A stretch of DNA of 64,000 nucleotides, from contig CANLII010000002.1 in NCBI GenBank assembly GCA_947491315.1, positions 186,001-250,000 of the forward strand. Direction: 5' to 3'. The DNA is from Ignavibacteria bacterium. GTDB lineage: Bacteria > Bacteroidota > Ignavibacteria > Kapaibacteriales > UBA961. The stretch's first letter is position 1, and each line of letters begins with the position of its first letter. The notes below the pieces were generated by a model. The model made no database searches. It had not been told where the DNA came from and saw only the letters and a list, made by a program, of their open reading frames with translations. Below are positions 1-64,000 of the stretch, in pieces. A program made the position numbers and the translations under genes.

Positions 1-2
1 CA

Positions 3-239
3 GGCATTGCTTCATCGATCATAGCAGAAGCAGGACTCAGCTTTTTGGGTCTTGGCATACAAAGACCTGAGCCATCCTGGGGAATATTCATCTCCGACCA
101 TTATGGATACATCTTTGCGGGTAAATACTGGGGTTTAACAGTATATCCGAGTATCGCAATTGCGGCTGCCGTCTATGGATTCAATCTTTTGGGTGATGGT
201 CTGCGTGATGCATTCGATCCAAAGGCAATTCAACGTTGA
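3..239 (+). CDS. Oligopeptide/dipeptide ABC transporter permease, C-terminal fragment (DppC/OppC family)
   Basis: The 78 residues visible are the C-terminal end of an inner-membrane permease; the gene begins before the window. The segment with GLSFLGLGIQRPEPSWG is the typical end of the EAA-type loop of DppC/OppC permeases, which pass peptides or nickel through the membrane using a partner ATPase. The last part (LLGDGLRDAFDPK) is also characteristic of the family terminus. Only one or two membrane spans remain visible, so substrate cannot be judged. It ends one base before the start of holA, which suggests co-transcription. A solute-binding lipoprotein near the other end of the window belongs to a different (sugar-type) family and is not an obvious partner. 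Confidence 0.85.
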   Translation, partial: GIASSIIAEAGLSFLGLGIQRPEPSWGIFISDHYGYIFAGKYWGLTVYPSIAIAAAVYGFNLLGDGLRDAFDPKAIQR

Positions 240-240
240 C

Positions 241-1314
241 ATGCTCATAGATACACTCACATTGATACTATCGGGGACAGAACCATTACCACCCGCACTT
301 CTCATTTATGGAGAAGAAGAATTTTTGCGCGAGGAGGCATATCATGCAATCATGCATAAGATTCTTCCCGAAGGCATGCATCATGATATTGAAATCATCG
401 ATGCAGAGAATTCGAGTGAATCACAGATAGTTGACATTGCCGATGCATATCCATTCATTTCAGAAAAAAAGATCATTATCATCAAGCAAGCCGATAAACT
501 ATTTTCTGGAAGATCGAAGAAATCAACGGGTAAATCTGCACTGCTCAATTATTTAAAATCTCCTCAGCCTACATCATTTATCGTTTTTACTGGCATTTTT
601 CCCTCACTCACAGGATTAAGAGCCGCAAGAAAAAGCCCCAAACAGTCTGAAAAAGCAAAAAAAACAACACTGGGATTAGCTTTCCCTCTCAATGAAATCA
701 TTGAGTTGATACCATCATTCGAATGCCCCAAAGTCTCAGAACGAGAACTTTTGTTATGGACAAATAAACGATTTGCAACTTTTGGAAAAGGAATCACTCG
801 CGAAGCTGGAGAGTATTTAATAGCCAATGCCGGGATTTCACTTCGCGACATAGCAAATGAACTTGAAAAATTGATGCTATTTGCACCAGAAAAAAAACAG
901 TATACCGAAGAAGATGTATTAGGATTGGTAGGTTCATCAAGGGTATATAACATTTTTGAATTGCAAAAGGCATTCGGTGCGGGTGAAACAGCCAAATCGA
1001 TTGAAATTGTACATCACATGCTGAACAATAATGGAAATGCAATCATGATCATTTCTATGCTCTTACGATACTTTTCTGCTTTGTTCCGTTTACAAGATGC
1101 CCAAGGTCAAGGCGGAAATTCTTATGAAATAGCAAGAATCGTAGGAATTAACGCATATTTTCTACCGGAATATCAATCAGCGCTCAGGAATTATCCACCT
1201 ATGAAATTGGCAAGAGCATTTTATTTACTAAGAAATGCCGACTTAACCCTTAAGACAAGCTCGCAATCCCCAATAGTCATATTGCAAAAAGTCATAGTTG
1301 GACTTTCCGAATAA
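241..1314 (+). CDS. holA: DNA polymerase III subunit delta
   Basis: This 357-residue protein matches HolA, the delta subunit of the clamp loader, which opens the beta sliding clamp during replication. Visible family signs are the N-terminal PALLIYGEEEFLREEAY motif, a P-loop-like region without a functional ATP site as usual for delta, and the C-terminal helical collar region with LLRYFSALFRLQ. An upstream ATG in the same frame at 160 was rejected because it would lie inside the preceding permease; the ATG at 241 follows that gene's stop by one base. Length is normal for the family. The insert with many lysines around residues 120-145 (KSPKQSEKAKKTT) is longer than in model proteins. Confidence 0.88.
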   Translation: MLIDTLTLILSGTEPLPPALLIYGEEEFLREEAYHAIMHKILPEGMHHDIEIIDAENSSESQIVDIADAYPFISEKKIIIIKQADKLFSGRSKKSTGKSALLNYLKSPQPTSFIVFTGIFPSLTGLRAARKSPKQSEKAKKTTLGLAFPLNEIIELIPSFECPKVSERELLLWTNKRFATFGKGITREAGEYLIANAGISLRDIANELEKLMLFAPEKKQYTEEDVLGLVGSSRVYNIFELQKAFGAGETAKSIEIVHHMLNNNGNAIMIISMLLRYFSALFRLQDAQGQGGNSYEIARIVGINAYFLPEYQSALRNYPPMKLARAFYLLRNADLTLKTSSQSPIVILQKVIVGLSE

Positions 1315-1341
1315 TTTCAACTCATCCTTTTTGTAAATTGT

Positions 1342-1372
1342 TTGGAATATTTCAAGAGTCTCAGTATATTTG
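1342..1372 (+). promoter_or_regulatory. Bacteroidetes-type promoter for rpsT
   Basis: TTG at 1342-1344 is followed after exactly 20 bases by TATATTTG at 1365-1372, a perfect match to the -33 TTG and -7 TAnnTTTG elements of Bacteroidetes primary sigma factor promoters. Transcription would start near 1379, giving a 30-base leader before rpsT. It separates rpsT and the following tRNA and rpsO from holA. Confidence 0.75.
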
Positions 1373-1408
1373 TGTCTCTATTTCTATAAATGAATACAAT
1401 AATACCGT

Positions 1409-1675
1409 ATGGCACATCATCAGTCAGCGATCAAACGCGACCGTCAAAACAAGAAGCGCGCAATTTACAATAGAGCTAATCGTAAGGCATATCGCGAAGC
1501 GATTAAAGCTGTACGCTTGGCAAAAACCGTTCAAGAAGCTGAGGTGCTTTTCGTAAAAGCTACCAGTATTCTGGACAGAGTTGCATCACGCGGTGTATTG
1601 CACAAGAATAATGTTGCAAACAAGAAATCAAAACTTGCTCTGCATATCAACAAAATGAAAGCAGCCCAAGCCTGA
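1409..1675 (+). CDS. rpsT: 30S ribosomal protein S20
   Basis: An 88-residue, strongly basic and helical protein that matches S20, a primary binder of the 5' domain of 16S rRNA. Visible family features are the N-terminal MAHHQSAIKRDRQNKKRA and the C-terminal GVLHKNNVANKKSKLA segments. Length is the family norm. A near-consensus promoter lies just upstream at 1342-1372, and tRNA-Arg begins six bases after the stop, so the two are probably in one transcript that is processed at the tRNA 5' end. An alternative frame (1338-1556) over the same bases is a shadow. Confidence 0.96.
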   Translation: MAHHQSAIKRDRQNKKRAIYNRANRKAYREAIKAVRLAKTVQEAEVLFVKATSILDRVASRGVLHKNNVANKKSKLALHINKMKAAQA

Positions 1676-1681
1676 TTTGTC

Positions 1682-1755
1682 GCACCCGTAGCTCAACTGG
1701 ATAGAGCATTTGACTACGGATCAAAAGGTTTGGGGTTCGAATCCCTACGGGTGCA
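1682..1755 (+). tRNA. tRNA-Arg (anticodon ACG)
   Basis: A full cloverleaf of 74 bases can be drawn. The acceptor stem pairs GCACCCG with CGGGTGC, followed by discriminator A. The D stem is GCTC/GAGC, the anticodon stem is TTTGA/TCAAA with loop CTACGGA (anticodon ACG), and the T arm carries TTCGAAT. ACG is normally edited to ICG and reads CGN arginine codons. The 3' CCA is not encoded (CTT follows). It lies between rpsT and rpsO on the same strand. Confidence 0.95.
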
Positions 1756-1793
1756 CTTAACTGATTTACACATCATATCTCAATAGAATATTT

Positions 1794-2060
1794 ATGCTGA
1801 ATCAAGCAAAAAAAGCAGAAATCACAAAACAATATGGCGGAAATGAGTCCAATACAGGACTGACTGAAGTACAAATTGCTTTACTTACGGAAAATATATC
1901 CGTATTGGCCAAGCATCTTGAGCAGCACAAGAAGGATTTCCATAGCCGTCGCGGACTCATGCAAATGGTTAGTGATAGAAAGAAGTTACTCAACTATTTG
2001 ATGAGAAATGACATCACGAGATATCGCGCCATCATCAGCGCTTTATCAATCAGAAAGTAA
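1794..2060 (+). CDS. rpsO: 30S ribosomal protein S15
   Basis: This 88-residue protein matches S15, which binds the central domain of 16S rRNA at the three-way junction with h20-h22. The conserved [28 protein letters not shown] and RKKLLNYL motifs are present, in the usual helical order, and the length is one residue short of the E. coli protein. An intrinsic terminator follows directly. The order rpsO then pnp is the classic arrangement seen in many bacteria. A minus-strand open frame over the same bases is a shadow. Confidence 0.97.
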
Positions 2061-2064
2061 ATTT

Positions 2065-2095
2065 AAGGGCGCTCATAGCGCCCTTTTTTGTTTTT
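2065..2095 (+). terminator. Rho-independent terminator after rpsO
   Basis: A perfect 9-bp stem (AAGGGCGCT / AGCGCCCTT, loop CAT) starts five bases after the rpsO stop and is followed by a T-rich run broken by single G residues. It should end most of the rpsT/tRNA/rpsO transcript, with any read-through entering pnp. Confidence 0.88.
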
Positions 2096-2148
2096 GTTTA
2101 TTATGTAATAATATAATCATGGGAGATTCATTATCGTGGGCATGCCGC

Positions 2149-2195
2149 TCTGAGTGCAGGAAGGTATCTTTTTTTGGTTTCTTCCTCCGCTCAGA
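2149..2195 (+). promoter_or_regulatory. Stem-loop in the pnp leader
   Basis: In the leader between rpsO and pnp, TCTGAG (2149-2154) pairs with CTCAGA (2190-2195), and AGGAAG (2158-2163) pairs with CTTCCT (2181-2186). The two helices are separated by a symmetric 3x3 internal loop and capped by a 17-base T-rich loop. In E. coli a pnp leader duplex is cut by RNase III and used by PNPase for autoregulation. Whether this stem does the same is inference from position and shape only. No SD-like or T-run element makes it a terminator. Confidence 0.5.
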
Positions 2196-2254
2196 CTTCT
2201 GTCCTCATAAGTAGTCTTCCCATGAATGTTTCATGTGCTAACCCAAGGAAAATT

Positions 2255-4618
2255 ATGGCACAACATTCAGTTTCCCTCACGCTCAATGGACGGGAATATT
2301 CAATCGAGACAGGCCGTTTTGCAAAACTCGCCAATGGTGCAGTCATGGTTCGTTATGGCGATACTATGGTTCTTGTCACTGTATGTGCTTCTCAAGATTC
2401 AAAACCTGATCTTGATTTCTTACCTTTAACCGTTGAATATCGTGAGAAAGCAGCGGCAGCAGGGAAAATTCCTGGTGGATTTTTCAAGCGCGAAGGAAAG
2501 CCCAGCGAAAAAGAAGTATTGTCCGCACGATTGATTGATCGCCCAGCAAGGCCACTTTTCCCCAAGGGTTGGAGACATGAAACCCAAATCGTGGCTTCAA
2601 TTTATTCCTCAGAACCTGAGATTGATTCTGACACTTTGGCGGCAGTTGGTGCTTCAGCAGCACTTGCGGTTTCTGATATCCCTTTTAATGGTCCATATTC
2701 CGAAGTCATGGTTGGTCGTGTGAATGGCGAATTCATTTGCAATCCAACGATGAGTCAATTATTGGAATCAGATATAGAAATTATTGTTGCCGGAACAGAC
2801 GAAGCCATCATGATGGTGGAAGGAAGTTCAAAAGAAATTTCTGAAGGAGATTTCATTGCAGCATTGGAATTTGCGCATGCCACTATCAAACAACTCAATG
2901 CATTACAATTGCAGTTGCGTGAACTTGCAGGCAAAACAAAAAAGGAATTTATATCAGTTGAAGATGATGAAGCATTGCTTTTGGCTGTGAAGGCCATTGC
3001 CACGCCACTCATTAAAGAGCAGATTCGTAAAGATTCCATCAAAGAGCAACGCATTGAATTTGCAAAGTTATTGCGCGAAACCGTACTTAATGCATTGCAA
3101 GAAGCAGAACCACTTGAAGTACAAGCACTTCTTGATGCTCGCTCAAAGAAAGTCAAGGGTTATATCTCCAAGATCGAAAAGCATGAAATGCGTCGCATGA
3201 TCATTGAAGACAAAAGACGCTTGGATGGTAGAAAAACAACTGATATTCGTGCAATTGATTGCAATCCTGGATTGCTTCCAAGAACACATGGATCCGCATT
3301 GTTCACCCGCGGTGAGACACAGAGTTTATCTACAGTCACTCTTGGCACAAAGAGAGATGAGCAAATGATTGACGGTCTTTTCGAAACAGAATTCCGTCGC
3401 TTCATGTTGCATTATAATTTCCCTCCTTTCTCCACTGGTGAAGCAGGTCGCATGACAGGCACAAGTCGTCGTGAAATCGGCCATGGTAAACTTGCAGAAC
3501 GTGCATTGAAAGTGATGATGCCAAGTGATGAAGATTTCCCTTATGTAGTAAGAATCATTTCCGACATTTTGGAATCAAATGGTTCTTCCTCAATGGCAAC
3601 AGTTTGTGCTGGAAGCCTTGCACTCATGGACGCTGGTGTTCCTGTGAAGAAAGCAGTTGCTGGTATTGCCATGGGACTCATCATGGAAGAAGATGACTCA
3701 GCGATTTTGAGTGATATTTTGGGTGATGAAGATTTCCTTGGCGATATGGATTTTAAAGTCGCCGGAACAGTTGAAGGTATTACAGCTTGTCAAATGGATA
3801 TCAAGATTGGTGGTTTGTCCACTGAACTCATGAGTCGCGCATTGGATCAGGCTCGTCATGGTCGTCTGCATATTCTCAGCATCATGAATGAATCTCTCTC
3901 TGAACATCGTTCTGATCTTTCTGAATTTGCTCCAAGACTTACCACAATCATGATTGCGCAAGACATGATCGGTACAGTAATCGGACCAGGTGGCGATACT
4001 ATTCGGGGTATGCAAAGAGAATTCGGTGTTGAGATCACGATCGAAGATGATGGATCATGTATCATTGCCGCAACAAATCAAGAAGCCGCTCAGAAGACAA
4101 TTGATAGAATTAAAGTGCTTACAAGTCCACCGGAAGTTGGTAAAGTGTATACCGCTACAGTGAAAGATGTGCGTGAAGGACTTGGCGCAATTGTTGAATT
4201 CATGCCTAAAACAAAAGGTCTTTTACATATTTCTCAAATCAGTTATGAACATTTCCAAAATGTTGGTGATGTACTGAAACTCGGTCAACAGATTGATGTA
4301 AAACTGTTGGAAATCCAATCAGATGGAAAATTCAGATTGAGTCATAAAGTTCTTCTTACTCCTCCCGAAGGCTATGTAGAGCCACAAAGACAAGATCGTC
4401 CTCGTCGCGATGATCGCGGTGGCCGTGGTGGTTTTGACAGAGATCGTGGTGGTCGTGGTGGTTATGACCGCGATAGAGGTCCTCGTCGTGATGATCGTCC
4501 GCGTGAAGATCGCCCAAATGATGATCGTCCGCGCGAAGATCGTCCAAGAGATGATCGTCCGCGCGAAGAGCGACCAAATGATGATCGTCCAAGAGATGAT
4601 AGAAGATTCGAAGACTAA
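2255..4618 (+). CDS. pnp: Polyribonucleotide nucleotidyltransferase (PNPase) with Arg/Asp-rich tail
   Basis: PNPase degrades RNA 3' to 5' by phosphorolysis and takes part in mRNA decay. The 787-residue product shows the first RNase PH domain (about 1-210), a helical domain, the second catalytic RNase PH domain (about 310-540, with FPPFSTGE and GHGKLAERAL), a KH domain with the GXXG loop IGPGGDTI, and an S1 domain (about 625-695). The ATG at 2255 was chosen because AAGGAA lies just upstream and the family N-terminus begins here; in-frame ATGs from 2174 fall in the leader. Beyond S1 there is a roughly 78-residue low-complexity tail of RGG and DDRPRED-type repeats, longer than in E. coli PNPase. 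An intrinsic terminator follows. Confidence 0.96.
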   Translation: MAQHSVSLTLNGREYSIETGRFAKLANGAVMVRYGDTMVLVTVCASQDSKPDLDFLPLTVEYREKAAAAGKIPGGFFKREGKPSEKEVLSARLIDRPARPLFPKGWRHETQIVASIYSSEPEIDSDTLAAVGASAALAVSDIPFNGPYSEVMVGRVNGEFICNPTMSQLLESDIEIIVAGTDEAIMMVEGSSKEISEGDFIAALEFAHATIKQLNALQLQLRELAGKTKKEFISVEDDEALLLAVKAIATPLIKEQIRKDSIKEQRIEFAKLLRETVLNALQEAEPLEVQALLDARSKKVKGYISKIEKHEMRRMIIEDKRRLDGRKTTDIRAIDCNPGLLPRTHGSALFTRGETQSLSTVTLGTKRDEQMIDGLFETEFRRFMLHYNFPPFSTGEAGRMTGTSRREIGHGKLAERALKVMMPSDEDFPYVVRIISDILESNGSSSMATVCAGSLALMDAGVPVKKAVAGIAMGLIMEEDDSAILSDILGDEDFLGDMDFKVAGTVEGITACQMDIKIGGLSTELMSRALDQARHGRLHILSIMNESLSEHRSDLSEFAPRLTTIMIAQDMIGTVIGPGGDTIRGMQREFGVEITIEDDGSCIIAATNQEAAQKTIDRIKVLTSPPEVGKVYTATVKDVREGLGAIVEFMPKTKGLLHISQISYEHFQNVGDVLKLGQQIDVKLLEIQSDGKFRLSHKVLLTPPEGYVEPQRQDRPRRDDRGGRGGFDRDRGGRGGYDRDRGPRRDDRPREDRPNDDRPREDRPRDDRPREERPNDDRPRDDRRFED

Positions 4619-4624
4619 ACAACA

Positions 4625-4658
4625 TCCCCTTGCCCAAGAAAGCAAGGGGATTTTTTTT
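4625..4658 (+). terminator. Rho-independent terminator after pnp
   Basis: A perfect 9-bp stem TCCCCTTGC / GCAAGGGGA with an 8-base loop is followed by eight T residues. It starts seven bases after the pnp stop and separates pnp from the tandem repeat array. Confidence 0.92.
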
Positions 4659-4670
4659 GAGTCAGTTATC

Positions 4671-5085
4671 ATGATATCGCCCCGCTGGGGCTGGGATGAT
4701 ATCGCCCCGAGCGAAGCCGAGGGGTGGGGTTATGATGATTGCACCCCGAGCGCGAAGCCGAGGGGTGGGGCTGGGATGATGTCACCCCGAGCGAAGCCGA
4801 GGGGTGGGGCTGGGATGATGTCGCCCCGAGTGAAGCCGAGGGGTGGGGCTAATATGATGTCACCCCGAGCGAAGCCGAGGGGTGGGGCTTTGATGATTGC
4901 ACCCCGAGCGAAGCCGAGGGGTGGGGTTATGATGATTGCACCCCGAGCGAAGCCGAGGGGTGGGGCTTTGATGATTGCACCCCGAGCGAAGCCGAGGGGT
5001 GGGGCTTTGATGATTGCACCCCGAGCGAAGCCGAGGGGTGGGGCTGGGATGATGTCGCCCCGAGTGAAGCCGAGGGGTGGGGCTA
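4671..5085. repeat. GC-rich tandem array of ten 39-bp units
   Basis: Ten units start with CCCCGAG at 4705, 4744, 4785, 4824, 4863, 4902, 4941, 4980, 5019 and 5058; nine steps are 39 bp except one of 41 bp (two extra bases, CG, in unit 2). A shortened 25-bp copy precedes the first. Each unit holds a near-invariant 20-base core, CCCCGAGCGAAGCCGAGGGG, with CCCC and GGGG ends able to pair, then TGGGGCT and a variable part in two versions (GATGATGTC or GATGATTGCA). Because 39 is a multiple of three and there are no stops, both strands stay open across the array; these frames are not taken as genes. G+C is far above the surroundings. Function is unknown. Confidence 0.93.
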
Positions 5086-5129
5086 TGTGGAAGATTTGTA
5101 TATTCGTGGGATATTTTTTGGGAGAAATC

Positions 5130-6314
5130 ATGTCAGTACTTTTTACGATGTTGGGTTGCATTTTTGCCAGTATCATCATGATACTGAGCGTGTATTTCAT
5201 CATGCCATTTCCGGGGAGTCAGCATGCTGAGACCATCGACATCGCTTATATGCTGCATTCCTGGTATTGGTTTATCATCACGCCTTTACTCATACTGGCT
5301 TTGTTTGGATATGTAAAACTCTATCTTGACAAGGCTTCATGGATAAAAAAAACTCTTCTTATACTTCCCTTTGTACTTCCCGGTGCTTTGTATTATGTGA
5401 CCAATACTATGATGAGTGCCGACTCTATGTTCCTTCAACCTCGAAGCATTAGTCATATCCCTGTTTCCAATTCATCACTTGATCAATCGATGATTGTGAT
5501 TGGTACCGAAATCAATGGCGAAGCAAGAGCATATCCAATGAATATTGTCGGTTATCATCATCAAATTCGCGACTCCATCGGTGGGGTTCCGGTGATGATC
5601 ACCTATTGCACGGTATGCAGAACAGGTAGAATCTGGGATCCAATCATTGATGGAACAAATGAAGCATTCAGACTTGTAGGCATGGATCATTTCAATGCCA
5701 TGTTTGAAGATACAACAACCGGTTCATGGTGGAGACAAGCCACAGGAGAAGCTGTGACGGGTCCGCGAAAAGGAATGACACTAAAAGAATATCCCATCTA
5801 TCAAAAATCTCTCAAAGAATGGAAAAGACGCTTTCCGAAATCCGTGGTTATGTTGCCGGATATGTCATTTTCAAAAGAATATGCCGGATTATCAGGTTAT
5901 GATAAAGGCATCATACAGAGCGAGCTTATTGGGACAAGTCAAGATTCCTGGAAGGAAAAATCATGGGTGATTGGTATTCGTATAGGCAAAGTGACAAAAG
6001 CATATGATTGGAATCTCATTAAAAATAAACGATTTATTGCAGACAATGTAAACGGTATACCCATCTTAGTGAATATTCTCTCAGACAATGCCACATTCAA
6101 TGTGTGGAATCGCAAAATCGATGGCATCATAATCAATCCAAGATCCATTGGAAATGATCAATTCTATGATGATGGTACGCAAACACTCTGGGATAAAACA
6201 GGTCGTTGCATTGATGGCATATTACTTGGAAAAAGACTCCAAGTAGTAACAGCATATCAAGAATTTTGGCATTCCTGGAGAATATTCAACCCCAATACGC
6301 TCACCTATAAATAG
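5130..6314 (+). CDS. DUF3179 domain membrane protein
   Basis: A 394-residue protein with three or so N-terminal membrane spans (about 5-25, 45-65, 75-95) followed by a DUF3179 domain. Visible domain features are the INGEARAYP motif, the GGVPVMITYCTVCRTG segment with a CTVC cysteine pair, and WWRQATGEAVTGP. Family members are uncharacterised; the paired cysteines hint at redox or metal binding, which is inference. The ATG at 5130 has GGGAG six bases upstream; an in-frame ATG at 5085 would start at the edge of the last repeat unit and was not preferred. The frame runs open back through the repeat array by chance. Confidence 0.8.
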   Translation: MSVLFTMLGCIFASIIMILSVYFIMPFPGSQHAETIDIAYMLHSWYWFIITPLLILALFGYVKLYLDKASWIKKTLLILPFVLPGALYYVTNTMMSADSMFLQPRSISHIPVSNSSLDQSMIVIGTEINGEARAYPMNIVGYHHQIRDSIGGVPVMITYCTVCRTGRIWDPIIDGTNEAFRLVGMDHFNAMFEDTTTGSWWRQATGEAVTGPRKGMTLKEYPIYQKSLKEWKRRFPKSVVMLPDMSFSKEYAGLSGYDKGIIQSELIGTSQDSWKEKSWVIGIRIGKVTKAYDWNLIKNKRFIADNVNGIPILVNILSDNATFNVWNRKIDGIIINPRSIGNDQFYDDGTQTLWDKTGRCIDGILLGKRLQVVTAYQEFWHSWRIFNPNTLTYK

Positions 6315-6351
6315 GGTCAATGATTATGGCGATTTATACCTAAAAAATGGC

Positions 6352-6359
6352 TAATTTTG
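6352..6359 (+). promoter_or_regulatory. Possible -7 element upstream of the ABC exporter gene
   Basis: TAATTTTG matches the Bacteroidetes -7 consensus TAnnTTTG and lies 31 bases before the exporter start. No TTG occurs at the expected -33 position, so support is weak. Confidence 0.35.
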
Positions 6360-6390
6360 TCACATTCTTGAATCCCGTACATCACATCAA

Positions 6391-8151
6391 ATGACCTCAC
6401 AGGAAGATAAAGTATATAGCTCCGTGGATTATACCCTGATCCGCAGATTACTTGCTTTTGTCAAACCATATCGCGCTTCACTATATATTGTTTTCCTGTT
6501 TACCGCTATTGCGGCGGGAATGGCACCTCTCCGTCCTTTCCTTACCAAATTGGGTATTGATTCATATATCATGGAAAAAGATGAACAAGGACTCATGATG
6601 ATGGTTGGCATCATTTTATGTGTTCTTATCATTCATGCCGGACTTCAATATTTCACTTCGATCATGCTTCAAAGAATTGGCCAAAAAGTCCTCTATAATG
6701 TTCGCATGGAAGTGTTCAATCACATACAATCTCTATCACTGCGCAGTTATGACACAATGCCGGTTGGCAGACTCGTAACCCGTGTAACCAATGATATCGA
6801 AGCACTCAATGAATTGTTTACATCCGGTGTGGTGACGATATTTTCCGATATACTACTCATTATTTTCATCATCAGTTTCATGCTTGCAACCAGCTGGGAA
6901 GTCACTCTGGTGACAATCGGCGTGCTCCCGATTTTGATTATAGCAACCATCATTTTCAGAAAAAAAGTACGAGTGGTGTATAGCGAAACGAGAAGACTCA
7001 TCGGTAAACTCAATGCATTTTTGAATGAATATATCACGGGCATCACAACCATTCAATTATATTCTCAAGAATCTTCCCGGTTCAATGAGTTTGATGATAT
7101 CAATACTGAGCATCGAAATGTTCAATTAAAAACCATCTCGTATTATGCATCATTCTTCCCTGTTGTTGAATTCACGAGCGCGCTTGCTCTTGCATTAATT
7201 CTTTGGTATACATCATCACATATTTTCGAAGGTACAATGTCACTCGGAATGCTCATTGCATTCACGCAATATGCAGAGATGTTTTTCAGGCCTATCAGAG
7301 ATTTGACCGAAAAGTATAATACTTTGCAGAGTGCTGTTGCGGCGGCAGAACGAATCTATGATATTCTTGACACACCAATTCCGATGCAGGATCAGAAAGA
7401 TGCTCTAGAATTGAAAGGTTTCAATGAAACAATAGAATTTCATCAAGTCACATTTGGATATGTACCCGATAAAACCGTTCTTCACGAGATAACATTCACT
7501 GTCAAGAAAGGACAAATGATTGCCCTTGTCGGCGCCACAGGTTCCGGAAAAAGTTCAATTGTAAATCTCCTCTGCAGATTTTACGATCCACATTCAGGTG
7601 TAATCCTTATTGATGGTAAAGACATTCGTAGTTTCACAAAATCCTCCCTTCGATCACACATTGCACTAGTATTACAGGATGTTTTTCTGTTTTCACGATC
7701 TGTGGCTGACAATATTTCTCTTGGTAATCCTTCCATTTCACGCGCTGAAATTGAAAAAACGGCTGAGGCTTTGGGTGCAACTGAATTTATCAAGTCATTG
7801 CCACAGGGTTTTGATACGGAGATGATTGAAAGAGCAGGAAATCTTTCCGTTGGACAAAAACAACTCATTTCATTTTGTCGCGCTCTTGCTTATGATCCCG
7901 AAATTCTCATTTTGGATGAAGCAACATCAAGCATTGATACTGAAACAGAACAACTCATCAATGCTTCACTTGACATACTGATGAACAATAGAACATCCAT
8001 TGTGATTGCGCATAGATTGTCAACTATTCAAAAAGCCGATAATATCATCGTTTTGCATCAAGGGATCATTCGAGAAATGGGGACACATCAAGAATTGCTC
8101 AAGCAAAAAGGGTATTATGCACGCTTGCATGCACTGCAATTCGGGGAATAA
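6391..8151 (+). CDS. ABC exporter, fused membrane and ATPase domains (MsbA/multidrug type)
   Basis: This 586-residue half-transporter would work as a dimer that expels lipids, drugs or peptides from the inner membrane. The N-terminal part (about 25-310) has six hydrophobic spans. The C-terminal ATPase shows Walker A GATGSGKSS, the Q-loop VLQDVFLF, signature LSVGQ, Walker B ILILDEATSSID and the H-loop IAHRLST. The signature is LSVGQ rather than LSGGQ, a variation seen in some heterodimeric exporters such as the YheI/YheH type; no partner half-transporter is adjacent. The substrate cannot be read from sequence. A weak -7 box lies upstream. Confidence 0.92.
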   Translation: MTSQEDKVYSSVDYTLIRRLLAFVKPYRASLYIVFLFTAIAAGMAPLRPFLTKLGIDSYIMEKDEQGLMMMVGIILCVLIIHAGLQYFTSIMLQRIGQKVLYNVRMEVFNHIQSLSLRSYDTMPVGRLVTRVTNDIEALNELFTSGVVTIFSDILLIIFIISFMLATSWEVTLVTIGVLPILIIATIIFRKKVRVVYSETRRLIGKLNAFLNEYITGITTIQLYSQESSRFNEFDDINTEHRNVQLKTISYYASFFPVVEFTSALALALILWYTSSHIFEGTMSLGMLIAFTQYAEMFFRPIRDLTEKYNTLQSAVAAAERIYDILDTPIPMQDQKDALELKGFNETIEFHQVTFGYVPDKTVLHEITFTVKKGQMIALVGATGSGKSSIVNLLCRFYDPHSGVILIDGKDIRSFTKSSLRSHIALVLQDVFLFSRSVADNISLGNPSISRAEIEKTAEALGATEFIKSLPQGFDTEMIERAGNLSVGQKQLISFCRALAYDPEILILDEATSSIDTETEQLINASLDILMNNRTSIVIAHRLSTIQKADNIIVLHQGIIREMGTHQELLKQKGYYARLHALQFGE

Positions 8152-8255
8152 TTGTGTTCATCCTTTTGATTACCATATCTTCACTGTCTGATGCTTGAAA
8201 ACATGCCAAATATTGTATTTTGTCATTGATTTTTATATTCATTAGGAGACCTATC

Positions 8256-9203
8256 ATGGAAGGACTATTAGTCATTGGCTTCATACTACTTTTCATACTG
8301 TTATTGTCACTCAGAACGGTGGCTCAAGGTACAGTTGCAGTGGTCACATCATTTGGTAAATATCGCAGGCTCATGTCTCCCGGTCTGAATGTTAAAATCC
8401 CCATCTTAGAAACTATTCATCGTCGAATCAGCGTACAGAATCGTTCCGTTGAATTGGAATTCCAAGCCATCACAATCGATCAAGCGAATGTACAATTCAA
8501 AACGATGCTCCTCTATTCAGTACTTGATCAATTAGAGGTAACGATTCTGAATGTTGCTTTTAAATTCGTTGATGAGCGTAATTTCATGCAAGCACTTATT
8601 CGTACTGTTGAAGGTGCTGTTAGAAGTTTTGTTGCAACCAAAAAACAAGCAGAAATTCTTTCACTCAGAAGAGAAATTATTGATCATGTGAAAGATCAAC
8701 TTGATAATACCCTTGAATCTTGGGGATATCATTTAATTGACATTCAGATGAATGATATCACATTTGATCAGATCATCATGGATTCTATGGCAAAAGTCGT
8801 CTCTTCAAACAATCTCAAAGCCGCCGCAGAAAATGAAGGTCAAGCATTGCTCATCACAAAAACCAAACAAGCCGAAGCAGATGGAATTGCAATCAAAATC
8901 AGTGCAACTGCCGAAAAGGAAGCCGCTCAAATGCGTGGTCAAGGTATTGCATTATTCAGACAAGAAGTTGCAAAGGGTATGAGTGAAGCAATAAAGGAAA
9001 TGGATTCCGCAGATGCCGATGCATCCGTGATTTTGTTCTCCATGTGGAATGAGACTTTACGACATATTGCCGAAAATGGAAAAGGCAATGTGATGTTCTT
9101 TGATGGCTCCACCGAGGGCATGCATAAAACTATGCGTGAATTATTGGCCATGAGTCAAGGCACGATGTTTGAAGGCGCAAGAAAACATAATCAACCACAA
9201 TAA
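8256..9203 (+). CDS. SPFH/band 7 (stomatin-like) membrane protein
   Basis: A 315-residue protein with one N-terminal membrane span (about 3-23, LLVIGFILLFILLLSL) followed by an SPFH domain starting at about residue 28 (GTVAVVTSFGKYRRLMSPGL). The RTVEGAVRSFV and DHVKDQLDNTLESWGY segments are typical of stomatin/prohibitin proteins, which oligomerise on membranes and often control protease or channel activity. The start at 8256 was chosen for its AGGAG site; the frame opens at 8220. The C-terminal region is alanine- and glutamate-rich and probably coiled coil. There is no adjacent NfeD-like partner, so the exact role stays open. Confidence 0.88.
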   Translation: MEGLLVIGFILLFILLLSLRTVAQGTVAVVTSFGKYRRLMSPGLNVKIPILETIHRRISVQNRSVELEFQAITIDQANVQFKTMLLYSVLDQLEVTILNVAFKFVDERNFMQALIRTVEGAVRSFVATKKQAEILSLRREIIDHVKDQLDNTLESWGYHLIDIQMNDITFDQIIMDSMAKVVSSNNLKAAAENEGQALLITKTKQAEADGIAIKISATAEKEAAQMRGQGIALFRQEVAKGMSEAIKEMDSADADASVILFSMWNETLRHIAENGKGNVMFFDGSTEGMHKTMRELLAMSQGTMFEGARKHNQPQ

Positions 9204-9219
9204 CAGCATGTAATTCAAG

Positions 9220-12200
9220 ATGTCATATGTCTTTGCCAATGATCGATATCATGATCTTCACGGAATGGAAGGAAGATTTCATGCTGTTCTCGGGGAATTG
9301 GTAGAACAAGAATCATTCGAAGGGTATACGCTCATCGTTCCAACCGGCAGACGCAAGCGCATGCTGGATCGAATGCTCACCCGCGATCTATACAATCGGC
9401 ATTTTAGGCCTGTGCCTGATTTGCCGATTTATACATTGGAGCGTTTTGCACAGAGTATTTTTGAGAGCATTATTCCGCCAGGGACGCATCGCATCATTTC
9501 CGATGCATATCGACTCATGTTATTCGAAGAAGCAATGGAGACGGTTGATCTTCCTTTTTACAAAGGACTAAGCGATCATCTATCCAGACAAACCATAGAA
9601 AAATGTGCAGAATTACTCTATGGTTTGCGCAAAGATGGCATCACGGCAGTGGCGCTTTCTCAAGAGTTGCAATCACCCGATCCAAAATCCATGCATGGCA
9701 TTCATGATGTACAGCGTATTCATGATTTATCTGTGATTTTGGCCGAATATGAAACGATTCTGGCTCGCGAGAACTTATTAGATTATCCTGCATTACTTTC
9801 CCTCATCACCGAAACAATTCACAAAAATCCTGATTCGATTCTTGATTATGGCATCATTATCATGGATGGATTCTCTGAGTTTACGGAACCCGAGTGGTTA
9901 TTCTTGGATGCACTCGAAAGATCACATACTCCCTTTGCTTGTTTTCTTGAGTATGATCCAGCGAATGGTCCATTGTTTGGAAACTTTGACGAGACTTTTT
10001 CCAAACTTGGTAATACTGGATTCAAACCACATAAAATGACATCACATGATGGTGAATATTCAGAACTGCATGATCACTTGCGACATCATCTTTTCTCGGG
10101 AAGAAGACCAAGTGCGCAGGATTCATTCAAAAAACCATTCACGATACTCGAATGCATGCATCCTCAAGCCGAAGTCGATGCAATAGCTCGCTATGTGAAA
10201 TGGCTTCATGGCATCAATCAAGTTCCGCTGAGTGATATCGTCATTGCCATGCGGAATCCCGAACAATATTCCGGATTATTCAGAGAAATTTTTCCATTGC
10301 ATGGTTTGCCGGTGAATATCACGGATAGACCAAAGCTTCCAACATCACCCGTCATTACGGCAGTCTTTCTTCTCTTTGACATCATAAGACATTCCTGCAG
10401 AATCGAAGATTTACGGAATATCATCATGAGTCCGTATATCATGCTTCCAAGATTAAAGAAAAGCCCCAAACTTCTTGAAGCATTCGATCATGTGATCAAA
10501 GCTATGCGCATCAAAGGTGGCAAAGGAATCAGGGAATGGGAAAGAGCATTAATTTCTTATAGAAGATTATTACGAGACAGAGAGCGTGAAATCATCATGC
10601 ACATGCGCCCGGACCGTGATGCACTCAAGAACCTGAATAAGAGACAAACTGAAATTTCAATGATCGAGGAAGTGCTGTCGATTTTACAGGATATTCTCCC
10701 CTCTCAGGAATCGATGATTACTCCTGATCAGGCTATTCAGAATCTCAAAGAACTCATCAAGAAATGCGGTATCATGGAAATGCTTGAATCGCTTTCCATG
10801 AATCAGAAACAGCATGCAAGTATCGACATTCATCAAACATCTTCGGAGTTATTGGAGCGTGATGTACGCGCACTTCGAATGCTCTTTCAATTGATGGAAG
10901 AATATGCCGTATTGCGAATGCATAGAAATCCAAATGTACTTTCTTCCATGAAAGTGCATGTAGAACGCATCACATCCATCGTACATGGTTCACAATTTCA
11001 AATTCGTGAAAAACCGGGAACAGGAATCACGGTCACTTCAATGGAACAAATCAGAGAATTGGAATACTCCAATATCATTTTATGTGGTATGTATGAGGGG
11101 TCTTCACCATTGACTTATACTGCTGATACCTTTATGGGAAGAGAATTACCCGATTCCGAAGAAAGGCATATACGAAGAGAAAGGATGAGTTTTTACTTAT
11201 CGCTCGTGCATCATGCACCAAGTGAAAAGCCGCGTTCATTTCTTCTGTCCTATCCTGCTATGGGTATGGACATGACAGAGCTCATGAGATCACATTTTCT
11301 CGATGAATTGATGCTCATCACAGGAATGAATCCCGAACATGACATTTGTAAACAAACAGATCAGCAGGATGAGAGAATCATATTCTTGAGATATCTCACA
11401 AAAAGAGAAGAATCTGTTGATATTGCTCTTGCGAATACTGATGAATCATATGCGAAACTGAATCAAATCATCTTGCAATGGAATTCAAAGAATCAGATTC
11501 AAAGGAAGCATGAACCTATCACGCAACATGCAGTCTTCAATCGCGATGTGTTTTCTATCACGGAATTGAATGAATATGCGGAATGTCCATATCTCTATTT
11601 TTCCAAAAGGTTATTGCGACTCAAAGAAGAAGATACAGTCACTACATGGATTTCATCACTCGAGAATGGTATTTTCTTTCATGATGTCCTCCATAAATTT
11701 TATACTTCTCAACTCTTCCCTCAGCAGAGCAAGCAGGCACTACATCCGATTCAATTTGATTTGGATAAAAAAGAAGAGTATAAGGCGGAACTCCACCGCA
11801 TTGCAAGCAATGAGTTTGCATTGATTGATTATGATCATCCATTCATCGAAGTGGAAAGGCAGACCATTTTCGGAAATACAGAAAAAGGAATCAAAGGCAG
11901 ACTTGATATATGGTTTGAAATGGAATGGAATCTCATGAAGTCATCCACACATAAACCGACTCTCTTTGAAATTGGTTTTGGAAATAAGAATGATGCAATT
12001 CCGGCAATCGATCTCGGGAATGGTCTAAAGCTCAAAGGGAAAATTGATCGCATAGAGATTTCACCCGATATGCAGTCTTTTATCATAGCCGATTATAAGA
12101 CAGGGAAAAAAGTGCCGACAAATGCAGATATCAATAAAGGAAAAGAGCAACAAATGCCTTTATATGCGCTTGCCGCTGAACAATTTCTCAGTAAAGAATT

Positions 12201-12480
12201 TCGATTGAATGAATGCAATTTCAGTCATGCCATCTATTATTCTTTACATGATGGTACATCAAAAGTGGTATTGGACCCGGAACAGAAAAGATCGCCTGCA
12301 AAACCATTGGGAGAACTTCTAAAGCTCACTCAGGAATATGTTGCATCAATACATGATGCAGATTTTCATGTTAAGGACAAAAAAGAAGCATTTTGTGAAC
12401 ATTGTACATTTGATTCTTTGTGCAGAATCAAAGCAATGCCACCAATGCGCGGTGAAAGTAGTCCGGAAGAGGAAGCATAA
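9220..12480 (+). CDS. AddB-like PD-(D/E)XK nuclease, probable recombination repair protein
   Basis: A 1086-residue protein. Its N-terminal and middle parts resemble the inactivated helicase portion of AddB (start YTLIVPTGRRKRMLDRML); I see no intact Walker A. The C-terminus carries a RecB-family nuclease domain with GKIDRIEI and ADYKTGKK (motifs with the catalytic D and K). An iron-sulfur cluster signature is formed by one Cys in AECPYLYFSKRL (about 790) and three in CEHCTFDSLC near the end. AddAB-type enzymes resect double-strand breaks. The helicase partner AddA is not in the window. The gene is followed by rluE and rsmE with 3-base gaps, so these probably share a transcript. Confidence 0.82.
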   Translation: MSYVFANDRYHDLHGMEGRFHAVLGELVEQESFEGYTLIVPTGRRKRMLDRMLTRDLYNRHFRPVPDLPIYTLERFAQSIFESIIPPGTHRIISDAYRLMLFEEAMETVDLPFYKGLSDHLSRQTIEKCAELLYGLRKDGITAVALSQELQSPDPKSMHGIHDVQRIHDLSVILAEYETILARENLLDYPALLSLITETIHKNPDSILDYGIIIMDGFSEFTEPEWLFLDALERSHTPFACFLEYDPANGPLFGNFDETFSKLGNTGFKPHKMTSHDGEYSELHDHLRHHLFSGRRPSAQDSFKKPFTILECMHPQAEVDAIARYVKWLHGINQVPLSDIVIAMRNPEQYSGLFREIFPLHGLPVNITDRPKLPTSPVITAVFLLFDIIRHSCRIEDLRNIIMSPYIMLPRLKKSPKLLEAFDHVIKAMRIKGGKGIREWERALISYRRLLRDREREIIMHMRPDRDALKNLNKRQTEISMIEEVLSILQDILPSQESMITPDQAIQNLKELIKKCGIMEMLESLSMNQKQHASIDIHQTSSELLERDVRALRMLFQLMEEYAVLRMHRNPNVLSSMKVHVERITSIVHGSQFQIREKPGTGITVTSMEQIRELEYSNIILCGMYEGSSPLTYTADTFMGRELPDSEERHIRRERMSFYLSLVHHAPSEKPRSFLLSYPAMGMDMTELMRSHFLDELMLITGMNPEHDICKQTDQQDERIIFLRYLTKREESVDIALANTDESYAKLNQIILQWNSKNQIQRKHEPITQHAVFNRDVFSITELNEYAECPYLYFSKRLLRLKEEDTVTTWISSLENGIFFHDVLHKFYTSQLFPQQSKQALHPIQFDLDKKEEYKAELHRIASNEFALIDYDHPFIEVERQTIFGNTEKGIKGRLDIWFEMEWNLMKSSTHKPTLFEIGFGNKNDAIPAIDLGNGLKLKGKIDRIEISPDMQSFIIADYKTGKKVPTNADINKGKEQQMPLYALAAEQFLSKEFRLNECNFSHAIYYSLHDGTSKVVLDPEQKRSPAKPLGELLKLTQEYVASIHDADFHVKDKKEAFCEHCTFDSLCRIKAMPPMRGESSPEEEA

Positions 12481-12483
12481 ACT

Positions 12484-13050
12484 ATGCTCATAGCTTTCAA
12501 TAAACCATATGGTATTGTTACTCAATTCACGAGTGATGGTTCAAAGAATGGAACACTTGCAGAATTTGATTTTCCCAAAGATATCTACCCATTAGGCAGA
12601 TTGGATGCGGATTCAGAAGGATTACTCTTGCTTAGTGATGAGGCATCGCTCAATGCTCGCTTACTTTTACCTGAACATGCTCATGAACGCATCTATCATG
12701 TGCAAGTGGAGGGCATTCCCGATGAACAAGATTTGCGATTGCTTCAAAGCGGTACACTCAATATTCAAGGATATACAATTCTTCCTTGTTCAGCTTCTCT
12801 TATTGACATACAGTATCCTGATCGCATACCACCGATCAGAGTCAGAAAAACCATTCCCGATTCTTGGATCGAATTACGATTACATGAAGGAAAAAACAGG
12901 CAAGTTCGAAAAATGACAGCCGCCATCGGACATCCCACTTTACGACTGATTCGTGTGGCAATCGGTGCATATCTTTTAAATGATATGGCTCCCGGAACTT
13001 GGCGCAAATTGAATGTACAAGAAAGAACACTCATATTCTCAAAGCGATGA
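12484..13050 (+). CDS. rluE: 23S rRNA pseudouridine synthase, RluE type
   Basis: A 188-residue pseudouridine synthase of the RsuA/RluB/E/F family without the S4 domain, as for RluE, which modifies U2457 of 23S rRNA in E. coli. The start LIAFNKPYGIVTQF is typical, the catalytic aspartate lies in YPLGRLDADSEGLLLL (about residue 40), and the C-terminus has EGKNRQVRKM. Length is in the usual range. The gene is closely packed between the AddB-like gene and rsmE. The symbol rests on domain architecture; the precise target base cannot be proved. Confidence 0.85.
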   Translation: MLIAFNKPYGIVTQFTSDGSKNGTLAEFDFPKDIYPLGRLDADSEGLLLLSDEASLNARLLLPEHAHERIYHVQVEGIPDEQDLRLLQSGTLNIQGYTILPCSASLIDIQYPDRIPPIRVRKTIPDSWIELRLHEGKNRQVRKMTAAIGHPTLRLIRVAIGAYLLNDMAPGTWRKLNVQERTLIFSKR

Positions 13051-13053
13051 TAC

Positions 13054-13758
13054 ATGGAATGTTTATTTGCTCCCGATTTATGTATTGATTCCACAGACAT
13101 TACACTCTCACAAGAAGAGTCAAAGCATGCCAAAGTTTTGAGATTGAAAGAAGGCGACTCACTTCTTCTTTCATCAGGAAATGGAATCCTCGCCAAGGGT
13201 AATATTCGGCAGATAACAAAAGACACCATTCAACTTTCCATTCTTGAATGCAGAGAAATGGCACATGAACTTCCCTTTTCTTTCGGAATCATGCTTCCAA
13301 TTCTATCATCCAAGGACAGAATGGAATTTGCAATTGAGAAATTAACTGAACTTGGCATACAAGATATCTACCCTATTAGAAGCGCGAGAAGTCAGGTGCA
13401 ATCCATCGATATCGATAGATTGCAATCAAAAGCACTTTCTGCAATGAAACAATGTAAAAGATCCATTCTTCCAAGAATACATCCATTGCAAACAATATCA
13501 GACATTGAACTTCTCATAAACAACTATCAAATACTGATTCTTGGCGATGTGAAAGGTCTGACTGCCATACCTGTCTCTCAACAGAAACATATATCCATAC
13601 TCATTTGCATAGGACCTGAAGGCGGTTTTTCCGATGAAGAGCAGGAAATTCTTCGATCATTTCCGCAAACACTTCCCATAAGACTCGGTCATTCGCGTTT
13701 GAGAGCCGAGACAGCCGCAATTGCTCTAACATCCATTGCTGCATTTCATTATTCCTGA
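13054..13758 (+). CDS. rsmE: 16S rRNA (uracil(1498)-N(3))-methyltransferase
   Basis: A 234-residue SPOUT methyltransferase that matches RsmE, which methylates U1498 of 16S rRNA with S-adenosylmethionine. The N-terminal PUA-like part contains ESKHAKVLRLKEGD, and the C-terminal trefoil knot has the motif ICIGPEGGFSDEE followed by RLGHSRLRAETAAI. Length is the family norm. It starts three bases after rluE, and both modify rRNA, so they probably form one unit. A 68-base gap without a clear promoter separates it from the next gene. Confidence 0.93.
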   Translation: MECLFAPDLCIDSTDITLSQEESKHAKVLRLKEGDSLLLSSGNGILAKGNIRQITKDTIQLSILECREMAHELPFSFGIMLPILSSKDRMEFAIEKLTELGIQDIYPIRSARSQVQSIDIDRLQSKALSAMKQCKRSILPRIHPLQTISDIELLINNYQILILGDVKGLTAIPVSQQKHISILICIGPEGGFSDEEQEILRSFPQTLPIRLGHSRLRAETAAIALTSIAAFHYS

Positions 13759-13826
13759 GTATTGGCATACTGCAAAATAAATGACATTTTTGCAGTGCAT
13801 TTTGACTACATAAATGGCTGATTTTC

Positions 13827-16800
13827 ATGAGACATTTCCTCTTTTGTTTTCTTTGCTTATTGCTTCCGGCAATCGCCTTTGCACAATTCACTGGAATTGA
13901 CTCCAAAAATTTCCCCATGATTCGTTCTTATGGAGGAGGAACCATCTTTGCAAATGCTAAGACTTCCGATTTCACGGTCACTGAGAATGGTCTTCCGATG
14001 ACCAATGGTATGTCTGTCGAATGCTCCACCGCTGTCAATGATCCGTCTGTGAGCGTTGTTCTTGTGATTGATATTAGCGAGTCAATGAATGAGCGCATGA
14101 GCAACGGAAGAACAAAGCTTGAATGGATGAAAAACGGAGCAAAGAGTTTCATTAATTCTCTTGTCTTCAATGGCACCACGCAATGTGCCATCATTACATT
14201 CAATGGGATATCCTATATTCTTAGTGATTTTCAAAATACAGCAAGACCACTTATTGAAGCAATCGATGGGATCCAATATGGATTGGGAGCTACCAATTAT
14301 GAATACCCTCTGATTGATCCACAAAAAAGTGCTGTTGCATTATTGAAAAATACACCTTCATGGGTTCGCAGGGCAGTGGTTTTTCTCACGGACGGAACGC
14401 CCAATCAAGATCCACCAAAAACCAGTATTATCAATCAACTCAATCAATTGAAAGCAACTTTATATGCAATTGCATTGTCATTCGATGCCAGTCCGGATCT
14501 TCAGGAAATCGCGGAGAAAACAGGTGGAACGACCAATATTGCATATACCGAAGATTTGCTCGTGAATATTTATAAGGATCTAGGGAATAAAAGACCTACC
14601 ACAACCTATTGCTGGCTTTCCTATACAGCTCCTTTTGGATGCACTGAGGCAAGTCGCAATCGCAATGTGCAAATCACCTATCGACCTACGAATCTCAGAC
14701 AAAATTTCACATATTCAGCGCCAATAACTTCAGTAGCCTCCATTCAACTTTCTCAGGCTGTCTTGCCTCCATTTCCGGATATTGCTCCTGGACAGCAAGC
14801 CACTCAGCAAATTACCATCACCGCAAGAAATGCGGACATGACGATTACCGCTGATAATTCCACTTTACCTGCCAATTTCAGAGTCTCGGATTGGGGTGGA
14901 AGCGTGCCTCCTTTCGTTCTCAAAGCTGGCAATTCACGAGTGATCACCATTAGATTCACACAAACAAATCCTCGTGATATACGCAGTGGCAGACTTCGCT
15001 TGCTTGGCAATCCATGCAATTCAGATTATGTATCGCTAAGCGGAGGGGCAAAAAAAGTGGTAATCGTTTCTCCAAATGGTGGAGAAACACTCAGCTCCTG
15101 TGATTCCATACTCATCACTTGGGGTGGGGTTGATGCCAGCGATACCGTTAGACTTCAATATTCCATGAACAATGGTACTACCTGGAATTTGCTCAGCAAT
15201 TCAGCCACAGGATTGAGTCATATTTGGAGACCACCTTCAAATGGACAATATCTCTTCCGCATTGCGGCAAGAACGACAAGAACAGGAGGCATGGCAAATA
15301 TTCATGGAGCAGGAACAGGAAGTGAAGCAGGAAATGGCATCGCGGCAAATGCACAAGCATCTTCATATGCCGTGACAGGTCATTATGAAAAACAACTTTC
15401 TATGAATGGTCAACAAATTTCCTCCACCCGCACTCAAGACATGTTTCTCGGTAGATTCCGTGATAACAATGTTTTATGGCTTCGAACCGGCGCGCAATTC
15501 TTTACTTCATTTCTTCCATATACGAATGCTTCAGGGAAAGCCGTTCTTGTGGATAGTAATGATGTCATCTATACAGCGAGCGAGTTGACTCGCTCGGTCA
15601 ATGGCGGAAGGATTTCAATCATACTACAAAAAGTAACCACTTCGGGAAGCATCGATTGGAGCAAAGAAATCTTGGCTTCACAGAAGAGTATCGGCGCGAG
15701 ATCACTTGGAAGGGATAGTCTTGGGAATTATTATCTCAGTGGACTTTATGATGGACAATTCTCTGTTCCCGTGAAAACCGGCGGATCCGCAACCATTACG
15801 GCAGTAGGTCAAAGACCATTCACTTTGACATTCAATAATCGTGGTGAGTTTTTGGCGCTTAAAGACAGCATCTCAAAAGGATATCTTCACTTTCCTGCGG
15901 ATACAGCCAAAGATTCCATTGGGACAATGTATACCGTCAGAACATTTTCCAATACGCTCACCTTGCCAGATACATCTTTCAAAAGTGCAGGTAAACAAGA
16001 CATCGCCATTCGATTGAATGGAAGAATCATGACACCGCCTGATCAAAGCGATGGAGTCAGCACGGTGATCACACCACTTCTGACATTGAAGCAAAGTACT
16101 GTAACAATTCCTTCGATTCAAGTAGGTGAATCAGTCGATCATATTGTTACTGATTATTTGTGCAATCGATCAAGCACACCAATCATGTTGGATGAATCAA
16201 TCATCACGAATGCCAATGGATTATCCATCTTGGAGCCAGTAACCGGAACGGTTATTCCCGGTGATACATGCATACAAGTGATATATCGCTTTACTCCATC
16301 AGCAAAGGGTCAGCAAAATGGTTTAGTCCGATTTGGCAATACCTGTACATTCACTACCGGCACCATTCGAACTGAAGCATTTTCACTGGGCGCTTCCATT
16401 TCAAATCTGGATTGGAATATCAAACGCATCAAGACAGTGAATCGAAGTGTCATACAACTCAGAAATACAGGCGATGATGATCTTCTTGTACAATCAATCA
16501 GTTTGTCAACCGGAATATCTTTTGCGCTTGCCAATGCTCCTGCATCTCCATTTCTGTTAAAAGGTAATTCTACTCTTGACATCACTTGTGATTTCATTCC
16601 GGCTGATACCATTGCATATAATGATTCCGTGATCATCAACATTGATCAATTAAAAGAACCCTTGATTGGATTGCTTATGGGTAAAGGTGGACTACCCATA
16701 TTTTCTTCACAAGGATTTGCATTCCAAGCCACGGCTGTGAATACGACTTCAACAGAAGTTGCGGACATCAAAGCCGAGAATCGTTCGATGTCCATGCCTT

Positions 16801-18062
16801 TGCATATTTCTGATATTTCCCTCTCCATGAATGAAGGTGATTTTTTCATCATGCAATCCGGTACATTGCCTATTGATCTTTCCGGAAATGTCATGCATGC
16901 AACCACGATTGGTTTTAAGCCGATCAAGGCCGGCAATCGCATTGCATATCTAAAATTCACGCATGATGGAATTGCCGGACCCGATGATAAACCCCGAGTG
17001 CAAGACAGCATATTGATTGAAGGAATCGGCATCAGCAAAGGACTTGTGATAGATACCGTTCTTGACATGGGAATAATCCTCACTTGTGATATCGCGGCAA
17101 AGGATCTCATCATCACGAATCCAAATGATCAAGACATTCGCATCATCGACATTACAATCAGCGATCTTCCAGGCAATGCATTTGCTTCCGCATTTTATAC
17201 CAAAAGTGCACCGATCATTGTTCCTGCAAAAGGAAATGCTCCTCTTCCCATTGGCTTCGTTCCAGATCGCATTGGCCAAGTCAATGCAGTACTGAAATGC
17301 ACTGCAGAAGATGGAACCGTCTATTCCACATTTCTAATTGGAGATGGTATTTCGATGCCATCAACAATCACGATTAATGGTCAGTCTACACAAAGCATTG
17401 CTTTGATTCCGGGTACAAAATCAAATTTTGACATTGCAGTTTCCACTCAAAAAACACTTACTTATCCTCGCATAGACAGCGTTATATTCGATGTGCAATA
17501 TCCGAATGCGCTTTTTACTTTGGATTCAGTGAGCTCTCTGCAAGCGAAATGGAATGCATCGATTATAAGTAATGATCCACTCATTGGTAAAGCAAGTATT
17601 CTAGCTTATAGTCAAACTTCCACAAAGGAATTTCCAAGTGGATCACTGATTCGCCTTCATGCAACCAACTATCTGGGTGATCCTGCAAATCAGCAATTGA
17701 ACATTCAATCCAAAGTAAATGCATTATGCATTGATTCATCAAAAGCCCAAGTCGGTTTTTCATTGGATGCAGTGTGCTACGCGCAAGGTAGATTGATTTC
17801 TGTGATGAAAGATGCTTTTGTCATCGGAGTTTCAGATAGAGAACTCACATTCAGCATGCCATTCACGGGTCTGTCTGAAGCATATATCGTAGAAATATCA
17901 GGCAGAATCATTTCCTTGCTGCCTTTACAGGAGAGAATGTCCGGTAATCACTATGTCATGCTTCCCGATGTATCACAAGGCGTGTATATGATCATTGCGA
18001 AAAATGGTCCATATCATGTCCAAAAACAAATCATCATACACAATACATCCATTCTCCATTGA
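13827..18062 (+). CDS. Large secreted VWA-domain protein with probable T9SS sorting tail
   Basis: A 1411-residue protein with a signal peptide (RHFLFCFLCLLLPAIAFAQ). A von Willebrand A domain (about 70-260) carries the MIDAS metal site DISES near residue 80. An Ig-like segment with SPNGGETL at about 415 follows, then a repeat-rich beta region with choice-of-anchor D-like modules (LTLKQSTVTIPSIQVGE). The final roughly 80 residues (ISGRIISLLPLQERM, VSQGVYMIIAKNG) resemble a type A sorting domain used by the type IX secretion system, which would place the protein on the cell surface. Adhesion or ligand binding is a reasonable role but not shown. Cotranscription with the downstream M20D gene (14-base gap) is possible. 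Confidence 0.8.
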   Translation: MRHFLFCFLCLLLPAIAFAQFTGIDSKNFPMIRSYGGGTIFANAKTSDFTVTENGLPMTNGMSVECSTAVNDPSVSVVLVIDISESMNERMSNGRTKLEWMKNGAKSFINSLVFNGTTQCAIITFNGISYILSDFQNTARPLIEAIDGIQYGLGATNYEYPLIDPQKSAVALLKNTPSWVRRAVVFLTDGTPNQDPPKTSIINQLNQLKATLYAIALSFDASPDLQEIAEKTGGTTNIAYTEDLLVNIYKDLGNKRPTTTYCWLSYTAPFGCTEASRNRNVQITYRPTNLRQNFTYSAPITSVASIQLSQAVLPPFPDIAPGQQATQQITITARNADMTITADNSTLPANFRVSDWGGSVPPFVLKAGNSRVITIRFTQTNPRDIRSGRLRLLGNPCNSDYVSLSGGAKKVVIVSPNGGETLSSCDSILITWGGVDASDTVRLQYSMNNGTTWNLLSNSATGLSHIWRPPSNGQYLFRIAARTTRTGGMANIHGAGTGSEAGNGIAANAQASSYAVTGHYEKQLSMNGQQISSTRTQDMFLGRFRDNNVLWLRTGAQFFTSFLPYTNASGKAVLVDSNDVIYTASELTRSVNGGRISIILQKVTTSGSIDWSKEILASQKSIGARSLGRDSLGNYYLSGLYDGQFSVPVKTGGSATITAVGQRPFTLTFNNRGEFLALKDSISKGYLHFPADTAKDSIGTMYTVRTFSNTLTLPDTSFKSAGKQDIAIRLNGRIMTPPDQSDGVSTVITPLLTLKQSTVTIPSIQVGESVDHIVTDYLCNRSSTPIMLDESIITNANGLSILEPVTGTVIPGDTCIQVIYRFTPSAKGQQNGLVRFGNTCTFTTGTIRTEAFSLGASISNLDWNIKRIKTVNRSVIQLRNTGDDDLLVQSISLSTGISFALANAPASPFLLKGNSTLDITCDFIPADTIAYNDSVIINIDQLKEPLIGLLMGKGGLPIFSSQGFAFQATAVNTTSTEVADIKAENRSMSMPLHISDISLSMNEGDFFIMQSGTLPIDLSGNVMHATTIGFKPIKAGNRIAYLKFTHDGIAGPDDKPRVQDSILIEGIGISKGLVIDTVLDMGIILTCDIAAKDLIITNPNDQDIRIIDITISDLPGNAFASAFYTKSAPIIVPAKGNAPLPIGFVPDRIGQVNAVLKCTAEDGTVYSTFLIGDGISMPSTITINGQSTQSIALIPGTKSNFDIAVSTQKTLTYPRIDSVIFDVQYPNALFTLDSVSSLQAKWNASIISNDPLIGKASILAYSQTSTKEFPSGSLIRLHATNYLGDPANQQLNIQSKVNALCIDSSKAQVGFSLDAVCYAQGRLISVMKDAFVIGVSDRELTFSMPFTGLSEAYIVEISGRIISLLPLQERMSGNHYVMLPDVSQGVYMIIAKNGPYHVQKQIIIHNTSILH

Positions 18063-18076
18063 ATTGAGAAATCACC

Positions 18077-19252
18077 ATGAATGATATCATGCAATCGGCA
18101 ATTGAAAGAACTTCACAAATAATCGAAGATAGAAGACATATACATCGTAATCCTGAATTGTCTTTCCAAGAACATGAAACATGTGCTTATATTTCACGGC
18201 GCTTGGAATCGATGAACATACAGCATTCCATTATTGCCAAAACAGGAATCATAGCATTGATTGGTTCGGGCGAACGATGCATTGCGCTTCGTGCAGACAT
18301 CGATGCATTGCCGATTGAAGAAGAAACAAATCTCGAATTTGCTTCCTGTAAGAAAGGCATCATGCATGCATGTGGTCATGATGCACATACTGCTATGCTT
18401 TTGGGTGCGGCATCGATACTGAAAGAGAGAGAGCAATCATTGAAAGGGACAGTGAAATTACTCTTTCAACCCGGTGAAGAAAAAGTACCCGGTGGAGCAA
18501 GCATCATGGTTGCCGAAGGCGCGCTCGAAAATCCCAAACCTGATATTATATTTGGTCAACATGTTTACCCTGATGCACCTTGCGGAGAAGTTCAAATCAG
18601 CATTGGACCCACAATGGCTTCCGCAGATGAACTCTATTGGACAATTCATGGAAAAGGCGCACATGCAGCTCAGCCACATCAAGGGATCGATCCAATACTC
18701 ATTGCTTCAGAACTTATTCTTCATTTGCAATCGCTCATTACCAAGTCGCGTAATCCATTATTACCCGGCGTGCTCGGCATCACTTCCATTCATGGTGGAT
18801 CAGCCACAAATATCATCCCGGAAATGGTCGAGATGAAAGGTACTTTGCGTTCATTCGATCCAGAATGGCGCGAGAAAGTAATGATCATGATTAAAGAACA
18901 TTCTGAGCAATTATGCGCAATGCATGGAGCTACTTGTGAAGTCACTATTCTTCGTGGCTATCCAGCTGTGCACAATCATGAGGGCGCGGCAACATTTGCC
19001 ATCAATACCGCGAAGGGTTTATTTGGTGAGGCAGGTGTAACAAACTTTGAGCCCAAAATGTGGGGAGAAGATTTCGCCTATTATGGTCAGCATATTCCAG
19101 CAGCATTCTGGATGCTTGGCGTTAGACCTCATGATCAACACTCCATGCCAGGATTGCATAATGCAAAGTTCACCCCTGATGAACAGGCATTGCCATATGG
19201 TGCTGCTATGATGAGCAAAATTGCCATTGATTGGCTTGAGAATAATGAATGA
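18077..19252 (+). CDS. M20D family amidohydrolase (N-acyl-L-amino acid/hippurate hydrolase type)
   Basis: A 391-residue zinc or manganese hydrolase that removes acyl groups from amino acids. Family motifs are visible: IHRNPELSFQE near the start, the metal site MHACGHDAHTAMLLGA at about 95-110, QPGEEKVPGGA at about 133, and the dimerisation domain with GSATNIIPEMVEMKGT. The C-terminal metal ligand region HSMPGLHN is also present. No signal peptide is seen, so it should be cytoplasmic. It is followed by an overlapping DCC gene (8 bases). Confidence 0.92.
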   Translation: MNDIMQSAIERTSQIIEDRRHIHRNPELSFQEHETCAYISRRLESMNIQHSIIAKTGIIALIGSGERCIALRADIDALPIEEETNLEFASCKKGIMHACGHDAHTAMLLGAASILKEREQSLKGTVKLLFQPGEEKVPGGASIMVAEGALENPKPDIIFGQHVYPDAPCGEVQISIGPTMASADELYWTIHGKGAHAAQPHQGIDPILIASELILHLQSLITKSRNPLLPGVLGITSIHGGSATNIIPEMVEMKGTLRSFDPEWREKVMIMIKEHSEQLCAMHGATCEVTILRGYPAVHNHEGAATFAINTAKGLFGEAGVTNFEPKMWGEDFAYYGQHIPAAFWMLGVRPHDQHSMPGLHNAKFTPDEQALPYGAAMMSKIAIDWLENNE

Positions 19253-19640
19253 TCGAATCATCATCTTCTTTGACAGTGAGTGCATGCTCTGCAATGCATC
19301 CGTGCAGTGGATTCTCAAGCATGAGAAAAAACATGATGTGCAATTTGCTCCATTGCATGGTGTGACATTCAATGAGCTTCCAATTGAGAGAGAAGATTTG
19401 CCTGATTCGATTCTTGTTTGGAAGGATAATGCCTTACACATGAAAACCTCGGCAATCATTCATGTATTGCAAGTTATGGGAGAACATTGGAATATTCTTT
19501 CTGGATTAATGAGAATCATTCCCCTTTCTCTTTCAAATTTCATATATGATTTCATTGCAAGAAAGCGCTATGGATGGTTTGGTAGAACTGCAGAATGCAT
19601 GCTCATGAAGGGTCCGATGAAGCATCGTTTTCTTGACTGA
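19245..19640 (+). CDS. DCC family (DUF393) thiol-disulfide-like protein
   Basis: A 131-residue protein of the DCC/DUF393 family, a small thioredoxin-like fold with unknown substrate. The defining DxxCxxC motif is DSECMLC near residue 11, after a beta strand (RIIIFF). The conserved region SAIIHVLQVMG and the C-terminal IARKRYGWFG are typical too. The ATG at 19245 overlaps the end of the M20D gene, which suggests coupled translation. The stop codon abuts the stop of the minus-strand lipoprotein gene, with no room for an intrinsic terminator. Confidence 0.88.
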   Translation: MNDRIIIFFDSECMLCNASVQWILKHEKKHDVQFAPLHGVTFNELPIEREDLPDSILVWKDNALHMKTSAIIHVLQVMGEHWNILSGLMRIIPLSLSNFIYDFIARKRYGWFGRTAECMLMKGPMKHRFLD

Positions 19641-20063
19641 TCATTTCTTTTTATAGAGCGTTTTCTTCCCCATTCTCTCAATCATTCCCAGAATTTGCGA
19701 GAAATCTTTTCTATATGATGCAGGAAAACCTTTTCGTGCATCATAATACTCAATGATGGTGTCTTGCCTGAAATAAGTTGATGTTTTCACATACACTTTG
19801 CATTTCCCTTTATTATCTTCTCTGATCAATGAAATCAAAATCTCTCTTTCACTGAGCGACCCTTGTTTGATATATGTTCTCGCAATCAATGAATCAATTG
19901 AAGAATGCTTAATCTGATATCCCAATTGAGGAAGTGAATCTTCGATGGAACGAAAAAACACAGAGCTCGAATCTTTGTGATAAGCAAATGAGAAATGTCT
20001 TGATATATCTGCGCTCGCACAAGAGAATAAGATGAGTCCAATCAAGATCAAGAATGATTTCAT
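19641..20063 (-). CDS. Small lipoprotein of unknown function
   Basis: A 140-residue protein with a signal peptide ending in the lipobox LFSC (KSFLILIGLILFSCAS), so it should be lipid-anchored in the envelope. I do not recognise the mature part; it is moderately charged with a lysine-rich end (KKTLYKKK). The ATG at 20063 was preferred over a TTG two codons upstream. It lies six bases after the ubiquitin-like gene and is probably co-transcribed with it, from the region that diverges from the TPP riboswitch. Confidence 0.7.
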   Translation of the reverse strand: MKSFLILIGLILFSCASADISRHFSFAYHKDSSSVFFRSIEDSLPQLGYQIKHSSIDSLIARTYIKQGSLSEREILISLIREDNKGKCKVYVKTSTYFRQDTIIEYYDARKGFPASYRKDFSQILGMIERMGKKTLYKKK

Positions 20064-20069
20064 GATCAA

Positions 20070-20327
20070 TCACTCATGTTTATGACATCCACCGCCATCG
20101 GCAAGAATGATGAGATCACCCGAGTTCGTGCCACGAGAAAGCAGTGAATCCTGAGGAAGATATTCCCAATCTCGAGTGAGATTATACATTCCGACTCTTT
20201 CTTCATTTGAAGTGTAAAAACCAAGACTCGCGGCTATGACGGGAATCACATCATTCACGGGCAAATGCTCATTGACATTCACTCTATAAATCTGACCCGA
20301 ATAACCTTTGCAAACAAATACTTCCAT
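20070..20327 (-). CDS. Ubiquitin-like beta-grasp small protein (possible EsaB/YukD-like)
   Basis: An 85-residue protein without signal peptide. The pattern looks like a ubiquitin fold: an N-terminal hairpin (MEVFVCKGYSGQIYRVNV), a helix (PVNDVIPVIAASLGF), and then strands with YNLTRDWEYLPQDSLLS and SGDLIILADGGG, which align in order with ubiquitin's central turn and C-terminal strand. The protein ends just after three glycines with CHKHE, a Cys/His-rich tail. Assignment to the YukD/EsaB-like group is by eye and not certain. The ATG at 20327 starts the folded region; upstream in-frame codons overlap the riboswitch promoter of the divergent gene. Confidence 0.6.
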   Translation of the reverse strand: MEVFVCKGYSGQIYRVNVNEHLPVNDVIPVIAASLGFYTSNEERVGMYNLTRDWEYLPQDSLLSRGTNSGDLIILADGGGCHKHE

Positions 20328-20380
20328 GTTCAACTCAATTAAAAAAAGACTCAGCGAAATTACGCAATTCTTTTGAACCT

Positions 20381-20411
20381 TTGTTTGAATCCATGGAAAG
20401 CCATAGGTTTG
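20381..20411 (+). promoter_or_regulatory. Bacteroidetes-type promoter for the TPP-regulated TonB gene
   Basis: TTG at 20381-20383, a 20-base spacer and TAGGTTTG at 20404-20411 match TTG-N20-TAnnTTTG exactly. The start site would be near 20418, right at the 5' side of the riboswitch aptamer. Confidence 0.75.
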
Positions 20412-20414
20412 TAC

Positions 20415-20495
20415 TACCGTTGGAGGTGCCGATTCTTCGGCTGAGATCATACTCTTCGAACCTGATCCGGGTTATACCGGCGTAGGAAAACGATA
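20415..20495 (+). promoter_or_regulatory. TPP riboswitch (THI element)
   Basis: The sequence contains the hallmark conserved blocks of the TPP aptamer in order: GGAGGTGCC, then GGCTGAGATCATAC, then GAACCTGATCCGGGTTATACCGGCGTAGGAA (given in parts: GAACCTGATCCGGGTT and ATACCGGCGTAGGAA). The P1 ends TACCGTT and AACGATA can pair. It binds thiamin pyrophosphate and lowers expression of the downstream gene. A 9-bp hairpin at 20526-20550 (CGGAATAGT / ACTATTCCG) just before the start codon may be the expression platform; it has no T tract, so control is likelier at translation. Confidence 0.93.
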
Positions 20496-20525
20496 CAAGC
20501 TCATATCTTGTGTTCTCCCCTCTTG

Positions 20526-20550
20526 CGGAATAGTTTTTTTCACTATTCCG
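20526..20550 (+). promoter_or_regulatory. Hairpin before the TonB gene start, possible riboswitch expression platform
   Basis: CGGAATAGT (20526-20534) and ACTATTCCG (20542-20550) form a perfect 9-bp stem with a 7-base T-rich loop, ending eight bases before the ATG at 20559. This position would cover the ribosome landing site. No T run follows, which argues against a terminator. Confidence 0.5.
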
Positions 20551-20558
20551 ATTCTATC

Positions 20559-22949
20559 ATGTTTAGCATCATTTTCTTTCTGCTTGCATCAAACATTGCA
20601 TTTGCACAATACAGCAAATCCGATTCAAGCAAGTCCAAAACCTATATCACCCCAAGCGTTACGGTGAGTTCAACGACGGCAAATGATAAATCCACCGTTA
20701 CTTTTTCCGATGTGACTGAAAAAGAAATCAAGAATTCTTATACCGTCCAAGATATCGCCCAGCATTTATCGATGCTCCCTTCAATCTATTCGGTTTCACA
20801 AAATGGGAACAATATCGGTTATACCTCCATTTCTTTGCGTGGATTCGATCAAAGAAGAATTGCAGTGATGATCAATGGTGTTCCGCAGAATGACCCCGAA
20901 GATCATAATGTGTATTGGATCAATATGCCCGATTTGCTTGCGAGCACAGATCGCGTGCAAGTCCAACGCGGTGCCGGACTCATGAATTATGGAGCGGCTG
21001 CAATGGCAGGCAGCGTGAGCGTTCTCACAGCTTCAGGATCTCGGGAATCCGCCATTCGATACTCACAATTTCTTGGTTTTCAGCAATATGGTGATGCACT
21101 GACCGGTGAAGATAGATTCGCTCCAACGGTTTCAAAATCCTCCATTGAATTACAAAGCGGACTCATCGATAATCAATATGCAATTTCGGCAAGACTCACC
21201 TCGATTCAATCCGATGGGTATAGACAACATTCCTGGGCGCGATTACAAAGTTTTTTTGTGAGTGCCACACGATTCGACGATAATCTCACCACACAAATCA
21301 ATGTCTATGGAGGTCCCGTCCGCGATGCCCTTGCCTATACCGGCATACCCAAAACATGGATTCAGAATCCCGCGCTACGGAGATCCAATCTGAATGGTTG
21401 GGCTTATGATTCAACAGGAAAAGCGATTTCTTGGTCAGGCACAAGACGCTTGCAAGAAATAGAAGAATTCTCTCAGCCACATTATGAGATTTTGAATGAT
21501 TGGTCGATCACTCCAAATCTTACACTCAAATCAACCCTCTTCTACTATACCGGTGATGGCTATTTTGATTATGATGCATCTTGGGCGGATGCCGGTACAT
21601 TGCGTCTTACTCCTGAATTTGGAGTAAAAGGCAATCCCACAATTGGTAATGCCATAGTGCGAGGTTTTGTTGGCAATCGTCATGGCGGGTGGATTCCAAG
21701 ACTCGTTTGGGAACATGGCGGTGGAAAACTCACGACAGGACTTGAAATTCGCTCACATCGCTCCCTTCACTGGGGCGCTGTACAATATGCGGAAGGACTT
21801 CCGGAAGGATTCGATCCTGATTTCAAGATCTATCAATATAATGGCATGCGTACCATACTCTCGGCATTTGCAAGAGAAGAATATCAAGTGAGCGATCGAT
21901 TGATGCTTCAAGGTGAATTACAAGTCGTGCATCATCGATATGGAATTGAACAAGAAAAAGCCGGTAATACATTCACTTCATATCGTTCATCGAATGGCAC
22001 AATGATTGGCAATGGCGATCAATTATTTTCCATCAATTATCTCTTTGCAAATCCACGCATCGGTATGCATTTTGCATTGAATGATAAAGAGCGCATCATT
22101 GCTTCACTTGCTTATACCTCAAGGGAACCACGCATGAGAAATCTCTATGCCGCATCGGATTCCTATTTTGGGGCAATGCCACTCTTTGAGCAAGTCGCAA
22201 TTAATGATTCAATCAATGGGTATGATTTCACCAAACCACTTGTCAAGCCAGAATCCATGCTCAATCTTGAACTTGGTTGGCATCATACTTCAGAGTTTGA
22301 ACGCTTTGGCATCACAGGGTATGTAATGGAATTTTTTGATGAACTCGTGAAGAGTGGAAGACTTGATATTTTCGGCGCTCCGATTGATGGCAATGCACCG
22401 CGCACAAGACATATCGGGATAGAACTCGAAGGATGGAAATCAATCCCCATACACAATGGCAATGCAATTGAAATCGCTGGTAATCTAACGATGGGATATA
22501 ATCGAATCGTGGACATGCATTACTTCACGGGCAATGGTGATGCAATTTCACTCAATGGCAATCGCATCGCGGGCTTCCCTGATTTCATGGGGATGTTGCG
22601 CATTGGTTATCGCAATCAAACAACCGGTATATCACTTAATATGAGACATATCGGTTCATTCCGTTCAGATAATTTTGATGATGACCTCATCAATAATCAA
22701 GAACTGATCACCGATTTGCAAAACTCATTTAATGGCTATTATGCCGATAATATCGTGGATGCATATACCGTATTCGGTTTAGACATTGATCATACAATAA
22801 TGTCGATCGGCGGTCCCATGCAATCCCTCAGATTACGATTGCAAGTACAAAATCTCTTCGATACGCTTTATGCATCGGGCGCGGAAGGAAAAGAATTCTT
22901 TCCAGGTCAAAGACGCATGATCATCTTCGGCGCAGAACTTGAACTGTGA
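20559..22949 (+). CDS. TonB-dependent outer-membrane receptor, probable thiamin or precursor uptake
   Basis: A 796-residue receptor with signal peptide (FSIIFFLLASNIAFAQ). The plug domain (about 45-165) contains TVQDIAQHLSMLPSIY, ISLRGFDQRRIAVMINGVP and RVQVQRGAGLMNYGAAAMAG, followed by a 22-strand-type barrel ending in RRMIIFGAELEL. It carries ligand across the outer membrane using TonB energy. Regulation by a TPP riboswitch upstream strongly suggests a thiamin or thiamin-moiety ligand; such receptors are known in the Bacteroidetes group as thiamin-regulated outer membrane receptors. The ATG at 20559 was chosen because the signal peptide begins there; an earlier in-frame ATG at 20508 lies upstream of the hairpin. 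Confidence 0.9.
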   Translation: MFSIIFFLLASNIAFAQYSKSDSSKSKTYITPSVTVSSTTANDKSTVTFSDVTEKEIKNSYTVQDIAQHLSMLPSIYSVSQNGNNIGYTSISLRGFDQRRIAVMINGVPQNDPEDHNVYWINMPDLLASTDRVQVQRGAGLMNYGAAAMAGSVSVLTASGSRESAIRYSQFLGFQQYGDALTGEDRFAPTVSKSSIELQSGLIDNQYAISARLTSIQSDGYRQHSWARLQSFFVSATRFDDNLTTQINVYGGPVRDALAYTGIPKTWIQNPALRRSNLNGWAYDSTGKAISWSGTRRLQEIEEFSQPHYEILNDWSITPNLTLKSTLFYYTGDGYFDYDASWADAGTLRLTPEFGVKGNPTIGNAIVRGFVGNRHGGWIPRLVWEHGGGKLTTGLEIRSHRSLHWGAVQYAEGLPEGFDPDFKIYQYNGMRTILSAFAREEYQVSDRLMLQGELQVVHHRYGIEQEKAGNTFTSYRSSNGTMIGNGDQLFSINYLFANPRIGMHFALNDKERIIASLAYTSREPRMRNLYAASDSYFGAMPLFEQVAINDSINGYDFTKPLVKPESMLNLELGWHHTSEFERFGITGYVMEFFDELVKSGRLDIFGAPIDGNAPRTRHIGIELEGWKSIPIHNGNAIEIAGNLTMGYNRIVDMHYFTGNGDAISLNGNRIAGFPDFMGMLRIGYRNQTTGISLNMRHIGSFRSDNFDDDLINNQELITDLQNSFNGYYADNIVDAYTVFGLDIDHTIMSIGGPMQSLRLRLQVQNLFDTLYASGAEGKEFFPGQRRMIIFGAELEL

Positions 22950-24134
22950 TTATTGCACTTCAAATGTCAGACATTTCAAGTATGATGTTTCCGGCATAAT
23001 CGGAAGAATCGGATGACATGGACTTTGTCCAGCCGATTGAATCAATCGCAATGAGCGATTCACTCTTTTTGATTCAGCCTGCACGATTTCAAGCAGCATT
23101 TGCGCGCTCAAATGTTGAGAGCAACTTGCGCTCACCAGAAATCCACCCGGCCTGATGAGTTTCAGGGCTTGTCTATTGATTTCTGCATAGCCACGCTTGG
23201 CCCGAGCCAGTGTGGCTTTACTTTTTGTAAAAGCAGGAGGATCAAGTATGATCATATCCCATGTTTTTTCAGCTTGAACGGAAGATTTCAGAAATTCGAA
23301 TACATCCGCCTGTTCAAATTTCGCTTGTGAAAAATTATTCAATTCTGCATTTCTTTTTGACGCTTCAATTGCTTGTTTTGCACTATCTATTCCAAGGACG
23401 GATTTCGCTCCACCTTTAGCGGCATGCAATGCAAAACCACCTTGATTGGTGAAACAGTCCAATACATCGAGTCCGCTTGACAATTGCTCCACCCACTTTC
23501 GATTCAATCGCTGATCGAGATAATATCCCGTTTTTTGTCCATGCACAAGTGAAATCTCAAGTTGAATATCATGTTCTTGCATAGTGATGATGTCCGGAAT
23601 CTCGCCATACACAATATATTCCCCTTGCTGCAATCCCTCTTTGAGTCGCAGCGGTGAATCATGTTTTGCAATCACTCCTTTGAGACCAGGGATAATTTCT
23701 TTCAATGCAGAAACAATCATGTCAATGCGAAGATCCATACCTGCGGACAAACATTGCATGGCGCAATACTCACCATATCGATCGATAATCAAACCTGGAA
23801 GCTCATCCGATTCACCAAAACACAATCTGTACGAATTCATGTTTGGAAATACTCTCTCGCGAATTGCCAATGCGGAGCGAAGTCTATTCACAAAAAAATC
23901 GACATTCACATCTTCCTGTGTATGCAATAATCGAATGGCAATAGAACTATGAGCATTATAGAAACCGATTCCGCAATCATAGTCATAGTCTGTCATGAGT
24001 CTGACAAGTGATCCCGCAGGCAGTGAATCGTGTTTTTTGAGTGATTCTCCAAAAACCCATGGATGACCTTCTCGAATGCGACCATGCGTGGAAGGTAGGA
24101 GTTTGAGTATTGGTATTTCAGCGTTTTGTGACAT
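22950..24134 (-). CDS. RlmI/RlmK-like class I rRNA methyltransferase with PUA domain
   Basis: A 394-residue protein with an N-terminal PUA domain (about 8-75, with HGRIREGHPWVFGES) and a Rossmann methyltransferase domain. Motif I is LDCFTNQGGFALHAAKGGA, motif II GIDSAKQAIEASKRN, and the catalytic region is ILDPPAFTKSK, with a final SCSQHLS. These match RlmI, which makes m5C1962 in 23S rRNA of E. coli. The ATG at 24134 has an AAGGAAAC site upstream; the frame opens 54 bases earlier. Its stop codon abuts the stop of the convergent TonB gene. The target base in this organism is assumed by homology. Confidence 0.88.
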   Translation of the reverse strand: MSQNAEIPILKLLPSTHGRIREGHPWVFGESLKKHDSLPAGSLVRLMTDYDYDCGIGFYNAHSSIAIRLLHTQEDVNVDFFVNRLRSALAIRERVFPNMNSYRLCFGESDELPGLIIDRYGEYCAMQCLSAGMDLRIDMIVSALKEIIPGLKGVIAKHDSPLRLKEGLQQGEYIVYGEIPDIITMQEHDIQLEISLVHGQKTGYYLDQRLNRKWVEQLSSGLDVLDCFTNQGGFALHAAKGGAKSVLGIDSAKQAIEASKRNAELNNFSQAKFEQADVFEFLKSSVQAEKTWDMIILDPPAFTKSKATLARAKRGYAEINRQALKLIRPGGFLVSASCSQHLSAQMLLEIVQAESKRVNRSLRLIQSAGQSPCHPILPIMPETSYLKCLTFEVQ

Positions 24135-24216
24135 TTTTGTTTCCTTTTGAACTTGCAAATCTATTGCTTTGAAGTCGAACAGGTGCAAGAATCATCAATT
24201 ATGCTAATTTGTGGTC

Positions 24217-26145
24217 ATGATTTCTCGATTCCTCAATATCATGTTCTTCTTCTGCCTGCAGAGCGTCATTCTTTATGCTCAACAAGAGCAAATATCTCTA
24301 TTGAATGCTTTTCCTTTGACGGACTCTCTGCTGAAACAACAAGAATGGCGATATGGAACGGATAAAATCGCCAATACATTTTTGTTTTCATCCGATATGT
24401 TGATCCGGAATATTGCAATAACCGGAACGGAATATCTCTTCAAGAAGCGCTATCGGGGTTCCATCATGCGAACCAATACAATAGCTGTTCAAGACAATAT
24501 CACCGTGCAGGGTCTGCTAAAACATGAACTTTCGGATGCATTCCAAGCACTTGGACAAATGCTCTATAGCTCACGCTCGGATTCTCGAGACATAGCTCTC
24601 CAATCAGCCAAAAGAATGGGTGGATATATAGGACTTGGGTATCAAGGGAATCTCTTTAGCGGAGAAGTATATGGTGGATTTGAAGCCAATGAGCAATTAG
24701 GAATCAAAGGTGGAGGTGCCTCTGCTTATGCGCATATCAGGCATGTCCCATTTAATCTCAGCGAAGGATTGATGCTGCAAAGTGAGGGGCGAGGACAATT
24801 TACCACCATAGACAGCATGCGAAACATGTCAGATATCGATATACTGTTGAGCGCATTTTCCTATCAGCAAAATGGAAGTCAAAATAAAATTTACCTGCAA
24901 ATTCGAAGTACCATGCTCAATAGAGATTTTTATTCTCCGCAAGGCAATAATTCCGGGGCACTTGGGATTGAAAGACGACTTGAACAAAGAAATAGAGCTG
25001 ATGCTGATATAGGCATTGAAATCTTGCCAAAATTCTCAGCCAATTTCATACTCAATGCCGAGATAGCAGACATCGCTCGATTTTTCAGAAATCCGATCTC
25101 AGAATTTAGCAATACTGCAATCAACCGTAATTTGCAGGAATTCATCGTGAATGTGACCGGCTCGCTACGTTATGATAATGAATCAGGAAATCGCATCACG
25201 GGAGGATTCTCACTATTCAATCGAGATGAAAAAAATGCTGTGAAACAAGTTTTTACAATTGATCAAGATCAATTGGACATTATACGCAAACAAGAGTTTC
25301 AGCGCGATAATGTGTCGAATAGATTCAGACTATTCTCATTTGGACAGGTCATTTTCGGTAAACGTGATACAATCGGTTATGATGCATCTGCCTCACTTCT
25401 GAGATATGATACGCCCAGTACTTCAAATAATGATGATCGAGATGAGCAAACTATCATTGCTTCCCTCTTTTGGAAAAGACCAATTGATCAGCATCTCACC
25501 ATTTCTCTGCTGGGAGGATTGCAACAAACACATTTTGTGTTCTTGAAGGCGGAGCGATCTTCACTCAGTAATAAAAATAGCAGCATTCGATTTGCACCTG
25601 GATTGCAATGGCGTTCTCGATCTCTTGAATTCAATCCACAATTCGAAGTTCTTGCAAATTATACCATCTATGATTTTGTATTACCCGGAACGGCAGTTCG
25701 TAGTTTTAGTTTCAGACAATTCAGTTATCGTGATTCTATTCGTTATATATTCAGAAAAGATTGGGCAATCGAAGGCAATCTATTTATCAGGAGATTTGAT
25801 CGCGGCATCATGTCATGGTCCGAATTCACCGAAACTCCCATTACCATGAGCACGGAACAGTTCTTCAAATTACTTATGTTTGTTCCTGCTACTCGCATCA
25901 TGCGCATTGGATTGGGAGGGAGATTCTATCAGCTCATACAGGAGCCATATTCTCGTTCCATCGGACAGAACACTTCTCAGCTCAATGCAAAAACATTGAT
26001 TTATGGTCCTGAAATGTTTGCCCAAGCCCAATTTCCAGATGGCAGTTCGATATCTCTGCGTTCATGGTATGAATGGCAATTTTTCGGCGAATCATCGCGC
26101 AGGAATCAAATCAATTTATTTCTCCAAGCTTCATTATTTCTCTGA
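24217..26145 (+). CDS. Predicted outer-membrane beta-barrel protein, unknown function
   Basis: A 642-residue protein with an N-terminal signal peptide (ISRFLNIMFFFCLQSVILYAQ). The mature part has alternating hydrophobic and polar residues with many aromatic residues at strand ends, as in a large barrel (LSLLGGLQQTHFVF-like strands, and a last strand NLFLQASLFL ending with hydrophobic residues). No plug domain or TonB box is visible, so it is not an obvious TonB receptor. I do not recognise the family. The ATG at 24217 was preferred to the GTG at 24211. hisS starts five bases downstream, so they may be transcribed together. Confidence 0.7.
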   Translation: MISRFLNIMFFFCLQSVILYAQQEQISLLNAFPLTDSLLKQQEWRYGTDKIANTFLFSSDMLIRNIAITGTEYLFKKRYRGSIMRTNTIAVQDNITVQGLLKHELSDAFQALGQMLYSSRSDSRDIALQSAKRMGGYIGLGYQGNLFSGEVYGGFEANEQLGIKGGGASAYAHIRHVPFNLSEGLMLQSEGRGQFTTIDSMRNMSDIDILLSAFSYQQNGSQNKIYLQIRSTMLNRDFYSPQGNNSGALGIERRLEQRNRADADIGIEILPKFSANFILNAEIADIARFFRNPISEFSNTAINRNLQEFIVNVTGSLRYDNESGNRITGGFSLFNRDEKNAVKQVFTIDQDQLDIIRKQEFQRDNVSNRFRLFSFGQVIFGKRDTIGYDASASLLRYDTPSTSNNDDRDEQTIIASLFWKRPIDQHLTISLLGGLQQTHFVFLKAERSSLSNKNSSIRFAPGLQWRSRSLEFNPQFEVLANYTIYDFVLPGTAVRSFSFRQFSYRDSIRYIFRKDWAIEGNLFIRRFDRGIMSWSEFTETPITMSTEQFFKLLMFVPATRIMRIGLGGRFYQLIQEPYSRSIGQNTSQLNAKTLIYGPEMFAQAQFPDGSSISLRSWYEWQFFGESSRRNQINLFLQASLFL

Positions 26146-26150
26146 TCACT

Positions 26151-27398
26151 ATGCAATCAATACGCGGAACAAAAGACATTCTCCCCGGTGAGATTCATGG
26201 CTGGCATACAGTCGAGGATCGCATCAGACATATCACAAGTCTGTATGGCTATCGCGAATTGCGCAATCCGATCATGGAATATACAGATGTCTTCAAGCGT
26301 GCTGTTGGTGAGGACACCGATATAGTAGGCAAGGAAATGTATTCTTTCCCAGATCGTGGGGGTGATTCAATCACTTTGCGACCCGAGGCAACTGCCGCGG
26401 TTGTTCGTTCCGCCATTCAACATAATCTTACAGCACAACAGCAAATTGCAAGAGTCTATTATGCCGGACCATTCTTCCGTTATGAAAGACCCCAAAAAGG
26501 AAGACAAAGACAATTCCATCAATTTGGTTGTGAATTGCTTGGAGCATCAGGTCCTGAAGCAGATATTGAAATCCTTGCCCTTGCTCATGATTTTCTAGAA
26601 TCACTCGGAATCAAGTCCCGAGAATTGCACATCAATACGCTGGCAACTCCGGAAATCAGACAGCAATTCAAGCAGGAGTTGATTTCATATTTTTCATCGC
26701 ATCTTTCAGAATTATCCGAAGATTCTCAGTCTCGCTTGCAATCTAATCCATTGCGCATTTTGGATTCCAAAAATCCCGGCGATAAAGCGCTATCAGCGAA
26801 TGCTCCAAAAATGCAAGACATGCTCGATGCTGAAAGTAAGGATCACTTTGAGAAGGTATTATCGCTTCTGAATGCTCTCTCGATTCCCTATACAGTGAAT
26901 CCCCTCTTGGTGCGTGGTTTGGACTATTATTCGCATACAGTGTTTGAATTCACAAGTACCGCTCTCGGCGCTCAGGATGCGCTTGGTGGCGGTGGTCGTT
27001 ATGATCATTTGTTTGAGCATTTCGGTGGGAAGCATACACCATCCATCGGCTTTGCTTTTGGGATGGAGAGACTCCTTCTTGCAATGAATGCCCAAGAATC
27101 CATTCCGGAAGCATCAAATCCGGAAATGTATGTCATTGGATTTGAAAGTGATGAGTCCCGTAAAGCCGTTATTTCTTGTGCACATGCATTGCGCATCAGA
27201 TCAGGAAAACAAGTGATTGTCGATGTGCAAAATAGATCACTCAAAGCACAGATGAAAGAGGCGGATAAATTGGGTATTGGACATGTAATCATCATTGGAC
27301 CAGATGAGGTCTTAAATAATAATTGCATCGTCAAGGATTTGTCATCAGGCATGCAATACACCAAGTCAATTGATGAATTGGATGCATTTTTTGGATGA
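26151..27398 (+). CDS. hisS: Histidyl-tRNA synthetase
   Basis: A 415-residue class II synthetase that charges tRNA-His. Motif 1 (NPIMEYTDVFKRAVGE), motif 2 (FFRYERPQKGRQRQFHQFG), the histidine-binding motif (LVRGLDYYSHTVFEF) and motif 3 (GFAFGMERLLLAM) are all present, and the C-terminal anticodon domain follows. The start QSIRGTKDILPGE is typical, and the ATG at 26151 was chosen for that reason; the frame opens upstream inside the barrel gene. Length is normal. Confidence 0.97.
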   Translation: MQSIRGTKDILPGEIHGWHTVEDRIRHITSLYGYRELRNPIMEYTDVFKRAVGEDTDIVGKEMYSFPDRGGDSITLRPEATAAVVRSAIQHNLTAQQQIARVYYAGPFFRYERPQKGRQRQFHQFGCELLGASGPEADIEILALAHDFLESLGIKSRELHINTLATPEIRQQFKQELISYFSSHLSELSEDSQSRLQSNPLRILDSKNPGDKALSANAPKMQDMLDAESKDHFEKVLSLLNALSIPYTVNPLLVRGLDYYSHTVFEFTSTALGAQDALGGGGRYDHLFEHFGGKHTPSIGFAFGMERLLLAMNAQESIPEASNPEMYVIGFESDESRKAVISCAHALRIRSGKQVIVDVQNRSLKAQMKEADKLGIGHVIIIGPDEVLNNNCIVKDLSSGMQYTKSIDELDAFFG

Positions 27399-27403
27399 TC
27401 AAT

Positions 27404-27781
27404 TTATGATTGGATTGATTTGATGAGCGCATAACCACTTGCAATTGAGGCAGGTGCAACGATCATTGAAGATGTCATATAGAGCATGGCTTCCACGACA
27501 TGTTTTTCTTTCCAGAGAAGATAGGTTTCCAGACCGAATGTTGAGAATGTGGTGAAACCACCGCAAATACCAACCGTCAAAAAAAGCCACATTGATTGCT
27601 TAAAAACTTCCCCTGAAGTTTCCTGCATGGCAAAGAGAGCGCCAAGAATGATGGAACCTATTACATTCACAGCCATGGTACCGATTGGAAAGAGTCCGGT
27701 GCTACCATGCAATGCCTGTGAAATCAGATAGCGAAGAATGCTTCCAATCGCACCGCCGAGTCCAACCCACAAAAGCATCAT
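27404..27781 (-). CDS. crcB: Fluoride channel CrcB/Fluc
   Basis: A 125-residue membrane protein with four spans, which as a dual-topology dimer exports fluoride. Family motifs are GLGGAIGSILRY near the start, MAVNVIGSIILG in the second span, and GICGGFTTFSTFGLE in the third. Length is typical for single-domain CrcB. The ATG overlaps the stop of the flippase-like gene by four bases (ATGA), so translation is coupled. No fluoride riboswitch is visible upstream. The gene converges on hisS with five bases between stops. Confidence 0.95.
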   Translation of the reverse strand: MMLLWVGLGGAIGSILRYLISQALHGSTGLFPIGTMAVNVIGSIILGALFAMQETSGEVFKQSMWLFLTVGICGGFTTFSTFGLETYLLWKEKHVVEAMLYMTSSMIVAPASIASGYALIKSIQS

Positions 27782-28821
27782 CCGATTGTTTCCTTTTCTA
27801 TTTCATCCAAATCTGTTGGCAATGGCTGAATTCTATTTTCATAGATGAAGAATGCGCCACCAATCACAAAACACACAATCAAGTTGATTCCATGCGTAAG
27901 TGTTGCATAAGCCAATGCCTCTTCGGGCATAATGCCGAAAATCGCAACCATTGCAGTTTGAATGAGTGAATGATAGACTCCGATTCCGCCGGGCGCCGGA
28001 GTGAATTGGGATAGAGTACCAACAGAAAACAGAAATGTTGCATCTATGATGTCAAGATGCAATCGATCCTGAAAATCAAAAGAATAAAGCATAATCCACA
28101 TGGGCAAGAGATACCCTATCCAGATACCGAAGGATTCCAATGTGAGTCGAACATACTGAGAAGGTGTTTTGATCACTTCAAAACCCTGCTCAAATGTATC
28201 GGTCAAACGATGAATGCGCTCATAGAAGGATTGAGAAAATGGCTTAATAAATACCTTTAATAACCAATCAGTGAGTGCAGGGAAAAATGCAATGACCAAG
28301 ATGAGAATGATGATTGAAGATAATATGCCGATGACAGATAGCATCTGCGCCCAAGAAAACCAAGGAAATGCCTGTTCGATATCTGCTCTTTGGAAGATGA
28401 ATACACCGGCAATGAAAAGCAAGACCATGATTGCATCAAAGAAAAAACGCTCGACAATCATCGAGGCCATAACGGTTGACAAAGGTACTTTATCTCTTCT
28501 GGAATAAATGATTGGTCTGAGTAATTCCCCACCTTTCGGTATCACATTATTGACTGCATAGCCAATCATGACGGCTGAAAACATATTGAGCAATGATGGC
28601 TTTTCAACAACCGGTGAAAGCATGGTTTTCCAACGCAATGCCCTGAGCCAATGGGATATCAACATGACCGGTATGGAAAGAAGTACCCACTCATATTTTG
28701 CATTCAACAATGTTGTAAGGAGTATATCCAAATTGATATTCTGCAAAGCGAAATACATTGATCCAATCACGATGGCCATCGTGATCACTATGCGAAAAAT
28801 GTGCTTAAAAGTGATATTCAT
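27778..28821 (-). CDS. Lysylphosphatidylglycerol synthase TM-type flippase-like membrane protein (UPF0104)
   Basis: A 347-residue protein with about eight membrane spans. The segment SHWLRALRWKTML and the following MIGYAVNNVIPKGGELLRPI match the UPF0104/AglD-like family, related to the flippase part of MprF. The NNVIPKGGELLRP motif is characteristic. Later spans contain FTPAPGGIGVYH, also typical. Members are thought to move lipids or lipid-linked sugars across the membrane, which is inference here. It starts 24 bases after uvrA and overlaps crcB. Confidence 0.82.
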   Translation of the reverse strand: MNITFKHIFRIVITMAIVIGSMYFALQNINLDILLTTLLNAKYEWVLLSIPVMLISHWLRALRWKTMLSPVVEKPSLLNMFSAVMIGYAVNNVIPKGGELLRPIIYSRRDKVPLSTVMASMIVERFFFDAIMVLLFIAGVFIFQRADIEQAFPWFSWAQMLSVIGILSSIIILILVIAFFPALTDWLLKVFIKPFSQSFYERIHRLTDTFEQGFEVIKTPSQYVRLTLESFGIWIGYLLPMWIMLYSFDFQDRLHLDIIDATFLFSVGTLSQFTPAPGGIGVYHSLIQTAMVAIFGIMPEEALAYATLTHGINLIVCFVIGGAFFIYENRIQPLPTDLDEIEKETIG

Positions 28822-28845
28822 GTATGCAAAATACGGTATAGATGC

Positions 28846-31632
28846 TTAAATAAGGACTGTTTTCAATGCCTTTCCGGTATGAGAGCGTTTTTCTTTCATG
28901 ATTTCCTCGGGTGTGCCGGACGCTATCACATAGCCACCTTCATCCCCTGCTTCGGGTCCGAGATCAATCACAAAATCTGCCGCGGCAATGATATTCAGAT
29001 GATGTTCGATGATGATTACTGAATGACCTTTCTCCACCAAAGCCCGAAAACACTTGAGCAAAGTATTGATATCATCCAGATGTAAACCAGTGGTTGGTTC
29101 ATCAAAGACAAAAAGTGTTTTTTCACTTCTTGAATCATCGATGGCGGTTGCCAACTTGATTCTCTGTGCTTCCCCGCCGGATAATTTCGTGCTGGGCTGA
29201 CCCAAGCGAACATAACCCAAACCAACATCAGAGAGCACTTGTAATTTATTAATGATGCGCTTTGATCCGGCAAAGAATGCAAGTGCCTCATGAACTGTCA
29301 TGCCCAAAACATCAACTATCGAAGCACCTTTATAATTGATATCACGGGCTTCTTTCTTATATCTGGTTCCCTTGCAAGATTCACAAGGCAATGTGATATC
29401 AGGCAAGAATTGCATTTCAACAGTGACGCTACCCTCACCTTCGCAAGTCTCACAACGACCACCGGGCACATTGAAAGAAAAATGTCCTGCGCGCCATCCC
29501 AATTGTTTTGAAGCAGGTGTTTCAGAAAACAGATCACGAATCGCATCAAATGCTTTTGTATATGTTACAGGCGTTGAACGAGAAGATTTTCCAATCGGAG
29601 ATTGATCCACGATTTCGACAGCTTGGAGATTTCCTGCGCCAAGAATGTCTTTGCATGCTCCAATAGAACCCGCAAATCCAGCGTACTTTTTCTTCAAAGC
29701 AGGGGCAAGAACTTCATGAACCAGCGTACTCTTACCGGATCCAGAAACACCTGTCACAACAGTGATGCAACCAAGTGGAATAGATACAGTATCACCTTTT
29801 AAATTACGCTCTTTGGGTTCAATGATTTCTAAGAAGTGACCATTACCCTTTGATCGTATCTTTGGAATATCGATATGCTTTTTACCCGATAGATATTGTC
29901 CTGTGAGAGATTCTTTCGATGCGAGCATGTCTTCAACGGAACCGGAAAACATAATTTCACCGCCAAGTTCACCGGCTTTTGGCCCAATATCAATCACATG
30001 ATCTGCGGATGCAATGATTTCAGGATCATGTTCAACCACAACGACGGTATTGCCAAGTGAGCGAAGTCTTTTGAGCAATTGCATCAAACGCCATGTATCG
30101 CGATGATGTAATCCTATACTTGGTTCATCGAGAACATAAAGAGTTCCCACCAATGAACTACCAAGCGATGTTGCAAGTGTGATGCGTTGAGATTCACCAC
30201 CAGAGAGCGTATGAGCCATTCTGTCGAGCGTGATATATTCCAAGCCGATCTCCACAAGCATGCGAAGTCGTGAATGGATTTCTTTCAATACCATTTCCGC
30301 AATCTTGAATTGCGATTCAGAAACCTGTAATGCATCAAACCAAGCGTATGCATCGGCAATTGTCATGCGAATGATTTCGGGTAAAATCTTTCCAGCGACG
30401 AAGACTCTGCGTGCCGACTTTCGAAGTCTTGCGCCATTACATTCATGACAAGTGGTATACCCACGATAGCGTGAAAGCAAAACTCTATAACCAACTTTTG
30501 CCGCTGCTTTTTCTTCCGCATACGCAAAGAATCCATTGATTCCAGGAAATAATGCATCGCCTTCCCAAAGCATGGTCCGCTGTTGCTCGGTTAGCATCGA
30601 ATATGGTATGGCATCAGGAATGGAATGTCTTCTGGCAAAATCCAATGAGTCTCTGTGATACTCGGTAAATCCTGCGGTTCGAAATGGATGAATCGCCCCT
30701 TTTTGAAGTGATAAATGCATATCGGGAATCACGAGCGATGCATCAAGTCCGACACTTCTACCAAATCCTTGACAAGTCTTGCAAGCCCCGAATGGACTAT
30801 TGAATGAAAATAATCGTGGCTCCGGTTCTTGATATTCGATATTGCAAAATGCACATTCATATACATTGCTGAAACAGGCATCTTCCATCGATGAGATATT
30901 TCTGACGGTCACTCTTCCATGTCCGAGCGAGAATGCTGTTTCCAAAGATTCTGTCAATCGCGAGACAAATGCTTCATCCTTCTTGATGATGATGCGATCC
31001 CCCAGCATGAGCATTTGATCGGAATCATCAATAGAAGAAAGTGCAATCTGCTGCAAATCAATGATATCTGAACTAGCGGGCATCACAGCGCGGTAAAATC
31101 CATTTTCGATGAGGGAGCCAATGGCTTGCTCGAATGAATGCTCGCCGATATGAATCGGAAAGAGAATATAAAGTCTGTCTCCTTCATTCCATTCTGAAAT
31201 CACTGTTGCAGCATGAGCAGGTGTGTCTTTCCTCACTTCCCGACCGCATGTGCACATTGTAGTGCCAATACGACCATACAATAATCTGAGATAATCATAT
31301 ATCTCTGTTTGCGTGGCAACGGTCGATCGTGGATTTCTCGCAAAACCTCTTTGCTCTATGGCAATTGCAGGAGGCAAACCCGTGATGCTCTCCACATCGG
31401 GTTTATTCATGCGATCAAGAAATTGTCTGGCATAAGAAGAAAGTGATTCCACGAATCTTCTCTGTCCTTCGGCATAGAGTGTTTCAAAAGCGAGAGAAGA
31501 TTTTCCGGAACCGCTCACACCGGATATGACTGTCAATGCATTACGAGGAATTTCACAGGAAATGTCCTTGAGATTATTCACGCGTGCATGAGTGATGGTG
31601 ATATATTTTTTTTGTGGTGATTTCTTGGGCAT
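28846..31632 (-). CDS. uvrA: Excinuclease ABC subunit A
   Basis: A 928-residue DNA damage sensor for nucleotide excision repair. It shows two ATPase modules: Walker A sites GVSGSGKSS (about 41) and GVSGSGKST (about 633), two LSGGE signatures, and Walker B segments ending in LDEPSIGLH and FDEPTTGLH. Two zinc fingers are visible: CAFCNIEY with CKTCQGFG, and CETCEGEG with CESCKGTRY. The C-terminal residues and length (E. coli 940) agree with a complete protein. It sits between PhoD and the flippase gene on the same strand with short gaps, so it may be read from the upstream operon. Confidence 0.97.
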
Positions 31633-31654
31633 AGACAGATATTCTCCGAGATCA

Positions 31655-33577
31655 TCAATGTATGATGATGAATGAGCGCGTGATAATGTGAGATCCCAAC
31701 TGAATTTTGTAATAGTAATTTCCCGAAGGTAATTGCATTGTATTCACTTGAGCAGCATAGGGTCCTGCTGGATATTGCATGGCATCTATCGGACGCATGA
31801 CTTCATTGCCGGTGACATCATGAATGGTCAGCGTGATGATTGCATCTTTGGCAATCACATAGTGGATCAATGTTGAGACATCGCATGGATTAGGATAATT
31901 TCCGATGGCAATGCATACAATATCCTCATCTACTGATACGGGTGATTCATCAGGATCTTGAGGTCCTCCGGGTCGAATGGGTATCGGCGTGGACTCTTGT
32001 CGAATAGCATTTTGATTGATGCTCGTTGAAAATCCTTTATAGAATTTTTGTCCTTTCTTTCTGACATTCATCGAATCAATGAAATACCAATCGCTTTGTG
32101 CTTTGGTTTCGGTCAAATCTATGATTGCATATCCATGATTGTCCAATTCCACATCCTTGATATGCGGATTGAGTGTCTTTGCCTGCAAAATCAAGAATTG
32201 TGTTTGAAATGAACCGGGTGGAACATTAAGCAATTCATTGATATTGGCTGATGTGATACTCGGCGTGACAAATTCAATGGCCGTGGAACCTTTGCCTGTT
32301 GCCGGTTCATACATGGGATCGTTTTTTTCAATGGGTAAATCGGAAATCCATGTACTATGAATATCGCCAGTAACAAATATCACATTATTCACTTGATTAT
32401 TTCTCAGTCCGGAAAGCAATGCTTTTCTTTCCGCGGGATAACCTTCCCAAGAATCTTGATTGGTGAATCCTTCGAGTGGCATGATCATCACTTGATTGCC
32501 GATAATTTTCCATGTGGCTTTGGTATTTCTGAGCGAAGAAGTGAGCCATTCATATTGTTTTTTTCCAAGCAATGTTCGATCAGGACTTTGCCAAATAGCC
32601 GTATCGATGGCGGTACTTGTGGTGTCTTTTGCTCCCATCGGTTCATCTCTACCCTCAAGTCTTGTATCAAGCATATAGAGATCGCACAGTGAACCATAAG
32701 AGAATGCGCGATAAATAGTGCCTAAGGAATCTTGTTCACGAATGGGTAACCATTCCATGTAGGCTTTCTTGCCAGCTTGTTTGCGCACTTCCCAATCACC
32801 TTCTTCCGGCTGATGATTATCCGCACCACCGGGCCAAGAATCATTCGCGGTTTCATGATCATCCCAAATACCGATGAAGGGATGCACTTGATGCACTCTT
32901 CTCAAATCAGGATCTAATCTATAGAAGGAATAGCGAATGCGATAATCATTCAGAGTAACGGTTTCTTGTTCCGGAATATGTGCTCTGTCAACTTTCTCGG
33001 AATATCCATATCCTTTTGCGGGATATTCATAGATATAATCACCAAGAAACAAGATGGCATCGAGATCATTTCTTTCAGCCAAATGTGCATAGGCATTAAA
33101 ATATCCTTGCTGATAATTTGCGCACGATGCAATCGCAAATCGCAAGGAATTCACGCTTGTATTGGGAGCAGTTTTGGTTCTGCCGATAAGAGATTTTTTG
33201 CCTTGATGAGTGAAGCGATAATAGTAATATGCATTTGCTTCAAGACCTATTGCATCAATCTTGACTGTATAATCTTTTTCTTGGGATGTGGTCACAGTAC
33301 CTGAATTCACGATTTGCGTGCATGAAGGATCTTTTGCGATAACCCAAGACACTTGAACAGGACCATCCACATCGGGCGTGATTCGAGTCCACAATATTAC
33401 TCTGTCCGAAAGAGGATCTCCCGATGCCACACCATGATAGAATGGTCTGAGAGCAGGATCGAATGGCAAAACATCAGACTGTTCTTTAATAATTCTGCCA
33501 TAATCATAAATGATGGTGGAATCTGCATTTGCTTGATTCACCATACCCATCACGATGAGCACAATAACATATATCAT
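31655..33577 (-). CDS. PhoD-like alkaline phosphatase with T9SS sorting domain
   Basis: A 640-residue secreted phosphodiesterase/phosphatase. After a signal peptide (IYVIVLIVMGMVNQANA) comes the PhoD N-terminal Ig-like domain with FYHGVASGDPLSDRVILWTR, then the metallophosphatase domain with AILFLGDYIYEYP, IWDDHETANDSWPGG and VTGDIHSTWISDL, all metal-ligand motifs of the family. The last roughly 80 residues (NYPNPCDVSTLIHYVIAKD, LPSGNYYYKIQLG) form a type A sorting domain, indicating export through the type IX system. The start overlaps the stop of the TonB gene by four bases. It probably releases phosphate from organic esters outside the cell; the adjacent TonB receptor could take up a product. 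Confidence 0.9.
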   Translation of the reverse strand: MIYVIVLIVMGMVNQANADSTIIYDYGRIIKEQSDVLPFDPALRPFYHGVASGDPLSDRVILWTRITPDVDGPVQVSWVIAKDPSCTQIVNSGTVTTSQEKDYTVKIDAIGLEANAYYYYRFTHQGKKSLIGRTKTAPNTSVNSLRFAIASCANYQQGYFNAYAHLAERNDLDAILFLGDYIYEYPAKGYGYSEKVDRAHIPEQETVTLNDYRIRYSFYRLDPDLRRVHQVHPFIGIWDDHETANDSWPGGADNHQPEEGDWEVRKQAGKKAYMEWLPIREQDSLGTIYRAFSYGSLCDLYMLDTRLEGRDEPMGAKDTTSTAIDTAIWQSPDRTLLGKKQYEWLTSSLRNTKATWKIIGNQVMIMPLEGFTNQDSWEGYPAERKALLSGLRNNQVNNVIFVTGDIHSTWISDLPIEKNDPMYEPATGKGSTAIEFVTPSITSANINELLNVPPGSFQTQFLILQAKTLNPHIKDVELDNHGYAIIDLTETKAQSDWYFIDSMNVRKKGQKFYKGFSTSINQNAIRQESTPIPIRPGGPQDPDESPVSVDEDIVCIAIGNYPNPCDVSTLIHYVIAKDAIITLTIHDVTGNEVMRPIDAMQYPAGPYAAQVNTMQLPSGNYYYKIQLGSHIITRSFIIIH

Positions 33578-35784
33578 AAGAGTATTTCCGCTTGAATTGA
33601 TAATTGTCTATTCGGTGACAAATTCCCCATGATTTCGGTATAATAATAATCGAGTACATTCTTTGCATTCAAAGCCAGCGTCATTGGATTTCCAATCAAG
33701 GATTTCATGTCTAGAATCAATCGCATATCACATACATGTATGGGCACGCGAGCATCTGCATCAGCGATGAATCCCAAAGCGGCAATGCGGGCATCGATCA
33801 ATTCCACTCTGCTTAAATACCGATAGTCGGTCTGAAAAGTGATGGATTCGATGATTGGAATAGAAATTCTAGAATACCATAAAATGGAGGATCTATAGGG
33901 CAATGTTTGATTGAGTGTCAAATCCTTTGGATCCATATAGGTGAGTGAAGACTCTATGCCGAAGCCACTTGAAAATTGCGCTCTCATTCCGATTTCAAAA
34001 CCTTGTATTCTTGCGGCAGTTACATTCTGAAAAATGACATTTCCGGTGGAAGTAAAGGCGGGTTCCACCAAATCATCCATGGAATTATTAAATACAGCAA
34101 TATCCATCATGAGCATGTCTGCATCTTCATTCAGCGGAAGAACCGTCGAAGCACCGATTTCATAGGACATGCTATATTCCGGTTTGATCTCGAGATTAGA
34201 TTTCACCGTAATTCCCTGAAATCTCAGTGCGGCAAATCGTTCTGCCACGGTTGCGGCTCTGAATCCTCTTCCAAGCGATGCACGAAACTGAACTCCAAAT
34301 GGAGAAAGCCAGCTTGCAGCAATCTTTGGAGAAATCACGAAATGCGATGCTGAAGTATCTGTTTGCTCATGATCTACTCTTCCCCCAATGGTCATGATCA
34401 ATCCCTCGATGCCGGGCTTGATTTCAGTTTGCGCATATCCGGAGAAAAATCTCTGCTGTTTGATTCCATAGATCGGTGCATTTACCGTATTGATGGTGGT
34501 ATTGATACCTGTTGTCAAAAACACTGCATCTGAAAGTGTTCTTGAGTATTGCACTTCTGTATTGAATGAACTTGCAGAACTTGCTATTGCTTCTTCATTT
34601 GGAAGGAGATTATAATTATCGAAGTCCGTGAGAAATACACTTGATCGAATATTGAGAAGTGCATTATCTTCGAAGATATGCCTTAAATTCAAACCTGCCA
34701 TCGCTTTATTTGAAATCGTCTTGCGATTGGGATTGGATGTGGTTGGTGGCCTGGTAGCGCTATCGAGCGAATTCCAAAACACCCAATCTCCTCTGTCTTC
34801 ATGAGCAAGATTCACAATCCCCATGAGTGTAGTTCTTGCTTCTTTATCGAATGTATAATTGAGTTTTGTAAAGAGATTATACCTGCGTGACTGATCTGTC
34901 AAGCGATAACTTTTATCATAACGCGTGCCCCCCAGAATGGTCAATTCGAGTTTGTCGAATTTCTGACCATAACTCATGTCAATTCCATAGAGCGGTGGTG
35001 GCGCATCATGCACCTGCCATTGCTCGAATTGAGGTTGCGTATAGAATCCCGCATATGTCCTTACCATGATGCGAGCCGTATCAACGGGAGTTCTCGTAAA
35101 TAGTGAAACCACGCCACCCAATGCGCCCGTGCCATAGAGAGCCGATCCGGCACCCTTTAATACTTCCACACGCTGAATCTCGGGCATGGGAAGCGCATCG
35201 AATTTCATGTCACCATTATCTGCGCTCAGCATGGGGAAACCATCAAGCAGAAGTGCCACCCTGCTTCCGATGCCAAGTGCAAAACCTGAAGAACCACGAA
35301 TGCTGACTTGATCTCTTGCAACATTTACGCCCGATACATAACGCAAAACTTCATCGATGCGATTGACATTTCTCTGCTGAATTGCTTGTTGATCTAGGAG
35401 TGTTACAGAAATAGGTACTTCCTGTACGGATTGCGTGCGCTTTCCCGCTGAAACAATCACAGTCGATGAGTTCACATCTTTTCGCATGAGATTGATTGAG
35501 ATATTCAAAACGGCATCATCACTTATGAGCTTGACGGGAATGACTTGAGTGGAATATCCAACATAGGATATTCGCAGCTTATACTCGCCTTTTTTCAAGC
35601 GATCAATCGCAAATCTTCCTTCCGCATTTGATCTTGCTCCAAACTGCGAATTCTCAACTCGAATATTGGCACCATAGAGAGGAATTACATCGAGCGAATC
35701 CAAAATGGTTCCACGAATTGTTCCTGCATAAAGATGCATGATCGAACATGCACATGAGATAATGAGTAGTATGAAATGCTTCAT
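33574..35784 (-). CDS. TonB-dependent receptor with carboxypeptidase-like N-terminal domain
   Basis: A 736-residue receptor with signal peptide (KHFILLIISCACSIMHLYA). A carboxypeptidase-D-regulatory-like domain (about 20-105, IRGTILDSLDVIPLYGANI) precedes the plug (SVQEVPISVTLLDQQAIQQ, VSIRGSSGFALGIGSRV, RVEVLKGAGSALYGTGALGG), then the barrel. The ATG overlaps the lipoprotein stop by one base (TAATG) and the stop overlaps phoD by four, so translation of the three genes is coupled. Association with a secreted phosphatase suggests phosphate-containing or related ligands, but this is inference. Confidence 0.9.
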   Translation of the reverse strand: MKHFILLIISCACSIMHLYAGTIRGTILDSLDVIPLYGANIRVENSQFGARSNAEGRFAIDRLKKGEYKLRISYVGYSTQVIPVKLISDDAVLNISINLMRKDVNSSTVIVSAGKRTQSVQEVPISVTLLDQQAIQQRNVNRIDEVLRYVSGVNVARDQVSIRGSSGFALGIGSRVALLLDGFPMLSADNGDMKFDALPMPEIQRVEVLKGAGSALYGTGALGGVVSLFTRTPVDTARIMVRTYAGFYTQPQFEQWQVHDAPPPLYGIDMSYGQKFDKLELTILGGTRYDKSYRLTDQSRRYNLFTKLNYTFDKEARTTLMGIVNLAHEDRGDWVFWNSLDSATRPPTTSNPNRKTISNKAMAGLNLRHIFEDNALLNIRSSVFLTDFDNYNLLPNEEAIASSASSFNTEVQYSRTLSDAVFLTTGINTTINTVNAPIYGIKQQRFFSGYAQTEIKPGIEGLIMTIGGRVDHEQTDTSASHFVISPKIAASWLSPFGVQFRASLGRGFRAATVAERFAALRFQGITVKSNLEIKPEYSMSYEIGASTVLPLNEDADMLMMDIAVFNNSMDDLVEPAFTSTGNVIFQNVTAARIQGFEIGMRAQFSSGFGIESSLTYMDPKDLTLNQTLPYRSSILWYSRISIPIIESITFQTDYRYLSRVELIDARIAALGFIADADARVPIHVCDMRLILDMKSLIGNPMTLALNAKNVLDYYYTEIMGNLSPNRQLSIQAEILL

Positions 35785-36299
35785 TAGAATGGCTGTGGAG
35801 GACGATTACGAAAATCTACTGTAATGACAATCGAAACCGTATCACCGGATTTGATTGTGATTGGAATTGGTGTGAAATCAGGAAAATTGGAATACACACC
35901 AATGATTGTTTGATCATTCAAATCAATTGAGGTCTGTTGCGCAATAGCAAAATATTTCAATGTAGTCGGAGTGTTCTTTATTGAAATTTCAAAAGTGGAT
36001 GAATCCACAAACATTGGAAGAGATGTAAATCCAGAAATCACGGCTCTGTCATTCAGCAATTCGTTAATGATGCCCGCACTATCCGGAAGTGGATATGTCA
36101 GAAATCCGGCAGCACGAATGGCGACCACACTGTCTGGAGCATTCTCCCAACTTTTTACTCCACCTACATAGATGATAGTTCCACGAAGCAATCCTGGCCC
36201 AACTTTTAGATCAGGTTCCGGTGGTGCCAATCCTTCTCCGCATGAAATGAGGAGTAATAACAGGAATATAAATGTGTAAGAGGTAATTCTATGATTCAT
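35784..36299 (-). CDS. Outer-membrane lipoprotein, probable partner of the TonB receptor
   Basis: A 171-residue lipoprotein with lipobox LISCGE (NHRITSYTFIFLLLLLISC). I do not recognise the mature part, which looks beta-rich. In-frame codons continue upstream to 36404, but the ATG at 36299 starts the signal peptide. The stop overlaps the start of the TonB gene (TAATG). Surface lipoproteins encoded with TonB receptors usually bind ligand, as in HmuY-type pairs; this is inference from position. Confidence 0.72.
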   Translation of the reverse strand: MNHRITSYTFIFLLLLLISCGEGLAPPEPDLKVGPGLLRGTIIYVGGVKSWENAPDSVVAIRAAGFLTYPLPDSAGIINELLNDRAVISGFTSLPMFVDSSTFEISIKNTPTTLKYFAIAQQTSIDLNDQTIIGVYSNFPDFTPIPITIKSGDTVSIVITVDFRNRPPQPF

Positions 36300-36393
36300 G
36301 AAAGTGCTTTGATTTTGTGTTCTCAACATTATTGATTGCTTTAAGTTTCTACGGTTAAAGAATTCATAGTAATAACATTTCAAATGAAGTGCA

Positions 36394-36930
36394 TCATATC
36401 TCATTTGCAGTAAAAGATTTCCAATTCAGTACATAGTTGATTTGTTCTTGCGTTTCGGGTGATTCGGAATCAATCTCAAATGCACTTTGCATCCTCAACT
36501 CATTCATGTGTTGTAGTGCTTGATCACCTGTAATACCATGTAATTCTAAGAGGAAGCAGGATATGACAAGTCCGGTTCTACCGAGTCCTTTTGCACAGCT
36601 GATATACATTGGCCTCTGAGATGCGATAGTATTTTGGATAATGTCAAGGATTTCTCGCAATAATGCATCATCCGGTACAGAAAAATCGTGAATTGGATAC
36701 TGCAGAATGGAAATATCCGGATGCGATTCATGACATGATGATTTCACTTCAACAATGTTTAGATCTTCTCTCAATGTGAGGAAATCTCTGATTTGCAATC
36801 TCAATACATCTGACAAAATACCATTCCGGACTGAGTCTACCCAAGGACAAGCTCCGGCATAGAGCAAGCCAGGGATTACTTCATAAAAGTTGGAAGAATC
36901 TATCTTCAAGATTGACATCAGAATATGCAT
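36394..36930 (-). CDS. Dual-specificity phosphatase-like protein
   Basis: A 178-residue cytoplasmic protein with the Cys-x5-Arg phosphatase loop CAKGLGRTG (Cys about 112), preceded by MYIS rather than the usual HC (the residue before Cys is Ser). The N-terminal part FYEVIPGLLYAGACPWVD is typical of tyrosine and dual-specificity phosphatases, and an acidic loop (IHDFSVPDD) could supply the general acid. The substrate is unknown. Either ATG at 36930 or 36918 could be the start. It is divergent from the esterase gene, with only 33 bases between them. Confidence 0.78.
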   Translation of the reverse strand: MHILMSILKIDSSNFYEVIPGLLYAGACPWVDSVRNGILSDVLRLQIRDFLTLREDLNIVEVKSSCHESHPDISILQYPIHDFSVPDDALLREILDIIQNTIASQRPMYISCAKGLGRTGLVISCFLLELHGITGDQALQHMNELRMQSAFEIDSESPETQEQINYVLNWKSFTANEI

Positions 36931-36963
36931 AAAATCAGGGGTAAAAATAGTAATTTTGCCCCC

Positions 36964-37908
36964 ATGTCTTTGCGCCTATGCCATTATATTTCAATCCTTT
37001 TCTTGGTTTTATCCACATCGCAAACAATCCTTGCGGACGAGAAGAGCAATCCACCAATGCCAGTTGTGGCTTATGGGAAAATTGTGCGTTTCACAAAATT
37101 CCCATCCATGCATGTTCAAAGCCGTACGATTGATGTATTATTACCGAATGGTTATACTCCGAAAAAGAACTATCCTGTGCTATACATGCATGATGGGCAG
37201 ATGCTTTTTGATGATGCCCGAACTTGGAATCATCAAGAATGGGGTGTGGATGAAGCATTACTGGAATATGCAGATTCACTTCAACCCTGCATCATTGTCG
37301 CAGTTTGGAATGCAGATTCATTAAGAAGATCTGAATATTTCCCTGAAAAAGCATTGCAGTATATTCCGGAAGATATTCGCAAGGAGTTTATTGATTCTGA
37401 ATTCTATGGCAAAGCTCTTGGTGATGAATATCTGTTGTTTCTTGTCCAAGAACTTAAGCCGTTCATTGAAAGAATGTTTTCCGCTTATTCTACTCCTGAA
37501 CATAATTTTATCATGGGTTCAAGCATGGGTGGATTGATCTCACTCTATGCATTATGTGAATATCCTGATCAATTTGGTGGTATTGCTGGACTCTCCACTC
37601 ATTGGCCTGGTTCAATGGATAGTAAAGATTCATTGATTCCCAATGCTATTCTTACATATCTATCAATGAAATTACCAATATTCAAGGGTGGAAAAAGAAT
37701 CTATCTGGATCATGGAACGCTCGGTTTGGATTCACTCTATATGCCATATCAAGAGAACATGAATGCGCTTTGTAAATCTGCAGGTTATGATGAATCTCAG
37801 TATCAATTCCATTTCGAAGAAGATGCCGATCACAATGAAGAAGCCTGGCGAAACAGATTGTATATTCCACTGCAATTTCTTCTGAAAAAAACTCAATCAG
37901 CAGATTAA
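36964..37908 (+). CDS. Secreted esterase of the enterochelin esterase (Fes)-like alpha/beta-hydrolase family
   Basis: A 314-residue hydrolase with a signal peptide (SLRLCHYISILFLVLSTSQTILA). The region after it has LYMHDGQMLFDDARTW, a hallmark of the putative esterase family, the nucleophile elbow MGSSMGG (Ser about 186), and a C-terminal histidine in DADHNEEAWRNRL. These enzymes cleave ester or depsipeptide bonds; iron-siderophore release and feruloyl esterase activity are examples in the family, and the actual substrate is unknown here. The ATG at 36964 was preferred over an in-frame ATG at 36925 that overlaps the divergent phosphatase start. An epimerase gene follows 21 bases later. Confidence 0.84.
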   Translation: MSLRLCHYISILFLVLSTSQTILADEKSNPPMPVVAYGKIVRFTKFPSMHVQSRTIDVLLPNGYTPKKNYPVLYMHDGQMLFDDARTWNHQEWGVDEALLEYADSLQPCIIVAVWNADSLRRSEYFPEKALQYIPEDIRKEFIDSEFYGKALGDEYLLFLVQELKPFIERMFSAYSTPEHNFIMGSSMGGLISLYALCEYPDQFGGIAGLSTHWPGSMDSKDSLIPNAILTYLSMKLPIFKGGKRIYLDHGTLGLDSLYMPYQENMNALCKSAGYDESQYQFHFEEDADHNEEAWRNRLYIPLQFLLKKTQSAD

Positions 37909-37929
37909 ATTCACGATACAAATAACACA

Positions 37930-38919
37930 ATGCATATACTCATTATAGGCGGGAGACAATTTCTCGGAAGAGCAATCATTGACAGTGCTCTTGCAAAAGG
38001 ACATAGCGTCACAATCTTCAATAGAGGAAAAACGAATCCTGATTTTCTGCCGGAACATGTGAATATCATCATTGGGGATAGATCAACAGATCTGCATTTG
38101 CTCGATGAATTACAATGTGATTGCGTGATTGACACCTGCGGATATATCCCCAACATTGTAGAGCAATCAGCCGTTTATTTTGCAGGGAAAGTTCAGTCTT
38201 ATTGTTTTGTCTCAACACTTTCCGTGTATTCTAATTTGTCTGTGTCAAATGATGAAGCCGGCCTCCGAGCACAATGTTCACCTGATGAACATACCGTGAC
38301 GGGTGAGAATTATGGTGCGATGAAAGCATTGTGTGAAGACATCATCATGAATCATTTCAGTGATACAGCTCTTGTTTTGAGACCTGGCTTGATTGTCGGA
38401 CCTCATGATCCAACGGATAGATTCACTTATTGGCCCGTGCGATGCGGCATGAAACAAAGGGTGAATGGCATCATGCTCGCACCTGGCAATCCCAATACCA
38501 ATGCCTGGGAATTCATTGATGTACGAGATTTGGCTGATTTTACCATAATGGCATTGGAAAAAGAATTGAATGGTCTATATAATCTGACGGGTCCAAGACG
38601 ATTTGTGGAAGACATCTTAACAGAATCCATGGCATGCTATGATCACACACTTGAGATTCGATGGATTTCAGATGAAGAATTGCTCAGCAAAGGTGTTATT
38701 CCTTGGAATGATCTACCATTGTGGATTCCGGAAACCATACCAAGTTTGAAAGGATTCCATGATACCAATTGCACAAGAGCTGTAAAAGCCGGATTATTGA
38801 TTAGGCCTCTTGCAGAAACAATAACAGATACTCTTGGGTGGATCTTTCAAAATCCTGACAGATTGCCTCTCAAAGTAGGACCAAATGAAGAAGAGGAAGC
38901 ACGGCTTTTGGGATTATAG
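37930..38919 (+). CDS. NAD-dependent epimerase/dehydratase (extended SDR-like)
   Basis: A 329-residue Rossmann protein. The N-terminal dinucleotide site is IIGGRQFLGRAI, and DRSTDL and DTCGY follow. The SVYSN serine and the YGAMK motif form the SDR active site. The later part has GLYNLTGPRR and WIFQNPDR. Similar proteins are labelled NAD-dependent epimerases and act on nucleotide sugars or phenylpropanoid-like substrates, so the substrate is not predictable. It is probably co-transcribed with the esterase. The stop abuts the stop of the convergent msrB gene. Confidence 0.82.
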   Translation: MHILIIGGRQFLGRAIIDSALAKGHSVTIFNRGKTNPDFLPEHVNIIIGDRSTDLHLLDELQCDCVIDTCGYIPNIVEQSAVYFAGKVQSYCFVSTLSVYSNLSVSNDEAGLRAQCSPDEHTVTGENYGAMKALCEDIIMNHFSDTALVLRPGLIVGPHDPTDRFTYWPVRCGMKQRVNGIMLAPGNPNTNAWEFIDVRDLADFTIMALEKELNGLYNLTGPRRFVEDILTESMACYDHTLEIRWISDEELLSKGVIPWNDLPLWIPETIPSLKGFHDTNCTRAVKAGLLIRPLAETITDTLGWIFQNPDRLPLKVGPNEEEEARLLGL

Positions 38920-39411
38920 TCAATCAGTTTTTTTCTTGAAGGTCATCGAGGCTGAATTGATGCAATATCTAAGACCCGTGGGTTTTGGGCCATCATCAAA
39001 AACATGTCCGAGATGAGCGTCACATTGAGAGCAAAGTACTTCATATGTTGTAAAAGCATATCGTTTGTCTTCAATTTCTGTAACTGCTTTTGTCTCAGCA
39101 GGTTGATAAAATGAAGGCCAACCAGTGCCTGAATCAAATTTGGTTTCCGATGAGAAAAGCATTTGATTGCACGCTTTGCAATGATATGCACCCGGTTCGG
39201 AAGTATACAGCAATTCCCCAGTGAATGGCACTTCCGTACCCTTTTTGCGAATAATGCAATAATCCTCATAGGATAATTCTTCTTTCCAAGCGGAATCACT
39301 CTTCTTGATTTTAACGGTTTGTTCAGCATTCTTTGGAACTTTGACTTGGTCCTGAGCATTGCATCCAATGATCAGCACTTGAAATAGCAGTATAAACATG
39401 AATTGTTTCAT
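38920..39411 (-). CDS. msrB: Peptide-methionine (R)-S-oxide reductase, lipoprotein form
   Basis: A 163-residue enzyme that reduces methionine-R-sulfoxide in proteins. The signal peptide ends in the lipobox IIGC (KQFMFILLFQVLIIGCNA), so it should be anchored in the envelope. The MsrB domain has the zinc pairs HCKACNQ and CSQCDAH, the substrate region SGTGWPSF, and the catalytic cysteine in RYCINSASMTF. The ATG at 39411 was preferred over a GTG three codons upstream. It diverges from the Lon-family gene with only 22 bases between starts, so their control regions overlap. Confidence 0.94.
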   Translation of the reverse strand: MKQFMFILLFQVLIIGCNAQDQVKVPKNAEQTVKIKKSDSAWKEELSYEDYCIIRKKGTEVPFTGELLYTSEPGAYHCKACNQMLFSSETKFDSGTGWPSFYQPAETKAVTEIEDKRYAFTTYEVLCSQCDAHLGHVFDDGPKPTGLRYCINSASMTFKKKTD

Positions 39412-39433
39412 GACTTTCACTTAAGGGTTTTAC

Positions 39434-41896
39434 ATGAAAATTAAAGACAGCGAAATACAAAAGAAAGTTCCGATAGACTCATTGGAATTACAATACGACC
39501 AACTCACTTGGACATGCCCGGAACACATTTTCACCTTCAAATCTACAAAAGAACTTACTCCATTGAAAGGTATTGTGGGACAAGATCGGGCAATTGAGGC
39601 TATAACGCTTGGAGCAGAATTACAATCTTATGGGTATAATGTATTTGTGTCAGGAGTAAGTGGCACAGGAAGACTAACAACGGTAAAACATATTCTTGAT
39701 CAAGTGAGTGTTACAAGACCCATACTCTTTGACTATTGTTTTGTTCACAATTTTCTCTTTCCAGATAATCCCACACTATTGAAATTTTCCAAGGGTCAGG
39801 GAAAATCATTCGCAAAGGCAATTGATGATGTAATGATTTTTCTCAGAAGAAGAATTCCTCAACTCTTTGAGGAAGTCTCATTTCAAAAACCACGCAATGA
39901 GTTAATTGCAGGATATCGATCAACCGAACAAACGCTCATCATTGATTTTAATGAACAAATCAAACCACTTGGTTTCATGCTTGGTCAAGTTGAAAATGAA
40001 CAGGGGCTTATGGAATTCGATGTATTGGTCGAAGTGAATAAAAAAGGGTATAAAGTTTCAGATCTTGATGCTCTTGTGAAGTCCAAAAAACTTACAAAGA
40101 AAAAAGCCGAAGAGCTTTTGGCCAAGTATCATGTTCATCGTACCGAGTTGGAAAATTTAAGTCGAACCAGCATGAAAATCATGCAGGAATTTAGAGGGAA
40201 AATTAATGAATATGACAAATCACATGTAGCCGGCATCATCAAAGGTGCTTTGGAATATATCCGTGAAAATTTCACGAATGATCTTGTCATTGTTTATGTA
40301 CATGCATTCGAACAAGATTTGCTTGATAACTTGGCAATCTTTTTACCCGGAACAGGTAATGAGGAAGATGACACTGAAAAGCCAACAGCTGAAGATATTA
40401 AAGCCAAATTCGGTCAATACACAGTGAATGTCATTCTTGATAATTCATTATCTGAAACTGCGCCGGTCATTGTGGAAACAACACCCACATTGACGAATTT
40501 ATTTGGAAGCATTGAAAAGGTTTTTGACAATCGAGGTTTTTGGAAAACTGATTTCACGCAAATCAAATCAGGTTCACTGCTAAAAGCGGATCAAGGATAT
40601 TTGATTGTCAATGCAATGGATATACTGACTGAAGATGGAGTATGGCCAGCACTCAAAAGACTCCTTTTGTATGGGAAACTCGAGATTCAATCTGCAGATA
40701 GTTATTTTCAAATTTCTCAAACTCTTCTCAAACCTGAAGCGATTGATCTAAATGTAAAAGTAATCATGATCGGTGATGCCGATATCTATCACAGTTTTTA
40801 CTTTGGAGAGGAAGATTTCAAGAAAATCTTTAAGGTAAATGCAGAGTTCGACTATGAAGCACCGCGTACAGGTGAAATGCTTCATAATTATGCGCATTTC
40901 ATTCACCAACTCGTTGAGCAGGAACAATTAATTCATTTCACACCATCGGGTGTTTCAGCCATCATTGAATGGGGTGTTCGACATACCAGCACTCGACAAA
41001 AGATCACCATGCAGTTTAGCGATGTAGCAGATTTGATTCGTGAATCGAGTTATTATGCAAGGAAGGACGGATCAGCTTTGGTTGAGAGATTGCAAGTTGA
41101 AAAAGCCATAAAGGCGCGAAGAAGACGTAATGATATTCTTGATGAAAAGATCAAAGAACAAATCATTAAAGGCACACTCATGATTGAGTGTAAAGGTGAA
41201 CGCATAGGGCAAATCAATGGACTCACTGTTTATGATACAGGTTTGGTTTCTTTCGGAAAACCGGCTCGCATAACGGCAAGTGTTGGAATTGGTACCTCGG
41301 GAATCATCAATATTGAAAGAGAATCAGATATGAGTGGAAATATCCACGATAAAGGTATAATGATTCTTTCTGGATTTTTACGCGAACGATTTGCACAATC
41401 ATCTCCAATCACAATGTCTGCCTCGATTGCTTTTGAACAAAGTTATGATGGCATTGATGGTGATAGTGCGACTGCCGCCGAAGTGATTGCACTCATCAGT
41501 TCCTTAACAAAGATTCCAATCAAGCAATCAATTGCAATAACCGGCTCGATGAATCAAAAAGGTGATATTCAAGCGGTTGGAGGGGTGAATGAAAAAGTGA
41601 TGGGATTTTTTGAATTATGTCAAGAGCAAGGTTTGACAGGTAAACAAGGCGTGATCATGCCGGCGCAGAATATTCATGATCTGATGCTAGATCCGGAAAT
41701 CATCAAAGCAGTTGAAAGGAAGACATTTCACATATATGCAATATCACATATTGAAGAAGCGGTTGAGCTCATGATGGATACAATATCCGGCGAAAGAAAT
41801 ATTGAAGGTAATTATGAAAGCGGTGTATTCGGCAAGGCTCATTCAATCCTACAAAGTTATACGAAGCATACTTTGCAATCACAGAGAACACTCTAA
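39434..41896 (+). CDS. Lon-family ATP-dependent protease (LonH/YcbZ-like, AAA_32 type)
   Basis: An 820-residue AAA+ protease without the N-terminal Lon substrate-binding domain. The P-loop is GVSGTGRLTT (about 74), with Arg where Lys is usual, a change that several members of this group share. The protease domain contains the catalytic Ser in GIDGDSATAAE (about 677) and Lys in GGVNEKVMG (about 720), in the usual Lon order. Degradation of misfolded proteins is the expected role. It ends at a terminator that also lies over the stop of the convergent amidohydrolase gene. Confidence 0.9.
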   Translation: MKIKDSEIQKKVPIDSLELQYDQLTWTCPEHIFTFKSTKELTPLKGIVGQDRAIEAITLGAELQSYGYNVFVSGVSGTGRLTTVKHILDQVSVTRPILFDYCFVHNFLFPDNPTLLKFSKGQGKSFAKAIDDVMIFLRRRIPQLFEEVSFQKPRNELIAGYRSTEQTLIIDFNEQIKPLGFMLGQVENEQGLMEFDVLVEVNKKGYKVSDLDALVKSKKLTKKKAEELLAKYHVHRTELENLSRTSMKIMQEFRGKINEYDKSHVAGIIKGALEYIRENFTNDLVIVYVHAFEQDLLDNLAIFLPGTGNEEDDTEKPTAEDIKAKFGQYTVNVILDNSLSETAPVIVETTPTLTNLFGSIEKVFDNRGFWKTDFTQIKSGSLLKADQGYLIVNAMDILTEDGVWPALKRLLLYGKLEIQSADSYFQISQTLLKPEAIDLNVKVIMIGDADIYHSFYFGEEDFKKIFKVNAEFDYEAPRTGEMLHNYAHFIHQLVEQEQLIHFTPSGVSAIIEWGVRHTSTRQKITMQFSDVADLIRESSYYARKDGSALVERLQVEKAIKARRRRNDILDEKIKEQIIKGTLMIECKGERIGQINGLTVYDTGLVSFGKPARITASVGIGTSGIINIERESDMSGNIHDKGIMILSGFLRERFAQSSPITMSASIAFEQSYDGIDGDSATAAEVIALISSLTKIPIKQSIAITGSMNQKGDIQAVGGVNEKVMGFFELCQEQGLTGKQGVIMPAQNIHDLMLDPEIIKAVERKTFHIYAISHIEEAVELMMDTISGERNIEGNYESGVFGKAHSILQSYTKHTLQSQRTL

Positions 41897-41901
41897 AAAT
41901 A

Positions 41902-41930
41902 AAGCCCGCTATGAGCGGGCTTCTTTTATT
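41902..41930. terminator. Rho-independent terminator between convergent genes
   Basis: A perfect 9-bp stem AAGCCCGCT / AGCGGGCTT with loop ATG, then a T-rich stretch on the plus strand, lies after the Lon-family gene. The stop codon of the minus-strand amidohydrolase is inside the T tract. The minus side has AAATAAAAG ahead of the stem and a weaker T run beyond it, so it is mainly a plus-strand terminator. Confidence 0.88.
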
Positions 41931-43224
41931 TCATCTGTTGATATCGAGTTCTATATTTTTTTGCAAGATCCGTATGTCGATTTTCTAGGTCCACTTTCTT
42001 CCCTTGCACAAAAGCATGTTCCAATTTATTTGTCATGGCATCAAGCGCATTGCCGGTTGAGACGAATAGTGTTGCATCTTTTCCAACTTCCAATGAACCA
42101 ACTCTATCTGAGATACCCAACATCGATGCAGGATTGATTGTTAGACCTCGAAGTGCGGCTTCTTCGCTCAATCCGAATGCAACTGCAGTACCGGCATTGA
42201 ACGGCAGATTACGCTGTTGCCAAAATGATGTTTCAGAGAATGCCCAATTGATACCTGCACTTTCCAAAATGGAAGGTAATGCAAAGGGTTCATCATATGC
42301 TGCTTCATCACTGCGTGGCAAAGAATGAGTGCGTGGAATGATGACCGGCACTCTTGCCAATTGTAATTCTTCCAAGCACAAATGTGCTTCCGATGCACCG
42401 GCTATAACGGCATTAAGTTTATGTTCTGAAATGAGTTCAAGGGCTGCTAGAATTTGTTCTTTCTTGCTTGCTGAGAACATCACTTTCATTTGCTTTTCAA
42501 AGACGGGACGCATTGCTTCCATTCGGATGTCTTGAGCATTCTCTGCCAATCCATTTCTTGCAGCAAGTGAATACATCTTTGCTTTATTAAAATAGTCTTT
42601 CAATTCACGAAGATTATTCTCAGCTTCTTTCAATTGCTCATCCGCGCTTTTGGAAATCCATGGTGCATTGAATACTCCCATATATGGAATATTCACTATC
42701 AATGCGGCTGTCTGATTCAAAGAAATATCTTCTTTTGTCCAACCATCCAATTGCATGATCGAACTCTTACCTGAAATGCTTCCGCCTTCTGGAACAACAT
42801 GAGCAATGAGAACTCCATTATGTCTTACTGTTGGTATGATTTCACTATCGGGATTATATGCAACCGCTGATTTTGCATTCGGATTATATGCACCGATTTC
42901 CACATTGTCACGAGTTGCTCGCACGGATACGATTTCAACCAAACCCAATGTTGTTTCCGCCGCGATGAAACCGGGATAGATTGACTTTCCCGTACAATCG
43001 ATTACTTCCGCATTTGTCGGGATATCTATGTTTTTTCCAATGGCGGTAATTTTCCCTTTGTCAAAGATTATAGTGGCACCATCAAGTGTTCCTTGAGCGA
43101 TGGTATGAATCTTTGCATTTTTCAATACAATCGTCTGCTTTTGCGGAGCACCAGGAATTTTGTCATGAGCTTGCATGATTGTGATTCCTGCAAAAAGTGC
43201 GATGACTGATCTCATGTATCTCAT
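41926..43224 (-). CDS. Amidohydrolase-fold protein lacking the HxH metal motif
   Basis: A 432-residue secreted protein with signal peptide (RSVIALFAGITIMQA). It has the composite start of the amidohydrolase superfamily (IVLKNAKIHTIAQGTLDGATI, then GKSIYPGF) and the C-terminal metal-independent end (ISDRVGSLEVGKDATLFV). Where active members carry DxHxH after PGF, this one has IAAETTLGLVE, so the metal-binding histidines are missing, and I see no replacement set. It may be catalytically inactive or may use another site; paralogues with lost motifs are common in Bacteroidetes. Its promoter at 43377-43407 and structured leader are clear. Confidence 0.83.
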   Translation of the reverse strand: MRYMRSVIALFAGITIMQAHDKIPGAPQKQTIVLKNAKIHTIAQGTLDGATIIFDKGKITAIGKNIDIPTNAEVIDCTGKSIYPGFIAAETTLGLVEIVSVRATRDNVEIGAYNPNAKSAVAYNPDSEIIPTVRHNGVLIAHVVPEGGSISGKSSIMQLDGWTKEDISLNQTAALIVNIPYMGVFNAPWISKSADEQLKEAENNLRELKDYFNKAKMYSLAARNGLAENAQDIRMEAMRPVFEKQMKVMFSASKKEQILAALELISEHKLNAVIAGASEAHLCLEELQLARVPVIIPRTHSLPRSDEAAYDEPFALPSILESAGINWAFSETSFWQQRNLPFNAGTAVAFGLSEEAALRGLTINPASMLGISDRVGSLEVGKDATLFVSTGNALDAMTNKLEHAFVQGKKVDLENRHTDLAKKYRTRYQQMK

Positions 43225-43277
43225 TGAAAACCTATATGCGTTTTTGAAAATAAAAGAATGGAAAGGGTCTTTACAGC

Positions 43278-43316
43278 GAGATGCCCTTTGACGTCACCAC
43301 TCGTCAAAGGGCACTC
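43278..43316 (-). promoter_or_regulatory. Strong hairpin in the leader of the amidohydrolase gene
   Basis: GCCCTTTGACG (43283-43293) pairs perfectly with CGTCAAAGGGC (43302-43312). The helix extends by a T-A pair and by GAG/CTC past a one-base bulge. The loop has 8 bases. It lies about 55 bases before the start codon. There is no T run, so it is not a normal terminator. Confidence 0.7.
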
Positions 43317-43347
43317 CCCTTCCCACCTTTTCACCACCACAACAAAT

Positions 43348-43371
43348 GAGAATCTCAACGAGTGAGTTCTC
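43348..43371 (-). promoter_or_regulatory. 5'-terminal stem-loop of the amidohydrolase transcript
   Basis: GAGAA pairs with TTCTC and CTCA with TGAG, with one bulged T and a 5-base loop. The structure lies at the predicted 5' end of the transcript, directly after the -7 element. Such end hairpins often protect mRNA from decay; that role is inference. Confidence 0.6.
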
Positions 43372-43376
43372 GGGGG

Positions 43377-43407
43377 CAAATATAACATGCGACCCTATTC
43401 GATGCAA
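43377..43407 (-). promoter_or_regulatory. Bacteroidetes-type promoter for the amidohydrolase gene
   Basis: On the minus strand TTG (43407-43405), 20 bases, and TATATTTG (43384-43377) match TTG-N20-TAnnTTTG exactly. The start site would be near 43370, giving a leader of about 145 bases. Confidence 0.78.
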
Positions 43408-43474
43408 GGAGAAAAATGATAATACAAGTCTTTTCTTCATGATGTGGAAAAGTCATATTTATCTTTGAGAGTTA

Positions 43475-43505
43475 TTGGTAGTTTCAAAAAAAAAACTGAT
43501 ATTTG
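43475..43505 (+). promoter_or_regulatory. Promoter for tRNA-Pro
   Basis: TTG (43475-43477), a 20-base spacer and GATATTTG (43498-43505) match the promoter layout with one deviation (G for the first T of the -7 box). The start site would be near 43512, eight bases before the tRNA. Confidence 0.6.
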
Positions 43506-43519
43506 TGTTCTCTTTTCGA

Positions 43520-43594
43520 CGGGGTGTAGCGCAGTCCGGTTAGCGCACCTGCTTTGGGAGCAGGGGGTCGTGAGTTCGAATCCCACCACCCCGA
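43520..43594 (+). tRNA. tRNA-Pro (anticodon TGG)
   Basis: A 75-base cloverleaf: acceptor stem CGGGGTG / CACCCCG with discriminator A, anticodon stem CCTGC / GCAGG with loop TTTGGGA (anticodon TGG) and a T arm with TTCGAAT. It decodes CCN proline codons. The CCA end is not encoded. A terminator follows at 43604. Confidence 0.95.
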
Positions 43595-43603
43595 CGAGCA
43601 TTA

Positions 43604-43629
43604 AATACCGCCTATGGCGGTATTTTTTT
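43604..43629 (+). terminator. Rho-independent terminator after tRNA-Pro
   Basis: A perfect 9-bp stem AATACCGCC / GGCGGTATT with loop TAT is followed by a run of T residues. The stop of the minus-strand phosphoribosyltransferase gene overlaps its 3' end. Confidence 0.9.
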
Positions 43630-44167
43630 ATGTCCTATGCTGAACTATGATCGGATTTTCAGCATCTATGACATTCACTTCCCTTTTGAGCACTGAAATC
43701 TGTCGTACATTGAGAGGCGTTTTCTTCGTAGTAAGATCAATGAGTGATGCAATACCGATGAGCCTTGCATCTTGTCTGAGTATTTCTCTTCCGATTGATG
43801 TATATGGTGCGATATCATCCATGAGAATATCATCCACTATGATTGCTCTATCTCCCGAATGAATGGAGAGATTTTGATAGAATACCTCATCTGCGCTTGA
43901 ACGCCAGAGGAGCCTTGCTTCCAATTGTCGCGCAATTTCAGTCGCAAATGGCAATGCTCCCACTCGTGATGCAATCACAACCTGCACATCCATATCCCAA
44001 AAATGCTTCACAATTTCATAGGCCAATTTTCTGCAAAACGGTGGATATTGGAATGCTTTGACAGGAACATACCATTCACTACACATTCTCCCATCAGGCA
44101 AAAGAAATATACCGCTGATGATTGTTCCGCATCCGGTCAATTCATGTATAATCTCTTGCATATCCAT
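43628..44167 (-). CDS. Phosphoribosyltransferase-like protein (orotate PRTase-like)
   Basis: A 179-residue protein with a type I PRTase fold. The PRPP loop is RAIIVDDILMDD, which holds the paired aspartates, preceded by RVGALPFATEIARQLE (substrate flexible loop region). It resembles orotate phosphoribosyltransferases, but its genomic neighbours are envelope genes and a specific substrate cannot be set. The ATG overlaps the stop of the DUF5686 gene by one base (TAATG). The gene ends at the tRNA-Pro terminator. Confidence 0.72.
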   Translation of the reverse strand: MDMQEIIHELTGCGTIISGIFLLPDGRMCSEWYVPVKAFQYPPFCRKLAYEIVKHFWDMDVQVVIASRVGALPFATEIARQLEARLLWRSSADEVFYQNLSIHSGDRAIIVDDILMDDIAPYTSIGREILRQDARLIGIASLIDLTTKKTPLNVRQISVLKREVNVIDAENPIIVQHRT

Positions 44168-46584
44168 TAAAATGATGCCGAGGAAATGGTGAATCGATAT
44201 TCTGGAGTGATTCTCTGACTCATTCTTGCAGAAAAATCAACTCTGAAGAAAAGCAGAATTCGATTCAATGCGATTCCTGCTTCATAATAGTATATGTCTT
44301 GTGTTTGTGCCGTTGATGGCAATGCCTGCAATAATCGCGCGCCTTGTGAAAAATCAGTCCAAGCCAAACTTCCTGTCAATATAAATTCTATTCCAAATGA
44401 TGCTATGCTCGGGATTCGTAATACTCCGGGAATCACCTCTCCAAAGCTATGTTCGAGTGAAAGAGCAGCAAAACGATCTCCATAAAATTCCTTCACATTC
44501 ATGCCGCGCAGCACTCCGTCTCCGGCGGTTGAAGCAATTGATGATTCCAATGAAAAAAATCGTTGAGGAGGAATATCACCCCATGACCAACCTCCTGAGA
44601 ATCGCATATCCAAACGCCAAAGTGGAAGTGTTGTCATCCGAACAAATGTTTGGAATGTCGCTTGTGTAAATGATGATTCACTCAAACCATCAATGGCATG
44701 AGTACCCGTAAAAATAAATCCACCCGTTGAAATCCGTCTGAATGGAGTGAATTGATATCGGAACTCACCATTCAGCATCGTATAATTACCGGGTTGAATG
44801 GTTGGATTCCCCCGAAATTGAATGCTGTCTGAAGCAAAGAGTGCAAAATTTGCATTCACGGAAGCTGGATCATGTCTTTCATGTCTGATACCAAACCTGA
44901 TGGCAGAAGGACGAATGAACTCATCTCTGCGAAAGAAACGCAATTGTCCCCAGCCATATTCGAAATATAATCCAGCCCCTTGATTATAAAAATAATCACC
45001 ATAATCATTCTTGAATAAAAATGACAAAACATTGATGCCATTCACACCAATTACATAAGGATTATCTCTTCTTGCCAGTATAGAATATGCCTGTGCTTCA
45101 AGAACATACTTTTTTGATTTGTCGAGATATTGCCTGTGAAAGACATCGAGGAAAGGTTTATTATCAGCCCAACCATACCCAACTTGCACACCCGTTTCTG
45201 CATTGAATGATTGCGTGAATTGCAATCCTATGCCGGTGTATAATCCATGTACCCGATTATATCGCAGAACATTTTCAAATCCTGTGAAAGGTCTTCTTTG
45301 GAATTGCTGAAAGAATCTCGATACATCACCAAGCAATGAATTGAATGCGCTCGTGGCAAGTGAATCGGGATCATCAATTGCTCTTTGGATTTGATCATAT
45401 GCCTGCTCCTCTTCCTTTTTTAGAGGAAGCATGACTTGCTCAACCCAGAATGCGGTATCAAATGCATTAGCTTTATCATTGATTTCAACTCTTCTCTGCT
45501 CGAAAATATCAGGATCGATATATGGATTGATCACATAATCATAAGCGACTGTTTCTATATTGATGTCAACTCGCGGCGCAAAGAGAAAAAGTATCTCAGC
45601 CGACAGCGAAGAATATATTCTCAAACTGACAGGTAATGAATATCGCGTTTCGAATTCCTGAAAATTTTGCTCAAAAGTGAAGGATGCGTCGAATGGTAAT
45701 TTTACGGCACGATTCGGAATGAGAGAAACAAAAACAGGTGAGAGTTGATCTTTATGAATACTCAACCAACCGGAAAACAATCTTCTTTGACCGGTCTTTG
45801 GTTCAACGCGTATTCTTGCTATTTCCGCACCATCATCAATGGATGTACCCTCTAAAATGAAGTCATAAAAATCCAATGCATCCGGATGAAATGGCGTGAA
45901 TACTTCTTCACCGGTTATCGAAACAATGTCTTCATAGATATTGATATTCGTACCAAATGCCACAAAATTAGCTTGAGGTGGAATATTCGCAGTTTGTCTT
46001 TTCTGCATGATCTCATTGAAAAACTTATCGGGTTTCGAGAAATATCCCTTTGAGTATGATTCTAGAATTGAAAATATGCTTGTATCATTTCTCCCACTAC
46101 TTCTCCCCGCAGTGAGTGTATCAGCGCTCACAACGAATTTCGTATAGAGCATATAGGTATATCGTTGCAGTGAGTCTCTCCACTTTTGCTTCTTTGCAAT
46201 CACCGAACGCATAAGTTTCACGCCGGGATCTTCGGCCGATACAATCACCTCAGCCGAACGAAATGCAGATTGACTGAGCCTGATGTCAAGCGTGATGTCT
46301 TTTGAACCAATGGTAATATTCTTTGATACAGATCCATAGCCCACCATGCTATAGGTTATGGTAAATTCCCCTTTTTTCAATCGCAGTACATAAGCCCCTT
46401 GTTTTGATGTAACCGTTGCTTTTGATTCAATACCAATCGCTCGAATCGTCACGAATTTCAAAGGTTGACTCGTGGCTGAATCCGTGATGCTTCCCCGAAT
46501 GGTCATCAATTCCGAAGCATGCACGATATTCGGAAATAATACAAAGAGCACTGTAAGAAAGGTGAATTTCATGTTCAGCCTCAT
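44167..46584 (-). CDS. DUF5686 outer-membrane protein with carboxypeptidase-like N-terminus
   Basis: An 805-residue protein with signal peptide (KFTFLTVLFVLFPNIVHA), an N-terminal beta-sandwich of the carboxypeptidase-regulatory type (IRGSITDSATSQPLKFVTI, VLRLKKGEFTITYSMVGYG, about 25-110), and a DUF5686 region ending in a likely barrel (YEAGIALNRILLFFRVDFS). Such proteins are common in Bacteroidetes outer membranes and their function is unknown. The ATG at 46584 overlaps the pseudouridine synthase stop; a second in-frame ATG at 46572 is also possible and starts the signal peptide. It overlaps the downstream PRTase gene. Confidence 0.8.
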   Translation of the reverse strand: MRLNMKFTFLTVLFVLFPNIVHASELMTIRGSITDSATSQPLKFVTIRAIGIESKATVTSKQGAYVLRLKKGEFTITYSMVGYGSVSKNITIGSKDITLDIRLSQSAFRSAEVIVSAEDPGVKLMRSVIAKKQKWRDSLQRYTYMLYTKFVVSADTLTAGRSSGRNDTSIFSILESYSKGYFSKPDKFFNEIMQKRQTANIPPQANFVAFGTNINIYEDIVSITGEEVFTPFHPDALDFYDFILEGTSIDDGAEIARIRVEPKTGQRRLFSGWLSIHKDQLSPVFVSLIPNRAVKLPFDASFTFEQNFQEFETRYSLPVSLRIYSSLSAEILFLFAPRVDINIETVAYDYVINPYIDPDIFEQRRVEINDKANAFDTAFWVEQVMLPLKKEEEQAYDQIQRAIDDPDSLATSAFNSLLGDVSRFFQQFQRRPFTGFENVLRYNRVHGLYTGIGLQFTQSFNAETGVQVGYGWADNKPFLDVFHRQYLDKSKKYVLEAQAYSILARRDNPYVIGVNGINVLSFLFKNDYGDYFYNQGAGLYFEYGWGQLRFFRRDEFIRPSAIRFGIRHERHDPASVNANFALFASDSIQFRGNPTIQPGNYTMLNGEFRYQFTPFRRISTGGFIFTGTHAIDGLSESSFTQATFQTFVRMTTLPLWRLDMRFSGGWSWGDIPPQRFFSLESSIASTAGDGVLRGMNVKEFYGDRFAALSLEHSFGEVIPGVLRIPSIASFGIEFILTGSLAWTDFSQGARLLQALPSTAQTQDIYYYEAGIALNRILLFFRVDFSARMSQRITPEYRFTISSASF

Positions 46585-47510
46585 TAAAATACCCGGTCGA
46601 GTCCCACCAAATCTCGCAATTCTCTCACTTCAGCTTTTGTCAATTGTCTATGCTCGCCTCTACGCAAACCTGTTGTTGACAATGTGGCGAAGCGTTTTCT
46701 ATCTAATTTCTTGACTTCATAACCTAATGATTCAAAGATTCGACGAACCTCTCGATTTTTTCCCTCTGTCAAAATGAGTCGAACAACTGAATGATCTTTC
46801 GGCTCAACAAAGACTTCGCATGGACCGGTTCTTCCATCTTCCAATTCGACACCATGACTGATTTTTCTCGCATCTCTCAAATCTATATCCTTGTCCAAAC
46901 CAACTTTATATTCTCTCTTGATTTCAAATTTGGGATGCGTCAATCGATATGCTAAGTCACCATCATTCGTGATGATGAGTACGCCAGTTGTATTACGATC
47001 CAATCTTCCAACGGGGAATATTCTATACTTGCTTCGAATAAGATCCAGAACTGTTGTTCTTCCCAATTCATCGGATGCTGTGGTGATGATGTCTTTTGGT
47101 TTATTGAGGAGAAAATATACAAGGAATCTTCTATCAGTAACCGGCTCACCTTTCACTGTGACAAAATCTTGCAATTGCACCCTTGTGGAAAGATCTGTTA
47201 CGATATCCCCATTAACTTTTACCATGCCAGCTGTGATATATTCTTCCACAGCTCTTCTTGCACCAATGCCGGCATCAGCAAGATATTTATTGATACGGAC
47301 ACCTTCAATTTTTTCAGGTTCTGCTTTTTTTCCACGAACTGTGGAAGTGGATGCTCGCTTTGAAGATGTATTCTTACGAGTCGGGGAATCTCTTTTATGA
47401 GAACTTTTCTCATCACGAGAATCCGGACGCGAAGTTTTGCTGTCTGTGCTTTTCTTAAAGGTTTTGCGTGCAGGACTTTTGGATGCAGTGTTTGTTTGCT
47501 TTGCTCTCAT
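46584..47510 (-). CDS. Pseudouridine synthase RluB/RsuA family with basic N-terminal extension
   Basis: A 308-residue protein with an S4 RNA-binding domain (about 75-130, VRINKYLADAGIGARR) and a pseudouridine synthase domain with the catalytic aspartate in FPVGRLDRNTTGVLIITN, and EGKNREVRRIFE near the end. Members modify 23S or 16S rRNA. Before the S4 domain there are about 70 residues rich in Lys, Arg, Ser and Thr with low complexity, unlike the compact E. coli enzymes. It is in the envelope operon, between the GT9 and DUF5686 genes. Confidence 0.9.
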   Translation of the reverse strand: MRAKQTNTASKSPARKTFKKSTDSKTSRPDSRDEKSSHKRDSPTRKNTSSKRASTSTVRGKKAEPEKIEGVRINKYLADAGIGARRAVEEYITAGMVKVNGDIVTDLSTRVQLQDFVTVKGEPVTDRRFLVYFLLNKPKDIITTASDELGRTTVLDLIRSKYRIFPVGRLDRNTTGVLIITNDGDLAYRLTHPKFEIKREYKVGLDKDIDLRDARKISHGVELEDGRTGPCEVFVEPKDHSVVRLILTEGKNREVRRIFESLGYEVKKLDRKRFATLSTTGLRRGEHRQLTKAEVRELRDLVGLDRVF

Positions 47511-47560
47511 GAGATTCCTCGTAAATGTACAGTGTAAAATTACGGAATTCCCCTCAAGGA

Positions 47561-48589
47561 TTATGCATGAAGTGATAAGTACTTGAGCGCTTGTTCGGCA
47601 ATCTCTTGAGATCTAATTTCTCGCATGCAAGCATGAGAGCCGAGAGGACATGATTTTTGGCCGTGAATGGAACATGGTCTGCAGGCAAGATCCTTTTGCA
47701 TGACAATTGATTGTTCAGACAAAGGTCCGAAACCAAAAGCAGGATGTGTAGGACCAAATATGGCGATAGTAGGACAATTTACTAATGAAGCAAGATGTAT
47801 TGGCGCACTGTCATTTGCAATAAGCAAGACCGATTGTTGAATATGAGAGATGGTTTGATCGAGCGTCATTGTTCCGGCAAGATTCAATACTCTGCCCTTA
47901 TGTTCCTTTGGCATGATTGCAGAGCATAATTCAGCATCACTCGCTGAACCAATCAAAGAGATTGTATGTGAGGTCTTTGCAAGCAAAGTGGCAATCAACT
48001 CTTGAAAATATATTGGCGGCCATTTTTTGGTTTCCCACACACTGCCCGGTGCGATGACTATGATTGGTTCTTTGAAATGTCCAGGCTGTGGATTGAAATG
48101 CACTTGTAATTCAGTACCTCTTTTGACATTTTTTAAAGGCAATAAGTCGGGATCGATTCCTCGCAGTAGAATTCTTTGCCTCTCAATTTCATGTATTCCC
48201 TTGCGATATGGGAAGCGATCGGTAAGCGCGAATGATAAAGATGCTGTTCTATAGCCAATGCGAATGGGAATCTTCGACAATGCAAGCATCAGTCCTGTTC
48301 TGAATGATTGATGTAGTGACAAAATACTCCCCGCATGGATTTCACGAATAGTACCAATGATATGCATCAAACCTGTCAATCCGGAATGTTTGCCTCTTTT
48401 ATCGAAGATGATTACTTCATTGATCAATCCTGGGAATGATATTGCTATTTCTGCACCTACAGGCGTGGTAAGAAAAATAATCTTGTCATGTGGTTTTGCA
48501 CTGCGCAATTCCTCAATGAGAAACATTGTCAAGGCACAATCGCCAATGAATCCTGTTTGCACAATGATATGACAATGTGGATCATGCAT
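47561..48589 (-). CDS. Glycosyltransferase family 9, LPS heptosyltransferase-like
   Basis: A 342-residue protein with an ADP-heptose transferase fold. The start HIIVQTGFIGDCALTMFLIEEL is typical, and the C-terminal donor site has APGSVWETKKWP and LIANDSAPIHLASLVN. A cysteine cluster near the end (CRPCSIHGQKSCPLGSHAC) is typical of WaaF-type enzymes. It should build the core oligosaccharide of lipopolysaccharide. The ATG at 48589 overlaps the acyltransferase stop by eight bases; a longer frame up to 48652 was rejected. Confidence 0.88.
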   Translation of the reverse strand: MHDPHCHIIVQTGFIGDCALTMFLIEELRSAKPHDKIIFLTTPVGAEIAISFPGLINEVIIFDKRGKHSGLTGLMHIIGTIREIHAGSILSLHQSFRTGLMLALSKIPIRIGYRTASLSFALTDRFPYRKGIHEIERQRILLRGIDPDLLPLKNVKRGTELQVHFNPQPGHFKEPIIVIAPGSVWETKKWPPIYFQELIATLLAKTSHTISLIGSASDAELCSAIMPKEHKGRVLNLAGTMTLDQTISHIQQSVLLIANDSAPIHLASLVNCPTIAIFGPTHPAFGFGPLSEQSIVMQKDLACRPCSIHGQKSCPLGSHACMREIRSQEIAEQALKYLSLHA

Positions 48590-49460
48590 GATATTTCCAG
48601 CGATTATGTTGCCAAGTCCACTGCTCAGGATGTTCTTTGATTGCTTGTTCAAGAAATGTTGTATGCCGCTTGGTCAATTCAAGTATGTCCTCTTTTGAGG
48701 AAGTCAAATCATCTGTTATGATCTCAGTGAGTGTGACACTATATGTACCATCCGCATTTCTGACTGGAACCGCAAATACAAGCGGAGTATGAAATCGAAG
48801 CGCCAATGCGGCGGGTGCTTCGAAGACGACTGCATCTCTTCCAAAGAGCGGAACTCGTACATCTTTCTTGGGGTCTGCCGCTTGATCGATGAGCAAAGCC
48901 ACCGGTTGATTGTGTTGCAATGCCTGAATGAGAGGTCTGGCAGCTTGTTCCATTCCAACTGTGGTATTGCCACCTCTTCTGCGAAGTGCTGTGAGTGCTG
49001 AATCTATGTATGGATTTTTCTGACTTTTCGCAACCAAAAGAAATGAAAGATTTGCATGAACTCCTGCGGTGAATGCAAGAAATTCCCAATTGGTGAGATG
49101 ACCAGATATTATAACAATACCCTTTCCTCTTTTGAGAATATCATGAATTAAGGAGATATTCCTGAATGTCATGCGCTTGGCAACTTGTTCATTTCTAAGA
49201 AAATACATTGAGGCAATTTCAAGTAGGACAATGCCGAGATTTGCATAAGATTCCTTCAATATCTTTTGTTGCGAAATCGAATCTTTTTCAGGAAATGCCT
49301 TTTCTATATTTTCAAGCGTGATTGCCACTCTTTTTGAGGATAATGACATCAATATCTTCCCAAGCAATGCACCTGCTTTTTGAAGCATGGAGATTGATAA
49401 TACAGCGCTGACATATCCCGTGCATCGAAGCAATATGAGGATTGCATATTGCTGAATCAT
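48582..49460 (-). CDS. Lipid A biosynthesis acyltransferase-like (LpxL/HtrB family)
   Basis: A 292-residue membrane-associated acyltransferase. The catalytic HxxxxxE region is visible as GHLTNWEFLAF, and later FEAPAALALRFHTPLVFAVPV fits the family. It would add secondary acyl chains to lipid A, which agrees with the neighbouring GT9 gene. The N-terminal helix LILLRCTGYVSAVLSISM may anchor it in the membrane. The start overlaps the GWxTD stop by four bases. Confidence 0.86.
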   Translation of the reverse strand: MIQQYAILILLRCTGYVSAVLSISMLQKAGALLGKILMSLSSKRVAITLENIEKAFPEKDSISQQKILKESYANLGIVLLEIASMYFLRNEQVAKRMTFRNISLIHDILKRGKGIVIISGHLTNWEFLAFTAGVHANLSFLLVAKSQKNPYIDSALTALRRRGGNTTVGMEQAARPLIQALQHNQPVALLIDQAADPKKDVRVPLFGRDAVVFEAPAALALRFHTPLVFAVPVRNADGTYSVTLTEIITDDLTSSKEDILELTKRHTTFLEQAIKEHPEQWTWQHNRWKYHA

Positions 49461-50872
49461 CTGTTGAATTCTCCCCTGCCGGCATCGAAGGTATCTGTAT
49501 TCACATACTCTTGCATCCAGCGTTCATTTCTTGGTTCATTGATTGCGGTGGAATGTACAAGTATATGATTATTGATATCACGCATATCAACAAAGTTAAA
49601 ATATACACCACCTTGAATTTCGGCATAGAACCATGATTCATAGGGTCTGGCGGAGGTTCCCATGTATTTCCTGTCAACTTGTGTGGGTGCGCCATATCTG
49701 CGCATCACGCGACCTCTATCAGAGCGCCAGCCTTCACGAAACTGTGGATTGGTGAAATATGTATTTGAATAATTAATAGACTTTCTAAATTCTTCCAATC
49801 GTTCATTCACGAATGTTTCCGTATTTGGATCTTTCTCTTTCCAGAATCTGAACATGAATTTTTGTTTTGCTGTTAGATCCCCGAGTGCTGACCACAAGGA
49901 CTGTTCCTGTGAATTTGCAAGACATTTCGACTTTTCATATTCTTCATCGATACGGTTTTCTGAGTAAGTAGAAAATTCACTCTGTTGGAATAATTCATCT
50001 TCAGAAAATGTTTTGGCGAGCTCGGGAGGCATTTCTGGGTTGACGATATAAAATCGTTTCATGCTTGCAACAGTGTCTTTTTTTGCGCTACCGAAATATG
50101 TCATTGATGCTGTATACACTCCACTGGGCAAACCCAATAGAGGAATTGACACATATTCAACGATGGCTTCTCCTATCACACTTTTCCTGATTGGTATTTC
50201 AGCCAATGCTCTTTGTGCTGCATCTTTTATCGTATAAACAATATCAAGTGTATCACCCGGAATGCATGAGTATAATTCCGCATAGAGATTGAGTGTTGGG
50301 TCTGTTCCGATGCATTCCAAACTTGGATTCGGGATCAGAAGCAAACCATTTCTCTGCAATTGTTCTGACCATAGCAATTTCGTTGAATCATTGAGTAACT
50401 CAATATTCATGGTAGTCATGAGATCGCTCATATACATATTCTTTCCGCTCATGGGTTTGATGCGAAGAGGTAATGTGATTTTTGCCATCGCATTACTATC
50501 ATTGATATCCATGACAGTGATGTGTACTGTATATGCTCCGGGTATTACATAAAGCGATCGACCACCAATTAAAAACCTTTCATGCAATACAACAGGATAC
50601 TGAGACACATTGTCGACAATCCATTCACTCGTGGTTATTTCTTTTGTTGAATCATGTTGCATCTTCACTTTGAAATGCAATGATCCTATATACCCTTCGA
50701 GGGTTGGATTATATCGAATACTAGTATCAGCGAGAGAATACACAATTCTGCATTCCGTGAGCGAATCATTATCACGATATTGCAAAATATCCATGCTGAT
50801 GGGTAGATCTTTCGCATGTACTGTATATGTGGAAAGAAGCAGTATGAGAATATGTGTGAGTTGTATTTTCAT
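49457..50872 (-). CDS. GWxTD domain-containing protein
   Basis: A 471-residue protein with signal peptide (KIQLTHILILLLSTYTVHA). The conserved GWxTD-family motif appears as GWRSDRGRVMRRYGAP with Ser for Thr, near residue 410. The rest is beta-rich and the function of the family is unknown. The ATG at 50872 was preferred over an in-frame start at 50911 because the signal peptide begins here. It starts the overlapping envelope operon that runs to the PRTase gene, and lies just after the terminator of the porV unit. Confidence 0.8.
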   Translation of the reverse strand: MKIQLTHILILLLSTYTVHAKDLPISMDILQYRDNDSLTECRIVYSLADTSIRYNPTLEGYIGSLHFKVKMQHDSTKEITTSEWIVDNVSQYPVVLHERFLIGGRSLYVIPGAYTVHITVMDINDSNAMAKITLPLRIKPMSGKNMYMSDLMTTMNIELLNDSTKLLWSEQLQRNGLLLIPNPSLECIGTDPTLNLYAELYSCIPGDTLDIVYTIKDAAQRALAEIPIRKSVIGEAIVEYVSIPLLGLPSGVYTASMTYFGSAKKDTVASMKRFYIVNPEMPPELAKTFSEDELFQQSEFSTYSENRIDEEYEKSKCLANSQEQSLWSALGDLTAKQKFMFRFWKEKDPNTETFVNERLEEFRKSINYSNTYFTNPQFREGWRSDRGRVMRRYGAPTQVDRKYMGTSARPYESWFYAEIQGGVYFNFVDMRDINNHILVHSTAINEPRNERWMQEYVNTDTFDAGRGEFNR

Positions 50873-50880
50873 ATCAGTAT

Positions 50881-50912
50881 AAAAAATGCCGTCAGGAAAA
50901 CCCGACGGCATT
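50881..50912 (-). terminator. Rho-independent terminator after the porV-like gene
   Basis: On the minus strand AATGCCGTC / GACGGCATT forms a perfect 9-bp stem with a 10-base loop, followed by TTTTTT. It ends the TonB/1395-residue/porV unit. Confidence 0.9.
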
Positions 50913-50961
50913 AATTGAGTTACATTTCTATCATACCGTTCGGCGATAGGTAGTCATTTGA

Positions 50962-52026
50962 TTATTCAAGTCTCATGCCTATTGACAAGCGATTTACCAA
51001 TCCAATATTTTGTACCGGATTAATAGAATAGTCTATTTGACCATCGAAACCTTCGCCTACATACTTGAATCCGACTCCACCTGCAAGATTAAAAGAGTCA
51101 TGACCAAATTTATAACCACCACGAATGGAAAGCATATTGCCCCATGTGTATTCTGCACCAATTGTGTACATTTCCGGAGTATCAGACAAAGTTTCGAATT
51201 CAACTGCAGCCACGAGACGATGCTCTGCATTTGCATCCAATTTGTCAACTCCCTGAATCATTGCCGTGACATCAGTGGAAGCACCGGCACGGAAGATCAA
51301 TGGAAGATTGAATGGATTTGTTAATAATTGCTGATCAAGCGGACTTGATGACAATTCATTGATCAATTTGCCTTGACGATTCAAATCTGCGCCAGAATAT
51401 GATTGCTGGCCAGAAAGATTGGAAATGCTAAATGATAAACGAGTGTCTTTGAAATCAGTTTTATAAACTGTACCAACATCAAAAGCCATTCCGCTTGAAC
51501 CGAGTGAAGCAAATGAATTTTGGATATACTTGAATGATAATCCGAATGCGAATTCATTTGTGATATTTCCTGCAAGGGTTGCACCAAGTGCAAAATCAGA
51601 GATGCTATACGATGCACCGGTTCCTTCAGCTTTTTCAAGTGTTGTGACTGGAATATCACCACTGGAAAATGAAGTCAAACTTATTCCTAAGCGGTACGAA
51701 TCACCGATAGGAAGAACAAGACCTGCAAAATTATGGGAAAAACCAGCAAACCACTGTGTATAAGAAATATTAGCCGCCATGCCATTTATATCGGCAATGC
51801 CGGCAGGATTCCAATACATCGCAGTGACATCATTTGCCAAAGAGCTATAAGCTCCTCCCATGCCATTGCCTCTTGCCCCTACCCCAATTTTCAAAAATTG
51901 AGCACCTGCAGCACCGACCTTTTTGAAATCACCTCCCGATGAACCGGAGACAATGTCTTCGGCTTGCAATGAAGGTAAAGTCAAGGCCATGACTGCCAAT
52001 GCCAAAATGTGTTTCATAAATTTCAT
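50962..52026 (-). CDS. PorV/PorQ-family outer-membrane protein
   Basis: A 354-residue barrel-like protein with signal peptide (KHILALAVMALTLPSLQA). The start of the mature region, KVGAAGAQFLKIGVGARGNGMGGAY, is the family hallmark, followed by NDVTAMYWNPAGIADI. PorV helps shuttle substrates of the type IX secretion system to the surface; PorQ members are close relatives, so I cannot pick between them. An AGGAG site is seven bases before the ATG at 52026. It follows the 1395-residue secreted protein in one operon. Confidence 0.86.
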   Translation of the reverse strand: MKFMKHILALAVMALTLPSLQAEDIVSGSSGGDFKKVGAAGAQFLKIGVGARGNGMGGAYSSLANDVTAMYWNPAGIADINGMAANISYTQWFAGFSHNFAGLVLPIGDSYRLGISLTSFSSGDIPVTTLEKAEGTGASYSISDFALGATLAGNITNEFAFGLSFKYIQNSFASLGSSGMAFDVGTVYKTDFKDTRLSFSISNLSGQQSYSGADLNRQGKLINELSSSPLDQQLLTNPFNLPLIFRAGASTDVTAMIQGVDKLDANAEHRLVAAVEFETLSDTPEMYTIGAEYTWGNMLSIRGGYKFGHDSFNLAGGVGFKYVGEGFDGQIDYSINPVQNIGLVNRLSIGMRLE

Positions 52027-52070
52027 GGATATACTCCTGTTTTTTCTTCTGTTTGGGATTTCTCAATGAA

Positions 52071-52098
52071 TCCGGGCCGACTACATAATCGACCCGGA
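52071..52098 (-). promoter_or_regulatory. Intercistronic hairpin before the porV-like gene
   Basis: TCCGGGTCGA pairs with TCGGCCCGGA on the minus strand, giving a 10-bp stem with one G-U pair and an 8-base loop. No T run follows. It may change the relative amounts of the two adjacent proteins by mRNA processing or stability; that role is inference. Confidence 0.55.
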
Positions 52099-52107
52099 CA
52101 CTGTCAA

Positions 52108-55100
52108 TTATTCGGGTATCACACGGAAACCACCTACAACAACTGCAAATTTGATGAATGTCTTTGCACCATTTGGTGTTTCAACCTGCGCGATATACAC
52201 TGATGAACCTACACGCTGACGATTACTTGTGAGAAGATCCCACACTTGCATGCCATATTTTTCATTACCTTCATTTGACAATTCATTGTGTGTCAAAGTG
52301 CGAACAACTTCACCTGAAGGTGTATAGATAGTAATCTTACACTCTTTTGGTAAACGAGTGAAATAGATTTTTGCATCATATGGTGAACGCTGTGCTTGAT
52401 GGCTGACATAATATGGGTTTGGTACAATCTTCACATCATTGAGCATTTCGTCTGTGTATTGATCCATTTGAGGTACTGAAGGCATAACCTTCGCTCTGAT
52501 TTTCGCACCTGGAAGTGGTAAACCTTTTGCACCGCCGAATGTTCCGAAATACACTTTGTCGCCTGCTTGGAAATCCTTTGAAGGCATAACTTTTGCAGTA
52601 TCCCACAAGCGTGAGCGTGTATCTGCAGCATAGCCTTTGTTCGCATAATCCAAACCGAAGAAATTACCATTGATATTCAATGTATGAACGAAGTCAATAG
52701 CATCTTGTCCGCCTTGACCTGACAAATAATATTTGCCTTGTCCAACCAAACCGGCAGATTGATCGCGACGGGTGGAAACACTATTTGGAGTATTTCTACC
52801 ATTCACATATCCTGCAGCACCAATTCCGAATGAACCAATAGGAACATTCTTTGCACTTGGCATGGAAGTGCGAACGGTATTTGGATCAATCCACTTTGCG
52901 AGTGGCGCACCATATTTTACATCAACGGAATCTTGTGAATTGAGTTCAGCAGGACGCTTGAATGAGTATAAGTCACGCACTTCAACTTCAAGATAATCTA
53001 CTTCGAAAGTCTTTGGAGTTTGCTGTGTACCTACAGTTACATTCAATGTTTCTTTTCCACCGGGTTTGAATGTTACTTCAAAAAGTCCGGGACCATTATT
53101 ATACATCTTACCTTGGATAAGACCTATTGTATTGACTGCTCTGCTAACAGGAACATTCGTTGTTGGATATGCACCGGGTACAGTATCAAGAACCTCATCT
53201 GCACCTGCAAATGGGAATAAGTCTGGAGATGGGAATGTCACATTTGTATTTGAGCTACTACTTGTATAAGCAGTATCATAGCGGAGAATACCACCATGTT
53301 GTTCAAGCGCAAAATCAAATCCGAAGTTAAATGCATTGTTCATTTCTTCTGATGCCCGGAAGCTGTAACAACTAGGATTTGTTGAAAATGAACCAACGCG
53401 GAGTCTTTTATCTTTATTATCAAGAACACCGAATGCATCTTGCTTACCTGAAACTGTATCAACAATCGCAGTATCACTAAATACATATGTAGCCGCATTT
53501 TCTGTGAATGTACTCAAATAACCAAGTGAACATGGATTTGTTTCAAGCAAAGAACCATGATTGTACACTTCTTTACCGGTCGTGAGATTTCTAATAATCA
53601 TGCGTGTCCCATAAATTCCATACATCGGCGGATTAGAAAAACTCGCTGATGGAAGTGGGAATGAAAGCATGCCGGGCTCAGGTTGGAATTCTATTTCGAG
53701 TTCATGGCCTTCACCATTAGTGGTAAAGAGTTGATTCAAACGATCTTCGTTTTTCACAGGGAAATTGAAGTTGAACAAACCACCCAATTTCGCAGAATCA
53801 GCACTGATTACTTGAATCTTAGCACCTGAACCTGATCGTGCAGCATCTGCAAGAGGCATGGTTTTGGCAATATTCAATTCATCAATTCCGGATGCGAATT
53901 TCTTAGGAGTTCCTTGAGCATAGTCACCTTCATCAAAAGCACTGAGCCAGTAATAATAGTTGATATTGTTCAAGAGTTTTTCTGTTTTGGTCATCTCTGC
54001 ATTTTCATCAACAGTTCCATCATTATTATCATCTCCATTATCGATGAATGTGGAATTGTTTGTGATTTTGGACATATATGGTTTGATCACATCTCTACGA
54101 ATCTGATTGCGCTTATCTTTCGTGGATTCAATATCAGGGAAAGTAATGGTAGCGCCATTTCTTTGAAGCAGTGAGATCAAAGCAGGATAGAATATCTCAT
54201 AATCCACTGAATCTGTTCTTGTGAAGGTTGAAGTAATTCCAGTTGCTGCCACGCGAACATTCGCGGGAAGGAATACTGTATCACCCGGTGCAATCACAAT
54301 ATTTGGCCATCTGAGTGTATTCGTATTTCTCCAGCGTGGAGGATTTAGGTTTCCTGCACGATTGATTGTCAAAATACCATCAAGAAGTGATTTTCTTTCA
54401 CCTGCATTGAGTGATTTGAAATAGGTGTTCCATGGCTCAGCACCAAGTGGATTCTTGCGAGTTGAACCTTGCATGAAACGACGCACTTGGAAATTGAAAG
54501 AGTCAATCTGGCGAACCACTTGGAATGAATCATATGCAGGTGCAAGTGCCGCATCGTCAAGAGATGCTGTATTTGCAGACTTTACGAAAGGAGTTGGCAT
54601 AGACCACTCTGCAATTTGTTTCCAACCAAATGGACCGCGCGCAATACTACGGCGAGTATCAATGTCAAATGAATCCAAATCGGTACGACGAGCACGAAAC
54701 AGACGATAACCCAAGAAGTCCATGCCTTTTTCGAGATCATCATAGGAATATTCTGATGTAGAATCCCATGAAACGATAACGGCATTATTGAGAGGTCTCC
54801 AATTGACTTTGCCTGGCTCCGGTGGAGTTGGTGTACGGAAATTATCATCATATACACGCTGAGCAAATTTGTCACGCTTGATGAGCTCAACCAAATCAGG
54901 TGTTGCGCCTGTTGGATCCGAACCGGTTGGAGTATTAGCCATGATGAGACCAACAACTGTTCTTGCTGTATCCCCCGGACGAAGTGAAAATGGACCTGTA
55001 GCCATCAAGAAACGCTTATCACCGGCCGGTGTATCGCCATCTTTGAGTCCAATCGCCATGAAGTCATAACGCTTATCATTTTCAGTTGGATCATCCGTAA

Positions 55101-56295
55101 TTACCCAATTACGGAATGTTTTGAGACCCAATTGCTCTTTATTTGAATAAATCTTTTTGTCTGATCTTAAGTAGCCTGCGGAATCAGGACCTGTACCAAT
55201 CAGTCTAAAAACAACTGAATCTTGTCCATTTTGATCAGGTAATGTATCAACTGGAACTAATGCAGGATATGTCGCAGGACTTTCCAAGAAGTCAAATCCA
55301 ATATATCCGAAACCTTTTCCTGCTTCACCTTGATTTCCTTGTGACCATTGAACAGCAAGATTCAATGTATCCTCTTCATCATAAAAACGAGTTCTGTCAT
55401 TTGCTGCATAGTTTGCGGAAGAACCTGCAATACCTATGTCCATGTCAAATGCAGGAGCAAGCCAACATTCACGAAGCGTATCTTTTGATTTATTGATCAT
55501 CGCATACTTGACGAACAAGAAATCGCGATAATCACCAAAACCCCATGAGTAAATCATTTGCTCATACTGAAGACGCATTGGATATCCTTCACTACGACGA
55601 CGACCAACACCACCTTCATAACGATTCAAATCAGTGTCTTTGAAGGTTGCGAAAATATCTTCGCCGGAGATGAATGCAGGTCCTTTCGGATATGTATCCA
55701 AAGTTCTGCTACCAACAGCATCAACATATCCACCGAAATACCGATCATTGCGTAATTCATCATTTGGATTTGAGCTTACATCCCAAATTGGCCAAGGTGA
55801 AGTTCCATCGGAAGGTTTTACGGGAGATCCATCTGAACGACGATAATCTGATGAAAAATATAATCGATATTTTTCACGACTACCATCATTGACCAAGTCT
55901 TGATCTTCAATGCTACCCGGTACCATCCAAGAACCACCTGAATTTGGATTATAGGAAATTGCGCACAATTTCACAGTATCACCAATAGGATTTAGTTTCT
56001 TGGCGGCAAACCAAATACCTCCACCGAAGATGTATTGATTATTTGATCCGCGGGGCCATTTACCACCGCCGACATTATTGGCAACATCAAGACCAATGAT
56101 ACCATAATTTGTTGAGAAGAATTCTATTCTACTCACTTTGTTTTTCTGCAAATCAAATGTACCTGAAACGGCTCGCAGAGATTTATCTCCTCCCTTGCCC
56201 GGTACTGATCCGTCCTTCGTTCTCGCGAAAGATAATCCCCCGGTGACAAGCACCGCAAGAATCAGAATGGAAAATTTCTTTATTGTAGATAACAT
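52108..56295 (-). CDS. Large secreted protein of unknown function with T9SS sorting tail
   Basis: A 1395-residue protein with signal peptide (LSTIKKFSILILAVLVTGGLSFA). I do not recognise the central part, which is beta-rich with calcium-binding-like segments (DDNNDGTVDENAE around residue 765). The last part, KIVPNPYYVSHQAQRSPYD with ITIYTPSGEVVRTLTHNE and then KTFIKFAVV, is a FlgD/type A sorting domain, so the protein should be exported by the type IX system. The ATG at 56295 has an AAGG site upstream; an ATG at 56313 is an alternative. It lies between a TonB receptor and a PorV/PorQ-like gene in the same operon. Confidence 0.78.
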   Translation of the reverse strand: MLSTIKKFSILILAVLVTGGLSFARTKDGSVPGKGGDKSLRAVSGTFDLQKNKVSRIEFFSTNYGIIGLDVANNVGGGKWPRGSNNQYIFGGGIWFAAKKLNPIGDTVKLCAISYNPNSGGSWMVPGSIEDQDLVNDGSREKYRLYFSSDYRRSDGSPVKPSDGTSPWPIWDVSSNPNDELRNDRYFGGYVDAVGSRTLDTYPKGPAFISGEDIFATFKDTDLNRYEGGVGRRRSEGYPMRLQYEQMIYSWGFGDYRDFLFVKYAMINKSKDTLRECWLAPAFDMDIGIAGSSANYAANDRTRFYDEEDTLNLAVQWSQGNQGEAGKGFGYIGFDFLESPATYPALVPVDTLPDQNGQDSVVFRLIGTGPDSAGYLRSDKKIYSNKEQLGLKTFRNWVITDDPTENDKRYDFMAIGLKDGDTPAGDKRFLMATGPFSLRPGDTARTVVGLIMANTPTGSDPTGATPDLVELIKRDKFAQRVYDDNFRTPTPPEPGKVNWRPLNNAVIVSWDSTSEYSYDDLEKGMDFLGYRLFRARRTDLDSFDIDTRRSIARGPFGWKQIAEWSMPTPFVKSANTASLDDAALAPAYDSFQVVRQIDSFNFQVRRFMQGSTRKNPLGAEPWNTYFKSLNAGERKSLLDGILTINRAGNLNPPRWRNTNTLRWPNIVIAPGDTVFLPANVRVAATGITSTFTRTDSVDYEIFYPALISLLQRNGATITFPDIESTKDKRNQIRRDVIKPYMSKITNNSTFIDNGDDNNDGTVDENAEMTKTEKLLNNINYYYWLSAFDEGDYAQGTPKKFASGIDELNIAKTMPLADAARSGSGAKIQVISADSAKLGGLFNFNFPVKNEDRLNQLFTTNGEGHELEIEFQPEPGMLSFPLPSASFSNPPMYGIYGTRMIIRNLTTGKEVYNHGSLLETNPCSLGYLSTFTENAATYVFSDTAIVDTVSGKQDAFGVLDNKDKRLRVGSFSTNPSCYSFRASEEMNNAFNFGFDFALEQHGGILRYDTAYTSSSSNTNVTFPSPDLFPFAGADEVLDTVPGAYPTTNVPVSRAVNTIGLIQGKMYNNGPGLFEVTFKPGGKETLNVTVGTQQTPKTFEVDYLEVEVRDLYSFKRPAELNSQDSVDVKYGAPLAKWIDPNTVRTSMPSAKNVPIGSFGIGAAGYVNGRNTPNSVSTRRDQSAGLVGQGKYYLSGQGGQDAIDFVHTLNINGNFFGLDYANKGYAADTRSRLWDTAKVMPSKDFQAGDKVYFGTFGGAKGLPLPGAKIRAKVMPSVPQMDQYTDEMLNDVKIVPNPYYVSHQAQRSPYDAKIYFTRLPKECKITIYTPSGEVVRTLTHNELSNEGNEKYGMQVWDLLTSNRQRVGSSVYIAQVETPNGAKTFIKFAVVVGGFRVIPE

Positions 56296-56326
56296 ATATA
56301 CACCTTTGTGCATTCAATTGTTGAGA

Positions 56327-59300
56327 TTAAAAGTTAATCATGACGCCGAAGAATGCAGAACGTGGAGTTTGATAATTTCCACGGAATGCTTTACGATCTT
56401 CCACATAATTTTTATAAGCCTGATATTTCTCTTCTTGTGTCACAAGACCATCTTTATTGAAATCGGAGTTCGTATTGTATAAGCGCTCACCATAAAGATC
56501 ATATTGTGTCGGCTGAAAAGTACTTGGATTCGCAAGACTTGCCTGGCTATACCAAACAACAGGACTAAAGTCACCAAGCATTCTATCAAGTACATCACCG
56601 TCATTATCAGGATCTTGCGTTCTTGAGAATACCGCAACAACTTCTGTACGATTGAACAAATTGAAGACATCGGCGAAAATTTGTAATGAAGTTCTACCCA
56701 TTGATTCGCCAAACCAATCTTGCAACATAAATGCTTTTGTGATACGCAAATCTGTTGAGAAGAAAGATGGTTGACGCTCTGCATTGAATTCACCAATTGG
56801 ATTACCACGACGATCTAGACGAGTATATGGAAGACCGGACAAGAAACGATTGGTAAAGCTGATTGTCATGTTTTCTAATGGACGCATGCCGGCAATTTCA
56901 ATGCCTTCTTCTCTTCCCCATACGAAATCAACAATAGCATTGATTGTATGACGACGATCGGAATTGAATGGGAATTCTGAAAGTGGGAATGTAACTTGAC
57001 CTGTATAGGGATCAGGTTGCAATGCATAATTGGATTCAGGACTTGAAGAAGTACCTGCAACAGATGCAAGTGTATAGTTGATATTGAATCCGATATTATT
57101 AGTCGGACGCTTACGGAGTGTAAACTCAATACCACGAGCAGATCCATATTCCGCAACTGCATATTCCTGATAATTGTCAGGAACAACACGGTAATTGCGA
57201 ATACCAACCTGATTATAAATGTCTTTGTAATACGCTGTCATGTCAAATGCAAAATCATCGCTGAGCTGAAGATTATAGGACACTTGATATGCATTTGTTC
57301 TTTGTGCTTCCATGTTTGGATTACCAACAATGGTATTGCCACGAAGACGGTCGGTATTGAAACCATCATACATATAACTGAAGTTTGGCATTTGGAAATA
57401 CACCCCATAAGCCAATGTGAAGATCGAGCGATCTGTTACCGGATATGTGATGGCCAAACGAGGACTGACTTGATATTTGACGGTTGCTTCTTCAAATCCT
57501 TCTGTGGATGAAATAGGAAGCCATACATTTGATACTTTAGCTCTGTAAATCGCATTTGGATTTGTCATGTCAAAACGCAAACCGGCATTGATGATAATCC
57601 CTTTATACTTGATCTGATCTTGTACATAACCAGACACTTCAATTGGCTTCATCGCATTGCTTGTACGCTCATTCACGAGAGTCGGATTAATGGCATTCTT
57701 GCTATAAATATTTCCACCATATTCATCGGTGTAAATATCAAAGAATGGATTACCATCCCAAGGCAAACTATTATTGTGTCGACGAAGCTCATAGCTACGA
57801 ACTTCGAAACCTGCCTTGAAATTATGAGTAATATCTCCCGCCTCAATATTAGCATTATAGAAACCATCGAATTGCAAGAAGTTTTGACTTCTGAATTCGA
57901 ATGAACGCTCATTACCATGTCTGATAAAAAAGCCCTGCAAACCATATGGATTATCGGTACTATTTGAGTTTGCATTATCTTCAATATATCCTGTCAAAGG
58001 ATTTCTTTGATAGATATCGAGGAATAAATATCCATCAGTCGTACGCTGTGTGCGAGGTGCACTTTGGAACCAATCAATCGCTCCATCGGGATTATTAACA
58101 AATTCTGAAGGTAATTCAGATTTTGTATTGGAACGTGGTTGATATAAATCTTGTGGTTTATACACTTCAATAGTTCCGAAAATACCGGGATCATCAAAGC
58201 TACTACGCTTTGCAACTTCATTATTATTTGAATTTGATGATACGGTAAATTCGAAGAAGCTACTGGAAGACAATGTCTGATTGATACGGATAAATGCATT
58301 ATTTACCACATTATTCACAGCTGCTAATTTTGCGGCATATTCAGGAACAAAAATCGTATCACCACCTGATAATCTTCCGGTATTCAAATCAACTTTTTGA
58401 TTTCGTACGCCAAAATCATCTGCATAGAGCCAACCCCAACCCATACGCTCACGACTTGTCAAACCAACTTGACCTCCAAGTGTCACACTGAGATCACTGA
58501 AATTGAATTTCATGCGACCTGTCAAGTTGCGAACCCATGTTTCTGAATTAGGGAGTTGTCCAAGATTATTTCCGGTAGGATCAAGCACGCCAAGGGAAGC
58601 ACCACCATAAATTTCTCGTGAATAACGACCTGCCACAAAGAATGTGGCATTTTCAAGTACTTGCAATGGTCCACCAAGTCCAACATCAAATCCATTTTCA
58701 TCTTTGTTCATCAATTTTACGCCATTGCCGGCAGAACCATATAATGCAGGAAGATCTCTTCTCCAACGAAGATATCCTTCATAACGATCTGTACGACCAG
58801 TCTTAACAACTGTATTCACAAATCCACCAATCACATTTCCATACTCTGCAGAAAAACCACCGGTCAAAACCTGCACTTCTTCAACAGCAAAGTTTGATAC
58901 TGTCGGTGAATATGTTGTTCCACTTGAACCGAAACCACCGCTGAAACGATCGGATACTTCCAAACCATCCACGCGGATTTGAGTTTCATTCGCTCTGGAA
59001 CCACGAATTTGGAAACCATTACCGGTACCCTGAACACCTGCATTCAAAGCAACAATGCCTTGAACTGTTTCACGAGCAACACGAATATTGTCTTCGCCTT
59101 GATTACTACGCAAAGAGCCAATTTGGGTTTTGCTCACCATGTTCTGCTCTTTCTTTGCATCTACGACAACAGCATTCGATGTGACTGTTGACTCTTGCAT
59201 ACGGCCATTCAACTCTGTTGTTTGGTCAGCAGAAATGCTGACATTAGCTTTAAAATCTTTAAAGTTTACTGCTTTAAAGACTACGGTATATGTACCAGCT

Positions 59301-59500
59301 GGAATGTTTACGACAATATACTTGCCATCTGCTTTGACAAATGCGCCTCGAGTTGTTCCTTGCACACGAACTGTTGCACCAACAACCGGCTTGCCTTTAT
59401 CATCTGTCACTTTCCCAATGAGTGTGCCATAAAGACCAGCAATTGCACTCAATGGAGCGGTAAGCATACATAGAAATAATGCCAGTAGCCTTAGTTTCAT
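56327..59500 (-). CDS. TonB-dependent receptor, OAR/SusC-like, with EF-hand-like loop
   Basis: A 1057-residue receptor with signal peptide (KLRLLALFLCMLTAPLSAIA), a carboxypeptidase-regulatory domain (about 22-110, LIGKVTDDKGKPVVGATVR), the plug (QIGSLRSNQGEDNIRVARE, GFQIRGSRANETQIRVDGL, TGGFSAEYGNVIGGFVNTV) and a large barrel. Near the C-terminus there is DFNKDGLVTQEE, an exact EF-hand pattern (D-x-N-x-D-G-x-x-T-x-x-E), unusual in a barrel. The ligand is unknown. It starts the operon of the large secreted protein and PorV-like protein. Confidence 0.9.
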   Translation of the reverse strand: MKLRLLALFLCMLTAPLSAIAGLYGTLIGKVTDDKGKPVVGATVRVQGTTRGAFVKADGKYIVVNIPAGTYTVVFKAVNFKDFKANVSISADQTTELNGRMQESTVTSNAVVVDAKKEQNMVSKTQIGSLRSNQGEDNIRVARETVQGIVALNAGVQGTGNGFQIRGSRANETQIRVDGLEVSDRFSGGFGSSGTTYSPTVSNFAVEEVQVLTGGFSAEYGNVIGGFVNTVVKTGRTDRYEGYLRWRRDLPALYGSAGNGVKLMNKDENGFDVGLGGPLQVLENATFFVAGRYSREIYGGASLGVLDPTGNNLGQLPNSETWVRNLTGRMKFNFSDLSVTLGGQVGLTSRERMGWGWLYADDFGVRNQKVDLNTGRLSGGDTIFVPEYAAKLAAVNNVVNNAFIRINQTLSSSSFFEFTVSSNSNNNEVAKRSSFDDPGIFGTIEVYKPQDLYQPRSNTKSELPSEFVNNPDGAIDWFQSAPRTQRTTDGYLFLDIYQRNPLTGYIEDNANSNSTDNPYGLQGFFIRHGNERSFEFRSQNFLQFDGFYNANIEAGDITHNFKAGFEVRSYELRRHNNSLPWDGNPFFDIYTDEYGGNIYSKNAINPTLVNERTSNAMKPIEVSGYVQDQIKYKGIIINAGLRFDMTNPNAIYRAKVSNVWLPISSTEGFEEATVKYQVSPRLAITYPVTDRSIFTLAYGVYFQMPNFSYMYDGFNTDRLRGNTIVGNPNMEAQRTNAYQVSYNLQLSDDFAFDMTAYYKDIYNQVGIRNYRVVPDNYQEYAVAEYGSARGIEFTLRKRPTNNIGFNINYTLASVAGTSSSPESNYALQPDPYTGQVTFPLSEFPFNSDRRHTINAIVDFVWGREEGIEIAGMRPLENMTISFTNRFLSGLPYTRLDRRGNPIGEFNAERQPSFFSTDLRITKAFMLQDWFGESMGRTSLQIFADVFNLFNRTEVVAVFSRTQDPDNDGDVLDRMLGDFSPVVWYSQASLANPSTFQPTQYDLYGERLYNTNSDFNKDGLVTQEEKYQAYKNYVEDRKAFRGNYQTPRSAFFGVMINF

Positions 59501-59510
59501 AGTATCTCCG

Positions 59511-59529
59511 AAAAACCGAGATGACTCGG
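59511..59529 (-). terminator. Weak terminator-like hairpin in the leader of the TonB gene
   Basis: On the minus strand CCGAG-TCAT-CTCGG is followed by TTTTT, ending about 11 bases before the ATG at 59500. The 5-bp stem is short. It could end read-through from the gene upstream or act as an attenuator, or be chance. Confidence 0.35.
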
Positions 59530-59605
59530 ATGATGAATAGTTATAATAAATATATATGTCAATTGATTAAGGATTGCCTACTACATAGACAATCCTTTTG
59601 AAATT

Positions 59606-61621
59606 TTATCGCACGATTGAAAACATTTTTGAGGATGTTCCATGTGCTGAACGAATGGTACAGAAATATGTACCAGTCGCAAATGAAGAGGTTGAAAGAA
59701 TCACGGATCCTTCAGCACTCAATTCAGCAGGCATTTCTGCTACTATTTGTCCAAGTGCATCACTGATTGTCACTGAAACTGCTTGATCTTGCTTGCCAAA
59801 TGAAATGGTCACAAGATCAGTTGCAGGATTTGGCGCAATCTTGAATTCAGGTGTTTGTGCAACTTGTTCATCCACACTTACAAATGCAGGACGGAATGCA
59901 TGGAATTGTACAAAGTTTTCTTCAACATCCTGATTGGTATTCTGAATGCTCACCCCAGGTGTGCGATCTGCTTGATATGCCATCATCACAACGCCGTCTT
60001 TCACTCTTTGGTACATGGATGGGAATTGGCAATCATATTCAATTGGTGTGAGATCAATCTCAGGTTCCCACATTTCTGCGCCCTTGAATCTTTTAGACAC
60101 ATAGACATGTCCTTGCAAACCAAAATCTGCATTGCCATCGGAAAGAATTGTTTCGAATACATCGCCATTCTTGATACCGGTATACACCATGTACAATGAA
60201 TTGTCAGCATCATCAATACCTAGTTTGAAATGACGGCATAATCCTGAACCAAATGGACGAGTAACTACAGTTCCTTGACCATCCCAATCTTCAGCCATTG
60301 TTGTCAAACCAAATGTATTTGCTTCTTCGCTGAAATACACACCTTGCGCACGAGTATAAACACTTGCAAAAGTTGAATCCTCAATAAATTCAAATTCACC
60401 GTCATCATTCATGCGGGCTGTTCCAATATTCCAACTTGGAGTAGTGGAAGCCATTCCGTGGAGAAAACCATCGGCATCGATGACGATGTCGAAAGAAGGA
60501 CCACAAATTGGAACTGTATCGGTTGTTGCACGGAATGTGCCATCACTATAATCTTCAACCAAATATGTAGCTTGATGGCGTGAACCACCAAATACATTGA
60601 TTGGTTGACCCCATGTTTCACCATTATCTTCTGATTTGATAATCCGAAGATTGAAGGTTGAGTCTTGATATGCAAGAGCAACTGTACTGCCTCTTGTTGC
60701 AAGCTGATAGGAGTTCGCGCCACGACCACTTGGCAATCGTGGATTGGACAATGGTCCTGTCATGATTGAAGGATCACTCCATGTGTTTCCTTTATCTGTG
60801 GAACGCATATACACAACTTGCGCACCGAAATTTTTGCTCGATGTGTCAGATGTGAACACAAGATGCGTGATATCATCGCCATCAACAGTTGCATGTCCCC
60901 ACAATGAAGAGTCAGCACCAGGAATCTGCTTTGATGTGAATGCAATGTCTCCAAATTCTGTATTCTTTGTGATGCGCATTGCTGATGAAGATGATTCAGA
61001 GCTGATCACATGACCTATGGATCCTACAGTACCATCTTTATATTGCACGATTGAGGGGAAACCGGAGCGAATGGTACCTTCAATTCTATTCCACTCGATG
61101 TCTGTATACTTCTCAGGATTCAATGGATCCGCCATGTCGACGAGAGCATAATAGCTTCCACGAGTTGGATGCGGAGGATTGAAACGCTCCATGTCCGAAG
61201 CTCCCATCCATATCACCTGTGCTGATTTGTCATTCCCTTCTTCGAAATAGGAAATACGATGTGGCATAGAACCATTCGACTGAAGATCATAATATGTCAC
61301 ACCGAGCAAAATACCGGGAAGTGCATTTGTTGTCTTCATGAAAGGTGTTGTGGACGTTTGTGACTTGCGCACTTTCTTGCCAATATCAACAAAATTATTG
61401 CTCTTTTGAGCCATTACTGGCTTCCCTGCAATGCCTGTGGAAATGAGCGCATTATTCATGGCCGGTTGCGCAAAACGAATGCCTTCTGTTTTTAATTCTG
61501 CATTCTTGAGGGGATATGGTTTCCCCTTTTCAATTGTCTCGGACATCATGGTGCCTGTCATTGCGCACATCAGTCCAAAAGACGATAAAAGAGTACGGAA
61601 AAGCATGGTGAACATCCTCAT
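59606..61621 (-). CDS. Secreted protein with Asp-box (BNR-like) repeats and T9SS sorting domain
   Basis: A 671-residue protein with signal peptide (RMFTMLFRTLLSSFGLMCAM). It contains Asp-box motifs of sialidase-like beta-propellers: STDKGNTWSD and SEDNGETWGQ in the middle. The final part VDEQVAQTPEFKIAPNPA and GTYFCTIRSAHGTSSK is a type A sorting domain for the type IX system. Enzyme activity is not shown: Asp boxes alone do not prove sialidase activity. The ATG at 61621 is the best signal peptide start; upstream in-frame ATG at 61672 is rejected. Confidence 0.83.
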   Translation of the reverse strand: MRMFTMLFRTLLSSFGLMCAMTGTMMSETIEKGKPYPLKNAELKTEGIRFAQPAMNNALISTGIAGKPVMAQKSNNFVDIGKKVRKSQTSTTPFMKTTNALPGILLGVTYYDLQSNGSMPHRISYFEEGNDKSAQVIWMGASDMERFNPPHPTRGSYYALVDMADPLNPEKYTDIEWNRIEGTIRSGFPSIVQYKDGTVGSIGHVISSESSSSAMRITKNTEFGDIAFTSKQIPGADSSLWGHATVDGDDITHLVFTSDTSSKNFGAQVVYMRSTDKGNTWSDPSIMTGPLSNPRLPSGRGANSYQLATRGSTVALAYQDSTFNLRIIKSEDNGETWGQPINVFGGSRHQATYLVEDYSDGTFRATTDTVPICGPSFDIVIDADGFLHGMASTTPSWNIGTARMNDDGEFEFIEDSTFASVYTRAQGVYFSEEANTFGLTTMAEDWDGQGTVVTRPFGSGLCRHFKLGIDDADNSLYMVYTGIKNGDVFETILSDGNADFGLQGHVYVSKRFKGAEMWEPEIDLTPIEYDCQFPSMYQRVKDGVVMMAYQADRTPGVSIQNTNQDVEENFVQFHAFRPAFVSVDEQVAQTPEFKIAPNPATDLVTISFGKQDQAVSVTISDALGQIVAEMPAELSAEGSVILSTSSFATGTYFCTIRSAHGTSSKMFSIVR

Positions 61622-61826
61622 ACTATGTGTAGTAAAATTTGATTGTCTAGATTTTATGGCAATTCCCAACACTCAGGGAATACACGATGTACAAATTACG
61701 CAGAAAAACTGCATGTAACCAAACTATAATAGAGGGAAATTATAGAATGTGGAAAAGGTAAATTTCGATTGGTTGCAAGTCAATAATATGAAGGGTTCTA
61801 TAGAGAATATGGTATTTCGAAGAATC

Positions 61827-63050
61827 TCAATGAGACATAAGGGCTTGCACGGATTGCTGAGCTTCCTGCAATGCTTGTTTTGGGCTTAAATGACCATAAA
61901 CTGCTTGAGAGACGGCTAGTTCATAGGCAGCTTCTATGTCCAACCATTTGGGATGAACTGCTGAAAGTCTGGACCTTTTCAATTGCTCAATGAAGATAGG
62001 AAAGCCCTGAATTTGAGCAAAAAATGGGTCTTTTTGAGCCAAAGTATCAGCCGGTATGCCGGCAGTGATGCTCAATTTGCACAATCGTAGGGTTTGATTG
62101 CCTGCTGTGAGAAATTGTATGAGCTTGAGTGCAAGTGCTCTTTTTTGCGATTTTGCACTGATGGCCAGATAATCTCCACCCGTGAATGATAAACCTGTTT
62201 CAGCTTTCATTCCCGGCACCAAAGCAAGTCCGAATCGCATATCAGATTGTTCTTTTGGGATTTTTTCGAGTAGCCAAGGACCACTTATCCAAAAGCCAAT
62301 TTTTCCTTGAATGAACATTTTGTCTAATTGCTTTGCGGATTCAATGATGCCATTTGGTACCAAATCCACATATGCTTCCAATGCCTTGATATTGCGGGAA
62401 TCATCTAAAGTAGGTTTTCCACTCGAATTCAGAATATCCCCGCCATTGCTCCACATGATGGGAAGCATGCGCTTATATACTTGATGAAGATCTTGACTGA
62501 CAATCCCAATTCCATAGATTCCCTTTCCGCAATTCTCTTTGATTGTAGAAGACTGCTCCAATAATTCCTGCATTGTGCGAGGATGGGCAATATTTGCAAT
62601 TCCAGCCTTTGAACGCAAATCTTCATTCACGAACATGATGCGAGTGCTCAGCACCCATGGAACACCATACATCGAGCCATTCCATTTGGTAGGATCAAGT
62701 GATACTAAAGGAAATCTTTCGACCTGAATTTCAGATGATGTGAGAGGCGAAAGCACACCTGCTGCGGAGAATTGGGCCACCCAATCAGAACCAAGTTCAA
62801 TGACATCCGGTTCTGTGCCTGAATTGAATGCTGAAATCAATTTTGTCTTGCCATCAGACCAATTCAGTCCGATTAGTTCAACATGTATTCCCTCTTTTTT
62901 TGAAAATTCCTGCAATAAAACTTCTAATTCTTTTTGATGCGCTGGTGAATTCAAGAAACATCCAAATCGTAGTATATCATCGTTTTGATGCCCAGAATCG
63001 GTGCACCCCCAAAAAAACAAACTGCAAAAAATCAATAGAAATATCTTCAT
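61827..63050 (-). CDS. ABC transporter solute-binding lipoprotein (sugar type)
   Basis: A 407-residue binding protein with lipobox WGCT (KIFLLIFCSLFFWGC). The fold signs of cluster B/MalE-like binding proteins are visible: EGIHVELIGLNWSDGKTKLI near the start, YGVPWVLSTRIMFVN and the GPWLLEKIP segment. Residues around FTGGDYLAISAKSQKRALAL also fit. The substrate is probably a sugar or related solute, but not certain. No permease or ATPase gene is next to it. It lies one base after the M32 gene stop. Confidence 0.85.
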   Translation of the reverse strand: MKIFLLIFCSLFFWGCTDSGHQNDDILRFGCFLNSPAHQKELEVLLQEFSKKEGIHVELIGLNWSDGKTKLISAFNSGTEPDVIELGSDWVAQFSAAGVLSPLTSSEIQVERFPLVSLDPTKWNGSMYGVPWVLSTRIMFVNEDLRSKAGIANIAHPRTMQELLEQSSTIKENCGKGIYGIGIVSQDLHQVYKRMLPIMWSNGGDILNSSGKPTLDDSRNIKALEAYVDLVPNGIIESAKQLDKMFIQGKIGFWISGPWLLEKIPKEQSDMRFGLALVPGMKAETGLSFTGGDYLAISAKSQKRALALKLIQFLTAGNQTLRLCKLSITAGIPADTLAQKDPFFAQIQGFPIFIEQLKRSRLSAVHPKWLDIEAAYELAVSQAVYGHLSPKQALQEAQQSVQALMSH

Positions 63051-63051
63051 A

Positions 63052-64000
63052 TCATACCAATTGTATACCATATACGGATGACACTTTTGCAGAAGCATAG
63101 CGTACAAATTCCTCTTCGGAGAGTGGCTTGCCAGTCACCAATGTAATGATCTTACCTGGTGTTTCTGTTTTGCCATAAGAATGGATATTCTTTCTCAGCC
63201 AATGCAAAATGCCTGAGAATTCTCCATTTGCAATATCGGAGTGAACATTCGGCATCACTTCCTGTATTTTTTTCCATTCCATGGCAGCATAGAGTTTACC
63301 AAGGGTATAACTAGGGAAATATCCGAATCCACCAAATGACCAATGCACATCCTGCAAACAACCAAGTGCATCATCAGGAGGAACAACTCCCAAATATTCT
63401 TTCATTTTTGCATTCCATGCTTCGGGAATATCTTTCGTTGCAAGAGTACCATTGATCAAATCTCTTTCAATTTCAAATCGCAAAATGATATGCATATTAT
63501 AAGTAACTTCATCTGCTTCAACACGAATGAGCGAAGGCATGACGGTATTCACTGCATGATACATAGTACGAGCACTCAGCCCTTTGGCTTGCTCCGGAAA
63601 ATATTTTGCAAAATGCGGCAAAGCAAATTCCCAGAACTCCTCGGTTCTTGTGATGATTGTTTCCCAAAGCAATGACTGCGATTCATGCATTCCGATGGAT
63701 GCACCTTCCGCAGCAAATGTTCGCGCATATTCAATTGGAAAACCTTGTTCATAGAGTCCATGACCCGTCTCGTGAATCACCCCGTATAAGCAGGAAGACA
63801 AATCCTGTTCATTGATTCTAGTTGTCAAGCGAACATCATGCTGGGTAAATGAAGTACAGAATGGATGAGCGGTGAGGTCAAGTCTTCCATGGGAAAAATC
63901 AAAACCCATTTTTTCGGCAATGAATGTTGAGAATGCCATCTGCGCATCACCGGGAAAATACTGTCTCATTGGAGCATCATTCACGGTATGCTTCACGGGT
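63052..64000 (-). CDS. M32 carboxypeptidase (Taq type), C-terminal part cut by the window end
   Basis: The 315 residues seen are the C-terminal two thirds of a zinc carboxypeptidase of the M32 family, which trims C-terminal residues of peptides. The metal site HETGH is followed by GLYEQGFP and later EGASIGMHESQSLLWE, where E completes the site. DDALGCLQDVHWSFGGFGYFPSYTLG is also typical. The gene starts beyond base 64000, so the N-terminus is missing and the true start is not visible. It is tightly packed with the solute-binding gene. Confidence 0.9.
   Translation of the reverse strand, partial: PVKHTVNDAPMRQYFPGDAQMAFSTFIAEKMGFDFSHGRLDLTAHPFCTSFTQHDVRLTTRINEQDLSSCLYGVIHETGHGLYEQGFPIEYARTFAAEGASIGMHESQSLLWETIITRTEEFWEFALPHFAKYFPEQAKGLSARTMYHAVNTVMPSLIRVEADEVTYNMHIILRFEIERDLINGTLATKDIPEAWNAKMKEYLGVVPPDDALGCLQDVHWSFGGFGYFPSYTLGKLYAAMEWKKIQEVMPNVHSDIANGEFSGILHWLRKNIHSYGKTETPGKIITLVTGKPLSEEEFVRYASAKVSSVYGIQLV

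Follow-up and report, generated by a model that had tools for sequence, protein, structure and literature searches.

Rfp18 of Flavobacterium psychrophilum is a trans-acting, base-pairing small RNA (sRNA) for which one stem-loop has been proposed to pair with several targets (PMC9723704), and the sRNAs OmrA and OmrB are reported to repress the anti-sigma gene flgM (PMC7549644). For Kapabacteria, a literature search found no sRNA paper. Here we describe an RNA encoded on the minus strand of a 64,000-nt stretch of DNA from an Ignavibacteria bacterium (the window), where it lies between a promoter and a gene for an amidohydrolase-like protein. It represents a genuine, new and previously unlisted family of structured RNA, and we consider it probable that it is a single-copy sRNA which spans roughly 100 nt on the minus strand (43371 to about 43273), and which would most likely base-pair in trans and, in the window's genus, also serve as 5' UTR for the amidohydrolase gene.

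The promoter is of the Bacteroidota type and consists of TTG, N20 and TATATTTG (43377 to 43407, minus strand, as are all elements of the RNA; TTG at 43407-43405, TATATTTG at 43384-43377). Measured against the consensus of TTTG at -33 and TANNTTTG at -7 (PMC6847099), it scores 9/9, a value reached in 0 of 500 shuffles. The leader of the amidohydrolase gene is predicted to start near 43371 and to be about 147 nt long. It begins with a 5'-terminal hairpin predicted by folding (GAGAACTCACTCGTTGAGATTCTC, 43348 to 43371), followed by a G-rich stretch (GTTGTGGTGGTGAAAAGGTGGGAAGGGGAG, 43314 to 43343) with the segment GUUGUGGUGGUGAAAAGGUGGGAAGGGGAG conserved in alignments A1, A2 and A4, and by the main hairpin P2 (43278 to 43316), in which the arms TGCCCTTTGACG (43313-43302) and CGTCAAAGGGCA (43293-43282) form 12 perfect pairs around a loop of 8 nt; pairing of GAG (43316-43314) with CTC (43280-43278) extends P2 to 15 bp, leaving T43281 bulged. 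The stem ends 57 nt upstream of the amidohydrolase ATG at 43224. The predicted folding energy of the leader is -56.9 kcal/mol, compared with -36.5 +/- 3.7 kcal/mol for dinucleotide shuffles (z = -5.5; 0 of 200 equally stable). The promoter, the 5' hairpin, the G-rich stretch and the 12-bp stem (15 bp with a bulge), all of which had been pointed out in an earlier note on this DNA, were thus confirmed.

The downstream gene (41926 to 43224, minus strand) encodes a secreted amidohydrolase-like protein of 432 aa (Pfam Amidohydro_1, E=6.6e-11). At the place where metal-binding members of the family have a motif of the PGF.D.H.H type, this protein has the sequence PGFIAAETT, and its catalytic activity may be altered or lost. 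The divergent neighbour of the RNA is a tRNA gene (43520 to 43594, plus strand; Rfam tRNA, 66 bits) with the anticodon TGG, assigned to tRNA-Pro by eye. The same tRNA neighbour was seen within the genus and for several genomes of f2, an old synteny.

When the leader was compared with the 4227 families of Rfam 15, none reached its gathering score, and the minus strand was without match even at E<10. For the copies of 11 relatives, no family was found on the RNA either, and lax thresholds gave chance matches only. The earlier note was right in describing a structured RNA without known family, preceded by a strong promoter of its own. Elsewhere in the window, a TPP riboswitch was detected at 20412-20505 (plus strand; Rfam, 74.4 bits). 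Two other identities were considered and rejected: a two-tier G-quadruplex built from four GG runs, as families f2 and f5 have not preserved these, and a short coding ORF, which is disfavoured by insertions of A's in odd number (AAA or AAAA) and by the two-sided changes in the stem.

Conservation of the structure is evident from covariation. In an alignment of 42 distinct sequences fitted to a covariance model, 12 of the 16 pairs of P2 change on both sides, and 98.1% of the cells are paired; none of 500 shuffles came near these values, and sliding the pairing partners abolished the signal. The same stem, with seven two-sided pairs, was recovered in the MAFFT alignments A1 and A2. A covariance analysis across homologous genes had been suggested earlier as a check on the leader, and its outcome is clearly in favour of a conserved RNA structure. 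At the place of the 5' hairpin, several relatives have unrelated sequences which still form hairpins; thus its position is kept, not its sequence. The remaining helices are less certain. P1 (CCUUUC/GAAAGG), predicted in f4, f8, f9 and f10 but not retained by g1 or by much of f2, is tentatively regarded as part of the RNA. An outer helix GUGAGA/UCUCAC has 87% of its cells paired, yet shuffles give similar values, leaving it weakly supported, and UCUC has two possible partners, GGUGAGA and GGGGAG. An alternative closing stem between CUCCUUU and a downstream AAAGGGG is visible in several families and absent in the window. Neither this stem nor the outer helix is included in the structure proposed here.

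The closest named relatives of the window's genome are Candidatus Kapaibacterium MAGs, and the regions upstream of amidohydrolase orthologues contain a strongly conserved block, TTTCGTTGTGGTGGTGAAAAGGTGAGAAGGGGAGTGCCCCTTGACG-AGTGGTGA-CGTCAAGGGGCATCTCAC. Of the 123 genomes examined from the order (the Candidatus Kapaibacterium group), 56 gave a match to a covariance model built in this analysis (R1), nearly always as a single copy; rare second matches were weak antisense hits of the same palindrome, pieces at contig ends, and one weak extra match in G012. A class-wide search detected the RNA also in a second order (four of its five genomes), where CUCCUUUCGUUGUGGUGGUGAAA of the G-rich segment is identical. 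Among 296 genomes drawn from the phylum, a draw without the matching genomes of the second order, there was no match beyond the window's order. Family f3 and genome G049 have neither the RNA nor an orthologue of the amidohydrolase. Some copies are modified. In those of the second order (L194-L197), GAAAGGUGAGAAGGGGAGUG is replaced by GAAACAAAAGAGGUAGGGGAAUG or a similar sequence, and a TTG/TAnnTTTG promoter is not recognisable within the last 90 nt. Those of f2g5 (L150-L156, L022, L027) are shortened RNAs which lack the GUUGUGGUGGU segment, in some cases starting right after the promoter, and which keep the hairpin with its GUGGUGA loop and a long U-run.

The RNA segment occurs once in the window's genome; for the detection of repeats, the earlier note had recommended a genome-wide search with the stem region. 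Its suggestion of a repeat-derived element is refuted, as each genome has one copy and the sequence is the same whether the position is orthologous or moved. A functionless palindrome of repeat or mobile origin might account for the different loci occupied in different families; given the copy number, the compensatory changes and the conserved loop word, its probability is close to nil. Single-copy occurrence, conservation at the level of the class and the repeated loop word would also suit a housekeeping RNA that binds protein, either in the manner of 6S RNA or as a sponge that titrates an RNA-binding protein, with the GUGGUG and AGGGGAG repeats as protein sites. The genome gave no match to RF00013 (6S RNA) in a search that was positive in five control genomes, which leaves room for such a role; a search with RF01685 (6S RNA) was also without match, though its control stayed silent as well. 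The long closing stem and central bubble of the 6S type are absent, however, and the RNA is missing from family f3 and some genomes. We regard a protein-binding function of this kind as distinctly improbable.

Whether the RNA is a leader or free-standing can be judged from its genomic positions, the names of neighbouring genes having been read from their translations without a family search. It precedes the amidohydrolase gene in f1 (except g3), f2, f4g7, f6 and f7. In f9 and f10, it is located after prfA and before a gene for an S9-type hydrolase, in f8g11 before obgE, in f5 after a gene resembling UDP-glucose dehydrogenase, and in the second order after uvrB or an ATPase gene, where the next main ORF in G404 and G418 is 724-867 nt away. 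In three genomes of two families (loci L144, L138 and L145), the next gene is convergent: the RNA follows lspA in G025 and era in G020 and adjoins atpC in convergent orientation in G044, and it cannot be a leader there. The position of the RNA is thus independent of neighbouring genes across families. The S9-type hydrolase gene which the RNA precedes in f9, f10 and f8g25 is the gene that follows the amidohydrolase gene in f2; some moved positions may therefore represent loss of the amidohydrolase gene rather than a jump, the convergent cases excepted.

The promoter-like sequence moves together with the RNA and is present in most families. A 9/9 promoter with N20 spacing (N19 in one f9 genome) was found in f1, f5 and f6, in two genomes of f9 and in one of f2, moved copies included; f4g7, f4g16 and f10 have 8/9 promoters, and the f8 copies show no clear promoter upstream. 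The distance from promoter to motif is 20-52 nt. At the other end, at least four T follow the hairpin in 38 of 61 loci, compared with 5.5% of control windows. This U-run is present in all copies of f2g5, f5, f8, f9, f10 and the second order, has fewer than four T in the window and most f1 genomes, and is missing in most of f2. At its position in the window (43273 to 43277) the letters are GCUGU, which do not make a good terminator, and a separate short transcript is least certain in the window's own genus. The f2g5 genomes have a -7-like element (TAGNTTTG or TAGATTCG) in the gap from the RNA to the amidohydrolase gene, and the two look like separate units. In the window's genus, by contrast, the gap of 48 nt has no conspicuous second promoter, and neither do the gaps of f1 and f6; the RNA is therefore most likely co-transcribed with the amidohydrolase gene as its 5' UTR in this genus. 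Taken together, some families appear to have a free-standing RNA, and others, including the window's genus, one that is joined to an mRNA.

These observations also bear on a function purely in cis, in which the RNA would control the amidohydrolase gene (and in some families the S9-hydrolase gene) as a riboswitch or as an attenuator that responds to a protein, with the hairpin as terminator and the G-rich segment as sensor or anti-terminator. Such a function would agree with the proximity of RNA and amidohydrolase gene in five families, the link of both hydrolase genes through f2, the hairpin with its U-run, the gaps of f1 and f6, and the joint absence of RNA and orthologue from f3 and G049, which a cis role would predict. 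It is contradicted by the convergent genes, by families in which obgE or nothing near follows, by the separate -7-like element of the f2g5 gene, and by the single copy per genome, whereas riboswitches often recur. We thus judge it unlikely: a riboswitch does not fit the RNA family as a whole, with some room for one in the window's genus. The riboswitch, thermometer or mRNA stabiliser suggested by the earlier note is not supported as the main function, because the RNA is retained at sites distant from the amidohydrolase gene, among them sites before convergent genes and, in the second order, a gap of several hundred bases; for the window's genus, a leader transcript still seems most likely.

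The word GUGGUG, which is exposed twice, is our candidate for the pairing region of an sRNA that is likely to act in trans. The first copy, in the 5' segment (GUGGUGGUG, 43332 to 43340), is proposed as a seed on the basis of its conservation and of a complement in the start region of a putative anti-sigma gene; the second is the GUGGUGA apical loop of P2 (43294 to 43300), which most families retain above covarying closing pairs and which is replaced in f6 and f7. The loop copy is lacking in f6, the 5' copy in f5 and several f2 genera, and f7 has only UGGUGA. The two copies thus look like a redundant seed. There are 16 exact sites for TCACCACCAC in the genome, one of which, besides the RNA gene itself, is intergenic (L180, G000:C1:190094): it lies directly 3' of the stop codon of an ECF sigma factor gene, confirmed by Pfam, and before an ORF of 204 aa without Pfam match, from its place a putative anti-sigma factor gene. 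At the start of this gene, UCACCACCAC, the complement of GUGGUG, is conserved in four congeners while the flanks have diverged, and the whole TCACCACCAC 10-mer is kept at the junction of the two genes in the congeners G000, G005, G002 and G006. In G001 and G004, TCACCAC is found within codons 4-6 of the putative anti-sigma gene; G009 and G022 lack the site, and it was not seen at the same gene in other genera. The predicted duplex of seed and anti-sigma site has -24.2 kcal/mol (1 of 2000 shuffles equally good), and for G000, G005, G002 and G006 0-5 of 2000 shuffles were equally good, the RNA sequence being assumed for G002 and G005, whose amidohydrolase gene runs off the contig end. For G001 and G004 the duplexes are weak, as 94 and 133 of 2000 shuffles were equally good. 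In G020, a perfect complement of 15 nt is located 19 nt upstream of the start of a response-regulator gene. These target sites are leads picked post hoc, the anti-sigma site being one chosen from 16. G051 has four near-identical genes (MDIALSQITKLEGIATQ...; L265-L268), each after a stretch of TCACCACCAC and TTGAAA(A)GGATG; as these form one paralogous gene family, the four sites before ATG were rejected as separate targets and count as one at most.

The sRNA would thus be transcribed from its own sigma-A-type promoter and fold into three elements: a protective hairpin at the 5' end, a weak stem-loop in the 5' part, and a strong hairpin at the 3' end, the last of these together with the U-run acting as terminator in many lineages. 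Both GUGGUG copies would pair with UCACCAC(CAC) at the translation starts of target mRNAs, in the window's genus for example that of the putative anti-sigma factor, and pairing would presumably block translation, as assumed from the position of the sites. In the window's genus, with its weak or absent U-run and no other promoter evident for the amidohydrolase gene, read-through would also turn the RNA into that gene's 5' UTR. A bolder version appears rather doubtful to us; here the RNA would be a class-wide global regulator of a barely cultivated lineage, whose phylum lacks Shine-Dalgarno starts, and would use the same seed in two loops to bind UCACCAC where translation of sigma-factor antagonists and other regulators begins. 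A single-copy RNA of two orders with a testable seed and target provides a handle on RNA regulation in a lineage in which genetics are scarce or absent, and it suggests a route by which an sRNA gene fuses to, and separates from, an adjacent mRNA in evolution.

In comparison with known systems, the RNA resembles Rfp18 (PMC9723704) in its small size, conservation and strong hairpins, both belonging to a phylum whose promoters have TAnnTTTG. No match between it and a described family was found, its repeated GUGGUG and its class-wide range are particular, and its transcription is predicted. With 6S RNA (RF00013, RF01685) it shares small size and single-copy occurrence; in contrast to 6S RNA, it has no model match in the genome and no long interrupted double helix. 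Like riboswitch leaders, such as the TPP riboswitch at 20412-20505, it would in the window's genus be a structured 5' UTR, placed between a promoter and a gene, but unlike these it is kept even without a downstream gene on the same strand. As with OmrA/OmrB and flgM (PMC7549644), synthesis of an anti-sigma factor would be inhibited by an sRNA; those RNAs are enterobacterial and unrelated, whereas the target proposed here is predicted from one conserved site.
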